A DNA stretch of 64,000 bases, taken from positions 62,001 through 126,000 of the forward strand of contig JANYGW010000072.1 in assembly GCA_025359245.1 (NCBI GenBank). The letters are read 5' to 3'. Under the pieces are notes generated by a model. That model did no database searches. It was not told the origin of the DNA and saw only the letters and a list, made by a program, of their open reading frames with translations. Below, piece by piece: positions 1 to 64,000 of the stretch (position 1 is its first letter; each line of letters opens with the position of its first letter). Made by a program: the position numbers and the translations under genes. This stretch comes from Massilia sp. Lineage in GTDB: Bacteria > Pseudomonadota > Gammaproteobacteria > Burkholderiales > Burkholderiaceae_D.

Positions 1-1
1 G

Positions 2-913
2 ACGGCGGTGTCGACGCTCGAACAACTGGTCGGCGCGCTCGCCACGCCGCGCGTGCTGTGGATGATGGTGCCGGCCGGCGCGGTCGAGACGGTGCTGGCC
101 GCGCTCACGCCATTGCTGCAGGCGGGCGACACCATCATCGACGGCGGCAATTCCTATTATCGCGACGATATCCGGCGCGCCGCGCAATTGCTGCCGCGCC
201 AGCTGCACTACGTCGACGTCGGCACCAGCGGCGGCGTGGCCGGCTTCGAGCGCGGCTACTGCTTGATGGTCGGCGGCGAGCCCGACGCGGTGCTTGCCAT
301 TACGCCGCTGCTGGCCACGCTGGCGCCGGGCAACGCGGCCGCATTGCCTACCCCGGGCCGGCTCCCCTTCGGGCCTGGCGCCAGCAGCGCCGACCAGGGC
401 TATCTGCACTGCGGTCCGCACGGCGCCGGCCACTTCGTCAAGATGGTCCACAACGGGATCGAATACGGCATCATGGGCGCCTACGCCGAGGGCATGAGCA
501 TCCTGCGCCACGCCGACGCCGGCAAGCACATCGTCGGGACCGACGCCGAGACGACGCCGATGGCCAATCCCGAGTTCTACCAATACGACTTGAACCTGCC
601 GGAAATCACCGAGCTGTGGCGGCGCGGCAGCGTGATCGGCTCCTGGCTGCTGGACCTGACCGCCGCTGCGCTGGTGCGCGATCCGACGCTGGCCGCCTAC
701 GAAGGGCGCGTGTCCGATTCCGGCGAGGGGCGCTGGACGCTGGCCGCGGCCATCGAGGAGGCGGTGCCGGCGCCGATCCTGAGCGCGGCCCTGTTCGCGC
801 GGTTCAGCTCGCGCGGCAACGCCGAGTATGCCGACAAGCTGCTGTCGGCCATGCGCCAGGGTTTCGGCGGCCACCATGAGCAGGCGGCCGTGCCCAAGGA
901 CGGCGCATCGTGA
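2..913 (+). CDS. gnd: 6-phosphogluconate dehydrogenase (decarboxylating), 5' end outside window
   Basis: This enzyme converts 6-phosphogluconate to ribulose 5-phosphate, CO2 and a reduced nicotinamide cofactor in the pentose phosphate pathway. The frame is open from base 2, and the N-terminal nucleotide-binding glycine motif is missing, so the true start lies upstream. Visible family blocks are IDGGNSYYRDD, DVGTSGGVAGFERGY, and the catalytic block GHFVKMVHNGIEYG with its Lys and the substrate-binding HNG. The visible 303 residues end where the short (about 300-340 aa) GndA-type enzymes end, not the 470-residue enteric form. The stop codon overlaps the GTG start of the HAD gene by four bases. 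Confidence 0.93.
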   Translation, partial: TAVSTLEQLVGALATPRVLWMMVPAGAVETVLAALTPLLQAGDTIIDGGNSYYRDDIRRAAQLLPRQLHYVDVGTSGGVAGFERGYCLMVGGEPDAVLAITPLLATLAPGNAAALPTPGRLPFGPGASSADQGYLHCGPHGAGHFVKMVHNGIEYGIMGAYAEGMSILRHADAGKHIVGTDAETTPMANPEFYQYDLNLPEITELWRRGSVIGSWLLDLTAAALVRDPTLAAYEGRVSDSGEGRWTLAAAIEEAVPAPILSAALFARFSSRGNAEYADKLLSAMRQGFGGHHEQAAVPKDGAS

Positions 914-1617
914 GCGAGGCCGGCGACATCGTGTTCCTGCTCGACTGCGACAACACGCTGCTCGACAACGACCGCGTGCAGCAGGATCTGCGGGTGCATA
1001 TGGAACAGCAGTTCGGCGCAGCCAGCGCCGCGCGCTACTGGCAGTTGTTCGAGCAGCTGCGCAGCGAATTGGGCTACGCCGACTACCTCGGCGCGCTGCA
1101 GCGCTACCGCGGCCAGGCCGTATGCGACATGCGCTTGCTGCGCATGTCGTCATTCCTGCTCGACTACCCGTTCAGCGAGCGCCTCTACCCGCGCGCGCTG
1201 CAAGCCATTGCGCACCTGGACCGCTGCGGCACCTGCGTCATGCTGTCCGATGGCGATGTCGTCTTCCAGCCGCACAAGATCGCGCGCTCGGGCCTGTGGC
1301 AGGCGCTCGACGGGCGCGTGCTGATCTATATCCACAAGGAGCGCATGCTGGCCGAGGTGGCGCGCCGCTATCGGGCACTGCACTACGTCTTCGTCGACGA
1401 CAAACCGCGCCTGATCGACGCCATCAAGCGCCAGTGGGGCGCGCGCGTGACCACGGTGTTTGCGCGCCAGGGCCATTACGCGCTGGCGCCGCGCGACAGC
1501 GCGCTGCTCGAGGCGGACATCACGATCGACGCCATCGGCGAGCTGATCGAACTTGACCTGGCGGAGCTGCGCGCGGGCGCACGCGCCGCCCCAACCAGCG
1601 GGAGCGAACTATCATGA
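910..1617 (+). CDS. HAD-superfamily hydrolase
   Basis: A 235-residue haloacid-dehalogenase-like phosphatase. Motif I is FLLDCDNTLLDND near residues 9-21 with the nucleophile Asp and acid Asp. Motif II Ser is in MLSDGD, motif III Lys in PHKIARSGL, and motif IV in VFVDDKPRLIDAIK. The GTG start overlaps the gnd stop (GTGA) and its stop overlaps the tal start (ATGA), so it is probably translated as part of gnd-HAD-tal. The substrate cannot be read from sequence. Its position suggests a sugar phosphate or a metabolite-repair role, which is inference. Confidence 0.85.
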   Translation: MSEAGDIVFLLDCDNTLLDNDRVQQDLRVHMEQQFGAASAARYWQLFEQLRSELGYADYLGALQRYRGQAVCDMRLLRMSSFLLDYPFSERLYPRALQAIAHLDRCGTCVMLSDGDVVFQPHKIARSGLWQALDGRVLIYIHKERMLAEVARRYRALHYVFVDDKPRLIDAIKRQWGARVTTVFARQGHYALAPRDSALLEADITIDAIGELIELDLAELRAGARAAPTSGSELS

Positions 1618-2711
1618 ACGGGGCAATCAACCTGCACGAAATGGGCCAGAGCCTGTGGCTCGACAACATCAGCCGCGCCATCCTCGACGACGGCACGCTG
1701 GAGCGCTACCGGCGCGAGCTGGCCATCACCGGGCTCACGTCCAATCCGACCATCTACCAGCACGCGCTCGCCAGCGGCGCGCTGTACGACGCCGCGATCG
1801 CGGCGGCCCCTGCGGCGCAAGGCAGCGAGGCGCTGTTTTTCAGCCTGGCGCTGGCCGACCTGCGCCGCGCCGCCGACCTGTTCCGCCCCGACTTCGACGC
1901 CAGTTCCGGCGCCGACGGCTGGGTCTCGCTGGAAGTGTCGCCGCTGCTGGTCGACGACGCGGCCGCCTCGATCCGGGTCGCGGCCGAGCTGCACGCGCAG
2001 GCCGCGCGGCCCAACCTGTACGTCAAGATTCCGGGCACGCCGGCCGGCCTGGTGGCGATCGAGGAATCGATCTTCGCCGGCGTGCCGATCAACGTCACGC
2101 TGCTGTTTTCGTGCGAGCAGTACCAGGCCACGGCCGAGGCCTACCTGCGCGCAATCGAGCGCCGCATCAAGGCCGGGCTGGACCCGGCGGTGGCCTCGGT
2201 CGCCTCGCTGTTCGTCAGCCGCTGGGACGTGGCGGTGGCCGGGAAGGCGCCGGCTGCGCTGCGCAACCAGCTCGGCATCGCCGTTGCGCGGCGCACCTAC
2301 CGCGCCTACCGCGAGCTGCTGGCGTCGCCGCGCTGGCGCCACCTCGCCGAAGCCGGCGCACGGCCTCAGCGCCTGCTGTGGGCCTCCACCGGCACCAAGG
2401 ATCCCGAGGCGCCCGACGTGATGTACCTGGAGGCGCTGGCCGCGCCCAACACCATCAATACGATCCCTGAAAAAACCCTGCTGGCCTTCGCCGACCATGG
2501 CGTCGTCAGCGGCAGCATGCCGGCCGACGGCGGCGACGCCGACCAGACGCTGGCCGCGTTCAGTGCCGCCGGCATCGACCTGGCCGCGCTGGCGCGGCAG
2601 CTGCAGCGCGAGGGCGCCGAAGCATTCAGCAAGTCGTGGGGCGAGCTGCTCGCAGCGCTGGACGCCAAGCGCACGGCGCTCGGGCAGGGCGCCGCCGCGA
2701 AGGCTCCATGA
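1614..2711 (+). CDS. tal: transaldolase
   Basis: Transfers a dihydroxyacetone unit between sedoheptulose 7-phosphate and glyceraldehyde 3-phosphate. At 365 residues it belongs to the longer bacterial class. Visible blocks are LWLDNISRAIL (the N-terminal signature of that class), ITGLTSNPTIYQHAL, the Schiff-base block NLYVKIPGTPAGL with the catalytic Lys, and INVTLLFS. The ATG overlaps the HAD stop by four bases. It completes the non-oxidative pentose phosphate set here together with the transketolase encoded on the other strand. Confidence 0.95.
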   Translation: MNGAINLHEMGQSLWLDNISRAILDDGTLERYRRELAITGLTSNPTIYQHALASGALYDAAIAAAPAAQGSEALFFSLALADLRRAADLFRPDFDASSGADGWVSLEVSPLLVDDAAASIRVAAELHAQAARPNLYVKIPGTPAGLVAIEESIFAGVPINVTLLFSCEQYQATAEAYLRAIERRIKAGLDPAVASVASLFVSRWDVAVAGKAPAALRNQLGIAVARRTYRAYRELLASPRWRHLAEAGARPQRLLWASTGTKDPEAPDVMYLEALAAPNTINTIPEKTLLAFADHGVVSGSMPADGGDADQTLAAFSAAGIDLAALARQLQREGAEAFSKSWGELLAALDAKRTALGQGAAAKAP

Positions 2712-2874
2712 GAAGACCGGGCCTGTGCGGCGTGCTCGCGTGGCATGATTATGGTGTTTTCATTCATAATCAGGGATATCGATTCCTGTGCCGCCATTGG
2801 CGCATGACAGGTCAACCATCAACTTGATACGGCGCTACCGGCAGCAGTGGCAGGCCCGAGAACAGAGAGCATCC

Positions 2875-4523
2875 ATGCATATCAATCCTCTGGCGGGCCA
2901 GGAGGCGCCGTTGTCGACACTGGTCGACATCCCGCGCCTGGTCAGCGCCTACTTTACGGGCCGGCCCGATCCTTCGGTCGCGGCGCAGCGGGTCGCGTTC
3001 GGCACGTCGGGCCACCGCGGCTCGTCATTCCAGAACAGCTTCAACGAAAACCATGTGCTGGCGATCAGCCAGGCGATCTGCGAATACCGCGCGCTCAAGG
3101 GCACGACCGGGCCGCTGTTTCTCGGCATCGATACCCATGCGCTGTCGGTGCCGGCCAGCGCCAGTGCGCTCGAAGTACTGGCCGCCAACGGCGTCGACGT
3201 GATGCTGTCGACGAACGACGAATACACGCCCACGCCGTCGGTATCGCTGGCGATCCTGATGCACAACCGCGGCCGCAGCAGCGGTCTGGCCGATGGCATC
3301 GTCATCACGCCCTCGCACAACCCGCCCGATAGCGGCGGCTTCAAGTACAACCCCACCAATGGCGGACCGGCCGACACCGACGTCACCGACTGGATCGGCC
3401 GGCGCGCCAATGCGCTGCTGGAAGCGGGCATGGACGGCGTCAAGCGCATGCCGTTCGAACGCGCGCTGCGCGCCGCCAGCACGCACCGCTACGACTTCAT
3501 GAGCGCCTACGTCGACCAGCTCGACCAGGTGCTCGACATGACCGCGATTCGCGACGCCGGCGTGCGCATGGGCGTCGATCCGCTGGGCGGCGCCGGCGTG
3601 CACTACTGGGCGCGCATCGCCGACAAATACAAGCTGGACCTGACCGTGGTCAGCGACGTGGTCGATCCGACCTTTCGCTTCATGCCGCTCGACTGGGACG
3701 GCAAGATCCGCATGGACCCGTCGTCGCCGTACGCGATGCAGCGCCTGGTGGCGCTGCAGGACAAATTCGATATCGCCTTCGCCTGCGACACCGACCACGA
3801 CCGGCACGGCATCGTCACGCCGGGCGCCGGCCTGCTCGCGCCAGACCATTACCTGGCCGTCGCCATCGATTACCTGTTCCAGCATCGCCCGCGCTGGGGC
3901 GCCAAGGCGGGCGTGGGCAAGACGGTCGTCAGCAGCAGCATGATCGCGCGCGTGGCGGCCCGCCTCGGGCGGCGGCTCGACGACGTGCCGGTCGGCTTCA
4001 AGTGGTTCGCGCCCGGCCTGTTCGACGGCACGCTCGGCTTCGGCGGCGAGGAGAGCGCCGGCGCGGCCTTCCTGCGCATCGACGGCAGCTGCTGGACCAC
4101 CGACAAGGACGGCCTGACCGCCGCGCTGCTGGCCGCCGAAATCAAGGCCGCCACCGGGCGCGACCCGGGCCAGTTGTACCAGGCGCTGGCGCAGGAATTC
4201 GGCGCGCCCGTCAGCGACCGCGTCGAGGCGCCTGCCACGCCGGCCCAGAAAAAAGTGCTGGCCGCGCTCTCGCCCCAGCAGGTCGTCAGCAAGGAGCTGG
4301 CCGGCGAGGCCATCACCGACGTGCTGACCAGGGCGCCCGGCAATGGCGCCGCCATCGGCGGGGTCAAGGTCGTCACCGAACACGGCTGGTTCGCGGCGCG
4401 CCCGTCCGGCACCGAGGACATCTACAAGATCTATGCCGAGAGCTTCAAGGGCGCCGATCACCTGCGCCAGATCGTGACCGAGGCGCAAGCGATGGTCGAC
4501 GCGGCCCTGGCGGGCGGCGCCGG

Positions 4524-4527
<4 letters not shown>
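2875..4527 (+). CDS. pgm: phosphoglucomutase (alpha-D-glucose phosphate-specific)
   Basis: Interconverts glucose 1-phosphate and glucose 6-phosphate, linking glycogen or nucleotide-sugar metabolism to the pentose phosphate enzymes around it. The 550 residues match the E. coli Pgm type. [11 protein letters not shown] is near residue 43, the phosphoserine loop [16 protein letters not shown] near 145, the metal loop CDTDHDRHG near 304, and the phosphate-binding [15 protein letters not shown] lies near the C-terminus. An ATG at 2788 is in frame, but 2875 fits the family N-terminus (MHINPLAGQ) and is preceded by a GAGAG sequence. The 163 bp after tal are non-coding. Its TAG stop overlaps the tkt stop on the other strand. 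Confidence 0.95.
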
Positions 4528-6590
<2,063 letters not shown>

Positions 6591-6757
6591 TTTGGATACT
6601 CCGTGCGCTGGCCAGGTGGAAGCCGGGACGGCCACTGTAGCAGCGCGCGGCGGCGCCCTCCGTGCGCTCACCAACATAGGCCACGTGTGCGCCAGCGAAC
6701 GGATGGCGGCGCGCGCCGGGCGTAGCCTGTCACTGTCGAGGCGAAAGGGACTATTGC

Positions 6758-8173
6758 ATGCACATTGATGACGGCACGGCCCGTTCCGACGCCCTGGTGG
6801 TGTTCGGCGCCACGGGCGACCTGGCCTACAAGAAGATATTCCCGGCGCTGTACGCGCTGGCCCGGCGCGGCAAGCTCGGCATGCCGGTGATCGGGGTCGC
6901 GTCGACCGACTGGAGCGAGGCGCAAATGCGCCAGCGCGCCGCCGACAGCGTGGCCGCCGCCGGCCCGGTCGAGGACCCGGCCGCGCTCGCGCGCATGCTG
7001 GGAAACCTGCGCTACGTCAGCGGCGACTACAAGAATCCTGCCACCTTCGCTGCGCTCAAGGACGCGCTCGGCGCGGCCCGGCGTCCGGCCCACTACCTGG
7101 CGATCCCGCCGGCGCTGTTCGGCACCGTCATCGGCGCGCTGGGCGCAGCCGGACTGGCCGCGCAGGCGCGGGTAATCGTCGAAAAGCCGTTCGGGCGCGA
7201 CCTGGCCTCGGCGCGCCAGCTCAACGCCGCCGCGCGCGCGGTGTTTCCGGACGATGCGATCTTCCGCATCGATCACTTCCTGGCCAAGGAAGCGATCATG
7301 AATATCCTGTATTTTCGCTTCGCGAACGCCTTCCTCGAGCCGATCTGGAACCGCAACTACGTCGCCAGCGTGCAGGTGACGCTGGCCGAATCGTTCGGCG
7401 TGGAAGGGCGCGGCAATTTCTATGAAAGCGCCGGCTGCCTGCGCGACGTGATCCAGAACCATCTGTTCCAGATAGTTGCGCTGCTGGCGATGGAGCCGCC
7501 CAGCTATCGCGGCTTCGGCGCCGTGCACGGCGAGACCGCCGACGTGCTCAACGCCATGCGCCCGCTCACGCCGCAAGACGTGGTGCGCGGCCAGTACCAG
7601 GATTACCGCGCCGAGCCGGGCGTCGCGCCCGACTCCGACGTCGAAACCTTTTGCGCGCTGCGGCTGCACATCGACTCGTGGCGCTGGAGCGGAGTGCCGT
7701 GGTATCTGCGCTCCGGCAAATGCCTGCCCGAGTCGCTGGCCGAGGTCGTGGTCTGGCTCAAGCCGCCGCCGCAGGCGATGTTCGACGACACCGTGCCGGG
7801 CGCGAGCCCGCCCAACTACCTGCGCTTCCGGCTCTCGCCCAATTCGGCCGTGGCGCTGGCCGCGCGCGTCAAGCGCACCGGCGAGCAGTTCGTCGGCGAC
7901 CAGCGCGAGCTGCTCCTGGTCGACGCCCATCCGAACGAGGAGTCTCCGTACGAGCGCCTGCTCGACGACGCGATGGACGGCAGCGGCGCGCTGTTTACGC
8001 GCGAAGATGCGGTCGAAGCGGCATGGGCGGTGGTCGAGCCGGTGCTGACCGGGCACGCGCCGGCCGTGCCGTACCCGCGCGGCAGCTGGGGGCCGGCCGA
8101 GGCGGACGCGCTGATCGCCCCGGACGGCCACTGGTTCAACCCGCCGCCAACCGAAGGGAGTGAAAAACCATGA
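6758..8173 (+). CDS. zwf: glucose-6-phosphate 1-dehydrogenase
   Basis: Oxidises glucose 6-phosphate to 6-phosphogluconolactone, the entry step of the oxidative pentose phosphate and Entner-Doudoroff routes. It has 471 residues, slightly shorter than the usual 490. The coenzyme motif [10 protein letters not shown] is at residues 17-26. The substrate signature reads [19 protein letters not shown] (RIDHYLGKE is usual), with the catalytic His. The downstream RSGKCLP block is present. The ATG at 6758 is 167 bp from the divergent tkt start, so that gap holds both promoters. Its stop overlaps the aldolase start (ATGA). Confidence 0.93.
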
Positions 8174-9207
8174 ATCACGCACTATTGAAGGCGACCGCGC
8201 AGGCGATGAGCGCGGAGGGCAAGGGCTTGCTGGCGATGGATGAAAGCAACGCGACCTGCAACAAACGCTTCGCCGCGCTCGGCATCGACCAGAGCGCGGA
8301 CATGCGGCGCGCCTACCGCGACCTGCTGGTCAGCGCGCCGGGGCTAAGCCGCAGCATCGCCGGCGCCATTCTCAGCGACGAGACGATCCGCCAGCAGACT
8401 TTGGCCGGGGTGCCGTTCGCGCACGCGCTGGCCGACGCCGGCATCGTGGCCGGCATCAAGGTCGATGCCGGCGCGGTCGACCTGGCCGGCCATCCCGGCG
8501 AAAAAATCGCGCAGGGCCTCGACGGCTTGCGCGAGCGCCTGGCCGGGTATGCGCAGCTGGGCGCGAGCTTTGCCAAGTGGCGCGCGGTGATCGCGATCGA
8601 TGCGGCGCTGCCCGGGCAGGCCTGCATCGCGGCCAACGCGCACGCGCTGGCGCGCTACGCAGCGCTGTGCCAGGAAGCGGGACTGGTGCCGATCGTCGAG
8701 CCGGAAGTGCTGATGGACGGCGCGCACACGATGGCGCGCTGCAAAGCCGTGACCGAACAAGTGCTGCACGCCGTGTTCGCGCAGCTGCGCGAGCAGGGCG
8801 TGCTGATGGAAGGCATGGTCCTCAAGCCGAATATGGTGCTGCCCGGCCTGGCGTGCGCGCAGCAGGAAAGCGCCGCCGCGATTGCCTACGCCACGCTGGC
8901 CTGCCTGCGGCGCGCGGTGCCGGCGGCAGTGCCGGCGATTGCCTTCCTGTCCGGCGGGCAGGCGCCCGAGCTGGCGTCGGAACGCCTGAACGCCATGCAT
9001 GCCGGCCCCGGTTTGCCCTGGGCGCTGACGTTTTCGTTCGCGCGCGCGATCCAGGAGCCCGCGCTGGCCTTGTGGCGCGGGATGCCGGCCAACGTAGCGG
9101 CGGCGCAGCGGGTGCTGGTCCATCGCGCCGACTGCAACGGCGCCGCGCGCCGCGGCCAGTACAGCGCGGCGATGGAGCGCGCCGGCGCGCCGGGAAATAC
9201 GCTGTGA
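8170..9207 (+). CDS. class I fructose-bisphosphate aldolase
   Basis: Cleaves fructose 1,6-bisphosphate through a lysine Schiff base, without metal. The 345 residues resemble the animal and plant class I fold. [18 protein letters not shown] is near residue 17, the Schiff-base block [13 protein letters not shown] near 214, and the phosphate-binding FLSGGQ near 259. The ATG overlaps the zwf stop. Its TGA overlaps the GTG of the next gene. Presumably it is an additional aldolase; I cannot see from this window whether a class II enzyme exists elsewhere. Confidence 0.92.
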
Positions 9208-10574
9208 CGCGCGGGCGGATTGACGGCGCGGCAGAGCACATGCCGATGGCCAGCCTGCCCGGCATCGGCGTGGCCGAGCAGCAGCACGCCTGGGAATTCC
9301 TGACCGGTTTGCAGCGCGATTCGTTCTGCTATTTCCTGCATGAGGTCAGCCCGGTCACCGGCCTGGTGCGCGACAAGACCCGGCCCGACTGGCCGGCCAG
9401 CATCGCCGCCACCGGCATGGCGCTGACGGTCTATCCGATCGGCGTCGAGCGTGGCTGGATGACGCGCGAACATGCGCTCGAGCGCACGCTGACGACGCTG
9501 CGCTTCCTCTCCGCCAGCGAGCAGGGACCGGGACAGGCCGCCACCGGCAACCGGGGTTTCTATTACCACTTCCTGGAGATGGACAGCGGCAAGCGCGCCT
9601 GGCATTGCGAGCTGTCGAGCATCGACACGGCGCTGCTGATGGCCGGCGTGCTGACGGCGGCCGCCTATTTTCAGAACGATGGCGACGCCGAGGCGCAAGT
9701 GCGCGCGCTAGCCGACCAGCTGTACCGGCGCGTGGACTGGGACTGGATGCGCAACGGCGGCGACCTGCTGTGCCACGGCTGGAAGCCCGAAGGCGGCTTC
9801 TTGCCGTGGCACTGGGAAGGCTACGACGAGGCGCTGATCCTGTACGTGCTGGCGCTCGGCTCGCCCACGCACCCGGTGCCGCCGGCCTGCTACGCGGCCT
9901 GGCTGCGCAGCTACGAGTGGCGCAGCATCTACGACATCGAGCTGGTGTATGCCGGCTCGCTGTTCACCCACCAGATGTCGCACGCCTGGATCGACTTTCG
10001 CGGCATCCGCGACAGCTTCATGCACGCGCACGACAGCGACTACTTCGAGAACAGCCGGCGCGCCACGCTGGTCCAGCAGCAGTACGCGATCCGCAATCCG
10101 CTCAATCTCGACGAATACGGTGAATTCTGCTGGGGCTTCACGGCCAGCGACGGTCCCGGCTTCATCCACCGCAAGATCGACGGCGTCGAACGCACTTTTT
10201 ACGACTACATCGCGCGCGGCGCGCCGTATGGGCCCGACGACGGCACGCTGGCGCCCTGGGCGGTAGTGGCCAGCCTGCCGTTCGCGCCCGAAATCGTCAT
10301 GCCGACCCTGCATGCGTATGGCGGACGGCGGCTGCACGTGGCCAATCCCTATGGCTTCAAGGCTTCCTTCTGCCCGACCTTCGGCGGCGACGACGGCGTG
10401 TGCAAGCGCGCCGGCTGGGTCTCGCCCTACCATTTCGGCATCAATGTGGGACCAATGGTGATGATGATCGAGAACTACCGCAGCGACCTGGTCTGGCGTT
10501 TGACACGCCAGTGCCCGGCGTTCGTCGCAGGCCTGCGCCTGGCCGGTTTCGACGGCGGCTGGCTGGCTGCTTAG
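9204..10574 (+). CDS. glycoamylase-like (GH144-type) protein
   Basis: The 456 residues look like the bacterial glycoamylase-like family, (alpha/alpha)6-barrel proteins that include endo-beta-1,2-glucanases. Family-like blocks are FCYFLHEVSPVTGLVRDKTR, GFYYHFLEMDSGKRAW, ELSSIDTALLMAGVL, WHWEGYDEALILYVLALGSP, and GGDDGVCKRAGWVSPYHFGI. The start is set at GTG 9204 because it overlaps the aldolase stop like the other junctions here; ATGs at 9240 and 9246 are alternatives. No signal peptide is visible, so a cytoplasmic or tightly coupled role is possible. The substrate is not certain; beta-1,2-glucan is inferred from the family. It ends four bases into the convergent solute-binding gene. Confidence 0.8.
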   Translation: MTRGRIDGAAEHMPMASLPGIGVAEQQHAWEFLTGLQRDSFCYFLHEVSPVTGLVRDKTRPDWPASIAATGMALTVYPIGVERGWMTREHALERTLTTLRFLSASEQGPGQAATGNRGFYYHFLEMDSGKRAWHCELSSIDTALLMAGVLTAAAYFQNDGDAEAQVRALADQLYRRVDWDWMRNGGDLLCHGWKPEGGFLPWHWEGYDEALILYVLALGSPTHPVPPACYAAWLRSYEWRSIYDIELVYAGSLFTHQMSHAWIDFRGIRDSFMHAHDSDYFENSRRATLVQQQYAIRNPLNLDEYGEFCWGFTASDGPGFIHRKIDGVERTFYDYIARGAPYGPDDGTLAPWAVVASLPFAPEIVMPTLHAYGGRRLHVANPYGFKASFCPTFGGDDGVCKRAGWVSPYHFGINVGPMVMMIENYRSDLVWRLTRQCPAFVAGLRLAGFDGGWLAA

Positions 10575-11299
10575 CGATAGCGCGACAGAATCTGTTCGAC
10601 CGCGCCCGAGTCGATGAGCGTGTCGATCGCCCTGTCGAACTGGGCCGGCATCACCTGGCTGCCGGAGGCCAGCGCGCATTGCGCCGTGATGGCCGCGAAC
10701 ACATGGACGATGCGGACCTTGAAGTTCTGGTCGGTGCGCTGGCGGTAGGCGAGCATCGACTGGCCGACGATGGCATAGCGGGTGCGGCGGGCCGCCAGCT
10801 TGTTGAAACCATGTTCCGAGCTTGGCGCGTTGTCGCGCAGGAAGTCTTTGCCCAGCAGGGCTTCGAGCTCAGGGTAGCGATAGCCGACGACGGTGCCGAT
10901 CTTCTTGCCGGCCAGGTCTTGCAGCGAATGGATGGACGGCGCATCCGGGCGGGCCACGATGACGGCGGCGTTCGGCAGCAGCGGACGGCTCCAGTGAAAC
11001 GGGCCGTCGATCCATTGCGGCAGCACGTAGCAAAGGGCATCGGCCTCGTTGCTGCGCAAGGCCATGCCGACGCGCTTGCTCGGCATGCTGACGAAGCGCG
11101 CCTCGCGGCCCAGTTGCTGCGCAATCGCCACGCCCAGGTCCTTGAGGATGCCGCCGCTCAGCTGGCCATCGGTGAACCGGCCCATCGGCATGGCGGTGTT
11201 GGTAGGGGCGAGGAAGACTATGGTCGCGCCGGCGGCGTGCACGGATCCAGCGACCAGCAGGGCCAGCGCGGACAGCACGGCGCGGTGTACAGCATTCAT
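10571..11299 (-). CDS. orphan periplasmic solute-binding protein (amino-acid type)
   Basis: A 242-residue protein with a signal peptide (MNAVHRAVLSALALLVAGSVHA, cleavage after residue 22). A two-lobed type-3 solute-binding fold is suggested by GRFTDGQLSGGILKDLGVAIAQQLG, SLQDLAGKKIGTVVGYRYPEL and the C-terminal DRAIDTLIDSGAVEQILSRY. There is no permease or ATPase gene beside it, so it may bind a ligand for a distant transporter or act as a sensor. ATG 11299 was chosen over an upstream in-frame start because the signal peptide begins there. Confidence 0.78.
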   Translation of the reverse strand: MNAVHRAVLSALALLVAGSVHAAGATIVFLAPTNTAMPMGRFTDGQLSGGILKDLGVAIAQQLGREARFVSMPSKRVGMALRSNEADALCYVLPQWIDGPFHWSRPLLPNAAVIVARPDAPSIHSLQDLAGKKIGTVVGYRYPELEALLGKDFLRDNAPSSEHGFNKLAARRTRYAIVGQSMLAYRQRTDQNFKVRIVHVFAAITAQCALASGSQVMPAQFDRAIDTLIDSGAVEQILSRYR

Positions 11300-11460
11300 G
11301 GCAGCTTGACCTGGTCTAACTTTCCCGATGTCAATTCTACCCCTTGCGGCACGCAGCGGCTGCGTTCGCCGCCGTCTATGCATATTCGTAGATCACAGTG
11401 GTATGCAATACAAAAATGCATATTGCCGCCGGCTCGGCTCCGAGCGCGTTCACCATTCGA

Positions 11461-13914
11461 TCAAGCTTGGTAGACGGTCAGCAGCAGCCATGCCGGCAGG
11501 CCGAGAAACAGCACCGCGTGGCCAGCGCGTTCCAGCGCTCGCCGGATATCGATCGCCTGCCTTGGGCGCAATAGCGCCGCCAGCAGCGTGCCGGCCTCGA
11601 TCGCGGCGCGCAGCAACGCTTCGCAAAGGACCACGCCGATCGACCAGGCGGCCCACCACAGCGCGAAGGCGCTGAGGTAAGCCTTCAGGCCGAAACTGTA
11701 GTACTCGCCGAACGCGCCGCCATAGGCAATGTGCTGGTGCAGGTGGAAAGCCGGAATCGCCAGCGCCAGCGGGAGCAGCACATACTTGGCAAGCGGGTGG
11801 TCGAACTTCGAGCGCCGTATCGCCAGGCCGGCCTGCACGTAGGCGAGCATCAGCGCCCGCAAATGCGTGCGCTCCTGCACCGGCGGACCACCAGCGGCGG
11901 CCAGTGCGCTTGCCAGGATGTTCGGCCGGGCCAGCGCCAGTCCGTAGCGCTGGCCGGAAGCGAGTTGCAATGACACGCCGGGGCAGGGCAGGGGCAGGCA
12001 CCATAAGCGGACCGCGGCGATGTCGCCCAGCGCGAGCGCGACACGCTGTGCGCCGCGCGTCAGCACCAGGCGTCCATCGGCGATCGATGCCTTCGCCGAA
12101 AACAGCCACAGCACGCACCAAGCAGTAGCCTCGGGGGCAAGGAACAGCGCGCCGAACATGCGCACTTGTGCCAGCGTGTTGGTCCGCAACGCATCGTCGA
12201 GCAGCAGCGCTACGCACATCCAGAGCAGGCCGGCGCGCGCGCAGGCACGCAGCAAGCCTGCCGCGAGGCGGGCAGGCGGCGGCAGCACAGCCACGTTGAC
12301 CGGCCCCTGCATGGCAAGGCCCGCGTCGTGTCCAATGTGAGGGCGCCACGCCGGCAGGACCGAGCATGCCGCCAGCATGGCGAGCAATGCGCTGGCCGCG
12401 CGGCCGACCCAGTCGCCCCATCTGACCATCAATGTGGGCGCCGGGCTGCGCACAGGGACGTCGGCGATCACCAGCGTGCGTTCGCCCATGCGCGTGCCGG
12501 CGCGCACGCTGCCGCTGGCGTCGATCACCGCGCTGAAGCCGTTGGTGGTGACGCGAAATTGCGGCAGCCGGGTTTCGATGCTGCGAAACGCCGCCACCGC
12601 CTGGTGCATCTGCGCGCCCAGCGGATCGGCAGTGAACCAGGAATCGTTCGACATGGTCAGGATGGCCTGTGCGCCGAGACGCGCGCCGCTCAGTGCCAGG
12701 CTGGTGTCGACGTCGTCGAGACAGATCAGGGGCAGCACCGGGATCTCGCGGCCATCGGCCAGGCGCAAGGGATACACGCGCGCGCCGTTCCCGGGTCGCC
12801 AGTCGCCCACCCATGGCAGCGCGCGCCGCAGCAGCGGCCCATCGAGCCAGGCCGGCACGTACTCGGTGAGGGGAAACAAGCGCGTCTTGCGATAAAGGCC
12901 CAGCAGGCCAGTATCGGGCAGCACGAACGCGGCCGCGTTGTATTCGCCAGCGCTGTCGCGGTCATAGGTCCCGAACACGAACGGCACCCCGGCGGCATTG
13001 ACGATACCGAGGATCTCGCGGTCGAATGCAGCGCCGGCTTCGCTTTTGGGATGGCCGAAGGTGGTGGGGTAGGCGGTCTCGGACCACAGCACCGCGTCGG
13101 CGTGCTGTCGCACGACGGCGTCGTAGCTCATTGCGAAGTGGGTGTCGAGCACGTCGCGCACGACCGCATGCGCGCCCTTTTCCTGGCGCTGGCGTTCGTA
13201 AGCGATGATATTTGATTGGATCAATCCCATGCGCAGGGGCTTGCCGGCGGGCCCGGTGTCGACAGGCAGCACGGCGGCGCCGTAGCCGGCCAGTAGTAGC
13301 GGCACCAGCGCAGCCAGTGCCAGCGGCATGGCCATTGCGCGCACGCCGCCGCCGCTGCGCCGCGCGAGTGCCGCCGCGACGCCTTCATTGGCCAGCAGCA
13401 GAAGCACGGTCAATCCCGCAGCGCCGCCGACATCGGCCCCCTGGCGCAGCAGCGGCGATGGATAGAGTCCGTAGCCGAGCGTGTCGCCCAGGAGCTTGGG
13501 CAGCAGCCATTCCGTCGCCACCCATGCCGCAGCGCCTGCCAGTGCGCCCGCCACCGTGCCGTGGCGGCGCGCGGTGATGTGGCGCACCAGCGCGAAGGCG
13601 AGAAATTGTGGCTGGAACAGCGGCGCGGCGAGCAGCAACAGCGCCATGCCGCCGGCCGCGCCGACCTGCGCATACAATCCGATCGCGACGCCGAACCAGG
13701 CGAAGGCGGCCGCCGTGAAGGCCAGCGACATCGCCCAGGCGCGCAGCAGCGACCCGGCCAGCGCCGGGCTGGCGTCCAGTGTGCGCAACCACGGCACCAG
13801 GAACACGAAGCCGAGCGGCCAGGCCGCGCCGCCGCGGACATACAGCGCCGCCATGGCCGCGCTGGCGAGGATGCCCGCCGCGACACGCACTGTCGGATGC
13901 AAAGTTGAGGTCAT
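11461..13914 (-). CDS. apolipoprotein N-acyltransferase-like protein with C-terminal membrane extension
   Basis: This 817-residue membrane protein starts with about six hydrophobic segments, followed by a carbon-nitrogen-hydrolase domain. The catalytic triad is visible: Glu279 in WSETAYP, Lys343 in YRKTRLFPLTEYVP and Cys398 in LICLDDVD, followed by MSNDSWF. These match the Glu-Lys-Cys of Lnt, which acylates the N-terminal cysteine of lipoproteins. A normal Lnt is about 510 residues. Here residues 540-817 form an extra part with further hydrophobic segments and a soluble stretch near 600-690. Its ATG overlaps the stop of the anchored protein upstream. Whether it is a true Lnt or a specialised acyltransferase is unclear. 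Confidence 0.8.
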   Translation of the reverse strand: MTSTLHPTVRVAAGILASAAMAALYVRGGAAWPLGFVFLVPWLRTLDASPALAGSLLRAWAMSLAFTAAAFAWFGVAIGLYAQVGAAGGMALLLLAAPLFQPQFLAFALVRHITARRHGTVAGALAGAAAWVATEWLLPKLLGDTLGYGLYPSPLLRQGADVGGAAGLTVLLLLANEGVAAALARRSGGGVRAMAMPLALAALVPLLLAGYGAAVLPVDTGPAGKPLRMGLIQSNIIAYERQRQEKGAHAVVRDVLDTHFAMSYDAVVRQHADAVLWSETAYPTTFGHPKSEAGAAFDREILGIVNAAGVPFVFGTYDRDSAGEYNAAAFVLPDTGLLGLYRKTRLFPLTEYVPAWLDGPLLRRALPWVGDWRPGNGARVYPLRLADGREIPVLPLICLDDVDTSLALSGARLGAQAILTMSNDSWFTADPLGAQMHQAVAAFRSIETRLPQFRVTTNGFSAVIDASGSVRAGTRMGERTLVIADVPVRSPAPTLMVRWGDWVGRAASALLAMLAACSVLPAWRPHIGHDAGLAMQGPVNVAVLPPPARLAAGLLRACARAGLLWMCVALLLDDALRTNTLAQVRMFGALFLAPEATAWCVLWLFSAKASIADGRLVLTRGAQRVALALGDIAAVRLWCLPLPCPGVSLQLASGQRYGLALARPNILASALAAAGGPPVQERTHLRALMLAYVQAGLAIRRSKFDHPLAKYVLLPLALAIPAFHLHQHIAYGGAFGEYYSFGLKAYLSAFALWWAAWSIGVVLCEALLRAAIEAGTLLAALLRPRQAIDIRRALERAGHAVLFLGLPAWLLLTVYQA

Positions 13915-14537
13915 GGTGACCAGCGGCCAGGAGGAATGACGATGCGCCGGATCGGCAAGCCGGGCGGCGCCAGTTCCGGTGGCACGACGCGGTTCTTGGG
14001 CATGGCGATTGGCTTGCTGGCGGCGTCGAACAACTGGAAGTCCGGCGCAAACATCAGGATGGCTTCGATGGGCTCGCCGTCGTCGGTCGCCTGGTGATGG
14101 CGGACATAGCCTTTCGGCAGGACAAAATCTTCGGGCACCGCCAGCCCGACCAATGGCGGGCTGGTGCCCGGTGGCGAGAAGGCGCCGAGGCCGGTATGGA
14201 TGCCGCGCTGGTGCAGGCGGTCGATGACCTCGGCCATGCTGGGGTTCTCGCCGCGCGCGACGTAACTTTTGAGGTCGGGCGTCGGGTCGGCGTCCCCCTC
14301 GGGCGCGCGCAGCTGCGGCTGTGGCGCCACGCTGCGCGGCATCGCTGGCGCTGGCACCGGCGCCGGCGTTGGCGTTGGCGCCGATGCGGTGCTGGCATCG
14401 GCAACGTCAGGCCCGGACCAGGATGGGGCCCACAGGACCAGCAGCGCGGTGATGCCCGCTACGGCGAGCAACAGCGCGACGACGAGACGGCCTCGGGATA
14501 AACCGAGGCCGGGTTTGGAACGAGGTGGCGTATCCAA
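13911..14537 (-). CDS. membrane-anchored hypothetical protein
   Basis: A 208-residue protein with a short basic N-terminus, one membrane segment (about residues 18-38), an Ala/Pro/Thr-rich linker (about 47-75) and a small extracytoplasmic domain of unknown family. No ATG precedes the membrane segment in frame, so the start is taken as TTG 14537, 17 bp downstream of the SGNH hydrolase stop; initiation there is uncertain. It overlaps the Lnt-like gene by four bases. I do not recognise the family. Context suggests envelope work with its neighbours. Confidence 0.6.
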   Translation of the reverse strand: MDTPPRSKPGLGLSRGRLVVALLLAVAGITALLVLWAPSWSGPDVADASTASAPTPTPAPVPAPAMPRSVAPQPQLRAPEGDADPTPDLKSYVARGENPSMAEVIDRLHQRGIHTGLGAFSPPGTSPPLVGLAVPEDFVLPKGYVRHHQATDDGEPIEAILMFAPDFQLFDAASKPIAMPKNRVVPPELAPPGLPIRRIVIPPGRWSP

Positions 14538-14554
14538 GGATCTACGCCTGGCGG

Positions 14555-15643
14555 TCAGGGCGTGGCCGGGTTGTAGGTCGACACCGCCCAGCCGATGCGC
14601 TCATGGCCGTACTGATTCCAGATCGGGCTCTTGCCGCCGCTAAACGAGGTGTAGCGCGCCGCACCGCTGCCGGTGGTGCCGCCGAACAGGCCCGCGCTGA
14701 CGGTGCTGCCGTTGTAGGTCGGGTGGGTGTCGTCCGACTGGATGTAGTCGTAGCTGCTGCTCGCGGACACGAAGTGTGTATTTGCGTCGCGCAGCGTCGA
14801 GCGCAGCGTCGACGTGATCCGGGTGACATAGCTGGCCTGGGTCTCGCCGGCGACGTAGCGCAGCGCGTCCGAGTCGACCAGGGCGTCGCCGTTGCTATCG
14901 TAGTCGGCGCCCATGTACTGGGCGAAGTTGTCCGCGCAGGTAAAGCCCTTTTGGCGCGCCATGTCGCACATCATGAAGTTCATGCGGGCCAGGGCGGGCA
15001 AGAACTTGTCCTGCATTTTCACGGTCGCACCTGTGCTCGCGTCCTTGCAGGAGCTCTGCACGTTATCGGCGGCATAGCCCGGATAGTGCAGGTTGGAGAC
15101 CACCTTCAGCTTGACGCCGGCATACGCGTTGGCGTTGATGTAGTCCATCGCGGCCGTCACGTACGTCTTGCAGCTGTTCTCGGCCGCGGTCAGTCCGCTG
15201 TAATCACAGGTGCCGCTCTGGCTCTTGAAGGCGGAGCGTGCCTGCAGGCCATCGTTGCCGCACATTTCGAAGCTGACGACGCGGGTGTTACTGGCCTGCA
15301 TATACGAGCGCTCTGCCACGATCTTGTTGTTGTAGACGTCCGACGCGACCGCACCGGATTTGGTGCGACGCACGTTCTCGATGTCGGTGCCCCACTGGGC
15401 CGAGAGATATTCCGCGTTGACGGTCGGTGCCGAGTATTTGGCGGCGCTGCTGACGGAGCCGTTGTAGCCGGCAAAGATGGAGTCCCCGTAGGCCACGGTG
15501 CGGTACTTGGTGGTGGTGCCGGCCCGGTCGATGGTCCACGAAACGTTTTGGTTCAGGGTGCTCGCCGTTGCCTCGGAACCGAGGGCGAGCAGGGCAAGGG
15601 TGGGTAGAAAGGTGCGCAAGGAATTACGAAAGCGAATGCTCAT
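14555..15643 (-). CDS. secreted SGNH/GDSL hydrolase
   Basis: A 362-residue exported esterase or lipase-like protein. A signal peptide covers about residues 1-28. SGNH blocks are AYGDSIFAGY with Ser55, FEMCGNDG with Gly129 and Asn130, and SDDTHPTYNG with the Asp/His307 pair. An insert, DYDSNGDALVDSD at residues 247-259, looks like an EF-hand or dockerin calcium loop. Eight or more cysteines suggest disulfides. It is the first gene of a three-gene operon with the anchored protein and the Lnt-like acyltransferase. The substrate is unknown. Confidence 0.85.
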   Translation of the reverse strand: MSIRFRNSLRTFLPTLALLALGSEATASTLNQNVSWTIDRAGTTTKYRTVAYGDSIFAGYNGSVSSAAKYSAPTVNAEYLSAQWGTDIENVRRTKSGAVASDVYNNKIVAERSYMQASNTRVVSFEMCGNDGLQARSAFKSQSGTCDYSGLTAAENSCKTYVTAAMDYINANAYAGVKLKVVSNLHYPGYAADNVQSSCKDASTGATVKMQDKFLPALARMNFMMCDMARQKGFTCADNFAQYMGADYDSNGDALVDSDALRYVAGETQASYVTRITSTLRSTLRDANTHFVSASSSYDYIQSDDTHPTYNGSTVSAGLFGGTTGSGAARYTSFSGGKSPIWNQYGHERIGWAVSTYNPATP

Positions 15644-15882
15644 GTAGTGTCTCCTTTTTTGTGGTTATATCTGTCAGGACAATTTTTTCTCCAATGTGAA
15701 CTGCCTCCCCAATGTATTTCAATTTTTAGAGCGAGTGCTCGTTTTTCAATTGAATTGCTGGGAAAATATTTAAAATTTGCCAATCTGTTGTACGGATGTC
15801 TGCACGGATGCAGCGCTGTGGAAAGCTTGGTTTTCCGATGGAAATTGATTGCCGGATTGCACCTGGTAAACGCAGCTTCGAA

Positions 15883-16539
15883 TCAGCCAGTGGTCTGATT
15901 TGTGGCCGCGCCATGTGTGAGCGAAGCGAGCATCGCATGAATCATCAGGCGCGTATCGGCCAGCGCGTTTTCGGCAGCGGCGGGATCGGCGGGCAGGGCC
16001 TCGATGGCGCCATACAGCAAGCCCAGGATGATGCGCGCCACGCGGCGCGGTTCGCCGGCGCGCAGGATGCCCAGTTCCTGCAGGCCGCGTACGGCCTGCG
16101 TCATCGCGCCGAGCCCGTGCTTGTCGCGGATCGCATTCCAGCCATCGGCGCCCAGCACGGCCGGCGCGTCGGTCAGCCCGATCCTGCGCGCGCCGGGATC
16201 GACCCCGGCGGCCAGGAACGCATCGATACTGGCCAGGAACGCATCCCAGGCGCTGCCGCCCCGGGCCAGCACCTTGGCGCTGACACTGGCGGCAAGCCGG
16301 ACGAGGCCGGCGTCGAGTTCCTCGGCGACCGCGGCAAACAAGCCTTTCTTGTCGCCGAAGTGGTGATACAGCGCGCCGGCCGTCACGTTCGCCTCGCTGG
16401 TGATGGCGCTGATCGCGCTGCCGTCATAGCCGTGCAAGCCGAACAGGCGGCGGCCGGCCGCGCGCAGGGCCGCCTGTGTCGCGGTCGAGTTTTCGAGGCG
16501 CTTATCGGGTTTGCTGGGACGTGCGGCCTGGTCGTTCAA
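15883..16539 (-). CDS. TetR-family transcriptional repressor
   Basis: A 218-residue regulator with an N-terminal TetR helix-turn-helix. AALRAAGRRLFGLHGYDG, ISAITSEANVTAGALYHHF and GDKKGLFAAVAEELD are the characteristic three-helix sequence. The C-terminal ligand domain is hydrophobic and diverged, as usual. It is divergent from the DUF1304 gene, and the 81-bp gap holds a long palindrome that is the likely shared operator. The inducer is unknown. Confidence 0.9.
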   Translation of the reverse strand: MNDQAARPSKPDKRLENSTATQAALRAAGRRLFGLHGYDGSAISAITSEANVTAGALYHHFGDKKGLFAAVAEELDAGLVRLAASVSAKVLARGGSAWDAFLASIDAFLAAGVDPGARRIGLTDAPAVLGADGWNAIRDKHGLGAMTQAVRGLQELGILRAGEPRRVARIILGLLYGAIEALPADPAAAENALADTRLMIHAMLASLTHGAATNQTTG

Positions 16540-16562
16540 GGGACTCTCCGTGAATTTAGTTA

Positions 16563-16594
16563 GACAAGCATAACATAATCATGTTATGTTTGTC
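16563..16594. promoter_or_regulatory. TetR operator palindrome
   Basis: Two 14-bp arms (16563-16576 GACAAGCATAACAT and 16581-16594 ATGTTATGTTTGTC) flank a 4-bp spacer and agree at 13 of 14 positions. It sits between the divergent TetR gene and the DUF1304 gene, so it is probably the autorepressor site covering both promoters. Confidence 0.8.
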
Positions 16595-16620
16595 GTTTCT
16601 TACTCTTTCAGGAACTCAAC

Positions 16621-16983
16621 ATGCTGCTCGCCGCGAAAATTCTGACAGCCCTGGTGCTGTTAATTCATGTCTATATCGTCGTCCTGGAAACCGTGTTGTT
16701 CAAGACGCGCGGCCGCAAAGTATTCGGCATCAAGGCAGACCAAATCGATGCGTATGCACCCTTGATGGCCAATCAGGGATGCTACAACGGCTTTCTGGTG
16801 GCCGCGCTGGGATTGGGTTTCCTGTATCCGGTCCCGGCCGTGGCGCAGGCGTTGACGGTGTTTGGCCTGACGTGCGTGGCGGTGGCGGGCGTGTTTGGCT
16901 CCTTTACGGTGATGGTGCGTATCCTCTACATCCAGACTGTGCCGGCGGCGCTGGCTTTGATTGCCTTGTATCTCGCGCAGTAA
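16621..16983 (+). CDS. DUF1304-type small membrane protein
   Basis: A 120-residue protein with four hydrophobic segments. The blocks VLLIHVYIVVLETVLF, YAPLMANQGCYNGFLVAALG and GVFGSFTVMVRILYIQTVPA fit the DUF1304 family of small integral membrane proteins of unknown function. It is divergently paired with the TetR gene across the shared palindrome and is the probable repressed target. Confidence 0.85.
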   Translation: MLLAAKILTALVLLIHVYIVVLETVLFKTRGRKVFGIKADQIDAYAPLMANQGCYNGFLVAALGLGFLYPVPAVAQALTVFGLTCVAVAGVFGSFTVMVRILYIQTVPAALALIALYLAQ

Positions 16984-17006
16984 ATCGGTGGTGTACAGAC
17001 ACTAGC

Positions 17007-17074
17007 GTCTACAAAACGACACGGACAGGGTGGTAGTTGTATCCTAACTGCCCAGTTCGTGTAAGTTTGTAGAC
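17007..17074. repeat. 68-bp imperfect inverted repeat
   Basis: Arms 17007-17026 and 17055-17074 match at 16 of 20 positions, the outer nine (GTCTACAAA/TTTGTAGAC) perfectly. A further inner pairing (TAGTT with AACTA-like bases) would give a hairpin. It lies between the DUF1304 stop and the next start. It may be a transcript structure, a terminator-like element without a T tract, or a small mobile remnant. Confidence 0.6.
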
Positions 17075-17115
17075 TTGGGGCCGCGAGTTTTTTCAACCTG
17101 AATCGTTCCACAAAT

Positions 17116-17955
17116 ATGGCAAAAGGCACCGCGATTATGCTTGCGTTAGGTGCCGTGATTGCGGCCTGCCTTGGATTTGGATTCAACAGGCCCGCTATGG
17201 AATCGAGCTCGCCAACCACCTCCGCCGCTCCCGACACCCCATCGAATACGAAGAACAGCCCGCATTGGTTCGATCCATTGCAAGCGACGGCCAAAACGCC
17301 GCCGCCTCGCCAGAAGTCGCTCGTCGAGACCATCGATGCGCTGCTCGCATCAAAAAAGCCCGAAGACACCTTCAAGGCATTCCAGCTCGCAGAGCGGTGT
17401 GTCCGACATGGCCGCGGCGGATGGCAAGATACTGACGCAGATGGCAACGAGGTATCAGCTGCCGAAAACGAGGCTGCGCGCCTCTGGTGTGCAACGATTA
17501 CTGAGCGTATGCGCACGTCGCGTTTCGATCACCTGGCAATTGCGGTCAAAGCCGGGGTCCCGGAGGCGGCCATTTCTTCGATGTTTGCAGGCCCGTTCGG
17601 CGATCGCAGCGCCCTGTTGACCCGGGCCAGCGATCCACTCGTCCTTGCATGGAAAAGGGAATTGAACGAAACGCTTCAGCAGCATGCAGCAAACGCTCAC
17701 ATGCGCACCTTGCTACTGGTTTCGCTGAAGTCTCGTTCGGATCGGGAGCCAGTGATCGACAGGAATCCTATCCAGGGCCTTGGCTACGCATTGGCGCATC
17801 GACAAATTTCCCTGCTCACAGACCCCACGACCATCGGCTTTGAAAATTGGCTTGTCCAGGAAGTACAGAAAGGCATGTCCGCTGAGGAAATCGCCGCAGC
17901 GACTGTCCAGGCTGACGTTATCGTCGCGACCTGGCGTCGTGCCAATAACAAATAG
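17116..17955 (+). CDS. hypothetical protein with N-terminal membrane anchor
   Basis: A 279-residue protein with one N-terminal hydrophobic segment (about residues 5-24), a Ser/Thr/Pro-rich linker to about 65, then a mainly helical domain containing a CVRHGRGGW segment and two cysteines (in AERCVRHG and LWCATI). I do not recognise the family. Base composition appears less GC-rich than the flanking genes. It stands alone between the inverted repeat and the metal-efflux operon. The start is the ATG that opens the hydrophobic segment. Confidence 0.6.
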   Translation: MAKGTAIMLALGAVIAACLGFGFNRPAMESSSPTTSAAPDTPSNTKNSPHWFDPLQATAKTPPPRQKSLVETIDALLASKKPEDTFKAFQLAERCVRHGRGGWQDTDADGNEVSAAENEAARLWCATITERMRTSRFDHLAIAVKAGVPEAAISSMFAGPFGDRSALLTRASDPLVLAWKRELNETLQQHAANAHMRTLLLVSLKSRSDREPVIDRNPIQGLGYALAHRQISLLTDPTTIGFENWLVQEVQKGMSAEEIAAATVQADVIVATWRRANNK

Positions 17956-18134
17956 GCACCCAAGTCATGAGTTGCCTGTTAGCTGATGCGCTATGCCAGC
18001 GGGGCTTGAAGCTGGTTAAAAAATCAATGACGCGCATCAAGGCTGGTGACATTCGATTCGAATTCGACCAGTTGCTCCCATGACGCCAGCGATCCAGTTT
18101 TGAGCGTCTCGCTTTGTGCTACCATCTTCCCAAC

Positions 18135-18527
18135 ATGAAATTGTCCCGTCCTTCGCGCTTCCTTGCCGCGCTCATTACTCTCCTCAGCCTGCTGTTTACC
18201 CAGCTCGCGGTGGCGGCGTATACGTGTCCGGAGCCCGATGCCGCTGCGGCAATCATGGCGATGGCAGCCATGCATGCCGATATGCCAGGCTGCCGCGACA
18301 TGGACCAGCAGCAGTCGGGCCTGTGCGCCGCGCACTGCGATACCGGGCATCAAACGCTCGACACGCCGGGCGCGCCACACTTGCAGGCATTTATTGCCGC
18401 CGAACTGACGGTGGTGCTGCGCGAAGGCGCCGCACAATATGCCATCGCGCGCATGCCCGCCGCGTCGCGCCTGACGCGCACGACCGCACCGCCGCTCATC
18501 ATTCGCAACTGCTGCTTCCGCATTTAA
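18135..18527 (+). CDS. small exported Met/Cys/His-rich protein at head of metal-efflux operon
   Basis: A 130-residue protein with a signal peptide (cleavage near residue 28, VAA) and a mature N-terminus rich in Met, Cys and His (MAMAAMHADMPGCRDMD, then CAAHCDTGH). Such residues bind copper or silver. It directly precedes the Cus-type efflux genes, as DUF2946-like small proteins often do. ATG 18135 was chosen because it opens the signal peptide; an in-frame upstream start adds seven unlikely residues. A periplasmic metal-binding role is inference. Confidence 0.6.
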   Translation: MKLSRPSRFLAALITLLSLLFTQLAVAAYTCPEPDAAAAIMAMAAMHADMPGCRDMDQQQSGLCAAHCDTGHQTLDTPGAPHLQAFIAAELTVVLREGAAQYAIARMPAASRLTRTTAPPLIIRNCCFRI

Positions 18528-18601
18528 TTTTCCAGATCGCCTAGTTTGCCATCGCCGTGCGCACGCACCGCGGATGCTTGCCATTGCTTTCTGGAGATAC
18601 C

Positions 18602-19909
18602 ATGCTTTCCCCATTGTTGGACCTTGTCGGTCGCCCGCATGCGTGGCGCCGTTCGCTTGGCGCCGTGCTGCTTGCCATCGTCGTTGCCCCCGCTATTGCA
18701 GAGCCCACGCTGTCGCTCGAACAGGCGCAAGGACTTGCCATCGCGCATACGCGCCAGCTCGCCGGCCTCGATGCGGCGGTGAGGGCGTCACGCGAGATGG
18801 CCGTCGCCGCCGCCCAGCGGCCTGACCCTATCCTCAAGCTGGGCATCGACAACCTTGCCGTTTCCGGCGCAGACAGGTTTTCGCTGTCGAACGAATTCAT
18901 GACGATGCGCCGGGTCGGCGTGATGCTCGAACTGACGCGCGCGGACAAGCGCCGCTGGCGCGCCGAAAGCTATGGCCGGGCCGCCGACAAGGCGTCCGCC
19001 GAAAAAGCGCTCGCTGGCGCCGCGATCGAACGCGATACCGCCATCGCCTGGCTGGAGCGCTACTACGCGCAGGAAAACGCCGCGCTGGTCGGCGCGCAGG
19101 CGACCCAGGCACGGCAGGAGATCGATGCCGCCGCCGCGGCATACCGGGGCGGCAAAGGCAGCCAGGCCGAGATCCTGGCCGCGCGCGGCGCGCTTGGGAT
19201 GATCGAGGACCGCGCCAGCGATGCCGAGCGCCGCCTGCGCGCGGCCACCATCATGCTGGCGCGCTGGATCGGCGACAGCGCCAGCCTTGCGCTAGCGGGC
19301 CCGCCGAACATCAACGCGATTCCGCTCGACCTGGCGCAGCTGGAGAACCACGTGGCGCATCACCCGCAGATCGCTGTGCTGGCGCGCCAGGAAGACATCG
19401 CCCTGGCCGAGGTCCGGCTGGCCGAAGCCGGCCGGCGCCCCGACTGGAGCGTGGAACTGGCCTTCCAGCAGCGCGGCCCCGCGTTTTCCAACATGGTGTC
19501 GGTCGGTCTTTCAGTGCCGCTGCAGTGGGACCGCAAGAACCGCCAGGATCGTGAAGTGGGCGCCCGGCTGGCCCTGGCCGAACAAGCCAGCGCCGAGCGG
19601 GAAGAGGGCTTGCGCGCACACCTGGCCGAAACGCGCGTGCTGGTTGCCGAATGGGCGAGTGGCCGTGAACGCATCGCCCGCTACGAGCGCGACTTGCTGC
19701 CGCTGGCCAGCGAGCGCAGCGCCGCCGTCCTCGCGGCCTACCGCGGCGGCAAGGCGACGCTGGCCGACGTGCTGGCGGCGCGCCGCAACGAGACCGAGGT
19801 GCGCCAGCAAGCGCTCCAGCTGCAAATGGAGACCGCGCGCACATGGGCGCAGCTCAGCTTCATGGCGCCCAACCAGCACCACGACAACACGAACGGAAAA
19901 GCCCAATGA
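18602..19909 (+). CDS. cusC: TolC/CusC-family outer-membrane efflux protein
   Basis: The 435-residue outer-membrane channel of a tripartite RND metal efflux pump. A signal sequence ends near residue 33 (AIAEP). The TolC-type alternating helical repeats are visible twice: TLSLEQAQGLAIAHTRQLAGLDAAV, and the pair EIDAAAAAYRGGKGSQAEIL and SAAVLAAYRGGKATLADVLAARR. The ATG at 18602 follows a GGAG. Its stop overlaps the cusB ATG (ATGA), so the pump genes are translationally coupled. Confidence 0.87.
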   Translation: MLSPLLDLVGRPHAWRRSLGAVLLAIVVAPAIAEPTLSLEQAQGLAIAHTRQLAGLDAAVRASREMAVAAAQRPDPILKLGIDNLAVSGADRFSLSNEFMTMRRVGVMLELTRADKRRWRAESYGRAADKASAEKALAGAAIERDTAIAWLERYYAQENAALVGAQATQARQEIDAAAAAYRGGKGSQAEILAARGALGMIEDRASDAERRLRAATIMLARWIGDSASLALAGPPNINAIPLDLAQLENHVAHHPQIAVLARQEDIALAEVRLAEAGRRPDWSVELAFQQRGPAFSNMVSVGLSVPLQWDRKNRQDREVGARLALAEQASAEREEGLRAHLAETRVLVAEWASGRERIARYERDLLPLASERSAAVLAAYRGGKATLADVLAARRNETEVRQQALQLQMETARTWAQLSFMAPNQHHDNTNGKAQ

Positions 19910-21158
19910 AAATACCGACCGCATTGATCGTCTCCGCGGCGCTGTTGCTCGCCGCCGCCGGCGGAGCAGGACTGTACCGTGCCGGCAAGAGCGAAGGAAT
20001 GAAAATGGCGCCGCCCGCCGCCGCCGCCTCTGCACAGCCGCTCTACTGGCAAGACCCGATGGCGCCCGGAACCCGCTTCGACAAGCCCGGCAAGTCGCCC
20101 TTCATGGACATGCAGCTGGTCCCCGTGTACGCAAGCGATCCGCAAGACGCGGCCAATGTCGCGGTCAGCCCGCGCATGCAACAGAACCTCGGCATGCGCA
20201 CCGCTGTCGTGACCCAGGCCAGCGTGCGGCCGAGCATTTCCGCAGTCGGCAGCGTGGCCTACAACGAGCGTGACGTCGCGCTGGTCCAGGCGCGCAGCGG
20301 CGGTTTCGTCGAACGGCTGCATGTGCGCGCGGCGCTGGACCCGGTCCGGAAAGGCCAGCCACTGCTCGACCTGTATGTGCCCGACTGATCGCCGCCCAGG
20401 AGGAATACCTGGCGGCCAGGCGCATGCAAGGCGGCGGCATCGAAGGCCTGGCCAGCGCGGCGCGCCAGCGCATGCTGTTGGCCGGGATGGACGAAAGCCA
20501 GGTGCGCCTGGTCGAGTCGTCCGGCAAGGTGCACCCGCGGATCACCATCGTCGCACCGATCGACGGCGTCATCGCGGAGCTGGCGGCGCGCCAGGGCATG
20601 ACGGTCTCCGCCGGCACGCCGCTGTTTCGCATCAATGGCCTGGCGAGCGTCTGGGTCTATGCCGACGTGCCGGAAAGCGCCGCGTCATCGGTGCGTCCCG
20701 GCGCGCTGGCGGAGGCGCGCACGCCGGCGCTGCCGGGCATCGTCTTCAAGGGCAAGGTCAGCGCGATCCTCCCGGAAGTCAATCCCGCCACGCGCACGCT
20801 CAAGGCCCGCGTCGAGCTGGCGAACCCGAACGGGCTGCTGGTGCCGGGCATGTTCGCGAGCCTGGTGTTTGAAGGCGCGCCGGGCGGCAGCGTGCTGCTG
20901 GTGCCGTCCGAAGCGCTGATCCAGACTGGCCGGCGCAGCGTGGTCATGCTCGCGCTGGAGGACGGCAAGTTCAGCGCCGTCGAGGTCGAGGCGGGCGCGG
21001 AGTCGAACGGCCATACCGAGATCCGCAAGGGACTCGAGGCCGGCCAGAAGGTGGTCGTGTCGGGCCAGTTCCTGCTCGACTCGGAAGCGAGCCTGCGCGG
21101 CACGACTGCGCGCATGGACGACCCGTCGGTAAAAGCCGGTACCGGAGCGACGAAATGA
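19906..21158 (+). pseudogene. cusB: CusB-type membrane-fusion protein, split by a one-base frameshift
   Basis: The periplasmic adaptor of the Cus efflux pump. The first frame (19906-20388, 160 aa) has an N-terminal membrane segment, the heavy-metal-binding block YWQDPMAPGTRFDKPGKSPF, FMDMQLVPVYA and the first half of the lipoyl/hairpin region, ending VPD-stop. The second frame (from 20388, 256 aa) continues with IAAQEEYLAARRMQG, then the barrel and membrane-proximal domains to the normal C-terminus. Rereading base 20385 once (CTG, Leu) joins them into about 417 residues, the usual CusB length. One missing C in GACCTGATC explains it: either a real mutation or a sequencing error. No canonical slippery heptamer is present. 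The stop overlaps the cusA ATG. Confidence 0.88.
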
Positions 21159-24100
21159 TCGCAAAACTGATCCGCTGGTCGATCGCCAACCGCTTCCTGG
21201 TCCTGCTGGCGACCTTGATGATGGCGGGCTGGGGCATCTGGGCGCTGTCGAAGGCGCCGCTGGACGCGATCCCGGACTTGTCGGACACGCAGGTGATCAT
21301 CCGCACCAGCTATCCCGGCCAGGCGCCGCAGATCGTCGAGAACCAGGTAACGTACCCGCTCACGAGCACCATGCTGTCGGTGCCGGGCGCGAAAGCGGTG
21401 CGCGGCTACTCGTTTTTCGGCGACTCCTTCGTCTACATTCTGTTCGAGGATGGCACCGATCCGTACTGGGCGCGTTCGCGCGTGCTCGAATACCTGAACC
21501 AGGTGCAGTCGCGCCTTCCCAGCCAGGCCAAGCCTGCGCTCGGCCCGGATGCGACCGGCGTGGGCTGGATCTACGAATATGCACTGGTCGACCGCAGCGA
21601 AAAAATGGATCTGTCGCAGCTGCGCGCGCTGCAGGACTGGTTCCTCAAGTTCGAACTGAAGGCGGTGGCCAATGTGGCGGAGGTGGCCAGCGTGGGCGGC
21701 ATGGTGCGCCAGTACCAGGTCGTGCTCGACCCGGACCAGCTGCGCGCCTTCGGCATCACCCACGGCAAAGTCATCGCGGCGATTCAGCGCGCCAACCAGG
21801 AGACCGGCGGCTCGGTGCTGGAGCTGGGCGAGGCCGAATACATGGTGCGTGCGTCGGGCTACCTGCAGTCGCTGGAGGACTTCCGCAAGATCCCGCTGAG
21901 TACGACCGACGCCGGCGTCGCGGTGCGCCTGGGCGACGTGGCGCGCATCCAGCTGGGGCCGGAGATGCGGCGCGGTATCGCGGACCTGAATGGCGAAGGC
22001 GAAGTCGCCGGCGGCGTCATCATCATGCGCTCGGGGAAGAACGCGCTTGAGACCATCGCCGCGGTCAAGGCGAAGCTCGACAAGCTGAAACCCGGACTGC
22101 CGGCCGGCGTCGAGATCGTTCCCGTGTACGACCGTTCGAACCTGATCAAGCGCGCGGTCACCAACCTCGAACACAAGCTGATCGAGGAGTTCATCGTGGT
22201 CGCGCTCATTTGCGCGATCTTCCTGTTTCACATCCGCTCGGCGCTGGTGGCGATCGTCTCGCTGCCGCTCGGCATACTGGCCGCGTTCATCGTCATGCAT
22301 TACCAGGGCGTGAACGCCAACATCATGTCGCTCGGCGGGATCGCGATCGCCGTCGGGGCGATGGTCGATGCGGCGGTCGTGATGATCGAGAACGCGCACA
22401 AGCATATCGAAGCGTGGAACCACGCCAATCCGGGCCAGGCACTGACTGGCGAGGCGCATTGGGGTGTCATTGGCGGCGCCGCCGCGGAAGTCGGGCCGGC
22501 CCTGTTCTTTTCGCTGCTGATCATCGTCCTGTCGTTCATCCCCGTGTTCACGCTGGAGGCCCAGGAAGGGCGCTTGTTCGCGCCGCTGGCGTTCACCAAG
22601 ACCTATGCGATGGCGGCTGCGGCCGGCCTGGCGGTGACGCTGATCCCGGTCTTGATGGGTTACTTGATCCGGGGCCGCATCCCCGACGAGCGCAGGAATC
22701 CGCTCAACCGCGGCCTGATGGCGCTGTACCGGCCCTTGCTGGAAGTCGTGCTGCGCCATCCGAAGGCGACGCTGGCGGGCGCCGCGCTGTTCGCGCTCGT
22801 GACGATCTGGCCGATGGCGCAGCTGGGTGGCGAATTCATGCCGCCGCTGGACGAGGGCGACATCCTGTACATGCCGTCCGCCTTGCCTGGCATCGGCGCC
22901 GGCAAGGTCGCCGAACTGCTGCAGCAAACGGACCGCCTGATCAGAACCGTGCCGGAAGTGCAGAGTGTCTTCGGCAAGGCGGGCAGGGCGGAGTCGGCGA
23001 CCGATCCGGCGCCGCTGGAGATGTTCGAGACGACGATCCAGCTCAAGCCGCGCGACCAGTGGCGCGCCGGCATGACGAGCGACAAACTGGTGGCCGAACT
23101 CGATCGCATCGTCAAGGTGCCAGGGCTGTCGAATATCTGGGTGCCGCCGATCCGCAACCGCATCGACATGCTGGCCACCGGCATCAAGAGTCCGGTCGGG
23201 GTCAAGGTCGCCGGCACCGACCTGAAGGAGATCGACCGCATCGCCGCCGCCATTGAACGGGTCGTCAAGACAGTGCCGGGGGTGTCGTCGGCGCTGGCCG
23301 AACGTCTCAACGGCGGGCGCTACGTCGATATCAGGATCGACCGCGACGCCGCTGCGCGCTACGGCATGAACATCGCCGACGTGCAAAGCATCATCGCCAG
23401 CGCGATCGGCGGCGACAATGTGGGCGAGACCGTCGAAGGCTTGCAGCGCTTTCCGATCAATGTGCGCTATCCGCGCGAGGTGCGCGACTCGGTGGAAAAG
23501 CTGCGCGCGCTGCCGGTGCTGACGGAGCGCGGCGCGCAGATTCGGCTGGGGGACGTGGCCACGATCGGCATCAGCGACGGGCCGCCGATGCTGAAGAGCG
23601 AAAACGCGCGCCTGTCAGGCTGGGTCTATGTCGATATCCACGGGCGCGACCTCAGTTCGGCCGTGCGCGAGATGCAAGCGAAGGTGGCGCAACAAGTCAC
23701 GCTGCCGGCCGGCTATGCGGTCTCCTGGTCCGGGCAGTTCGAATACCTGGAGCGGGCCAGCGCGAAGCTCAAGATCGTCGTGCCGGCCACCTTGATGATC
23801 ATCTTCGTGCTGTTGTACCTGATCTTCAAGCGCGCCGACGAGGCCGCGCTGATCATGGCCACCTTGCCGTTCGCGCTGGCGGGCGGGGTGTGGCTGTTGT
23901 GGATCCTTGGACATAATATGTCGGTGGCGAGCGCGGTCGGCTTCATTGCGCTGGCCGGCGTGTCGGCCGAGTTCGGCGTGATCATGCTGCTGTACCTGAA
24001 GAACGCGTGGCTGGCGCAGCTGGCGGCAGGGCGCGCCAGCGAAGCCGACCTGCTCGACGCGATCCGCGAAGGCGCCGTGCTGCGCGTGCGCCCCAAAGCG

Positions 24101-24286
24101 ATGACCGTCGCTGTGATCATCGCGGGACTGGTGCCGATCATGGTCGGCTCCGGCACCGGGTCGGAAGTGATGCAGCGGATCGCCGCGCCCATGGTCGGCG
24201 GCATGATCACGGCGCCGCTGCTATCGATGTTTGTGGTTCCGGCAGCATTCCTGCTGCTGCGTCGCAGGGTTACCCGATCTGCATGA
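21155..24286 (+). CDS. cusA: CusA-type RND heavy-metal efflux transporter
   Basis: A 1043-residue inner-membrane proton-driven pump of the heavy-metal efflux RND class. The start [18 protein letters not shown] and [25 protein letters not shown] are the signature of this class. The periplasmic pore domain has [19 protein letters not shown], which carries a Met matching the copper/silver relay of CusA. TM4 carries [24 protein letters not shown], with the acidic and Asn residues of proton relay. It is intact, unlike its adaptor. The specificity for Cu(I)/Ag(I) is inferred from the methionines and from the Met-rich first gene. Confidence 0.93.
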
Positions 24287-24402
24287 AGGCATGCGCGGCG
24301 CAGCGCTCTGCGGCCACAACTTGCTTTACGCAGTGTGCATGTCGTGGTAAAAAGCATCCTCAGTTATTTGCCGCACTACGGCGCGAAAAAGGATGACGCT
24401 GC

Positions 24403-25143
24403 ATGAAAAAGTTCCCTGCGACAGCGCTTCTATGGATGCTGATGGCCGTGATGCCGGGCACCGCAAGCGCCAGGGAAATCCAGGTCTACTGGACCGATAA
24501 TCCACCGCTGATCTGCCAAAAAAATGGCGAGCTCGATTGTGTCGCGGGCTTGTTGATCAAGAATGCCGCCAAGGCCGGCGGCTATACCATCAAGAGCATC
24601 GAAATCCCCTGGGCACGGGCACTCGGTTCGCTCGACAAATCGCCGAATGCGATTTTCGCCGCGACCGGTAGAAATGAATTTACCGAGAAAGACTTCAATT
24701 GGTTTTTCCAGGTTTATTCCGACAAGGTCAATCTCTTCACGCTCGACGACAGAGTCATCAAGTCGGATGCGGATATGGCCAAGCTGGAAAAAGTGGCGAT
24801 CCGACGCGGCAGTCCGTTCTTCGACTACTTGAAAAAGCGCGACATGCTCGATAAGGCATTCGCAACGAACGACTGGCATCAGGCCGTCAGCCTGGTGGCG
24901 ATGAAACGGGTCGATGGCATGCTGCTGACCAATTTGATCGGGACGACGAACCTGGTCGCCTTGGGGAAATTGGACGAGTCGCGCATCAACCGTTTTCAAG
25001 TCGGAAAAATTTCATGGTATATCATCAGCGCCTCCGACAAGCCGCTCAGCGCCGACCTGATTGAGTTCAAAGCGTTGATGGGGCACGAGAAAACGCAACC
25101 CTATTTTCAAGAAATTTTAAACGGTTTCAAGGTGCAGAACTGA
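24403..25143 (+). CDS. orphan periplasmic solute-binding protein
   Basis: A 246-residue exported protein. A signal peptide ends near ASA (residue 23). The mature part has the type-3 solute-binding fold pattern: YWTDNPPLICQ, IPWARALGSLDKSPNAIF, LEKVAIRRGSPFFDYLKKRD, and a C-terminal FKALMGHEKTQPYFQEIL. It is less GC-rich than its neighbours. There is no transporter gene nearby. It converges on the GIY-YIG gene with a 17-bp overlap. The ligand is unknown. Confidence 0.78.
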   Translation: MKKFPATALLWMLMAVMPGTASAREIQVYWTDNPPLICQKNGELDCVAGLLIKNAAKAGGYTIKSIEIPWARALGSLDKSPNAIFAATGRNEFTEKDFNWFFQVYSDKVNLFTLDDRVIKSDADMAKLEKVAIRRGSPFFDYLKKRDMLDKAFATNDWHQAVSLVAMKRVDGMLLTNLIGTTNLVALGKLDESRINRFQVGKISWYIISASDKPLSADLIEFKALMGHEKTQPYFQEILNGFKVQN

Positions 25144-25438
25144 CAGGCAAGCTGGGCCGCCCCGGGTCAAGCGCGCAGAAAGCGCGTTTTTGCGCCGCCG
25201 ACATGCGCTTGATGGCGTACTCGGTCTTCAGCGCGCCCGAGCGGTCGGCGCATTGCACCGTCTTCAGGATGCGCAGCGGCGGATAGGCGCGCGTATATTT
25301 CGCGCCTTTGCCGCTGGCGTGCTTGGCGTAGCGCGCCGCCACGTCGGTGGCGATCCCCGTGTAAATGCTGCCACCGGCGCACTCGAGCAGATAGACCCAC
25401 CAGACAGTGCGCGTTGCTTCCAGTTCGATGTTGTCCAT
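25127..25438 (-). CDS. GIY-YIG nuclease-domain protein
   Basis: A 103-residue protein consisting of a GIY-YIG (UPF0213-type) domain: WVYLLECAGGSIYTGIATDVAARYAKHASGKGAKYTRAY contains the paired Y-L and Y-T-G-I elements, the catalytic Arg in the following helix (AARY), and a Glu in KTEYAIK. Small members of this family are single-domain proteins of unclear biological role. ATG 25438 was chosen over an upstream in-frame start, since the domain begins within about 15 residues. Confidence 0.88.
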   Translation of the reverse strand: MDNIELEATRTVWWVYLLECAGGSIYTGIATDVAARYAKHASGKGAKYTRAYPPLRILKTVQCADRSGALKTEYAIKRMSAAQKRAFCALDPGRPSLPVSSAP

Positions 25439-25650
25439 GCCGGCGAGTTCTTGCGTGCGTGTTGTTGCGGCATTGTACTGCAGTGTACGGATGGGCCGGC
25501 CACCCTGCCTTGCGGGCCGCCAGCCAGGGCGCATCGTCGCGCGGGGGCATGGAGTCGATTCACGCCATCGGACTACGTTTCGAGGCGCGCGTATAATTTT
25601 TGATAATATTGCATGTTATATTGCGCAACGCATAAACAGAAAAGGCAATC

Positions 25651-26049
25651 ATGTTCCCAGTTAAAACATACGCGAGCGCAGCATTGGTCGGCGCCCTCTG
25701 CCTGGCGATCCAGCCAGCAGCAATGGCTGCCGCGCCCGGCGCCGCCGTCAGTCTCTACAAGGACATGTGCGTGAGGGCGGCCGATATGCCGCAACCACAC
25801 GGTGAGAGCGATTTGAAAGGCAATCCCAAGCTTGAGAGCTACTGCGGTTGTTACGCGCCGCTGTTCGCGGAGCATGCCATGGTCGCGATGGCAAATAGGC
25901 AGGAGCATCCCGGCCAGCCGCCCAAGGCCCTCGCAGAATCGCAAGCCGAGCAACTTGCCATGCGCAACACATGCCGCAAGCAGATTGGCCTTCCGGCGGC
26001 CATTGCCCCATCGCACCCGGCGCCAGGCGCGGCCAAAGCGAGCCACTAA
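25651..26049 (+). CDS. small exported hypothetical protein
   Basis: A 132-residue protein with a signal peptide (cleavage near AMAAAP, residue 26). The mature part has four cysteines (in DMCVRAA, SYCGCYA and RNTCRKQ), suggesting disulfides or metal binding. I do not recognise the family. It is preceded by an AT-rich stretch (25596-25625) with -10-like sequences and followed by a terminator. Confidence 0.65.
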   Translation: MFPVKTYASAALVGALCLAIQPAAMAAAPGAAVSLYKDMCVRAADMPQPHGESDLKGNPKLESYCGCYAPLFAEHAMVAMANRQEHPGQPPKALAESQAEQLAMRNTCRKQIGLPAAIAPSHPAPGAAKASH

Positions 26050-26074
26050 GCCTGATTGCGTCGCGAAGCTGGAT

Positions 26075-26107
26075 AGAAAAAGCCCAGCGATGCGCGGGCG
26101 GTTTTTT
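26075..26107. terminator. bidirectional intrinsic terminator
   Basis: A GC-rich hairpin (GCCC-A-GCG, loop ATG, CGC-GGGC at 26082-26099) is flanked by an A run on the left and six T on the right. It serves the small exported gene on + and the alpha/beta hydrolase on -. Confidence 0.8.
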
Positions 26108-26121
26108 GCGGAATCAGGCGC

Positions 26122-27198
26122 TCAGCTTTTCTTGTTTCCCGCAATTTTGTCGAGCACCTCGCCGATCGCGTCGATGATCGCTTCCGGGCGATCCTGCTGG
26201 ATGTTGTGCTTCGTATCCGGCACCACGCGATGGACGCCTTGCGTCGACGTGGCCGCCATCTCTTCATGCAATGACAGCCGGACGAATTGTTCCTTTGCGT
26301 AATCAGGATGCGCCGGATTCAGGTAGCCCGCGCTGAGGACGACGACCGGCATGTCGCCCAGCGACGTCGGATGAAAGACGCGGACAAACTCCGCATCGCG
26401 CCTGGCATCGACATGGAAAATGAAGTTGGATATTTCCGACAGCTGCGCGCCCTGGTACGCGTATGTCACCTGCACGGCCTTGCGCGCGGCCGCGATCTCC
26501 GGACCCATGCGCGCAACAGCAGGATCGGTGCAGCTCTTGTACAGCGCACTGTCCGGATCGAGGTCGTGGATGCGCGACGTGGCCGCGCAATGCTGGAATT
26601 TGGCCAGCACGGCCTTGATCTTGTACTCGTCATAGGGCAGCTTGCTGGCCGCCTCGTCGCCGAACTTGGCGCGGAACTTGTCGCGGATGCGCACTTCCAT
26701 GCGTTCATTGGACGGGTCGACCAGTACCAGGCCGGCCACCTGCCTGGGATACGTCACCGCATACAGCTTCATGTTCACGCCGCCGAGCGAATGGCCGACC
26801 AGCACCAGCGGCCCCTGGATGCCTGCCGTTTTGAGCAGTTTGTGCAGGTCGTCTACAATGTTGCCCGTGGTCGCCGGCCGGGTGGCCGGATCGCTGTAGC
26901 CCATGCCGGCCCGGTCATAGCTGCACGCGCGGGTACGCTGGGCAATCTGCGGCTGCACCAGGACCCAGGCATCCGACCAATCCGACAATCCTGCATCGAA
27001 CACCACGGTCACGGGGCCCTTGCCGCGGCAATCCAGGTTCATCTTGCGGCCATGGCCGACATCGATGCGCTGGCGGGCCTGCAGATAGTCGCGCGCCACG
27101 TCGGCAGCGACGACCGCTGCCGGCGCATCGGCGGCGCAGGCAAGGCCGGCGTAAAAGCTCAGGCAAATACCCGTCAACAGATAGGCTGCTTGGTTCAT
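26122..27198 (-). CDS. exported alpha/beta hydrolase
   Basis: A 358-residue hydrolase with a signal peptide ending near residue 22. The nucleophile elbow is GHSLGG (Ser137). Upstream are the oxyanion block VFDAGLSDWSDAW and DRAGMGYSD, and the catalytic His is in DTKHNIQQDRPEAI near the C-terminus. It resembles periplasmic esterases. The substrate is not identifiable. It is divergent from the Stealth-type gene. Confidence 0.85.
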   Translation of the reverse strand: MNQAAYLLTGICLSFYAGLACAADAPAAVVAADVARDYLQARQRIDVGHGRKMNLDCRGKGPVTVVFDAGLSDWSDAWVLVQPQIAQRTRACSYDRAGMGYSDPATRPATTGNIVDDLHKLLKTAGIQGPLVLVGHSLGGVNMKLYAVTYPRQVAGLVLVDPSNERMEVRIRDKFRAKFGDEAASKLPYDEYKIKAVLAKFQHCAATSRIHDLDPDSALYKSCTDPAVARMGPEIAAARKAVQVTYAYQGAQLSEISNFIFHVDARRDAEFVRVFHPTSLGDMPVVVLSAGYLNPAHPDYAKEQFVRLSLHEEMAATSTQGVHRVVPDTKHNIQQDRPEAIIDAIGEVLDKIAGNKKS

Positions 27199-27351
27199 GG
27201 TACCTTTGGGGGATGGGGAAAAGTTGCCTGATTGTACACGGCATCAACCGTGGGACGGGAACGGGATGTATCTGACTGGCATCGAATGGGCAGGACCGGC
27301 GCGCAAGGCGACGCCGGCGGCCATGCACCACGCAACACTGGAGAATCACCT

Positions 27352-28317
27352 TTGCTGGACATTGAACAACGCATCGATATCGTGTATCTGTGGGTCGACG
27401 GCGCCGATCCGGTGTGGCGCGAGAAGCGGCGCGTCGCGCGCGCCGCCCAGCCCGGTCCCGAGCGCCTGGCGCGCCATGGCGACGTCGAAGGGCGCTATCG
27501 CGATAACGGCGAGCTGCGCTTCAACCTGCGCGCGTTGCAGCGCTTTTATCCGGATCACGGCCATATCTACCTGGTCACCGACGACCAGGTGCCGGATTGG
27601 CTGGCCACGCAGGAGCACCTGACCGTCGTCAGCCATCGCGAGCTGATGCCGTCGGCCGCGCTGCCGGTGTTCGATTCGGCCAACATCGAATCCTACCTGC
27701 ACCATATCCCCGGCCTGGCCGAACGCTTCATCTACCTGAACGACGATGTCTTCTTCGGCTGCGAGGTCGATCCGCAGGCATGGTTCGGCGCCGATGGCGT
27801 CGCCGTGTTTGCCGACGTCGACGCGATGCCGGAGTATGACGCGGTGCAGGCGCACGAATCGTCGCCGGTGAACGCGGCGGTGTTGTCGCGCCAGTGGCTG
27901 TCGGAGCGCTACCCGCACTACCGGCACGACGCGCGCGCGCTCGCCCATTCGCCGCGGCCGCTGCTCAAGAGCCGGATGCATGAACTCGAACGGGTGGCGC
28001 CGGAATTGTTCGCGCATGCGCGCCAGACGATATTCCGTTCCTGGCTTGCGCCATCGATCGTGGCCGATTTGCTGCCGCGCTGGCTGATTCATACCGGACA
28101 CGCGACCTTGCGCGATGTCGTGCCGCGCTACGTCAGCACCGGCGCGCACGATGCCGCCCAGCAGTTCGATGCGCTGATCGGCGAGTTCGGCCGCATTCCC
28201 TTTTTCTGCATCAACGACACCAGCGACGATGCGCAGGCCGACACGCCGTCCTTGCGCGGCGTTGCCGACGTGTTGGCGACGCTGCTGCCGGACCGCTGCC
28301 GCTTCGAGCTGGCCTAG
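27352..28317 (+). CDS. Stealth-family sugar-phosphate transferase
   Basis: Stealth proteins transfer hexose 1-phosphate from a nucleotide sugar onto glycan chains of capsules or exopolysaccharides. Conserved region 1 is IDIVYLWVDGADPVW, region 2 includes RYRDNGELRFNLRALQRF and IYLVTDDQVPDWL, and a third block is ERFIYLNDDVFFG, followed by LLKSRMHELERV. It has 321 residues if it begins at TTG 27352, which has a GGAG eight bases upstream; an in-frame start at 27232 would add 40 unlike residues. There is no polysaccharide cluster around it, so the acceptor is unknown. Confidence 0.85.
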   Translation: MLDIEQRIDIVYLWVDGADPVWREKRRVARAAQPGPERLARHGDVEGRYRDNGELRFNLRALQRFYPDHGHIYLVTDDQVPDWLATQEHLTVVSHRELMPSAALPVFDSANIESYLHHIPGLAERFIYLNDDVFFGCEVDPQAWFGADGVAVFADVDAMPEYDAVQAHESSPVNAAVLSRQWLSERYPHYRHDARALAHSPRPLLKSRMHELERVAPELFAHARQTIFRSWLAPSIVADLLPRWLIHTGHATLRDVVPRYVSTGAHDAAQQFDALIGEFGRIPFFCINDTSDDAQADTPSLRGVADVLATLLPDRCRFELA

Positions 28318-28377
28318 GCCGAAACGAACACCCGCATCCGCTGTCAAATCCCCGGTATCACCGTCACGGAGGAAATG

Positions 28378-28881
28378 ATGGCATTCAACAGCATGCTATT
28401 GGCCGCACAAATGGGCGTGGCGGTCCTGCTCAGTCCCAGCACGGAGCCGGCGCACGCGCCAGCCAGCGCCGTTGCGGACGCCCCGCAACATGAGGCCGTC
28501 GTTGCCAAGCCCAAGCTCGATCGTTCCGGCAAGCCGCGCAAGGGCAAGGCCTCGTACTATGCGCGCCAGTTTTATGGGAAGAAAATGGCGAACGGAAAAG
28601 CGATGAATCCGAAACAGAATGTCGCGGCCAGCAAGACGCTGCCGCTCGGCACGGTGGCCAAGGTCACCAACCTCGAATCAGGGAAGAGCGCGGTCGTCAC
28701 CATCGAGGATCGCGGGCCCTACATCAAGGGCCGCATTGTCGACGTCACGCCCGGCACCGCCGCCAAGATCGAACTGAAGAAAGATGGCGTGGCGCCGGTC
28801 GTCGTGACCCCGCTGGCGGTGCCACCCAGGCAAGCGACGGACACGGCCGATGCCGCGAGCGCCAAAGCGCCGGTCAAATGA
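28378..28881 (+). CDS. RlpA-like septal-ring protein
   Basis: A 167-residue exported protein whose core is the double-psi beta-barrel of RlpA: GKASYYARQFYGKKMANG, AASKTLPLGTVAKVTNLE and VTIEDRGPYIKGRIVDVT. RlpA proteins bind or cleave peptide-free glycan strands at the division site. It lacks a SPOR domain and a lipobox, so it is a minimal form. Two ATGs are adjacent; 28378 has the better spacing from GGAGG (28368-28372), and 28375 would add one Met. Confidence 0.8.
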   Translation: MAFNSMLLAAQMGVAVLLSPSTEPAHAPASAVADAPQHEAVVAKPKLDRSGKPRKGKASYYARQFYGKKMANGKAMNPKQNVAASKTLPLGTVAKVTNLESGKSAVVTIEDRGPYIKGRIVDVTPGTAAKIELKKDGVAPVVVTPLAVPPRQATDTADAASAKAPVK

Positions 28882-28896
28882 GGGTCACAAGCTGCC

Positions 28897-29946
28897 TCAG
28901 AAGCGATGGCGCAAGCCCGCCGTCCACTGCCGGTTGCCGGTCCCCGGTTCCTCGCTATTGCCTTCGGTGTAAGGCGCGCCGTTCTTGTTGCTGATGCGCG
29001 CATAGGACGTGTAGACATCGGTGCGCTTCGACAGCGCGTACATGTAGGCAAGCGCGTATTGGCGCGCATCCTGATTGCGCGCGGTCTTGTCGTTCTTGCT
29101 GATGACTGTCGCGACCCAGGTGCTGGCGCCGCGCGGCAGGGACGCGCCCAGCAGCACGCTGTTGCTGTCAGTCGAGGCGAGCGGCGCAGCGCCGCCGAAC
29201 GCGGCGTTGGTGTTGTTCAGGCTGGCGCTGTTGGGACCTTTGTCCACGCCCAGGCCAGCGTACAGCTTGACCACGCCGACATCGTAGTTGGCGCCCAGCA
29301 GGGTATTGCGGGCCGAGCCCGCGTGCTGGACCAGCGCCGTAGCGTTGTCCCGGTTGTGATATGCCAGCCGCACGTTCAAGCGCCCTTTGCTGTAGCCGAC
29401 CGAGCCGCCCAGCGCGCGCCCGGCCAGCTGTTCGCCCGCGGCCCACATGGCGTCGGCGCTGAAGCCGTTCATCTCGGCACTGCGGTACAGCACCGAGTTG
29501 GCAGCGCGGAAGCCGGTCGCCGCCATCAGGTTATTCGAGCGCGCCACGCCATTGCGCAGCGGGTCGACGATGGTATTGAGCGTGGTAAACAGCGGTGTGT
29601 CCTGCAAACCGGCCGAGACGGCGCCGAACTTGCCGCGCAGGCCGACGATGCTGGTGCGGCCGAACAGGGTGTTGTTCTGGGTCGAGCCGCCGGTATCGAC
29701 ATGGATGCCGCCTTCGACGGTGAAGAAAGCGGCCAGGCCGCCACCGAGTTCTTCGCTGCCGCGCAAGCCCCAGCGGCTCTGGGTGGCCATGCCGCTGGTG
29801 ACGCGGGTCGCAGTGCCGGTCACGCCGCCACGGTCCTGGGATAGGCCCATGTCCACCACGCCGTACAGGGTGACATTGCTTTGGGCCATGGCGTGGCCGG
29901 ACATGCCGAGGGCGAGCGCGATCAGCGCCGGGGTAGTTTTTTTCAT
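28897..29946 (-). CDS. Gram-negative porin
   Basis: A 349-residue outer-membrane trimeric porin of the betaproteobacterial OmpC-like class. The signal peptide ends at AMAQ (residue 22), followed by SNVTLYGVVDMGLSQDRGG, the typical first strand, and the C-terminus is WTAGLRHRF with the terminal Phe used for barrel assembly. It is last in gntK-transporter-porin, 60 bp behind the transporter, and is probably coexpressed for sugar-acid uptake. Confidence 0.92.
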   Translation of the reverse strand: MKKTTPALIALALGMSGHAMAQSNVTLYGVVDMGLSQDRGGVTGTATRVTSGMATQSRWGLRGSEELGGGLAAFFTVEGGIHVDTGGSTQNNTLFGRTSIVGLRGKFGAVSAGLQDTPLFTTLNTIVDPLRNGVARSNNLMAATGFRAANSVLYRSAEMNGFSADAMWAAGEQLAGRALGGSVGYSKGRLNVRLAYHNRDNATALVQHAGSARNTLLGANYDVGVVKLYAGLGVDKGPNSASLNNTNAAFGGAAPLASTDSNSVLLGASLPRGASTWVATVISKNDKTARNQDARQYALAYMYALSKRTDVYTSYARISNKNGAPYTEGNSEEPGTGNRQWTAGLRHRF

Positions 29947-30006
29947 GCGGGACTCCTGGGTAAATCGAAGGGGCACGCCGACGCGGGGCGTGCGGGACGG
30001 CGTTAG

Positions 30007-31326
30007 TCAGTGCGCAGGCAGCGGGGCCGGCGCATGCGGCTGCGGATCGGGTATCGGTTCGATCTTGCCCAGCACGAAGACGAAGGCAATGATGCCGATC
30101 ACCAGGATCACGCCAGCGACCGCAAACGCATTGGAAAACGAATTGGTGGCGCCGACGATCATGCCCGTCACGATAGGCGCGGCCGCGCCCATCAGGTTAT
30201 TGGCGAAGTTCATGATGCCGCCGATGGTGCCGGCGCCGCCCTTGGGCGCGATCAGCGACGGCAGCGACCAGCCTACTGGCGCCGCCGACGCCAGGCCGCC
30301 CAGCGCGATCGAGATCCAGAAGATGGCCCAGGCCGGATCGGTGGTCTGGGTGGCGCCGAACACGGCCAGGCCCATCAGCATGCCGCACACCAGCACGGTC
30401 TTGCGCACCAGCGATTCGTCCTTGCCGCGCGAAATCAGGTGATCGATCAGCCAGCCGCCCACGAACAAGTCGGTCAAGGTGGCGAACGCCCACGGAATGG
30501 CGGCAAAGCCGGCCGATTTCAAAATGCTCATGTGCATGGTTTGCACCAGATAGCCTGGCAGCCAGGTCAGGAACAGGTAGAAGGTGTAACCATAGGCGGC
30601 GAAGCCGATGGTCAGGCCCCAGACTTTGGACTTGCTCAGCAGGTAGCCCAGCATGTTCATCGCGCCCGCCTCGGACGGTCCTTCCGGCGCCGCGCCGCCG
30701 CTCTGGATGTAGTGCAGCTCCTCGCTGGACAACCTGGTGTCGGCGCTGGGATCGCGGTAGAAGCAATAGAAGGCCACAAAGTAGCTGAAGCTGAGCACGG
30801 CGGTCAGGCCGAAGCCCCAGCGCCAGCCGAAGGCGACCACGGTGACGGCCACCAGCGGCACGCCGATCACGTTCGAAAACTTGGCGGCCGCGTCGAAGAT
30901 GGCGGTGGCCATGCCGCGCTCATGGCGCGGGAACCAGTAGCCGGTGGCCTTCGAGCTGACCGGGAAGGCGGGCGCTTCGGCAATGCCGAGCAGGATGCGG
31001 GCCGCGAAGATGCCGGCGAAACCGCTCGACAAGGCGGTGATGACGGCAGCCAGTCCCCACAGGAAAGCGCCCCAGCGGCCGACGCGGGTCGGCCCGAATC
31101 GATCCATCACCATGCCGACCGGGATCTGCAGCAGCGAGTAGGACCAGGCGAACGCGCTGAACAGCAGGCCCATCTGCACCGGGCTGAGCGCGAACATGTC
31201 CTGGATCTGCGGCGCGGCCACGGACAGGCCGATCCGGTCGATATAGTTGATCAGCACTCCGGCGCCGAGCAGCGCGCCGATGCCCCAGCGGCGCCTGGGA
31301 ATGTTGGTGAGGGTGGTGGTATGCAT
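30007..31326 (-). CDS. MFS transporter, anion:cation symporter type (sugar acid)
   Basis: A 439-residue transporter with 12 predicted membrane segments of the ACS family (hexuronate, glucarate, galactonate). GVLINYIDRIGLSVAAPQI and FAWSYSLLQIPVGMVMDRFG, then GIAEAPAFPVSSKATGYWFP, are its family blocks. Its position between gntK and a porin, behind a GntR-type operator, points to gluconate or a related aldonate as substrate. This is inference; the classical GntP type is a different family. Confidence 0.88.
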   Translation of the reverse strand: MHTTTLTNIPRRRWGIGALLGAGVLINYIDRIGLSVAAPQIQDMFALSPVQMGLLFSAFAWSYSLLQIPVGMVMDRFGPTRVGRWGAFLWGLAAVITALSSGFAGIFAARILLGIAEAPAFPVSSKATGYWFPRHERGMATAIFDAAAKFSNVIGVPLVAVTVVAFGWRWGFGLTAVLSFSYFVAFYCFYRDPSADTRLSSEELHYIQSGGAAPEGPSEAGAMNMLGYLLSKSKVWGLTIGFAAYGYTFYLFLTWLPGYLVQTMHMSILKSAGFAAIPWAFATLTDLFVGGWLIDHLISRGKDESLVRKTVLVCGMLMGLAVFGATQTTDPAWAIFWISIALGGLASAAPVGWSLPSLIAPKGGAGTIGGIMNFANNLMGAAAPIVTGMIVGATNSFSNAFAVAGVILVIGIIAFVFVLGKIEPIPDPQPHAPAPLPAH

Positions 31327-31365
31327 GGTGTCTCCTGATGTGGAATGGGGCAGGGCGCTTGGCGC

Positions 31366-31890
31366 TCAAGCCGGGTGATGAAGAATGTCGGCGACCAGCC
31401 GTGCGGGCGTGTCGGCCAGGTTCAGGCGCAGGCCGGCTTCGTCGTCCTGCAGCGCTTCGAGGTCGCGCAGCTGGCTGTCGAGCAGGGACGGGGGCATGTA
31501 ATGGTCGACCCGGGCGGCCATGCGCGCGGCGATGAGCGCGCGCGGGCCGGCCAGGTGGGCAAAGCGCAGCGCCGGGTCGGCGCTGCGCAGCAGGTCGCGG
31601 TAGCGCCGCTTGAGCGCCGAGCAGGACAGCACGAGCGACTGGCCGGCCGCGCTGGCGGCGCCGATCTCGGCCTGCAGCAGGGCCAGCCAGTGGGCGCGGT
31701 CGGCGTCGGTCAGGGCGATGCCGGCCGACATCTTGGCCACGTTCGCTGCCGGATGAAAACTGTCGCCCTCCAGGTAGCGGCAGCCGAGGGCGTCGGCCAG
31801 GCCGCGCCCGATCGCGCTCTTGCCGCATCCGCTGACGCCCATCACGACCCAGCGCACGGCCGGACTTTGTTTGCTGCTGGAGTTATTCAT
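31366..31890 (-). CDS. gntK: gluconokinase
   Basis: Phosphorylates gluconate to 6-phosphogluconate, feeding the gnd/zwf routes. The 174 residues match the GntK size. The P-loop GVSGCGKS is at residues 18-25, followed by LEGDSFHPAANVAKMSAG and SALKRRYRDLLR, and a lid-like AARMAARVDHYMPPSLLDSQ. The GntR-type operator is 27 bp upstream of the start. The MFS gene follows after 39 bp. Confidence 0.94.
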   Translation of the reverse strand: MNNSSSKQSPAVRWVVMGVSGCGKSAIGRGLADALGCRYLEGDSFHPAANVAKMSAGIALTDADRAHWLALLQAEIGAASAAGQSLVLSCSALKRRYRDLLRSADPALRFAHLAGPRALIAARMAARVDHYMPPSLLDSQLRDLEALQDDEAGLRLNLADTPARLVADILHHPA

Positions 31891-31916
31891 GGCAATGTTC
31901 TCTGATGTTCATGGAA

Positions 31917-31932
31917 ATGATAGCGCTAACAT
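31917..31932. promoter_or_regulatory. GntR (LacI-type) operator
   Basis: The 16-bp dyad ATGATAGCGCTAACAT is symmetric except at one base pair, and has the central TAGCGCTA pattern of LacI-family gluconate repressors. It is just upstream of gntK on the minus strand, downstream of the regulator gene. Confidence 0.85.
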
Positions 31933-32052
31933 TTGTGCTGATTTTAGCCCCTTGGCCGAGTTTGTAAAGCGAAATTTAAGCGGTGGCGCAAAAAAGCGAC
32001 ACGCCGGCCGCGCCAGCCGGCGGCGCGCCAGGCGCCGTCAGGCAGCGGCGGT

Positions 32053-33081
32053 TCAGGCGCTTTCGCGTTCCATCAGCGTGAACCCGAGGTCGATCTGGGT
32101 CGCCGCCGGCTGTTCGCCCTTGATCAGCGCGCGCAGCAGCATGGCCGCTTCAAAACCGATCTGATAGCGCGGTGTGCCGATGGTGGTCACGGACGGATTC
32201 ATCCACGCCGACGCCGGCAGGTCGTTGAAGCCGCAGATGGCCAGCTGGCCGGGCACGGCGATGCCGCTGCGCTGGCACTGGAAAATGGCGCCGTGCGCCA
32301 GGTCGTCGTTGCAGCAGAAAATAGCCTGGCAATCGGGGGCCTGGGCCAGCATGCGGCCCAGCAGTTCGGCCCCCAGCGCAATGGTCGACGGCTCGGCGAC
32401 CATCAATTCCAGCGCCGCATCGGCCAGTCCCGCCTCGCGCATCGCCGCACGGTAGCCGTCGGCACGCTTGAGGGTACGCTCGTCCAGCTGCGCGCCGATG
32501 AAGCCGATGCGGCGATGGCCCTTGCCGATCAGGTAGCGCGTCATCGCTCTGCCGGCCTGGAATTGCGAAAAGCCGACCGACAGCTGCTCCGGGTTGGTCG
32601 GCATGTCCATCATCGACACCGTGGGCACGCGCGACGACGCGAGCATTTGCTGCACGCGCGCGCTGTGGGTCAGGCCGGACAGCAGGATGCCGTCCGGATT
32701 CGACTGCATGTAAATGCCAAGCAGCTTTTCTTCCTCGGCATCGGAGTAGCGGGTATTGCCGATCAGGATCTGGTAATCGTCCGCTTCCAGCGCATCCTGG
32801 ACCCCTGCCAGCAGCGCCGTAAAGACCGCGTTCGACAGCGACGGCACCAGCACCGCAATGACCTTGCTGCGGGCCGACGCCAGCGCGCGCGCGGCGCGGT
32901 TGGGCACGTAGCCCAGCTCGGCCACGGCCTGTTCGACCCGGCTGCGCAGCGCCGGCGACACCATGTCGGGCTGGGTGATCGCGCGCGACGCCGTCATGGT
33001 CGCCACGCCGGCCCGTTCGGCCACGGCGGCAAGGGTGACTTTGCCGCTGGCGCGGCTTTTGGCGGTCTGTAGGCGAGACAT
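32053..33081 (-). CDS. gntR: LacI-family repressor of the gluconate operon
   Basis: A 342-residue regulator. The N-terminal LacI helix-turn-helix reads VTLAAVAERAGVATMTASRAI, with the hinge helix RAARALASARS, then a periplasmic-binding-type effector domain (VPSLSNAVFTALLAGVQDAL, GNTRYSDAEEEKLLGIYMQS, FCCNDDLAHGAIFQ). The resemblance to GntR and the adjacent gntK operon with a matching operator make gluconate or 6-phosphogluconate the likely inducer. ATG 33081 gives the normal N-terminus; longer in-frame starts exist. Confidence 0.88.
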   Translation of the reverse strand: MSRLQTAKSRASGKVTLAAVAERAGVATMTASRAITQPDMVSPALRSRVEQAVAELGYVPNRAARALASARSKVIAVLVPSLSNAVFTALLAGVQDALEADDYQILIGNTRYSDAEEEKLLGIYMQSNPDGILLSGLTHSARVQQMLASSRVPTVSMMDMPTNPEQLSVGFSQFQAGRAMTRYLIGKGHRRIGFIGAQLDERTLKRADGYRAAMREAGLADAALELMVAEPSTIALGAELLGRMLAQAPDCQAIFCCNDDLAHGAIFQCQRSGIAVPGQLAICGFNDLPASAWMNPSVTTIGTPRYQIGFEAAMLLRALIKGEQPAATQIDLGFTLMERESA

Positions 33082-33189
33082 GGGGGCGAAGGCGGCTAGC
33101 TTGTGGTGACAGGATGTAGCGACATCATACGGCATCAAGCTGGCCTGTGGCAGGCGTGGCAAGATGCGGTGTCACTTGCCAGGTTCGTC

Positions 33190-33413
33190 ATGTACGCCAG
33201 CTTGCGCCTGATCTTGCTCACCCTGTCTCGCTGCTGTCATTCGCCGGCAATTCCTTGTTATGCCGGCTCGCCTTGCGCGCTACTGCGATCGATCCAGCCA
33301 GCTTCACGGCGCTCCGGCTGTGCTCCGGCGCCATGCGCTGGCGCCTGATGCTGGCCGCGCCCGCGATCCTCGGCGGCATTGCCATGGTCGTGCTCGACAA
33401 GCGCGGCCGCTAA
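33190..33413 (+). pseudogene. remnant of an EamA/DMT-family transporter
   Basis: Two ends of a ten-helix exporter remain. [12 protein letters not shown] (33190 on, one frame) and [19 protein letters not shown] followed by [16 protein letters not shown] (next frame) are the first helix and loop of this family, broken by a frameshift near 33226. They are joined near 33335 directly to [19 protein letters not shown], which looks like the last helix. About 200 residues of the usual 290 are missing. It is probably non-functional. Confidence 0.65.
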
Positions 33414-33490
33414 GTGCGCGCATCTGCGCTGGCACAGTTATCGCTTTACAAGGGGGATACGCCGCCGGCGCACTGAAGGAGAGTTTTGTC

Positions 33491-34423
33491 TTGAATACCC
33501 CAACCACCCTGACCATCGCCTCGCGCGAAAGCCGGCTCGCCATGTGGCAGGCCGAACATGTCCGCGCGCGCCTGGCCGCGCTCTATCCGGACTGCCGCAT
33601 CGAGATCCTCGGCATGAGCACGCGCGGCGACCAGATCCTCGACCGCACCTTGTCCAAGGTGGGCGGCAAGGGCCTGTTCGTCAAGGAGCTTGAAGTGGCG
33701 ATGGCCGAATGGCGCGCCGACCTGGCCGTGCATTCGCTCAAGGACGTGCCGATGACGCTGCCGGAAGGCTTCGAGCTGGCCGCCGTGCTGGAACGCGAAG
33801 ACCCGCGCGACGCCTTTGTGTCGAACCTGTATGACGGCCTGTACGCGCTGCCGGCCGGCGCCGTCGTCGGCACCGCCAGCCTGCGGCGCCAGGCGCTGAT
33901 CGCGGCGCGCCATCCGCAACTGGTGATCGAGCCGCTGCGCGGCAACCTCGATACGCGCCTGGCCAAGCTCGATAGCGGCGCCTACGCCGCCATCATCCTG
34001 GCCGCGGCCGGCCTGAAGCGGCTTGGCCTGGCCGGGCGCATCCGCTGCACGCTCGACACGGTGCCGGCTCCCGGCCAGGGCGCGATGGCGATCGAAGTCG
34101 CCGGCGGGCGCCCCGAGCTGCTGCGCTGGCTGGCGCCGCTGAACCACCGCCCGACGGCGCAGTCAGTGGCCGCCGAGCGCACGGTGTCGCGCATCTTCGG
34201 CGGCAGCTGCGAGATTCCGCTGGCCGCGTATGCGACCGTGCATGGCAGGACGATGGAACTGGAGGCGGTGATCGCCACGCCCGACGGGCACCGGATGGCG
34301 GTGGCGACCGGGCTTGGCAGCCCGGACGCGCCGGAGGCGCTGGGCCGGCGCGTGGCCGACATGCTGATCGCGCAGGATGCGCATGCGATCCTGGCGGCGT
34401 GCCTGGGGGCGGTTGCCGCATGA
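33491..34423 (+). CDS. hemC: porphobilinogen deaminase (hydroxymethylbilane synthase)
   Basis: Assembles four porphobilinogens into hydroxymethylbilane for heme and siroheme. The 310 residues carry [65 protein letters not shown] and the cofactor block [14 protein letters not shown], with Cys240 that holds dipyrromethane. There is no ATG; TTG 33491 is set as start, nine bases after AGGAG (33477-33481). It converges on hemA across a 400-bp spacer containing a palindromic repeat element. Confidence 0.93.
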
Positions 34424-34495
34424 CGCAGCTGCGGCGTGGTGTGACGAGCACCGCATCAGAATTCACGCCGTCGGCTTAAACCAAAATCCAAACCA

Positions 34496-34741
34496 ACGTC
34501 GTCCTCGCGCGGCCGAGGGCGTTGCAAAAGGGGGCGGCCGCTCGATATCCTATAACGTCAACCATCGTCATTCCCGGGGCGGCGGGAATCCATACCACCT
34601 CTGCTCATAGATGGTATGGGGGAAATGCATGCATTTCCCCTTCGCGGGAACGACGGCTTTGATATTTCTTCAGAGGGTCTATTTCGCGTGGCGCATACAT
34701 CATTTTGCGTTTTGCAACAGCGTCGCACGCGGGGACGACGT
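34496..34741. repeat. MITE-like nested palindromic repeat element
   Basis: The 402 bp between hemC and hemA hold no gene. Terminal arms 34496-34529 and 34710-34741 are complementary in ACGTCGTCC...GTTGCAAAA and TTTTGCAAC...GGACGACGT. Inside lies a second inverted repeat (34566-34576 with 34645-34655), a perfect 8-bp stem (34590-34597 with 34612-34619) and a perfect 22-bp palindrome at 34619-34640. No transposase is encoded. It resembles the REP- or MITE-type intergenic repeats of Burkholderiales. Confidence 0.7.
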
Positions 34742-34825
34742 CGGTGAGAGAGATTTATTGAAAAAATGCCGAATCCGGCCTGCCGAAGGACTGCCCGGTT
34801 TGCGTTTAACTTAGCCGCATTCGAG

Positions 34826-36115
34826 TCAGTGGGAGGCGCGGAACAGCTGGGGCAGCAGGCGCGCCAGGTGCGCCCGTTCGGCGCCCTCGGCGCTGTGCAG
34901 CGCCAGTTGCGGTCCGTGCAGGAACTTGGCGGTCATCCCGCGCGAGAGCGCCTCCAATACCGCATCGATGTCGTCGCCGCGCGCCAGCAGCTTGCGCGCA
35001 CGCGCCAGTTCGGCCAGGCGCATGGTTTCGCTGGCCTGGTTCAGGTCCTGGATGATCGGCACCAGCGCACGCCGGTCGGCCCATTCCATGTACGACTGGA
35101 CGCGCGTCTCGATGATCGATTCGGCCTGTTCGACCGCGGCCTGGCGCAGTTCGCGCCCGCTCTGGACCACCTCGGCCAGGTCGTCGACCGTGTACAGGTA
35201 GACGTCGGGCAGGCGCGCCACTTCGCTTTCGACGTCGCGCGGCACAGCCAGGTCGACGATGAACATGGGCCGGCGGCGGCGTGCGCGGATCGCGCGTTCG
35301 ACCATGCCCAGGCCGATGATCGGCAGCGGCGAGGCGGTGCACGAAACGATGATGTCGCATCCGGCCAGCACGTCGGGCAGCTGTTCGAGCGCGATCGCGG
35401 CGCCCTTGTAGCGCAGCGCCAGTTCGGTCCCGCGCGCCACCGTGCGGTTGGCCACGATGATCGATTTGGGCTGGCGCGCGGCGAAATGGGCGGCGCACAA
35501 TTCGATCATTTCGCCGGCGCCGATGAACAGCACGTTCTGCTCGGCGATCGAGGGGAAGATGCGTTCGGCCAGGCGCACCGCGGCAGCCGCCATCGAGACG
35601 CTGTGGGCGCCGATCGCGGTCGCGCTGCGCACTTCCTTGGCCACCGAAAAGGTGCGCTGGAACATCTGGTGCAGATAGGTGCCCAGGCCGCCGCCGGCAT
35701 CGGCGCGGCGCACGGCCTCCTTCATCTGGCCCAGGATCTGGGCCTCGCCCAGCACCATCGAGTCGAGCCCGGAGGCGACCCGGAACGCATGCCGCACGGC
35801 GCCGTCGCGCGGCAGCGCGTACAGGTGCGGGCGCAGCTCGGCGTAGGGCAGGCCGTGGTAATCGGCCAGGAAGTGGGTGGTGGCGTCGACGTTGCCGTCG
35901 ATGTCGCCGCTGGCCGGGCTGGCCGCGTACAACTCGGTGCGGTTGCAGGTCGACAGGATGGCCGTCTCGATACGCGCGTCCGGCGCGGCGCGGCGCGCGA
36001 ACCAGTTGCACGCGGCGCCCACCGCTGCGCTGATCTGTTCGGGCGGGAAGGCCAGTCGTTCGCGCAGCGCGATCGGGGCGGTGGTGTGGTTCAGGCCGAC
36101 AGCGAGCAGGTTCAT
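34826..36115 (-). CDS. hemA: glutamyl-tRNA reductase
   Basis: Reduces glutamyl-tRNA to glutamate 1-semialdehyde, the first committed step of C5-route tetrapyrrole synthesis. The 429 residues have [19 protein letters not shown] at the start, the catalytic Cys57 in [23 protein letters not shown], and the nucleotide-binding [17 protein letters not shown]. It starts 11 bp after the fnr stop and so probably shares the fnr transcript, which would put heme precursor supply under the same oxygen-linked control. Confidence 0.95.
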
Positions 36116-36126
36116 CGCGCGTGCTC

Positions 36127-36927
36127 CTACATCGGGCGGCTGGCGGCGGTGCCGGCAGCGAGCGCGCGGATCATCGGCAGGTCGAGCAGCGTCACTTCGC
36201 GCTTGTCGACCGCGACCCAGCCCTGCTTGCGAAAGCGCGACAGCAAACGGCTGATGCTCTCGATCGTCAGGCCCAGGTAATTGCCGATCTCTTCGCGCGA
36301 CATGCGCAGCTGGAAACTGGTGGCCGAATAACCGCGCGCCGTGTAGCGCGACGACAGGTTGGCCAGGAACACGGCGAAGCGCTGTTCGGCGCGCATATTG
36401 CCCAGCAAGAGCATGACGTTTTGCTCGCGCATGATTTCGCCGCTCATCAGACGGTGGAAGTGGCGCAACAGCGTCGGCATTTCGCCGAACAGGCTTTCGA
36501 GCAGCGTGAACGGAATCTCGCACACTTCGCTGTCTTCGAGCGCCACCGCGTCGCAGGCGTGGCGGTCGGTGCTGATCGCATCCATGCCGAGCAGCTCGCC
36601 GGCCATCTGAAAGCCGGTGATCTGCTGCTCGCCGCCCGGCTGCAGCTGGAACGTCTTGAAGTGGCCGAAGCGGATCGCGTACAGGTTGGTGAAACGCTCG
36701 TCGCGCTTGTACAGGCGTTCGTCGCGCGCCAGCCGGCGGCGCCGGCCGATGATCTGGTCGAGCTGGCCCATGGCGCCGGCGTCGAGGCCCATCGGCAGGC
36801 ACAGCTTGTGCATGCTGCAGCCCTGGCAGCCGGCCGCAATGACGGCGCCGGCAGGGGCGGCGCCAAGGGCCGCAGCGGGCGGCGGGCTGGCAGGTCGGTC
36901 GTAGCGCTGGAGTGGCATGGTCATCAT
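36127..36927 (-). CDS. fnr: FNR-type oxygen-sensing transcriptional regulator
   Basis: A Crp/Fnr-family protein of 266 residues. Three N-terminal cysteines in [10 protein letters not shown] (Cys34, 37, 43; CX2CX5C) and Cys136 in DSEVCEIPF match the four [4Fe-4S] ligands of E. coli FNR, so it should sense O2. A cyclic-nucleotide-like fold ([20 protein letters not shown]) and a C-terminal helix-turn-helix [20 protein letters not shown], with the E-xx-SR contact set for TTGAT, follow. ATG 36927 is chosen because an earlier frame start (37020) lies upstream of a sigma-54-type promoter at 36988-37003; ATG 36966 is also possible. hemA follows after 11 bp. Confidence 0.92.
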
Positions 36928-36987
36928 TTTTTTTGGCTCGCTGGACAGGACGGCAGGGGGGCGCATGGCGCTGTTACCGGGTACTGA

Positions 36988-37003
36988 AGCAATCGCCGTG
37001 CCT
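36988..37003 (-). promoter_or_regulatory. sigma-54-type promoter of fnr-hemA
   Basis: Read on the minus strand it is AGGCACG-GCGA-TTGCT, matching TGGCACG-N4-TTGCW except the first base, with GG and GC separated by 10 nt. Transcription would begin near 36978, between the promoter and the chosen fnr start. Confidence 0.7.
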
Positions 37004-37043
37004 GCAGCCGCCACGGGCATGGCGAGGGCGCCGCGCCGTCAAT

Positions 37044-37089
37044 TTCCCGATTCTGGGAATCGGGGCGGCGCCACTCCCGGATGCAGGAA
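37044..37089. promoter_or_regulatory. paired upstream activator dyads (TTCCC-N6-GGGAA)
   Basis: Site 1 at 37044-37059 is TTCCC-GATTCT-GGGAA, site 2 at 37074-37089 is CTCCC-GGATGC-AGGAA. They start 30 bp apart, as does the pair at 44901-44946. They lie between the two divergent sigma-54-type promoters and are the likely binding sites for the NtrC-like regulator encoded at 46707. The 359-bp gap between fnr and the FrdA paralogue otherwise holds only these promoters and a possible leader peptide. Confidence 0.7.
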
Positions 37090-37121
37090 TGGCGGACCGG
37101 GCCGTCCCCGTGCGCACCACA

Positions 37122-37137
37122 TGGCATACGACTTGCT
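37122..37137 (+). promoter_or_regulatory. sigma-54-type promoter of the FrdA-paralogue/rquA operon
   Basis: TGGCATA-CGAC-TTGCT matches TGGCACG-N4-TTGCW in 10 of 12 defined positions, with GG (37123-37124) and GC (37135-37136) 10 nt apart. It sits 33 bp after the second activator dyad. Confidence 0.7.
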
Positions 37138-37173
37138 GTCAGGTACGACAACAAGACTAATCAGGAGAGCGGC

Positions 37174-37296
37174 ATGACCCCAACCATCCCCCCGGCGCCG
37201 AAGCCGGCGCGCCGTCGTCGGCCGCCCCGAGCCCCTGATCGTCGGCGCCGCGCACGCGCAATTCGAAGCACCTTGAGGAGCCTGGCGTGGAAATAG
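37174..37296 (+). CDS. possible 40-residue basic leader peptide
   Basis: An ATG preceded by AGGAG (37163-37167) opens a 40-codon frame, MTPTIPPAPKPARRRRPPRA and on, with many Arg and Pro. It is the first frame after the sigma-54-type promoter and ends ten bases inside the FrdA paralogue, a geometry that would allow coupling or attenuation. It could equally be a chance frame in GC-rich sequence. I recognise no family. Confidence 0.35.
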   Translation: MTPTIPPAPKPARRRRPPRAPDRRRRARAIRSTLRSLAWK

Positions 37297-39029
37297 TCAA
37301 AGTCGATGTCGTGGCAATCGGAGCCGGTGTGGCGGGACTGCGGGCCGCCATTGCGGCAGCCGAATCGGATCCTTCGCTGCGGGTGGCGCTGCTGTCGAAG
37401 TCTTACCCGATGGGCGGTTACAAGGGCGCTTCCGAAGCCGGCGCGGCCGGCGTGGTGCTCAGCGAGGACAGCCTGGAGCAGCACGCGGCCGACACGCTGG
37501 CCGCCGGCGCCGGCCTGTCCGACCGCGCCGCGGTCGACTATTTCGTGGCCAACTGCACGCGCGAGCTGGTGCAGCTGGGACGCTGGGGCTGCCCGTGGCT
37601 GCGCCAGCCGAACGGCGCGCCGGCGCCGCGGCGCGAACCGGGCATGGCGGCCGCGCGCAGCTGGACCAGCGTCAACGGCACCGGCTACGATGTGCTCGAC
37701 ACCCTGTTCCACGCCTCGCTGGCGCTGCGCGGCATCCTGCGCTTCGACGACTATTTCTGCCTCGACCTGCTGGTCGAGGATGGCGTCTGCCAGGGCGTGC
37801 TGGCGCTGCGCGTGCGGACCGGCACCTTCGTGCTGCTGCAGGCGCGCGCGGTGATCCTGGCCACCGGCGGGGCCGGGCGCGTGTTCCGCCACGGCACCGG
37901 CGGCGGCACCTTCACCGCCGACGGCATGGCGCTGGCCTACCGCCAGGGCGTGGCGCTGCGCGACCTCGAATTCGTCCAGCGCCATCCGACCTGCCTGCCT
38001 GGCAGCGGGGTGGCGCTGGCGCGCGCGTGCCGGGTCGAAGGCGCGCTGCTGCTGAACCGCCTCGGGCAACGCTACCTGGCCGATCCGCGCACGCCCGGCG
38101 CCGCGCCGCAGGAGGGCAGCCTGGAGCTCGGCTCCGACGCGGCGCTGGTGCACGCGTTCTGGCTCGAACAGCAGGCCGGGCGCACGCTCGAGACCCCCGA
38201 CGGTCCGGCGGTGCTGCTCGACCTGCGCGCGCTGGGCCGCCCGGCCATCGAAGCGCGCCTGCCCGGACTGCTCGACCTGGTGCAGCGCTGCAGCGGCATC
38301 GACGCGTCCGAACAGCTGGTGCCGGTCTGCCCCGCGGTCCAGTACAGCATGGGCGGCATCGCGGTCGACCTGCAGTGCGCGACCACGTTGCCCGGCCTGT
38401 ACGCGGCCGGCGAATGCGCCAGCGTCGGCCTGCACGGCGCCAACCGGCTCGGCGCCAACGCGCTGTCCGAGTCGCTGGTGTTCGGCAAGGTGGCGGGCGA
38501 ACAGGCAGTGCGGCGCGCGCGCTTGGGCAACTTTGCCGCCGGCGCGTCGCTGGAGTTGCTGGGCCTGCAAATCGAGCGGCGCGCGCAGGCGCAGCTGGGA
38601 CGCGACGGCGGGCGCGAACGGGTGCCGCTGCTGCGGCGCGCGATGGCGCAGGCGATGGAGTCCGGCTGCGGCATCTACCGCAGCAACGAGGCGATGGCGG
38701 CCACCATCGGCAAGCTGGGCGAGCTGCGCGCGCGCTTCCAGAACCTGGAGCGCTCCGCCGGCGCGGCGCGCGCCAGCGGGGCCTGGCTGGCGGCGCTCGA
38801 ACTGGGCTACCAGCTCGACGTGGCCGAGGCGATGGCCTGTTCGGCCGCCAGCCGGGCCGAGTCGCGCGGCGCTCATCAGCGCAGCGGCGTGCTGGCCGGC
38901 TATACCGATCCGCGCTATGCCCAGCACACGCTGGCGACCTGTGCCGGCGCGGACGCGCCGCACATCAGCTATGCGGCAGTGGGCGCGCCGCTGGTTTCGC
39001 GCGCGGTCCCGCTGCGGGGTGCGGCATGA
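37287..39029 (+). CDS. FrdA-like flavoprotein with altered active site
   Basis: A 580-residue paralogue of the fumarate reductase flavoprotein FrdA. GAGVAG (residues 12-17), FVQRHPTCLPGSG (229-241), GECASVGLHGANRLGANALSE (375-395) and the C-terminal SRAESRGAHQR align clearly. However, residues that FrdA uses are replaced. The FAD-linking His (YPMRSHT in FrdA) is absent from YPMGGYKG; TEG becomes ARA; the proton-donor Arg of LGPRD is LGSDA; the His of HYTMGGI is QYSMGGI. His233 and the Arg of HGANRLG remain. FAD is probably bound non-covalently, and fumarate reduction is unlikely as known. GTG start with GAGGAG upstream; no FrdB partner. Stop overlaps the next ATG. Confidence 0.8.
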   Translation: MEIVKVDVVAIGAGVAGLRAAIAAAESDPSLRVALLSKSYPMGGYKGASEAGAAGVVLSEDSLEQHAADTLAAGAGLSDRAAVDYFVANCTRELVQLGRWGCPWLRQPNGAPAPRREPGMAAARSWTSVNGTGYDVLDTLFHASLALRGILRFDDYFCLDLLVEDGVCQGVLALRVRTGTFVLLQARAVILATGGAGRVFRHGTGGGTFTADGMALAYRQGVALRDLEFVQRHPTCLPGSGVALARACRVEGALLLNRLGQRYLADPRTPGAAPQEGSLELGSDAALVHAFWLEQQAGRTLETPDGPAVLLDLRALGRPAIEARLPGLLDLVQRCSGIDASEQLVPVCPAVQYSMGGIAVDLQCATTLPGLYAAGECASVGLHGANRLGANALSESLVFGKVAGEQAVRRARLGNFAAGASLELLGLQIERRAQAQLGRDGGRERVPLLRRAMAQAMESGCGIYRSNEAMAATIGKLGELRARFQNLERSAGAARASGAWLAALELGYQLDVAEAMACSAASRAESRGAHQRSGVLAGYTDPRYAQHTLATCAGADAPHISYAAVGAPLVSRAVPLRGAA

Positions 39030-39718
39030 ACACCGAGCGCGCGCTGGGCGTGCCGCCCTACCTGACGACCCACTACTGGTGGGCCTATGTGCATCCGCGC
39101 GCGGTGCGCCTGTTCGAGCGCCAGTGGATCGTCAACCTGATCTTGTGGGGCAACTACAACCGCCTGCGCGAGGCGGTGCTCGACGCGCTGGGCGGGGCGG
39201 GCGGGCGCGTGCTGCAGGTCGCCTGTGCCTACGGCGACATCACGCCCAGGCTGGCCGGCCGGCTCGGGCCGCATGCGACGCTGGACGTGATCGACATCCT
39301 GCCGATCCAGCTCGACAACCTGGCGGCCAAGCTGCCGGCCGGCACCCCGGTGCGGCTGCACCAGATGAATTCGGCCGACCTGGGCTTCGCCGACGCCAGC
39401 TACGACCATGTGCTGATGTTCTTCCTGCTGCATGAACAGCCGCACGCGGTGCGCCTCGAGACGCTGGCCGAGGCGCTGCGCGTGCTGCGTCCGGGCGGCA
39501 CGCTGACCATCGTCGATTTCGGCCGCCCGCACCGCTTCCATCCGCAGCGCTTGCTGTGGCTGCCGCTGCTGGCGCTGCTCGAGCCGTTCGCCCCGGCCCT
39601 GTGGCGCGAAGACGTCGCCGCCTGGCTGCCGGCCGGCGCGCGGGTGCGCGAACGGCGCCGTTTTTTCGGCGGCGCCTACCAGATGCTGACCATCGTCAAT
39701 CCGAAGGACGCGCCGTGA
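39026..39718 (+). CDS. rquA: RquA-like rhodoquinone biosynthesis enzyme
   Basis: A 230-residue methyltransferase-fold protein. The N-terminal block THYWWAYVHPRAVRLFERQW followed by IVNLILWGNYNRLREA, the modified nucleotide motif VLQVACAYGDI (residues 62-72, in place of the usual VLDVGCGTG), and FFLLHEQPHAVRLETL are what I recall of RquA, the enzyme that exchanges a methoxy group of ubiquinone for an amino group to give rhodoquinone, using S-adenosylmethionine. Rhodoquinone carries electrons to fumarate under low oxygen. The ATG overlaps the FrdA paralogue stop, a strong functional hint. The alternative is an ordinary UbiE-like methyltransferase. Confidence 0.7.
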   Translation: MNTERALGVPPYLTTHYWWAYVHPRAVRLFERQWIVNLILWGNYNRLREAVLDALGGAGGRVLQVACAYGDITPRLAGRLGPHATLDVIDILPIQLDNLAAKLPAGTPVRLHQMNSADLGFADASYDHVLMFFLLHEQPHAVRLETLAEALRVLRPGGTLTIVDFGRPHRFHPQRLLWLPLLALLEPFAPALWREDVAAWLPAGARVRERRRFFGGAYQMLTIVNPKDAP

Positions 39719-39825
39719 GGAAGGCGCTGGTCGACACCGCCGATGGGCGCATGTACCGCGCCAGGCAGGAAGGGCGCGACCGCATCGTCAGCACCACGCT
39801 GACCCTGGGAGAATTGAATGGATAG
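39715..39825 (+). pseudogene. C-terminal remnant of a GGDEF domain
   Basis: A 36-codon frame starting at GTG 39715 (overlapping the rquA stop) encodes LVDTADGRMYRARQEGRDRI and a few more residues, the typical last helix of diguanylate cyclases (ADxALYxAKxxGRNRV). Nothing upstream in this frame belongs to the domain. Its end overlaps the next ATG. It looks like a leftover of a lost cyclase gene that has been kept as a translatable linker between rquA and the acetyltransferase gene. Confidence 0.6.
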
Positions 39826-42439
39826 GCATTATCTCGCACCCTTGTTCGCGCCGGCCTCGGTGCTGCTGTTCGCCGGCGGCGAGGACGGCGCCAGCGTCAG
39901 GGCGCAGCTGCGCGCAGGCGGCTTTGCCGGGCGCGTCACCGAACTGGACGCGGCCAGCAGCGGCACCCTGGGCGAGCTGGCCCAGGCGCGCGCCGACCTG
40001 GCCCTGATCGCGCTGCCGCCGGCCGAACTGGCGGCAGCGCTGGAAGCGGCCGGCCGCATCCAGTGCGGCGCGGCGCTGATCGTCTCGTGCGGCGTCGATG
40101 CAGCGCTGGCGCACACGCTGCACGCGATCGCGCGCAAGCACGCGATGCTGCTGCTGGGACCGAACTGCCTGGGCTTCCAGCGTCCGCAGCTGGGGCTCAA
40201 CGCCGGCCTGACCGGGCCGCTGGCCATTGCCGGCCCGGTGGCGCTGCTGTCGCAATCGGGCGCGCTGACGGCCGCCATCCTGGACTGGGCCGCGCGCAAC
40301 GGGGTCGGCTTTTCGACCGTGGTCTCGCTGGGACCGGGCACCGCGGTCGACCTGGCCCAGGCGCTCGACTTCCTGGCCAGCGACGGCAGCACCCAGAGCA
40401 TCGTGGTGTGCATGGAGGGCATCCTCGACGCGCGCCGTTTCACCAGCGCGCTGCGCGCCGCCGCCAACAGCAAGCCGGTGTTGGTGCTCAAGTCGGGGCG
40501 GCGCGCCGCCAGCACGCGTGCCGCGCTGACCCATTCGGGCGCGATCGTCGGCAGCGACGAAGTGTTCGACGCCGTGCTGCGGCGCGCCGGCGCGGTGCGC
40601 GTGAAATCCTTCGTCCAGCTGTTCGCTGCGGCCAAGGCGCTGGCCGCGCGCCATCGTCCGGTGGGCCCGCGCCTGGCCATCATTTCGAACGGCGGCGGGC
40701 CGGCCGTGCTGGCCGCCGACCGCCTCGCCGGGCAGGGGCTGGCACTGGCCCACTTGACGCCGGATGCGGCCGCCGTGCTGGCGGGCGAGCTGGCGCCGCT
40801 GGCGTCCATCGTGGACCTGATCGACCTGTCGGGCGCTGCCACGCCGGCGCATTACGCGGCGGCGCTGCGCGCCTGCGGGCGCGACACCGGCGTCGACGGC
40901 GTGCTGGCGATCTATTCGCCGCGCCTGGGCGGCGACCCGCTGGCCGTGGCGCAGGCCATCGCGCCGCTGGCGGCCGGGCTGGGCAAGCCGCTCTTGACCT
41001 GCGCCATGGGCGAGGACACGGTGGCGGTCGCGCGCGCCGCCCTCAACACGGCCGGCATCGCCACCTTCCGCACGCCGGAAGCGGCGGTCGACGCCTTCGG
41101 CCACATCGCCGCCTTTTATCACAACCAGCAGCTGCTGCGCCAGACGCCGCCGCCGCTGTCGCACCTGGCCAAGCCCGACCTGGAAGGGGCGCGCATGCTG
41201 GTCGAGGGCGTGCTGGCCGAGCGCCGCTACGTGCTCACCGAAATCGAATCGAAGGCGCTGCTGGCCGCGTTCCACATTCCGATCACCCAGACCGTGCTGG
41301 CGCGCAGCGCCACCGAAGCGACCCTGGTGGCGAGCCAGTTGGGCTATCCGGTGGCGCTGAAGATCGACTCGCCCGACATCGCCCACAAGTCCGACGTCGA
41401 GGGCGTGGTGCTGAACGTGCCCAACGCCAGCAGCGTGCGCGAGCTGTACGGCGCGATGCTCGAGAGCGTGGCGCGGCTGGCGCCCGAGGCGCGCGTGCAG
41501 GGCGTGTCGGTGCAGAAAATGTGCGCCAAGAAGCGCGGGCGCGAGCTGTACATCGGGGTGCTGACCGACCATCCGTTCGGCCCGGTGATCGCGTTCGGCG
41601 CCGGCGGCACCAGCATCGAACTGCTGGACGACCGCGCGGTGGAACTGCCGCCGCTGAACCAGTTCCTGGCGCGCGGCCTGATGCAGCGCACGCGCGTGGC
41701 GGCCGCGCTGGGGCCGTGGCGCGGCGCACCGGCGGCCGACCTGGTGGCGGTCGAGCAGATTTTGCTGCGCGTGTCCGAAATGGTGTGCGCGTTGCCGCAG
41801 CTGCGCGAAATGGACATCAACCCGCTGATCGTCGACGCCGACGGCGCGCTGGTGGTGGACGCGCGCATCGTGGTCGGCCATGCGCCGGCGGCGCTGCACA
41901 ACTACGAGCACCTGGCGATCCTGCCATATCCGTCGAACTACCAGCAGGACTGGCCGCTGCGCGGCGGCGGCCACGCGACGCTGCGCCCGGTGCAGCCGGA
42001 CGACGCGCTGATGCTGCAGGAGTTCGTGCGGGCGCTGTCGGAGCAAGCGCGCTTCATGCGCTTCAATTCGAGCCTGCGCGAACTGCCGGCGCCTATGCTG
42101 GCGCGCTACACGCTGATCGACTACGACCGCGAAATGGCGATCGTCGCGCTGGCCAAGGGGGGCGAGCGGATCGTCGGGGTGGCGCGCTACATCCGCAACC
42201 CGGACCTGGCCAGCTGCGAATTTTCGCTGGTGGTGGCCGACGCGCTGTGCGGCGAAGGCCTGGGCACGCGGTTGATGCTGGCCATCATGGACGTGGCGCG
42301 CCACAAGGGCTTGAGCGAGATCGCCGGGCTGGTCCTGGTGCGCAACGCCACCATGCTGCGCCTGATGGGCAGCCTGGGGTTCCGGATCGCGCCGTATGAG
42401 GACGATCCCGATTTCCGGCTGTGCAGCAAGGCCTTGTGA
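39818..42439 (+). CDS. pat: Pat-type protein lysine acetyltransferase (NDP-forming acyl-CoA synthetase-like plus GNAT)
   Basis: A large 873-residue protein. Residues 1-130 look like a CoA-binding domain (LLGPNCLGFQ near 115), then succinyl-CoA-ligase-like parts (LLSQSGALTAAILDWA, ISNGGGPAVLAADRL), an ATP-grasp domain (about 470-700; YPVALKIDSPDIAHKSDVEG, AFGAGGTSIELL, EMDINPLIVD) and a C-terminal GNAT acetyltransferase (about 715-873; GVARYIRNPD, GLGTRLMLAIMDVARHKG). E. coli PatZ/YfiQ has this order and acetylates enzymes such as acetyl-CoA synthetase. Its presence in an apparently redox-controlled operon suggests control of central metabolism by acetylation. Confidence 0.88.
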   Translation: MDRHYLAPLFAPASVLLFAGGEDGASVRAQLRAGGFAGRVTELDAASSGTLGELAQARADLALIALPPAELAAALEAAGRIQCGAALIVSCGVDAALAHTLHAIARKHAMLLLGPNCLGFQRPQLGLNAGLTGPLAIAGPVALLSQSGALTAAILDWAARNGVGFSTVVSLGPGTAVDLAQALDFLASDGSTQSIVVCMEGILDARRFTSALRAAANSKPVLVLKSGRRAASTRAALTHSGAIVGSDEVFDAVLRRAGAVRVKSFVQLFAAAKALAARHRPVGPRLAIISNGGGPAVLAADRLAGQGLALAHLTPDAAAVLAGELAPLASIVDLIDLSGAATPAHYAAALRACGRDTGVDGVLAIYSPRLGGDPLAVAQAIAPLAAGLGKPLLTCAMGEDTVAVARAALNTAGIATFRTPEAAVDAFGHIAAFYHNQQLLRQTPPPLSHLAKPDLEGARMLVEGVLAERRYVLTEIESKALLAAFHIPITQTVLARSATEATLVASQLGYPVALKIDSPDIAHKSDVEGVVLNVPNASSVRELYGAMLESVARLAPEARVQGVSVQKMCAKKRGRELYIGVLTDHPFGPVIAFGAGGTSIELLDDRAVELPPLNQFLARGLMQRTRVAAALGPWRGAPAADLVAVEQILLRVSEMVCALPQLREMDINPLIVDADGALVVDARIVVGHAPAALHNYEHLAILPYPSNYQQDWPLRGGGHATLRPVQPDDALMLQEFVRALSEQARFMRFNSSLRELPAPMLARYTLIDYDREMAIVALAKGGERIVGVARYIRNPDLASCEFSLVVADALCGEGLGTRLMLAIMDVARHKGLSEIAGLVLVRNATMLRLMGSLGFRIAPYEDDPDFRLCSKAL

Positions 42440-42443
42440 GGCG

Positions 42444-44792
<2,349 letters not shown>

Positions 44793-44900
44793 GGATCTCT
44801 CGCGCAGGGACGGTAGCTGCCCTTGCTGCGGGGCATCAGCAGTATCGTACGCGTTTTCCGGCGCGGCGTGGCCATCAGTCTATCGTGCGCTGGTGGCCGT

Positions 44901-44946
44901 TTCCCGGAATCGGGAAAATACCGCTGCCGACTCCCATTCGCGGGAA
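44901..44946. promoter_or_regulatory. second pair of activator dyads (TTCCC-N6-GGGAA)
   Basis: Site 3 at 44901-44916 is TTCCC-GGAATC-GGGAA, exact; site 4 at 44931-44946 is CTCCC-ATTCGC-GGGAA. Start-to-start spacing is 30 bp, identical to the pair at 37044. They lie in the 313-bp gap between the hybrid kinase and the NtrB-like gene, which holds no other feature I can support apart from the promoter at 44987. Confidence 0.7.
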
Positions 44947-44986
44947 TCGGCGCCGCCGCACGGCATCGCGGCGCCCCGCGCGGCGC

Positions 44987-45002
44987 TGGAACCAAACTTG
45001 CT
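44987..45002 (+). promoter_or_regulatory. sigma-54-type promoter of the NtrB/NtrC-like pair
   Basis: TGGAACC-AAAC-TTGCT has GG (44988-44989) and GC (45000-45001) 10 nt apart and a perfect -12 block TTGCT. It lies 40 bp after the dyad pair and about 100 bp before the kinase start, which suggests autoregulation. Confidence 0.68.
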
Positions 45003-45105
45003 TAGGCCGGTAGCAACAGTAATCGATCCGCGGCTTTCAGGAGGCCAAACACCATGCTCCACACCACTTCCCCGCGCCGGCGTGAGCGCTCCGACAAGGT
45101 ATATC

Positions 45106-46710
45106 ATGCCAGACAATGAAGACACAGCGCACATCGGCCAACGCCTCGGGCGTGCCGTGCACACCATGATCGCGACGCTGGCGCCGAACCGTGCCAGGCC
45201 GCACGGCGCGCCTGGTGCGGCGCGGCGCGCGCCGATCTCCGTGCGTACCAAGGGCATGCTGGTATTCGGCGCGCTGATTGCCTATTCGGTGCTGGTTGCC
45301 GCCTTTGCTTTGCAGCAGAAACAGCTGCTGCTGCGCGACTTCGACGCCATCGAAGGCACGCTGGAAACGGAAGCGATGCTGGCCCAAGCCGACGTGGCGG
45401 CCTACCACACCCTGATGGCGCTGTTTGTCAATCCGGCGCCCAATGATGCTGCCGCGCTGGCGCGCATCCGCGCCAATTACCAGGCGCTGCTCGCGCGCCA
45501 GGCGGCGCTGGCCGCGCGCCTGCCCGGGGTCCAGCTCGACCAGCACGAACTGACGGCGGCCTGGGCGGCGCTGGGCGGCCAGGTGCCATCGCGCGCCAGC
45601 CTGGACGGCATGATCGCGCAGTTGGTCGACACCAAGAACGACCTGGCCGGGCTGACCCGCCAGTTGCAGGACACGCGCCGCGAGGCATCGGCGCGCTATC
45701 GCCAGCGCAGCGATTCGGTGGCATTCGCTGCGCTGCTGCTGGGCATGCTGGGCCTGGGTTTGCTGGGCGCGGTGAGCGGCCTGTTCTTCCGGCGCCTGAC
45801 CGACGACCTGCGCATCCTGCGCCAGCGCGCGCTGGCCATCGTGGGCGGCTACCGCGGCGCGCCGCTGGCGGTCACGCGCCATGACGAAGTGGGCCAGCTG
45901 ATGGTCGCGGTCAACGACATGGCCGCCACGCTCGACCAGCGCGAGAAGGAAGTCGCGCGCAAGCGCCAGCAGGTTTTCCACCAGGAGAAAATGGCCGCGA
46001 TCGGCGCGCTGGCTGCCGGCGTGTCGCACGAGATCGGCAATCCGATCGCCGCCATTTGCGGCATCGCCCAGGAAATGATCGAGCGGCGTAACGCGGCCGA
46101 GCAGGGCTGCGCGGGACCCGATTGCCACGATTGCCGGCCCGACCTGATCTACGCCCAGGCCGAAAGGCTGGCCGCGATCACGCGCGAAATTTCCGAGTTC
46201 GCCTCGCCGCGCGAAGCCGAGCCGCAGTTTCTCGACCTCAATGCCCAGCTGCGCAGCACCAGCCGGCTGCTGCGCTACGACCGGCGCTTGCAAAAGGTCA
46301 GCCTGCGCCTCGACCTGGACAGCCAGCTGCCGGCCGTGTACGGCGTCAGCGACCACCTGACCCAGCTGGTGATGAATTTGCTGATCAACGCGATGGACGC
46401 GCTCGAGGAGGTCAAAGGACGGGCCCCGATGCTGACCATTTCGACGCGCGCCGAAAGCGAGCGCGCGCTGCTGGTGATCGAGGATAATGGATCGGGCATT
46501 GCCCCGGCCGACCTGGAGCGCGTGTTTGAAGCCTTTTTCACTACCAAGCCGGCCGGTAAGGGCACGGGCCTCGGCCTGTCATTATGCTATTCGATCGCCA
46601 AGCGCCACGGCGCGACGATCGAAATCGACTCCACCCTGGGCGCTGGCACCCGCGTCCAGGTGGGTTTTCCACTGAACGATACAGCCTACAACGAAGCGAG
46701 CCCCTTATGA
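45106..46710 (+). CDS. membrane sensor kinase, NtrB-like, with cysteine cluster
   Basis: A 534-residue kinase. TM segments are at about 51-69 and 205-228, enclosing a helical periplasmic sensor domain of about 135 residues, then HAMP (229-280) and HisKA with His308 in GVSHEIGNPIAAICGIAQEM. Directly after this helix comes EQGCAGPDCHDCRPD, with Cys335, 340 and 343 (CX4CX2C), an unusual place for cysteines and a possible Fe-S, zinc or redox switch. The ATPase domain has NLLINAMDAL, DNGSGIAP and GKGTGLGLSLCYSI. ATG 45106 follows AAGGT. The stop overlaps the response-regulator ATG. Confidence 0.88.
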   Translation: MPDNEDTAHIGQRLGRAVHTMIATLAPNRARPHGAPGAARRAPISVRTKGMLVFGALIAYSVLVAAFALQQKQLLLRDFDAIEGTLETEAMLAQADVAAYHTLMALFVNPAPNDAAALARIRANYQALLARQAALAARLPGVQLDQHELTAAWAALGGQVPSRASLDGMIAQLVDTKNDLAGLTRQLQDTRREASARYRQRSDSVAFAALLLGMLGLGLLGAVSGLFFRRLTDDLRILRQRALAIVGGYRGAPLAVTRHDEVGQLMVAVNDMAATLDQREKEVARKRQQVFHQEKMAAIGALAAGVSHEIGNPIAAICGIAQEMIERRNAAEQGCAGPDCHDCRPDLIYAQAERLAAITREISEFASPREAEPQFLDLNAQLRSTSRLLRYDRRLQKVSLRLDLDSQLPAVYGVSDHLTQLVMNLLINAMDALEEVKGRAPMLTISTRAESERALLVIEDNGSGIAPADLERVFEAFFTTKPAGKGTGLGLSLCYSIAKRHGATIEIDSTLGAGTRVQVGFPLNDTAYNEASPL

Positions 46711-48110
46711 AATCGATGGATGTCATGGTCATAGACGACGAGCCGGCGATCCGCCAGGTGCTGGCCGCGATGCTGAACAAGGCCGGCTACATCGTGTGCC
46801 AGGCCGCCAACGGAACCCAGGCATTCGAGCGCCTGGCCAAGGGCGACATCGACGTGGCGATCTGCGACATCAAGATGCCCGACATCAGCGGCATCGAGCT
46901 GGTGCGGCGCGCGCGCGCGGCCGGCATCGACACCAATTTCGTCATGATGACCGCGTTCGCCTCGGTCGACACGGCGATCGAGGCGATCCAGGCCGGCGCC
47001 TCCGACTACATGATCAAGCCGGTGCGCAACGAGGAAGTGCTGCACCGGCTGGTCAAGATCGAAGACCTGCGTGGCCTGCGCGCCGAGAACCAGGTGCTGC
47101 GCAGCCTGGTACAGGGCCGCAAGGAAGACCAGTTCAGCTTCGCCGCACCGGCCATGCGCGACCTGGACCGCCTGATCGCCAAGGTCTCGCCGACCGACAG
47201 CACGGTGCTGGTGACGGGCGAGAGCGGCACCGGCAAGGGCGTCATCGCGCGCCGCATCCACCAGCAAAGCCCGCGCGCGAATGCGCCCTTCATTCCGGTC
47301 AACTGCGGCGCGCTGCCCGAGAACCTGATGGAGAGCGAATTGTTCGGCCATACCAAGGGCGCCTTCACCGGCGCCGACAAGGCGCGCAAGGGCCTGTTCC
47401 TGGAAGCGGACAAAGGCACCATCTTCCTCGACGAAATCGGCGAACTGCCGCTCCAGCTGCAGGTCAAGCTGCTGCACGTGATCGAGGACAAGAGCATCCG
47501 CGCGGTGGGCAGCGAAACGGCGCGCCGCGCCGACGTGCGCATCATCGCCGCCACCAACCGCGACCTGGCCCAGATGGTGGCCGAAGGGCGCTTTCGCGAA
47601 GACCTGTATTTCCGCCTGTCGGTGTTCCAGATCCACGTGCCGCCGCTGCGCGAGCGGCGCCAGGACAACGGCGAACTGGTGCGCTTCCTGCTGCGCCGCG
47701 GCGCCGCCCGCATGGGCATCACGCACGAGATCACGATCGACGCCGACGTGCAGGCCATCTTCGACCTGTACGACTGGCCGGGCAATGTGCGCGAGATGGA
47801 AAACGTGGTTGACCGCGCGTTGATCCTGTCCGACCACGGCCACATCACGCACGGCGATTTGCCGCCGCAGTTACTCAAGGGCGCGCGCGCCGCCGCGCCC
47901 GGCATTGCCGTGGGCGACAGCGGCGACGGCCTGCGCGAACAGGTGCGGCGCTTCGAATGCGCGCTGATCGCGCGCGCCATCGCCGACGCCGATGGCGACC
48001 GGCGCGCGGCGGCGGCCAAGCTGGGAATCGGCTTGTCCAGCCTGTACCGCAAGCTGGAAGAACTCGAAGGCGCTGGATTGGCGGCGGCCGACGGCGCCCC
48101 GGCAAGATGA
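46707..48110 (+). CDS. NtrC-family sigma-54-dependent response regulator
   Basis: A 467-residue activator. The receiver domain has Asp54 in VAICDIKMPD; the AAA+ domain has the P-loop GESGTGKG (171-178), the sigma-54 contact GAFTGA (218-223), Walker B GTIFLDEIGELPL, and FREDLYFRLSVFQIHVPPL; the C-terminal Fis-like helix-turn-helix ends AAKLGIGLSSLYRKLEEL. The start overlaps the kinase stop (ATGA). The sigma-54-type promoters and repeated dyads at 36988-37137 and 44901-45002 are probable targets. Confidence 0.93.
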   Translation: MKSMDVMVIDDEPAIRQVLAAMLNKAGYIVCQAANGTQAFERLAKGDIDVAICDIKMPDISGIELVRRARAAGIDTNFVMMTAFASVDTAIEAIQAGASDYMIKPVRNEEVLHRLVKIEDLRGLRAENQVLRSLVQGRKEDQFSFAAPAMRDLDRLIAKVSPTDSTVLVTGESGTGKGVIARRIHQQSPRANAPFIPVNCGALPENLMESELFGHTKGAFTGADKARKGLFLEADKGTIFLDEIGELPLQLQVKLLHVIEDKSIRAVGSETARRADVRIIAATNRDLAQMVAEGRFREDLYFRLSVFQIHVPPLRERRQDNGELVRFLLRRGAARMGITHEITIDADVQAIFDLYDWPGNVREMENVVDRALILSDHGHITHGDLPPQLLKGARAAAPGIAVGDSGDGLREQVRRFECALIARAIADADGDRRAAAAKLGIGLSSLYRKLEELEGAGLAAADGAPAR

Positions 48111-48138
48111 CGCGATGATTGGGCTGGTTCGGAGCAAT

Positions 48139-48152
48139 TTGATCTGGATCAT
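48139..48152 (+). promoter_or_regulatory. FNR/DNR box upstream of the DNR-like gene
   Basis: TTGAT-CTGG-ATCAT matches TTGAT-N4-ATCAA in nine of ten positions, 65 bp before the ATG. Confidence 0.7.
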
Positions 48153-48217
48153 ACAAGCGCCGCTAGCATATCGCTACGATGGGAGCCTTGATTTTAGACA
48201 AGTTCCCCCGAGGCGAC

Positions 48218-48898
48218 ATGGATCTTAAACTGAACAGCATATTGGCCAATACCAGCCTGTACAAGATGCTCGACGCCGGTCAGATTGCCCAGGTCGCCGC
48301 CGGCACCAGCCCCATGCGCATGCGTCCGAACAGCAGCATCGTCAACCAGGGCGACGCCGCCGACGGTGCCTATTGGGTGGTATACGGCCAGGTCAAGGTG
48401 GGCGTCTACAGCAAGCAGGGGGGCGAGAAGACGCTGGCCATCCTGGGCCCGGGCAAGTGCTTCGGCCTGGGCGAGATGCTGCTTGACCAGCCCCACCTGG
48501 CCTTCGTCAAGACCACCGCCGACACCTTGCTGCTGCACACCGGGCGCGATGTGATGCTGGCGGTGGCGCAGCAAAATTTCGATTTCTCGCGCGAGGTGAT
48601 GAGCTGCCTGGGACGCCAGTTCTATGCGCTGATGCGCGACATCGAAGCCTATTCGCACACGGCGCGCCAGCGCCTGGCCGGCTACCTGATGCGCCAGGCG
48701 GCCGGCGCCGACGGCGCCGAGAACGCCAGCGAGATCGCGCTGGTGGCCAACAAGGTGCTGATTGCCTCGCGCTTGTCGCTGGCGCCCGAGACGCTGTCGC
48801 GCCTGTTCCGCGATTTCGCCGCCGAAGGCTTGATCACGATCGCCGGACGGCGCATCCGCATCCTTAACTGGGATGGCCTCACGGCGCTTGTCAAATAG
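48218..48898 (+). CDS. Crp/Fnr-family regulator, DNR-like
   Basis: A 226-residue regulator without the N-terminal cysteine cluster of FNR, so it does not bind [4Fe-4S] in that way. The cyclic-nucleotide fold (NQGDAADGAYWVVYGQVKVG, GPGKCFGLGEMLL) is followed by the helix-turn-helix VLIASRLSLAPETLSRLF, whose E-xx-SR pattern fits TTGAT half-sites as in FNR and the NO sensor DNR. NO or heme sensing is a suggestion only. ATG 48218 has GAGG five bases upstream; an earlier in-frame start at 48179 is possible. Confidence 0.85.
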   Translation: MDLKLNSILANTSLYKMLDAGQIAQVAAGTSPMRMRPNSSIVNQGDAADGAYWVVYGQVKVGVYSKQGGEKTLAILGPGKCFGLGEMLLDQPHLAFVKTTADTLLLHTGRDVMLAVAQQNFDFSREVMSCLGRQFYALMRDIEAYSHTARQRLAGYLMRQAAGADGAENASEIALVANKVLIASRLSLAPETLSRLFRDFAAEGLITIAGRRIRILNWDGLTALVK

Positions 48899-48931
48899 CA
48901 GGCACGCTTGTTGCGGGCGTTCAGGTCGGAT

Positions 48932-48945
48932 TTGATCTGGGTCAA
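48932..48945 (+). promoter_or_regulatory. FNR box upstream of hemN
   Basis: TTGAT-CTGG-GTCAA matches TTGAT-N4-ATCAA in nine of ten positions and is 77 bp before the hemN start. Confidence 0.75.
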
Positions 48946-49022
48946 GGAAATGGCCGCTTGCAGTGCCTACACTTGCGCAAGATCATCCCGCACCGTGCGG
49001 GCATAACAAGGAGTCTCCCATC

Positions 49023-50438
49023 ATGGCGTTGTCCGATATTGCGGTTAAAACCGTTCCTTCCGTCGAATTCGATGGTGAACTGATCCGCAAACTGACCCAG
49101 CAGGGTCCGCGCTACACGTCCTACCCGACCGCCGACCGCTTCAGCGCCGGCTTCAGCTATGGCAACTTCCTGCAGGAGGTGTCCATGCTGCACGGCCAGG
49201 CCGGGCGCGCGCTGTCGCTGTACCTGCACATCCCGTTCTGCCAGGACGTCTGTTACTACTGCGCGTGCAACAAGATCGTCACGCGCGACCGCTCCAAGGC
49301 GGTCACCTACCTGGCCTACCTGAAGCGCGAGATCACGATGCAGGGCAGCCTGTTTGCCGGCATGAACCGGGTCGAGCAGCTGCACCTGGGCGGCGGCACG
49401 CCGACTTATTTCGACGACGACCAGATGGACGAACTGCTGGCCCATCTGCGCCACTGGTTCGATTTCGCGCCCGACGACGTGGGCGAATATTCGATCGAGG
49501 TCGATCCGCGCACGGTCTCGTTCGAGCGCGTGCAGCGCTTGCGCGCGCAGGGCTTCAACCGCATCAGCCTGGGTGTGCAGGACTTCAATCCGGAAGTGCA
49601 GAAAGCGGTCAACCGCATGCAGCCGGAGGCCGAGACGCTGGCCATCATCGACGCCGCGCGGGTGGCCAAGTTCCGCTCGGTCAGCATCGACCTGATCTAC
49701 GGCCTGCCCAAGCAAAGCCGCGTGACGATGGACGAGACGCTGAGCAAGTGCATCAAGGCCGCGCCGGACCGCATCGCGATCTACAACTACGCCCACCTGC
49801 CGCACCTGTTCAAGCCGCAGCGCCGCATCGCGCTCGAGGACATGCCGAGCGGCGAAGAGCGCCTGGCCATGCTGGCCCTGTGCATCGAGCGCCTGACCGG
49901 CGCCGGCTACATCTACATCGGCATGGACCACTTCGCCCGTCCCGATGACGACCTGGCGATCGCCCAGCGCCACGGCCTGTTGCACCGCAACTTCCAGGGC
50001 TATTCGACGCACGCCGACATGGACATGGTGTCGTGCGGCGTGTCGGCCATCAGCAGCGTGGGACGCAGCTACAGCCAGAACGTCAAGCAGCTCGACGCCT
50101 ATTACGCGCTGATCGACAAGAACGAATTGCCGATCGAGCGCGGCATCACGCTGAGCGACGACGATGCGCTGCGGCGCGCCGTGATCCAGATGCTGATGTG
50201 CGATTTCGAGCTGTCGGTGGCGGCGCTCGAAGAGCAGTTCCCGATCGACTTCCACACCTATTTCGCGGCCGAACTCGAACGCCTGGCCGTGCTGGCCGGA
50301 CAGGGCCTGCTGACCATCGAAGACAACTGGCTGACGGTGACGCCGAAGGGGCGCCTGCTGATCCGCAACGTGTGCATGGTGTTCGACCGCTACCTCAATC
50401 CGCAGGCAGAACCGCTGCGCTATTCCAAGACCATATAA
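49023..50438 (+). CDS. hemN: oxygen-independent coproporphyrinogen III oxidase
   Basis: Radical-SAM enzyme making protoporphyrinogen IX without oxygen. The 471 residues have the cluster motif [10 protein letters not shown] (Cys73, 77, 80 with the fourth Cys82), preceded by YLHIPF; then [25 protein letters not shown] and YGLPKQ, and the N-terminal [13 protein letters not shown] typical of true HemN rather than HemW. The ATG has AAGGAG upstream and an FNR box before it. pdxH follows after 11 bp. Confidence 0.96.
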
Positions 50439-50449
50439 GGATAGACCCG

Positions 50450-51085
50450 ATGCCGATCGCCCACCTGCGCACCGAATACCAGCGCTTTTCCCTGCTCGAG
50501 CACGACACCGACGCCGACCCCATGGTCCAGTTCATGCGCTGGTTCGAGCAGGCGCGCGAGGCCGGCCTGGCCGACCCCAATGCGATGACGCTGGCCACCG
50601 TCGGTGCGGACGGGCGCCCGTCGCTGCGGGTGGTGCTGCTCAAGGATGCCGATCCGGCCGGCTTCACCTGGTACACCAACTACCAGAGCCGCAAAGGCCG
50701 CGAGCTGGCCGTGCAGCCGCACGCGGCGCTGCAGTTCTATTGGCCGGCGCTGGAGCGCCAGGTGCAGATCGAAGGCACGGTCGAACGCGTCAGCGCGGCC
50801 GACAGCGACGCCTATTTTGCGATCCGGCCGCTGGCCAGCCGGATCGGGGCGCTGGCGTCGCACCAGAGCGCGCCGATCGGCGGGCGCGCCGAGCTCGAAG
50901 CCCAGTATGCTGCCGCGGCGCTGGCGGCCGGCGACGCGCCGGCGCGGCCCGCGCACTGGGGCGGCCTGCGCCTGCGGCCCGAGCGTATCGAATTCTGGCA
51001 GGGCCGCAGCTCGCGCCTGCACGACCGCATCGCGTACACGCGCGATGCGGGCGGCGCCTGGACGCGCGCGCGCCTGCAGCCGTAG
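50450..51085 (+). CDS. pdxH: pyridoxamine/pyridoxine 5'-phosphate oxidase
   Basis: FMN enzyme producing pyridoxal 5'-phosphate. The 211 residues show [40 protein letters not shown] and the C-terminal signature [24 protein letters not shown]. The reaction normally uses O2, so linkage to hemN behind an FNR box is slightly odd; hemA and aminolevulinate routes need no extra oxygen, but PLP demand may be the link. A perfect GC-rich palindrome (51093-51110) follows. Confidence 0.94.
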
Positions 51086-51092
51086 CGGCGCC

Positions 51093-51110
51093 GGCGGGCC
51101 ATGGCCCGCC
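51093..51110. terminator. GC-rich palindrome between convergent genes
   Basis: An 18-bp perfect inverted repeat, GGCGGGCCATGGCCCGCC, lies between the pdxH stop and the stop of the stress protein on the other strand. It lacks a T tract on either side, so a terminator function is likely but not certain. Confidence 0.5.
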
Positions 51111-51111
51111 C

Positions 51112-51909
<798 letters not shown>

Positions 51910-52006
51910 GGTGTTTTCCTGGTTTCAATGGACCAGAAAATCGTACGCGGCCAGCATGGCGCCGTCCACCGGCAAGTGCAGCGGCGGCGATATTGTTACG
52001 CCAATT

Positions 52007-52020
52007 TTGATGCACATCAA
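52007..52020. promoter_or_regulatory. perfect FNR box in the divergent stress-gene promoter
   Basis: TTGAT-GCAC-ATCAA is a perfect match to TTGAT-N4-ATCAA, between the divergent UspA-type gene (start 51909) and the small gene at 52139. Confidence 0.85.
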
Positions 52021-52065
52021 AACTGCCGGAAGGGCGACTGCAGCGATGGGCTCCTTCGGCGTTTA

Positions 52066-52079
52066 ATGATCCACATCAA
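52066..52079 (+). promoter_or_regulatory. second FNR box before the small stress operon
   Basis: ATGAT-CCAC-ATCAA matches TTGAT-N4-ATCAA in nine of ten positions, 59 bp before the start at 52139. Two boxes in one gap fit separate control of the two divergent transcripts. Confidence 0.75.
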
Positions 52080-52138
52080 TGAAAATCGACGTTGCCTCGC
52101 GCACACTGGTCGCACCAGTTACAGCGGGAGCCAGCATC

Positions 52139-52393
52139 ATGAGCAATGCGCCATCGACCCCACTTCCCCAGCGCGGAAAACGCCTGCGCTCGTGCCGCGC
52201 AGCGCTGATGAAGCTGGTCCGGCGCCAGCTGACCAGCGCGCGCGCGGGCGGCGACGACGCCTTTCTCGACGACGCCACGCTGGCCCGGCTGCGCCACGAA
52301 GTGGCCGAGCTGGTCGCCATCGAAGCGGCACTGCACCACTTTCAAACAGGCCTGGGCGCCAGTGCCCCGGCCACCGATGTTCACCGTCAATAA
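52139..52393 (+). CDS. small hypothetical protein in FNR-box operon
   Basis: An 84-residue protein with a basic N-terminal half (RGKRLRSCRAALMKLVRRQL) and an acidic helical C-terminal half (FLDDATLARLRHEVAELVAIE). I do not recognise the family. It is followed after ten bases by a UspA gene and preceded by an FNR box, so it is probably induced at low oxygen. ATG 52139 follows GGGAG; an in-frame start at 52079 lies inside the FNR box and is unlikely. Confidence 0.6.
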   Translation: MSNAPSTPLPQRGKRLRSCRAALMKLVRRQLTSARAGGDDAFLDDATLARLRHEVAELVAIEAALHHFQTGLGASAPATDVHRQ

Positions 52394-52403
52394 GGAAAAT
52401 TCC

Positions 52404-52841
52404 ATGTTCAAGCATATCCTGGTACCGACCGATGGCTCGCCCCTGTCCCGCATGGCCATCAAGGCCAGCGTGGCGCTGGCCAAGGAAACCGGCGCCCGCG
52501 TCACCGGCCTGTATGTGATGCCGGCATTCCACGTGCTGAGCTATAACACGGAAATGCTGGAAGACACGGCCGAACAATTCGCCATCGATTCGGTACGCCA
52601 TGCCAATGATTACCTGGCCGTCATCGAAGCGGACGCCAAGGAAGCGGGCGTGCCGTTCGGCGCCATGCGCACCACGTCGGACCACCCGTTCGAGGCGATC
52701 ATCGCGGCCGCGCGCGAGATGGACTGCGACCTGATTTCGATGGCCTCGCACGGACGCAAGGGCGTCAAGGGCTTCCTGCTGGGCAGCGAGACCCAGAAAG
52801 TGCTGTCGCATAGCCAGATTCCGGTGCTGGTGTACCGCTAG
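52404..52841 (+). CDS. universal stress protein, single domain
   Basis: A 145-residue UspA-family protein: FKHILVPTDGSPLSRMAIKA, and the nucleotide-binding ASHGRKGVKGFLLGSETQKV followed by LSHSQIPVLVYR. The G-2x-G-9x-G-S/T pattern predicts ATP binding. It lies second in the FNR-box operon with the small protein. ATG 52404 begins the standard N-terminus, and AAGGAA is upstream. Confidence 0.92.
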   Translation: MFKHILVPTDGSPLSRMAIKASVALAKETGARVTGLYVMPAFHVLSYNTEMLEDTAEQFAIDSVRHANDYLAVIEADAKEAGVPFGAMRTTSDHPFEAIIAAAREMDCDLISMASHGRKGVKGFLLGSETQKVLSHSQIPVLVYR

Positions 52842-53022
52842 CCTCTCTGCGGGATTCATGAACGCTGCTCGCTGTGCCATCGCTGCGCGACGGGCGGCCG
52901 AGCAGACGCTCCGGCAGTTGGCACTTTACGATCTGCTTGTCCGCAAATATCGGTAGGGTTAAACCCGTGCGTCATGTAGGATTGCGCGTCGATCGGCCTG
53001 TCCGATAGCTGCCGGAGTCGCA

Positions 53023-53625
53023 ATGAACCATCAAGCCATATTGAAGCAAGTAGAAAAGGCCATCGGAGCGGCGCCCCGGAAATTCCATTTTTTCGACAGG
53101 CTGACGTGGTTCAAACAGGATTTTCCAGGATGGGACTGGCAGGACGATGACATCCGGCACAGTGTCCACCAGTGGAAGCATGTGTTCGAGCAGGGCAGGC
53201 TGACTTGGGGGCATATCGTCCAGGTCAACCGCTTGATGTTCGAAAAATCCGAGCACAATTGTCCGGGTGAAGTGTTGATCTGGCACGACCGCGCACATCC
53301 GTTTGATGCGGACGCTTTCGCTTTGGCGGCGCACAATTTGTTTGAGTTGAAGGGAACGTCAGAGGAGCTCGTCGACGGTGAAGAGAAGGCTTTTGCGGCG
53401 CAACTGGAGAATGAAAGGGCCAGGGGCTATGGCGCCCGCATTCCCGCCCGCATTGCGCATGGCCTTGACCTGCGCGCCTCGACGATATTCTTTCAGCGGC
53501 GGCACATACCCAATGGCATCATCACCGCTTCCTTGTTTCCGATCCTCTATCTGGAAGAATCGCCCATGGTCGCTGTGATGGTGCCATCCAAGTTCTGGCC
53601 GAAGGAACTGTTGAGGGCGTGGTAA
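53023..53625 (+). CDS. hypothetical protein
   Basis: A 200-residue protein with an aromatic N-terminal half (RKFHFFDRLTWFKQDFPGWDW), WHDRAHPFDADAFALAAHNL in the middle and a hydrophobic C-terminal stretch (GIITASLFPILYLEESPMVAVM). I recognise no family, signal peptide or clear membrane segment. It stands alone between the stress genes and the diguanylate cyclase. The ATG at 53023 is preceded by a GGAG-like sequence. Confidence 0.6.
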   Translation: MNHQAILKQVEKAIGAAPRKFHFFDRLTWFKQDFPGWDWQDDDIRHSVHQWKHVFEQGRLTWGHIVQVNRLMFEKSEHNCPGEVLIWHDRAHPFDADAFALAAHNLFELKGTSEELVDGEEKAFAAQLENERARGYGARIPARIAHGLDLRASTIFFQRRHIPNGIITASLFPILYLEESPMVAVMVPSKFWPKELLRAW

Positions 53626-53659
53626 TTGGCCGGCATTCAGGGATGCCCGCACGCGGACA

Positions 53660-55726
53660 TCAGTGACTTTTGTCGTTCGGCCACACCAGCGCGTCCGGAT
53701 CCGGAAATGAACATACAAGCTGGCACTGCACATCCTCGATGAGCGATTGCAGGTCGGTCGGGATATCCGCCATGTCCGTGTCGGCCGGTCCCGTTTCCTT
53801 GCCGAGCACGCCGACCCAGCCGTTGCGTCCCGACGACTTGGCCACGTACAGCGCCTGGTCGGCCAGGTCGACGATGGTCTCCCAGACCGGCTGCCGGCGC
53901 GCGCCGACCAGCAACGGGTAGGCGGCGAATCCGATGCTGCAGCTGCGCTCAAGCAAGCGCCCCTCGCCCAGGTCGAACGGCGCTGCGGCCACCGCTTCGC
54001 GCAAGCGCTCGGCCATCCACGGTGCCTGCTGGCGGCAGGTCTGGCGCGCCACCAGCAAGAATTCCTCGTCGCCCCAGCGCACCAGTTCGTCGCTTTGCCG
54101 GATCGCCCCGCGCAAGCGCCCGACCGCCTGCGTGAGCACCAGGTCGCCCGCGTTGTGGCCGTAGGTGTCGTTGACGTGCTTGAAGTGGTCCAGGTCGATC
54201 AGGAAGAACACCAGGTCGCGGTTGGGATCGGCGGCGTGCTCCGGATCGTGCGCATGGTGGATGCGGTCGGTCCACGCCATGTACTGGCCCACGTTCTCGC
54301 GGAAGAAACGGCGGTTGTGCAAGCCGGTCAGGGGATCGGTGAGGGCCTGGCTTTGCAGTTTTTCGTTGAGCAGTGCCATCTGGCCTGAACTGCGCCGCAA
54401 CAGCCGGTAGCGCGCCAGGATGGCCGCGGCCAGCGCCAGGCCCAGCAAGGCGCCGATGATGCTGAAGTTGCGCACCAGCGCGCGCTTGTCGTTTTCGGCC
54501 GTGAGCGCCAGGATGGTCTTTTCCTGCTTCTCGGACTGATAGCGGCTTTCCAGTTGCTGCAGTGTCTTGCTGCGCGCATCGTTATGCAACTGGTCGCTCT
54601 GTTCCTTGAAGTTCTTTTGGTACTTCAACGCAGTGCGGTAGTCGCCGGCGAACGCGTATTCGTCCGCCAGGTCGCCCAGCGAACCGGCCGCGGCCACGGT
54701 CGCGCCAGAGCTTTGCATCAGTTGCACGCCTTCGGCCATGACGGCCAGGCCCAGGGCATGTTGTCCGAGACGGTTCAGCGCCATCCCCCGGTTCACCAGC
54801 GCCACGGCGACGCGGGCATGCATGCCCATCTTGCGCGCCAGCGCCAGGCCGCGGTCGGCCGCCTCGAGCGCGCCCTGGTAATCCTGGCGATGAAACAGCG
54901 TGTCCGACAGGTTGATCTCGGCCATCAGCGACACGTTGTGGTTGCCGGTTGCCTGGGCCAGTGCCTGCGCCTGCTTCAGCGTGCCGAGTTCGTCCTCTGG
55001 CAGGTTCAGGTCGCCGTAGATGTTCGACCGGTTCAACAGCAGCGCGGCCTGGCTGTACTGGTCGCCCAGGCTGCCTGCCAGCGCGAACGCCTCCTTGTTG
55101 GCCGCCATCGCCTTGGGCCAGTCCGCGGTGTGCATGTAGTAGTTCGACAGCATGGAGCGCAGCGATTGCTGGCTGACGGGATTCTTGATTTTCTCGGCCA
55201 GGTCCAGCGCCTGGTGCAGGTAGCCGAGGCACTGGATGAAGTCGCCCGAGGCCATTTGCGCCAGGCTCAGCACCCGCATCGCGTCGATCGTGTTCTGGTC
55301 GTCGCCGGCGGCCTGGGCTTCCTTGAGCACGGCCGCGGCCTGCCTGGCTGTGTCGACCGGGCCGCTGAGGTCCATGGTCAGCGCGGCTTGCATCACGCGC
55401 AACTTGCGCAGCGATGGCAGGTCGCGTTGCGCCTTGGCCAGCGCCATGCCGCGCTGAACCGTCTTGAGTGCCAGCGGTACGTTGCCGTTTTGCATTTGCA
55501 GCGTGGCCACCTCGGCGTCGAGCGCCAATTCCAGCGCGCTGTCGGGCGTGGTTGCCAGCAGCGCCAGCGCGGCCTCGCCCTTGGCCAGCGCCTGCGCCAC
55601 CTGAGTCCCGCGCAGGCGCAGCATGTCGGCCTGCAGCGCGCGCGCCTCGGCCAGCGGATTGCCGGCCGCCGTGGCGTTTGCCAGAATCAGGCACAGGCAC
55701 AGGACGCGCGATAGGAAACTCAGCAT
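53660..55726 (-). CDS. TPR-GGDEF putative diguanylate cyclase
   Basis: A 688-residue protein. An N-terminal signal or anchor (residues 1-22) precedes tetratricopeptide-type helical repeats (about 25-390), then a membrane segment (IIGALLGLALAAAILARYRLL, about 410-430) and a GGDEF domain with DPLTGLHNRRFF and DLDHFKHVNDTYGHNAGD. The active loop is RWGDEEF; the second Gly of GGEEF is Asp, so activity is probable but not certain. It resembles periplasmic-sensor cyclases. ATG 55726 was chosen; the codon before it is TTG. Confidence 0.87.
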   Translation of the reverse strand: MLSFLSRVLCLCLILANATAAGNPLAEARALQADMLRLRGTQVAQALAKGEAALALLATTPDSALELALDAEVATLQMQNGNVPLALKTVQRGMALAKAQRDLPSLRKLRVMQAALTMDLSGPVDTARQAAAVLKEAQAAGDDQNTIDAMRVLSLAQMASGDFIQCLGYLHQALDLAEKIKNPVSQQSLRSMLSNYYMHTADWPKAMAANKEAFALAGSLGDQYSQAALLLNRSNIYGDLNLPEDELGTLKQAQALAQATGNHNVSLMAEINLSDTLFHRQDYQGALEAADRGLALARKMGMHARVAVALVNRGMALNRLGQHALGLAVMAEGVQLMQSSGATVAAAGSLGDLADEYAFAGDYRTALKYQKNFKEQSDQLHNDARSKTLQQLESRYQSEKQEKTILALTAENDKRALVRNFSIIGALLGLALAAAILARYRLLRRSSGQMALLNEKLQSQALTDPLTGLHNRRFFRENVGQYMAWTDRIHHAHDPEHAADPNRDLVFFLIDLDHFKHVNDTYGHNAGDLVLTQAVGRLRGAIRQSDELVRWGDEEFLLVARQTCRQQAPWMAERLREAVAAAPFDLGEGRLLERSCSIGFAAYPLLVGARRQPVWETIVDLADQALYVAKSSGRNGWVGVLGKETGPADTDMADIPTDLQSLIEDVQCQLVCSFPDPDALVWPNDKSH

Positions 55727-55971
55727 CAAAGGCGGCTCCAGGGCATCGAAGTATTGAATGGGAAATAAGAATTCCCTTCAGTTAATTATCGTCGTGAAGA
55801 CAGGGCGTGTCAAACGCCGGCCGGGTCTGCGGCGGTGCCATGGACGGCGCGTTGTCAGTGGCCGCGGGTGGCACGAGAAAAGTAACCATTTTGTATGCCA
55901 TTGTTCGATCACGCACATACGCAAACTCGGCAATATCGGACGATGTGGACTTTCACGCACAGGAGACCACG

Positions 55972-56430
55972 ATGGCCCATACCCCACCCGACGCGATTGC
56001 CATGCTGATCGCCGACCACAAGAAAGTAACGTCGCTGTTCCACCAGTTTGAAACGCTGAGCGACCGCTCGAAGGTCAGCAAGAAGAACCTGGCCGACCAG
56101 ATTTGCCACGAGCTGAGTGTCCACATGCAGATCGAAGAACAGATTTTTTATCCCGCGGTACGCCGGCCCGTCAAGGACAACCACCTGATGGACGAAGCCG
56201 TGGTCGAACATGCCAGCGCCAAAGAACTGATGGCGCAAATCACGGACATGGACCCCGGCGACGACCTGTACGACGCGAAAGTGAAGGTCCTGTCCGAGCA
56301 GATCGCGCACCCCGTGGGCGAAGAGGAGGACGATCTGTTTCCCGCAGTGCGCGCAGCCAAGGTCGACCTGAGAGCGCTCGGGGCCCAGATGGCCGACCTG
56401 AAGGCGCAGCTGGTTGCCGCCACGTCCTGA
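55972..56430 (+). CDS. hemerythrin-domain protein
   Basis: A 152-residue four-helix protein with the metal-binding pattern of HHE hemerythrins: IADHKKVTSLFHQFE, ICHELSVHMQIEEQIFYP, EAVVEHASAKELM and HPVGEEEDDLFPAV. It probably holds a di-iron site and binds O2, NO or peroxide, or stores iron. ATG 55972 follows AGGAG. An in-frame upstream extension is not supported. It fits the low-oxygen and stress theme of the region. Confidence 0.85.
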   Translation: MAHTPPDAIAMLIADHKKVTSLFHQFETLSDRSKVSKKNLADQICHELSVHMQIEEQIFYPAVRRPVKDNHLMDEAVVEHASAKELMAQITDMDPGDDLYDAKVKVLSEQIAHPVGEEEDDLFPAVRAAKVDLRALGAQMADLKAQLVAATS

Positions 56431-56475
56431 ACTTGCGCAGCGCCGTTTCTCATCGACTTATAGGAGAGGATCATC

Positions 56476-57363
56476 ATGCAAACACAAGCAATACCAGGGC
56501 AGGCACGGGTTGCCGAACTCCACGATGACGCCCACGCGTCCGGCGTCTCCTGGGCTGCCGTCTTCGCCGGCGCCGCTGCTGCCGCGGCGCTCTCCTTCAT
56601 ACTGCTGATCCTGGGCGCCGGCCTGGGTCTGTCGTCGCTGTCGCCCTATGCCTACCATGCGGCGCCGATGACTGCGAGCACCATCGGCTGGATCGCACTG
56701 GTGCAGCTGGCCGCATCCGGCCTGGGCGGCTATATGGCAGGCAGGCTGCGCACCAGGTGGCCGCATGTGCATGGCGACGAAGTGCACTTTCGCGATACCG
56801 CGCACGGCCTGCTGGCTTGGGCGGTGGCCACGCTGGTCACGGTTGCCTTGCTGGCCGGCGGCATCAAGGCGGCGCTGGGCGGCAGTATCGATGCGGGCGC
56901 CGCCGCTGCCTCGGTGGCGGCGCCAGCGCTGGCTGCAGAGGGCAAGCCGGAAAATCGGACGGGCTATTTTTCCGACGTGCTGCTGCGCTCCGCCACAGGC
57001 GAGGCAAGCAGCGACGCGCAACGCGGCGAAATCAACCGGATCATTGTCTCCAGCCTGGCCGACGGCAAGCTGCCGGTCGATGACCGCGTCTACCTGGCGC
57101 AGTTGGTCGGCAAGCGCGCGGGCCTGAACCAGGCCGAAGCCGAACGGCGCGTCGACGAGACCTATGCGCGTGCTGCCAGGACCGCTTCCGACGCGAAAGC
57201 GAAAGCGCTGCAACTGGCTGATGACGCCCGCAAAATGGCGGCCCATTCTGCGCTGTGGATGTTCGTCGCGCTGCTGTTCGGCGCTTTCTGCGCCAGCCTG
57301 GCCGCGACCTTCGGCGGGCGTCAGCGCGACGACATCCGCATGCAGCTGCGTTCAACCAAATAA
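56476..57363 (+). CDS. membrane protein of unknown function
   Basis: A 295-residue protein with three N-terminal membrane segments (about 26-50, 68-90, 113-135), a soluble helical region (about 150-250, with VDETYARAARTASDAKAKAL) and a C-terminal membrane segment (WMFVALLFGAFCASLAATF). It looks like a widespread but uncharacterised family found near stress genes. It is 45 bp after the hemerythrin gene, so an operon is likely, and 19 bp before a tiny membrane protein. Confidence 0.65.
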   Translation: MQTQAIPGQARVAELHDDAHASGVSWAAVFAGAAAAAALSFILLILGAGLGLSSLSPYAYHAAPMTASTIGWIALVQLAASGLGGYMAGRLRTRWPHVHGDEVHFRDTAHGLLAWAVATLVTVALLAGGIKAALGGSIDAGAAAASVAAPALAAEGKPENRTGYFSDVLLRSATGEASSDAQRGEINRIIVSSLADGKLPVDDRVYLAQLVGKRAGLNQAEAERRVDETYARAARTASDAKAKALQLADDARKMAAHSALWMFVALLFGAFCASLAATFGGRQRDDIRMQLRSTK

Positions 57364-57382
57364 ACTCTCACCGGAGAAAATG

Positions 57383-57457
57383 ATGCGCTCTATCCTACTG
57401 CTGTTGCTGGGAATTCCGATTCCGATCGTGATTCTGATTGCCCTGTTTGTCCATTGA
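57383..57457 (+). CDS. 24-residue hydrophobic membrane peptide
   Basis: ATG 57383 is seven bases after GGAG (57373-57376) and encodes MRSILLLLLGIPIPIVILIA and four more residues. A single membrane helix with a Gly-Ile-Pro-Ile-Pro kink is seen in many short proteobacterial genes of unknown role. ATG 57380 is an alternative that would add one Met. The Nramp-like gene begins directly behind it. Confidence 0.65.
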   Translation: MRSILLLLLGIPIPIVILIALFVH

Positions 57458-57462
57458 TCAGC

Positions 57463-58761
57463 ATGGCCCTCACCAAGCCACTGGCGCCGCAAGCGGCGGC
57501 CGATGCTGCTCCGTCCTGGATGGGAAAGCTCGGTCCCGGCTTGATCACCGGCGCCGCCGACGACGATCCGAGCGGCATCGCGACCTATTCGCAGGCCGGC
57601 GCCCAGTTCGGCTTCGGCATGTTGTGGACGCTGGTGTTTACCTATCCGCTGATGGTTGGTATCCAGATCGTCAGCGCCCGCATCGGCCGCGTGACAGGGC
57701 ACGGACTGGCGACCAATATCCGGCGCCATTATCCGGTCGGGCTGCTGTATGCGATTGTCGGCCTGCTACTGTTGGCCAACACGATCAATATCGCGGCCGA
57801 CGTCGCGGCGATGGGCGATGCGCTCAAGCTGGTGGCCGGCGGCCCCGCGCACTGGTACGCGATCGGGTTCGGGCTGGTGTCGGTGATGCTGCAGGTGTTC
57901 GTGCCGTACAGTAGTTATGTGCGTATCCTGAAGTGGCTGACACTGGCCTTGCTGGCCTATGTGGGAACTGTCTTCGTGGTCCATATTCCATGGGGCCAGC
58001 TGGCGCGGGAGGGCCTGGCGCTGCCGCGCTTTCCATGGACCCCGGCCTTCATCACCACCATCGTTGCCGTGTTCGGCACCACCATCAGCCCCTACCTGTT
58101 TTTCTGGCAGGCGTCGCAGGAAGTGGAAGACCTGCGCGCCGACGACGCTGCGCGCGCGCTGAAAGAGGCGCCGGCCGGGGCGCGCGCCGACTTTACGCGA
58201 ATTAAACTCGACACCTATATCGGCATGGGCTTTTCCAACCTGGTCGCTTTCTTCATCATGCTCACGACGGCAGTGACGCTGCATTTGCACGGCGTCACCG
58301 AGATCAGTTCATCGGCGGCCGCCGCCGCCGCGCTCAAGCCGGTGGCCGGCAATTTCGCGTTTTTCCTGTTCGCGCTGGGGATCATCGGCACCGGCTTGCT
58401 GGCCATTCCCGTGCTGGCCGGCTCGGCTGCCTATGCAGTGGCCGGGACGTTCCGCTGGAAAAACAGCCTGGAACACGCGCCCGCCGTCGCGCCCAGGTTT
58501 TACGGCATCATCGTGGTGGCGACGCTGGCCGGGGTCGGCCTGGTATTTGCACCGATCGACCCGATCAAGGCCCTGTACTGGAGCGCCGTCATCAATGGCG
58601 TGATTTCGATTCCGATCATGGCCATCATGATGCTGCTGGCCAGTCGCAGCGACGTGATGGGCCGGCTGGTGATCGGCCGGCGCCTCAAGGTGCTGGGCTG
58701 GCTGTGCACGGCGGTGATGGCTGCTGCCGTGCTGGCGATGCTGGTGACCCGGGCCGGCTAA
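57463..58761 (+). CDS. Nramp-like divalent metal transporter, non-canonical site
   Basis: A 432-residue transporter with 10-11 membrane segments. GPGLITGAADDDPSGIATY is helix 1; the canonical DPGN of metal sites is DPSG here. Helix 6 reads TTISPYLFFWQASQE, where the usual Met-Pro-His is absent. So it is an Nramp-fold protein that lacks the manganese-type ligands, similar to members associated with Mg or unknown ions. ATG 57463 was chosen; TTG 57454 would overlap the previous stop. The stop overlaps the solute-binding gene by four bases. Confidence 0.82.
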   Translation: MALTKPLAPQAAADAAPSWMGKLGPGLITGAADDDPSGIATYSQAGAQFGFGMLWTLVFTYPLMVGIQIVSARIGRVTGHGLATNIRRHYPVGLLYAIVGLLLLANTINIAADVAAMGDALKLVAGGPAHWYAIGFGLVSVMLQVFVPYSSYVRILKWLTLALLAYVGTVFVVHIPWGQLAREGLALPRFPWTPAFITTIVAVFGTTISPYLFFWQASQEVEDLRADDAARALKEAPAGARADFTRIKLDTYIGMGFSNLVAFFIMLTTAVTLHLHGVTEISSSAAAAAALKPVAGNFAFFLFALGIIGTGLLAIPVLAGSAAYAVAGTFRWKNSLEHAPAVAPRFYGIIVVATLAGVGLVFAPIDPIKALYWSAVINGVISIPIMAIMMLLASRSDVMGRLVIGRRLKVLGWLCTAVMAAAVLAMLVTRAG

Positions 58762-59549
58762 AAGCGCAGCATGGCGCTGGCCTGTTCGGCGCCCAGGTGG
58801 CGCGCGAAGATTTTTTCCAGCGTGCCGTCCTGGCGCATCGCGACCATGGTCTCGGCGAACAGCGCTACGGTGGCCGGCGCCACCCGCTGCTTCGACAGCA
58901 CCAGGCCGGCGATCAGTCGATCCTGCGGGGCCCAGTCCATCACGCGCAGTCCGGCCGCCGATGTCTCGGCGCGCAGCGGGCGCCAACTGGTCTCGAGCGC
59001 GATGATGGCGTGCACCCGACCGATTTTGACGAGCCGCATCAGGGCCGTGAAATCGACCGCGTCGTAGACCCGGCCTTGCGCGCGCATCCTGGCCAGCCAG
59101 GCATCGTATGTCTGGCCATGCTGGAAGCTCTTGATCGCGGCGACCTTGTAGCGCCCATCGGCGGCGAACTCGTCGAGCGATTGCACCTGCGGATCGACCG
59201 CGCTGCTGAGCAAGACATAATTGCGCGAGGCGAAGTAGGGAATGAAGTGCGCGTAACTTTCGCGCTCGGGACTGGCCAGGCCGGACACCGTCATGTCGAG
59301 CCGGCCGGCCTTCAGCATGGTCCAGATGCGGACCCGCGATTCGAGCACCAGCGTCAGGCGGCAACCGGTGCGGCGCGCCAGTTCTTCGATCACGTCGGTG
59401 TCGATGCCTTGCCAGCGGCCGTCGGCGCGCAGCGAATTGAGCGCGCCATGGTCATAGAACGCGACCTTGTAGCTGCCGCACGGCGCGGCGGCAACGGGGC
59501 CGTGGAGGGCGCAAACAAGCAGGCTGATGATCAGGGTGCGGGTCTTCAC
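58758..59549 (-). CDS. orphan periplasmic solute-binding protein
   Basis: A 263-residue exported protein with a signal peptide (MKTRTLIISLLVCALHGPVA from GTG 59549) and a type-3 binding-protein pattern: WQGIDTDVIEELARRTGCRL, IWTMLKAGRLDMTVSGLASP, LVKIGRVHAIIALETSW and ETMVAMRQDGTLEKIF. No transporter partner is beside it. The start is GTG with no ATG in range, so it is uncertain. It is the third orphan binding protein in the window. Confidence 0.75.
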   Translation of the reverse strand: MKTRTLIISLLVCALHGPVAAAPCGSYKVAFYDHGALNSLRADGRWQGIDTDVIEELARRTGCRLTLVLESRVRIWTMLKAGRLDMTVSGLASPERESYAHFIPYFASRNYVLLSSAVDPQVQSLDEFAADGRYKVAAIKSFQHGQTYDAWLARMRAQGRVYDAVDFTALMRLVKIGRVHAIIALETSWRPLRAETSAAGLRVMDWAPQDRLIAGLVLSKQRVAPATVALFAETMVAMRQDGTLEKIFARHLGAEQASAMLRF

Positions 59550-59635
59550 GGGCGTCGGCTCGGAAAAGGCGACCAGGCGTCGCACTGCAATCGTACTCCA
59601 ATTATTGACGCCAGGAAGCCTTTTCGCGGCGCCCG

Positions 59636-61951
59636 CTAGGCCTTTTCGAGCAGTACCGGGATTTCCTTGAACGCCGGCGTATTCGAGCCGCGCGCCAACA
59701 GGTCGAGCGACACCAGCGGCGTCAGTTCGGGGAAATAGCCGAACACGTCGTCGCCTTCGATGGCGTAGCGCACCAGTCGGAATCCGGTCACGCAGCGCTC
59801 GATGCCGTCCAGCGCTGCGGCGCGCACATTGACCAGGTCGCCATCGGCAAAACCGAGCCGGGCCAAAGCGGCCGCGCCGATGAAGAGCACCTTGCGCTCG
59901 TTGTAAATGCCGCGGTAGCGGTCGATTTCGCCTTGCGGATCGCGGTACACGGTGGTGTTGTATTGGCGGTGCGCGCGCACTGTCGCCAGGCACAGAACCC
60001 GCTCGCCATGGCGTTCGCGGGCGCGCGACATGATGGTCTGCTGCGGCAGCGGATGGATCAGGAAACGCGCCTTGCCGCCGTCCGTATGCCAGACCCGTTC
60101 GCGCGCGCTGTTGGGCAGGCGAAAGCCGCGCTCCTGGCGGATCTTCTGGTTGTAACCGGCAAAGCCGTCGACCACGCCGTGCGTGACCTGTTCGATCAAT
60201 GTGCGCGTGAGGTCGTAGTTGCTGCCCATGCCGCGCCAGTCGATGCTTGACTGCGGCAGCGCGTGGCGCGCCAGTTCGCTGACGATGAACGCTTCCGACC
60301 GCAGCGCCGCGCTGGCCGGCGCGTTGCGCCCTTCGGACGCGTGCACCACGCTGGCGGTGTCTTCGACGCTGACGAACTGCGCTCCGCCAGCCTGCTCGTC
60401 GCGCTCGGTGCGGCCCAGGCAGGGCAGCAGCAGGCCGAGCGCACCCGGATACAAATGGGTCCGGTTCAGCGTGGTGGCGATGTGCACCGTCAAGCGCGTG
60501 CCGGACAGGGCATCGAGCACGCGCGGGCTGTCCGGACCGGCCACGGCGAAATTGCCGCCCAGGCCGATGAAGGCCTGCACCGACTGGTCCAGCAGCCCGT
60601 TGATGGTGCCGATCGCATCCAGTCCCGGGCGCGCAGGCGGCACGAAGCCGAACACTTTTGCGAGTCCGGCCAGCCATTCGGGCTTGGGACGGTTGGTCAC
60701 GCCCATGGTGCGGTCGCCCTGGACGTTGGAATGCCCGCGCACCGGCATCACGCCGGCGCCGGGCTTGCCGACGTTGCCGCGCAAGAGCATCAGGTTGACC
60801 AGCATCTGGATCGTTTCGATCGCATATTCGTGCTGGGTCAGGCCCATGCACCAGGTTGCCATCGTCGCTTGCGAAGCGAGGTAGTAGCCGGCCGCCTCGA
60901 CGATCTGCGCGCGCGCCAGGCCGCTGGCCAGCTCGATCTGCTCCCACGGCTGGGCGGCCACGTGCGCGGCCAGGGCGGCGAAACCGTCCGTGTGGCGCGC
61001 GATGAAATCGTGGTCCAGTACGCTTGGCCGGCCGGCCCGGCCCGCTTCGGCATCGCTGTCGAGGACCGCCTTGATCATGCCGGTCAGCGCGGCCAGGTCG
61101 CCGCCCAGGCGCACCTGGTAATAGGCGTCGGCCAGGCGCGTGCCGCGCCCGCTGAGCAATTCGGACGGCGACTGCGGATCGATGAATTGTTCGAGGCCGC
61201 GCTCGAGCAGGGGATTGAACACGATGATCTTGCAGCCGCGCAGCTTCGCTTCGCGCAGGTCGCCCAGCATGCGCGGATGGTTCGATGCCGGATTCTGGCC
61301 GAAAATGAAGACCGCCTCGGCGTGCTCGAAGTCTTCGCGCCCCACCGTCGCCTTGCCCACGCCGATCGACTGGCGCAAGGCGTCGCCCGACGACTCGTGG
61401 CAGTAGTTGGACGAATCTGGCAGGTTGTTGGTGCCGAAGGCGCGCGCGAACAACTGGTAGGGGAAGGCCGCCTCGTTGCTGCTGCGCCCCGATACATAAA
61501 AGGCGGCGCGGTCCGGATGGTCGAGCCCGCGCAGCGCCGCGCCGGCCAATGCAAACGCGTCGTCCCAGGCGATTTCGCGGTAGGTATCGGTCGGCGCGTC
61601 GTAGCGCATCGGCGCGGTGATGCGGCCCAGCGATTCGAGCTCGGCGTTGTCTTTGGCGCGCAGCGCGGCCAGCGTGGTGGCCTGGAACAATTCTGGCGTC
61701 GCGCGCCGGCGGCTGCCTTCGTGGGCGATGGCCCATGCGCCCTGTTCGCAGAAGTCGACCGATTTGCTGGTCGGCGAATCGGGATAGGCGCAGCCGGGGC
61801 AATCGATGCCCTTGGGCTGGTTCAGGCGGTTCAGGGTCGACAAGGCCGGCAGCGCGCCGTTCGTTTGCAGCGCCTTGTAGGTACCGTGCAAGGATCCCCA
61901 TCCGCCAGCCGGCTTGCGGTAGGGGCGGATCGGAATGATTTTGTCAGCCAA
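59636..61951 (-). CDS. YdeP/FdhF-like molybdopterin oxidoreductase
   Basis: A 771-residue molybdopterin enzyme of the FdhF/YdeP class. The N-terminal Fe-S region has DCPGCAYPDSPTSKSVDFCE, followed by DAFALAGAALRG, SGRSSNEAAFPYQLFARAFG, and SNYCHESSG, where the Cys could be the metal ligand. Later blocks are GQNPASNHPRM, NLMLLRGNVGKPGAGV, and VRGHSNVQGDRTMG. In E. coli YdeP is linked to acid resistance; no substrate is proven. The start is set at TTG 61951, seven bases after AGGAG; upstream in-frame codons lack a good site. It is divergent from the nucleotidyltransferase gene. Confidence 0.85.
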   Translation of the reverse strand: MADKIIPIRPYRKPAGGWGSLHGTYKALQTNGALPALSTLNRLNQPKGIDCPGCAYPDSPTSKSVDFCEQGAWAIAHEGSRRRATPELFQATTLAALRAKDNAELESLGRITAPMRYDAPTDTYREIAWDDAFALAGAALRGLDHPDRAAFYVSGRSSNEAAFPYQLFARAFGTNNLPDSSNYCHESSGDALRQSIGVGKATVGREDFEHAEAVFIFGQNPASNHPRMLGDLREAKLRGCKIIVFNPLLERGLEQFIDPQSPSELLSGRGTRLADAYYQVRLGGDLAALTGMIKAVLDSDAEAGRAGRPSVLDHDFIARHTDGFAALAAHVAAQPWEQIELASGLARAQIVEAAGYYLASQATMATWCMGLTQHEYAIETIQMLVNLMLLRGNVGKPGAGVMPVRGHSNVQGDRTMGVTNRPKPEWLAGLAKVFGFVPPARPGLDAIGTINGLLDQSVQAFIGLGGNFAVAGPDSPRVLDALSGTRLTVHIATTLNRTHLYPGALGLLLPCLGRTERDEQAGGAQFVSVEDTASVVHASEGRNAPASAALRSEAFIVSELARHALPQSSIDWRGMGSNYDLTRTLIEQVTHGVVDGFAGYNQKIRQERGFRLPNSARERVWHTDGGKARFLIHPLPQQTIMSRARERHGERVLCLATVRAHRQYNTTVYRDPQGEIDRYRGIYNERKVLFIGAAALARLGFADGDLVNVRAAALDGIERCVTGFRLVRYAIEGDDVFGYFPELTPLVSLDLLARGSNTPAFKEIPVLLEKA

Positions 61952-62212
61952 GGCAATGCTCCTGTGGAGTGCGACCGCACAGCCGGCGCCGGTGCGGCGC
62001 ATGCGGGCTGTCTGGATCAATTCGGGAAGCCTGCAATATACCAGATCGACGCGGCCATTCGCTGTGTGTCGGCGGCTCGCAAATAGACGGGTTCGTTAGC
62101 TGGCACACAGACGGCGCCTCCCGGACCGTCTATCGTCACTAGCGAACACTACACCTCCGCTTTCCCGTTGCCGCGCCGCCACCTCACATCTTCAACAAGC
62201 AAGGACACAAAA

Positions 62213-63358
62213 ATGAAAGCGATGATATTAGCGGCCGGCAAGGGCACGCGCGTGCAGCCGTTGACCTACGACCTGCCCAAGCCGATGATTCCGATCCTGG
62301 GCAAGCCGGTAATGGCCTACCTGATCGAGCACCTGGCCAAGTACGGCGTGCAGGACATCATGGTCAACGTCAGCTACCTGCACGAAAAGATCGAAGACTA
62401 TTTCGGCGAGGGCGAGCAGTGCGGGGTCACCATCGGCTATTCGTTCGAGGGCTACACCAATGACCTTGGCGAAGTGGTGCCGCAGCCGCTCGGTTCGGCC
62501 GGCGGCATGAAGAAGATCCAGCAGTTCGGCGGCTTTTTCGACGACACCACGATCGTGCTGTGCGGCGACGCGCTGATCGACCTCGATATCAAGTCGGCCC
62601 TGTTCGAACACAAGCGCAAGGGCGCGCTGGCCAGCGTCATCACCAAGGAGGTGCCGTGGGATAAGGTGTCCGACTACGGCGTGGTGGTCGCCGACGACGA
62701 GGGCAGGGTGGTGTCGTTCCAGGAAAAACCAGCGCGCGACCAGGCTCGTTCGAATTTCGCCAGCACCGGCATCTATATCTTCGAGCCGGAAGTGCTGGAC
62801 CTGATACCGGCCGATACCACGTTCGACATCGGCTCCGATCTGTTTCCGCTGCTGGTCGCGCGCGGCTTGCCGTTCTATGCGCAAAAGCGCGCCTATGACT
62901 GGATCGATATCGGCAGCGTGACCGACTACTGGAGCGTGCTGCAAAGCGTGCTGCTGGGCGAAGTGGCGCACATGGACGTGCCGGGCGTGCAGATCAGCGA
63001 CGGCCTGTGGGTCGGCCTGAACACGCGCATCGAATGGGAAGGTACCGTCATCGAGGGGCCGGTGTACATCGGCTCCGGCTGCCACATCGAGGCGGGCTGC
63101 CACCTGGTCGGCCCGACCTGGATCGGCCATGGCAGTCACCTGCGCGCCGGCGCCCATGTGGTGCGCAGCGTGCTGTTCGAATACACGCGGATTTCCCCCG
63201 GCGCCCATGTCGAGGAAAAAATCGTGTTCAAGGAGTACAGCGTCGACCGGGCCGGCACGATGTCGCATGTGTCCGAATTCGACAGCAGCGAATGGGGCAA
63301 TGCGCGCGACCGGCGCGCCCGCTCGCGCGTCGTGGCCGAGGTTGCCAAGGCGGCGTGA
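62213..63358 (+). CDS. sugar-1-phosphate nucleotidyltransferase
   Basis: A 381-residue enzyme of the GlmU/mannose-1-phosphate guanylyltransferase class. The N-terminal nucleotidyl domain begins MKAMILAAGKGTRVQPLTYD, with LPKPMIPILGKPVMAYLI, VLCGDALIDLD and GSAGGMKK; a left-handed hexapeptide-repeat C-terminus follows (about 265-345; IEGPVYIGSGCHIEAG, PTWIGHGSHLRAGAHV). It makes an NDP-hexose for surface glycans; the exact sugar is unclear. The ATG at 62213 follows AAGGA. It stands alone. Confidence 0.85.
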   Translation: MKAMILAAGKGTRVQPLTYDLPKPMIPILGKPVMAYLIEHLAKYGVQDIMVNVSYLHEKIEDYFGEGEQCGVTIGYSFEGYTNDLGEVVPQPLGSAGGMKKIQQFGGFFDDTTIVLCGDALIDLDIKSALFEHKRKGALASVITKEVPWDKVSDYGVVVADDEGRVVSFQEKPARDQARSNFASTGIYIFEPEVLDLIPADTTFDIGSDLFPLLVARGLPFYAQKRAYDWIDIGSVTDYWSVLQSVLLGEVAHMDVPGVQISDGLWVGLNTRIEWEGTVIEGPVYIGSGCHIEAGCHLVGPTWIGHGSHLRAGAHVVRSVLFEYTRISPGAHVEEKIVFKEYSVDRAGTMSHVSEFDSSEWGNARDRRARSRVVAEVAKAA

Positions 63359-63494
63359 TTTTAAAGTGATTCGTTTTTTGACCGATTGGTGTGAAAAGCG
63401 TATCGTTTTTGCGCGGGGGGAAGGAGCGCTGTCTTGACGGGCAGGCGACTGTTACACTTGGCGTCCACTGGTCTGTCAGGCGCCGCTTCCTCGC

Positions 63495-64000
63495 ATGCGA
63501 AAAATCATCTTCCTTGTTTTCCTCTCTCTGCTGGGTTGGGTGCTCTTGTCCGGCGGCCAAAAAACCGCGCTCGCTTATGGAAAAGACTGTCTTCGCGATA
63601 CGAAAGCCTGTGACCGCTATGGTCACGGCGATGGCCGCGGCTGGGTGAAAAACAGGGGCGTGCTGTACTTGCCCGATGGTGGAAAAATTCTGCGCATGAC
63701 GGCCGACTCGACGACGATGGAAGTACTGTCGGACCATGGATTCCGATATTTGGCTGAATTCAAAGTTTCGCCCGACTCAAATTACTTTCTTTACCAGGGA
63801 TACGGCGGCGGGGAAAATCCCGAAGTGTACGTTTATGATATCCGGGGCGCTGCGGAGTTCAAATTGCCCGGTTATGGCAGAGTTGAATTTTCTCCGGATA
63901 GCCGGTTTGCCATGCAAACCAATATGCACATGCGTACCGGACCCGAGCAGCTGATCTTGCTGGATCTGGCCGTACGTCCAATGCAGGCACGCGTCATACC
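63495..64000 (+). CDS. exported beta-propeller-like protein, 3' end outside window
   Basis: An open frame starts at ATG 63495 and runs without stop to the last base. It begins MRKIIFLVFLSLLGWVLLSG, a signal or membrane anchor. The visible mature part has two cysteines (KDCLRDTKACDRY) and repeated propeller-type blade sequences (FKVSPDSNYFLYQGYGG, then VEFSPDSRFAMQTNMH), as in TolB-like or WD40-like proteins. Codon use is less GC-rich than in its neighbours. I do not recognise a specific family. Confidence 0.65.
   Translation, partial: MRKIIFLVFLSLLGWVLLSGGQKTALAYGKDCLRDTKACDRYGHGDGRGWVKNRGVLYLPDGGKILRMTADSTTMEVLSDHGFRYLAEFKVSPDSNYFLYQGYGGGENPEVYVYDIRGAAEFKLPGYGRVEFSPDSRFAMQTNMHMRTGPEQLILLDLAVRPMQARVI

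Follow-up and report, generated by a model that had tools for sequence, protein, structure and literature searches.

A candidate sigma-54-dependent two-component switch with paired putative operator dyads at its own operon, at a rhodoquinone operon and at fnr-hemA in Massilia sp.

In the window analysed here (the whole stretch of 64,000 nucleotides from a contig of Massilia sp.), the oxygen regulator gene fnr and the adjoining hemA lie back to back with a gene pair ending in rquA, raising the question of whether one switch governs both sides of the shared intergenic region and, if so, which regulator operates it. The sequence-only reading had proposed divergent sigma-54 promoters flanking paired TTCCC-N6-GGGAA dyads, with function inferred and the regulator left open. 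The genes and elements concerned are:

34826-36115, minus strand: hemA, a second copy of the glutamyl-tRNA reductase gene, starting 11 bp past the end of fnr
36127-36930, minus strand: fnr, Fnr subfamily (NF008365, 258.7 bits against a cut-off of 228)
36988-37003, minus strand: sigma-54-type -24/-12 element AGGCACGGCGATTGCT, reading into fnr-hemA, predicted start at about 36977
37044-37059, no strand: putative enhancer dyad 1, TTCCCGATTCTGGGAA
37074-37089, no strand: putative enhancer dyad 2, CTCCCGGATGCAGGAA, imperfect, 30 bp from dyad 1
37122-37137, plus strand: sigma-54-type element TGGCATACGACTTGCT, reading into frdA2-rquA, predicted start at about 37148
37174-37296, plus strand: short leader ORF with a Shine-Dalgarno-like sequence, overlapping the start of frdA2
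37287-39029, plus strand: frdA2, encoding an FrdA-like flavoprotein that falls below the cut-off of all 25 families shown
39026-39718, plus strand: rquA, rhodoquinone biosynthesis (NF038261, 269.7 bits against a cut-off of 175)
39818-42439, plus strand: gene for an acyl-CoA synthetase/GNAT (Pat-like) protein, possibly in the frdA2-rquA operon

HemA, RquA and Fnr, together with HemN encoded further along the window, all exceeded curated cut-offs, and Fnr, a member of the FNR group, carries the cluster-binding cysteines C-x2-C-x5-C. The frdA2 product reached 636.6 bits against a cut-off of 854 for the FrdA equivalog and is thus an FrdA-like paralogue. The other hemA match in the genome, 73% identical, lies on contig C152 beside a gene read by eye as prfA. 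Given the short gap between fnr and hemA and the 4-bp overlap of frdA2 and rquA, each promoter would drive at least two genes.

Both sigma-54-type motifs were present where the sequence-only reading had placed them, and their GG-to-GC spacing was as claimed. The fnr-side element reads AGGCACG-GCGA-TTGCT and the frdA2-side element TGGCATA-CGAC-TTGCT. The available text of PMC12316311 gives the sigma-54 consensus as TGGCAC-N5-7-TTGCT; the form applied here was TGGCAC-N5-TTGCT, with GG and GC 10 nt apart and C or T at the sixth base. Outside GG and GC, the frdA2-side element had 0 mismatches, the fnr-side element 1 (at its first base) and the corresponding element at the kinase operon described below 1. 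The 30-bp offset between the dyad starts was likewise found, and dyad 1 (TTCCC-GATTCT-GGGAA) has no arm mismatch; dyad 2 (CTCCC-GGATGC-AGGAA) departs from the motif at 2 of 10 arm positions, so that the proposed designation strictly fits only one of the pair. The predicted dyad centres lie at -66.5 and -96.5 relative to the frdA2 promoter. An rpoN gene was found in the genome (82% complete), and no Rfam family matched within 34400-46000 at gathering scores.

The same layout of paired dyads and a sigma-54-type element recurs once in the window, 5' of genes for a sensor kinase and a response regulator:

44901-44916, no strand: putative enhancer dyad TTCCCGGAATCGGGAA, 5' of the kinase gene
44931-44946, no strand: putative enhancer dyad CTCCCATTCGCGGGAA, 30 bp further
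44987-45002, plus strand: sigma-54-type element TGGAACCAAACTTGCT, kept at orthologous kinase operons, predicted start at about 45013
45054-45119, plus strand: short leader ORF overlapping the start of the kinase gene
45106-46710, plus strand: sensor histidine kinase, with a helical region between two hydrophobic helices, HAMP, HisKA with a Cys-rich hairpin, and HATPase
46707-48110, plus strand: NtrC-type response regulator, with a receiver, a GAFTGA-containing AAA+ domain and a Fis-type HTH
48179-48898, plus strand: Crp/Fnr-family regulator

This second copy (44901-45002) was not listed in this finding of the sequence-only reading. Both leader ORFs in the window (37174-37296 and 45054-45119) are Arg-rich, carry Shine-Dalgarno-like sequences and lie 3' of a plus-strand sigma-54 element. 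On the opposite strand at 42444-44792, between the pat-like gene and the kinase operon, lies a gene for a hybrid PAS histidine kinase with receiver domains and an Hpt domain.

Taken singly, the motifs are no rarer than chance: with up to 2 mismatches, the window held 13 dyads against 19.7 expected and 29 sigma-54 matches against 39.3 expected. Their combination is rare. Requiring GG and GC and allowing no more than 1 further mismatch left only 4 sigma-54-like sites in the window, 3 of which lie next to the dyad pairs at 37 kb and 44.9 kb. No dyad pair arose when each of the two intergenic regions was shuffled 20,000 times by a first-order Markov model, and a sigma-54 site of such quality came up in 0.5-0.9% of shuffles per strand. 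In the 4.96 Mb of genome searched (about 82% complete), the paired pattern, with up to 2 mismatches over its fixed positions, matched at 2 places, both within the window, while the backwards control pattern gave 0 matches at the same threshold. A looser pair pattern added one match, within coding sequence on C19, and a third consensus added one 3-mismatch match on C27. Several exact N6 dyads elsewhere in the genome were rejected as operators: those on C19, C27 and C111 sit inside coding sequence, the one on C168 belongs to a palindrome built differently, near a tRNA gene, and any sigma-54 match within 200 bp of these four has 3 or more mismatches. The lone exact dyad at 34635 was rejected as well, as it sits amid inverted repeats; the stretch around it (34560-34650, between hemC and hemA) holds an ATTCCC-N8-GGGAAT palindrome followed by more inverted repeats and resembles a dispersed repeat element.

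The response regulator, queried from 46701 (two codons upstream of 46707), matched PF00072, PF00158 and PF02954 and carries GAFTGA, the domain make-up of an NtrC-type enhancer-binding response regulator. Like those of NtrBC, ZraSR and AtoSC, which work with sigma-54, it combines a receiver, a GAFTGA AAA+ domain and a Fis-type HTH, and its putative sites are tandem dyads at about -70 and about -100. Unlike in these systems, none of the 25 NCBIfam families shown was matched above its curated cut-off (AtoC, 433.8 against 714 bits; NtrC, 393.5 against 558.6; ZraR, 344.8 against 760), and the regulator would have a different operator and a different set of putative targets, namely rquA, hemA/fnr and cytochrome genes. 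The HTH stretch around GDRRxAAxKLGIGLSSLYRK is kept among the aligned orthologs. The kinase carries a C-x4-C-x2-C hairpin soon after the H-box (DHp hairpin; window 46105-46140), and 16 of 25 orthologs have a CxxC motif in this hairpin, which the Gallionella-type ones lack. In the structural model of the kinase, which is of moderate quality (mean pLDDT 76.5, pTM 0.42) and served solely to judge helix content, to place the Cys loop and to compare the kinase core, a long-helix region is predicted, the cysteines fall in the loop at residues 331-344 that joins the two helices of the histidine domain, and the best Foldseek matches are to the cytoplasmic part of ZraS. The redox two-component systems RegBA and PrrBA also have cysteines near the phospho-accepting histidine and belong to the same physiological field; they differ in that the response regulator of the present system is of the sigma-54 activator type and its kinase has the cysteines in a CxxC-type hairpin. 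That the hairpin might act as a redox or metal switch is a guess.

For the comparison with relatives, an orthologous locus was defined as a kinase and a response regulator gene side by side. Kinase matches were found in 9 other family genomes of the 195 searched (54-66% identity, E up to 1e-60), and at that threshold the 12 other same-genus genomes included in the search gave no kinase match. Further matches came from records named Duganella, Herbaspirillum, Polaromonas, Rhodoferax, Janthinobacterium, Gallionella and others, several of them MAGs, and the scan of named genomes gave more than 79 kinase loci, of which 79 were retained. Kinase matches L039-L098 minus L042 (28-38% identity, partial) served as controls. 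Loci L100, L105 and L107, which duplicate L021, L027 and L025, were excluded from the untuned and tuned counts, L042 (close to L027) was excluded from the untuned count, and L020 (short, from the same MAG as L023) was dropped.

In the untuned count, for which the motif of the sequence-only reading was taken unmodified with up to 4 mismatches per pair and spacings of 17 to 80, 16 of the pairs in the 25 ortholog loci (493 kb, window included) were spaced at 29-30 bp and 8 at any of the 62 other spacings; for the 78 control loci (1.02 Mb) the numbers were 0 at 29-30 bp and 28 elsewhere in the range. Pairs at 29-30 bp occurred in 13 of the 25 ortholog loci; at the same stringency they were absent from the other 12, the Gallionella-type ones included, and two of these 12 (L023 and L031) begin at the kinase and hold no upstream DNA. 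A dyad combined with a sigma-54 site was counted 40 times in the 533 kb of 27 ortholog loci and once in the 953 kb of 59 control loci, a count in which a two-dyad promoter scores twice and the duplicate L105 is included. With a tuned matrix, 27 pairs spaced 28-32 bp apart were obtained for 26 ortholog loci and 6 for 78 control loci, but 18 dyads from those very loci had gone into its construction, which makes it circular for them, so the untuned count is the one relied on. Among the 22 of these 27 pairs that were listed (omitting two of L042 that repeat those of L027, one base-shifted pair of L029 and the weak pairs L024:10229 and L025:12793), 15 had a sigma-54-like site with at most 1 mismatch within 170 bp, and three more (in L021, L024 and L038) had one 166-241 bp off. 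Moreover, TGGAA[CT]-N5-TTGCT was found 5' of the kinase operon in 9 of the 13 kinase loci examined, and the wider form TGG[AC]A[CT]-N5-TTGC[AT] had 6 matches on both strands of the 953 kb of control loci.

The genes around the orthologous kinase operon include those for cytochrome c assembly, thioredoxin-like proteins, multihaem cytochromes and MtrB/PioB porins (neighbour families were tested for ten proteins; the others, as well as hemE-like genes, were read by eye), and no MtrB/PioB match was found in the window's own genome, which is 82% complete. According to the available text of PMC11707229, rquA is sparsely distributed, mostly in Betaproteobacteria, and has spread partly by lateral transfer. 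Among the genomes searched here, rquA was present in 8 of 10 kinase-positive against 18 of 185 kinase-negative genomes (Fisher p = 1.3e-6, kinship uncorrected). Of the 8 kinase-positive genomes that have rquA, two, the window's and G095, carry the dyad pair directly 5' of the rquA operon. In G095, paired dyads and TGGAACCGAAATTGCT precede a cluster of cytochrome c, MtrA (a DmsE-type decahaem protein), MtrB, NapC/NirT and rquA genes, and both the pair and the sigma-54 element are nearly identical to those of its kinase operon. At the thresholds used, no pair was found upstream of rquA in G016, G042, G118, G128, G151 or G162; a weaker pair lies some 4 kb beyond rquA in G016, and weaker ones are found further upstream in G118. 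The check by conservation in relatives that the sequence-only reading had named was therefore passed by the dyad pair and the -24/-12 element at the operon of the regulator itself and in front of rquA in one relative, and failed at rquA in these six kinase-positive genomes. In G118, G128, G151 and G162, rquA is located within or beside an MtrA-MtrB-like cluster (as read by eye and from CxxCH counts), and such a position within or beside porin-cytochrome clusters was observed in five genomes altogether (L142, L137, L141, L143 and L144), which hints that extracellular electron transfer may be fed by rhodoquinone in these genomes. Exact dyads near the starts of ccmC-like genes (L038, L099, L141 and L188) were set aside by eye as coding coincidence, because they lie in codons of a conserved F-P-(I/L)-(A/S)-G-K stretch.

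The comparative genomics thus supports the sigma-54 control through the dyads that had been proposed, and points to a likely regulator encoded about 10 kb away behind its own copy of the element. Most probably, the dyads are tandem enhancer sites (UAS) of the response regulator encoded at 46707-48110, a protein that would activate the operon encoding it as well as frdA2-rquA and, in this genome, fnr-hemA. In the mechanism that we infer, from binding and sigma-54 dependence to the signal, the direction of regulation and the cascade, the adjacent kinase would phosphorylate the response regulator on a signal, and regulator dimers would occupy the two dyads, about three helical turns apart, and then assemble an AAA+ ring that would remodel sigma-54 RNA polymerase at the flanking -24/-12 promoters. 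One UAS would serve the two divergent promoters of fnr-hemA and frdA2-rquA, and the second would make the kinase/regulator operon autoregulated. FNR would then act at its own boxes 5' of hemN and near usp genes, so that rhodoquinone, haem and the oxygen regulator would be induced together when oxygen becomes low. Such a mechanism would be classical; new to us are the operator, the regulator and the set of targets.

The candidate boxes for the last step are located further along the window:

48932-48945, plus strand: perfect FNR-type box TTGATCTGGGTCAA, 5' of hemN
48963-50438, plus strand: hemN, oxygen-independent coproporphyrinogen III oxidase (TIGR00538, 570.2 bits against a cut-off of 324.95)
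52007-52020: perfect FNR-type box between two usp-like genes (read by eye)

With the box defined as TTGAY-N4-RTCAA and up to 1 mismatch allowed, the window held 9 FNR-type boxes against 2.2 expected, a number reached in 0 of 100 shuffles. If fnr is under the sigma-54 switch, the hemN and usp boxes would mark second-tier targets, and their positions suggest a regulatory cascade.

The weakest part of this scheme is the fnr side, which was seen only in the window's genome. The sequence-only reading had suggested an enhancer-dependent switch above the oxygen regulator, and an alternative, unlikely though far from negligible, is that only the frdA2-rquA and kinase promoters depend on sigma-54, with the fnr-side match a chance neighbour and fnr-hemA expressed otherwise. 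The fnr-side element is indeed the weaker one, an equally good site arises on the fnr strand in 0.9% of shuffles, and none of 19 fnr loci from 16 other same-genus genomes, each with an fnr match, has paired dyads; sigma-54-like sites with at most 1 mismatch occur at 4 of these 19 loci, and 0 read into fnr from within 300 bp. What argues for the fnr side is geometry, as its predicted dyad centres (-74.5 and -104.5) equal those of the kinase promoter to the base, together with the failure of a simple scan of 36850-37350 to find a sigma-70-like site. In addition, at locus L025 a dyad pair separates a hemA gene (76% identical) from the divergently oriented cytochrome c assembly gene that lies upstream of the kinase, and GGGCACAATAGTTGCT stands on the side facing hemA. 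The spacing of the proposed switch was therefore borne out and its occurrence at fnr in the genus was not; since the same-genus loci lack the dyad pair, fnr-side control would be a local innovation, argued here from sequence and geometry.

Two further explanations concern the dyads themselves. They could be operators of another regulator, NtrC-type or a repressor, with the neighbouring kinase and enhancer-binding protein a bystander. At 1 mismatch, the paired pattern occurs in 4 of the 195 family genomes, the window's own included, and the three others (G018, G058 and G092) gave no kinase match at the threshold above; two of their matches lie in coding sequence (L007 and L009), and the G058 match (L008) is intergenic, near fnr and without a good sigma-54 site. 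(The same stretch of G058, L008:1395-1630, near fnr and cco-type genes, holds several TTCCC-N6-GGGAA-like dyads at spacings of 23, 32 and 20 bp.) Against a bystander role, a refined pair pattern (up to 3 mismatches) matched in 9 of 10 kinase-positive genomes and its backwards control in 0 of 10, and, even if some of its 3-mismatch matches elsewhere may be chance, it stood 5' of the kinase operon in 7 of the 9 kinase-positive genomes other than the window's. Moreover, G012 and G053, the two kinase-negative genomes with rquA that were retrieved from the genus of G095, lack a pair like that of G095. Another regulator is accordingly considered improbable. More improbable by far is that the palindromes are repeats rather than operators. 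The dRS3 repeats of Neisseria are of the ATTCCC-N8-GGGAAT type and occur in many copies, and one perfect element of this type is found in the window at 34570-34589, near the lone TTCCC-N6-GGGAA dyad at 34635. It is the single N8 element of the window, however, whereas the candidate operator dyads between fnr and frdA2 have N6 and are paired at a fixed spacing, and the exact N6 dyad occurs at only 7 places in the genome, three of them inside coding sequence.

The reading of the dyads as enhancer sites of the NtrC-type regulator bears on a question for which no account was found in the accessible portions of the open-access literature, namely how bacteria decide to make rhodoquinone. Within the part of PMC11707229 that treats rquA distribution, control of rquA is unmentioned; no earlier description of rquA control or of a TTCCC-N6-GGGAA-type operator was recognised in the open-access PMC text available, and a term search gave no match in PMC8805035. 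As in the RpoN regulon of Geobacter sulfurreducens, for which the available main text of PMC2725144 links sigma-54 to extracellular electron transfer cytochromes and dcuB, sigma-54 would here be tied to cytochromes; 'hemA' and 'heme biosynthesis' are absent from that text, and 'fnr' appears in it once, about E. coli dcuB.

A candidate regulator, operator and promoters for rhodoquinone control are now in hand and can be tested in culturable relatives. In addition, rhodoquinone is tied to outer-membrane cytochrome conduits by shared gene clusters and, in one genome, by a shared operator. If the fnr side is true, the locus would be a case of an enhancer-dependent switch above the oxygen regulator. 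More broadly, and tentatively, an undescribed redox-responsive two-component system with a cysteine-hairpin kinase, acting with sigma-54 through pairs of the operator TTCYC-R-N4-Y-GRGAA, could possibly be the master switch of rhodoquinone-based respiration in some Burkholderiales, one that would serve porin-cytochrome conduits, cytochrome c assembly and rquA in relatives and that may have been rewired, in the Massilia sp. genome studied here, to fnr, a second hemA and an FrdA-like flavoprotein.
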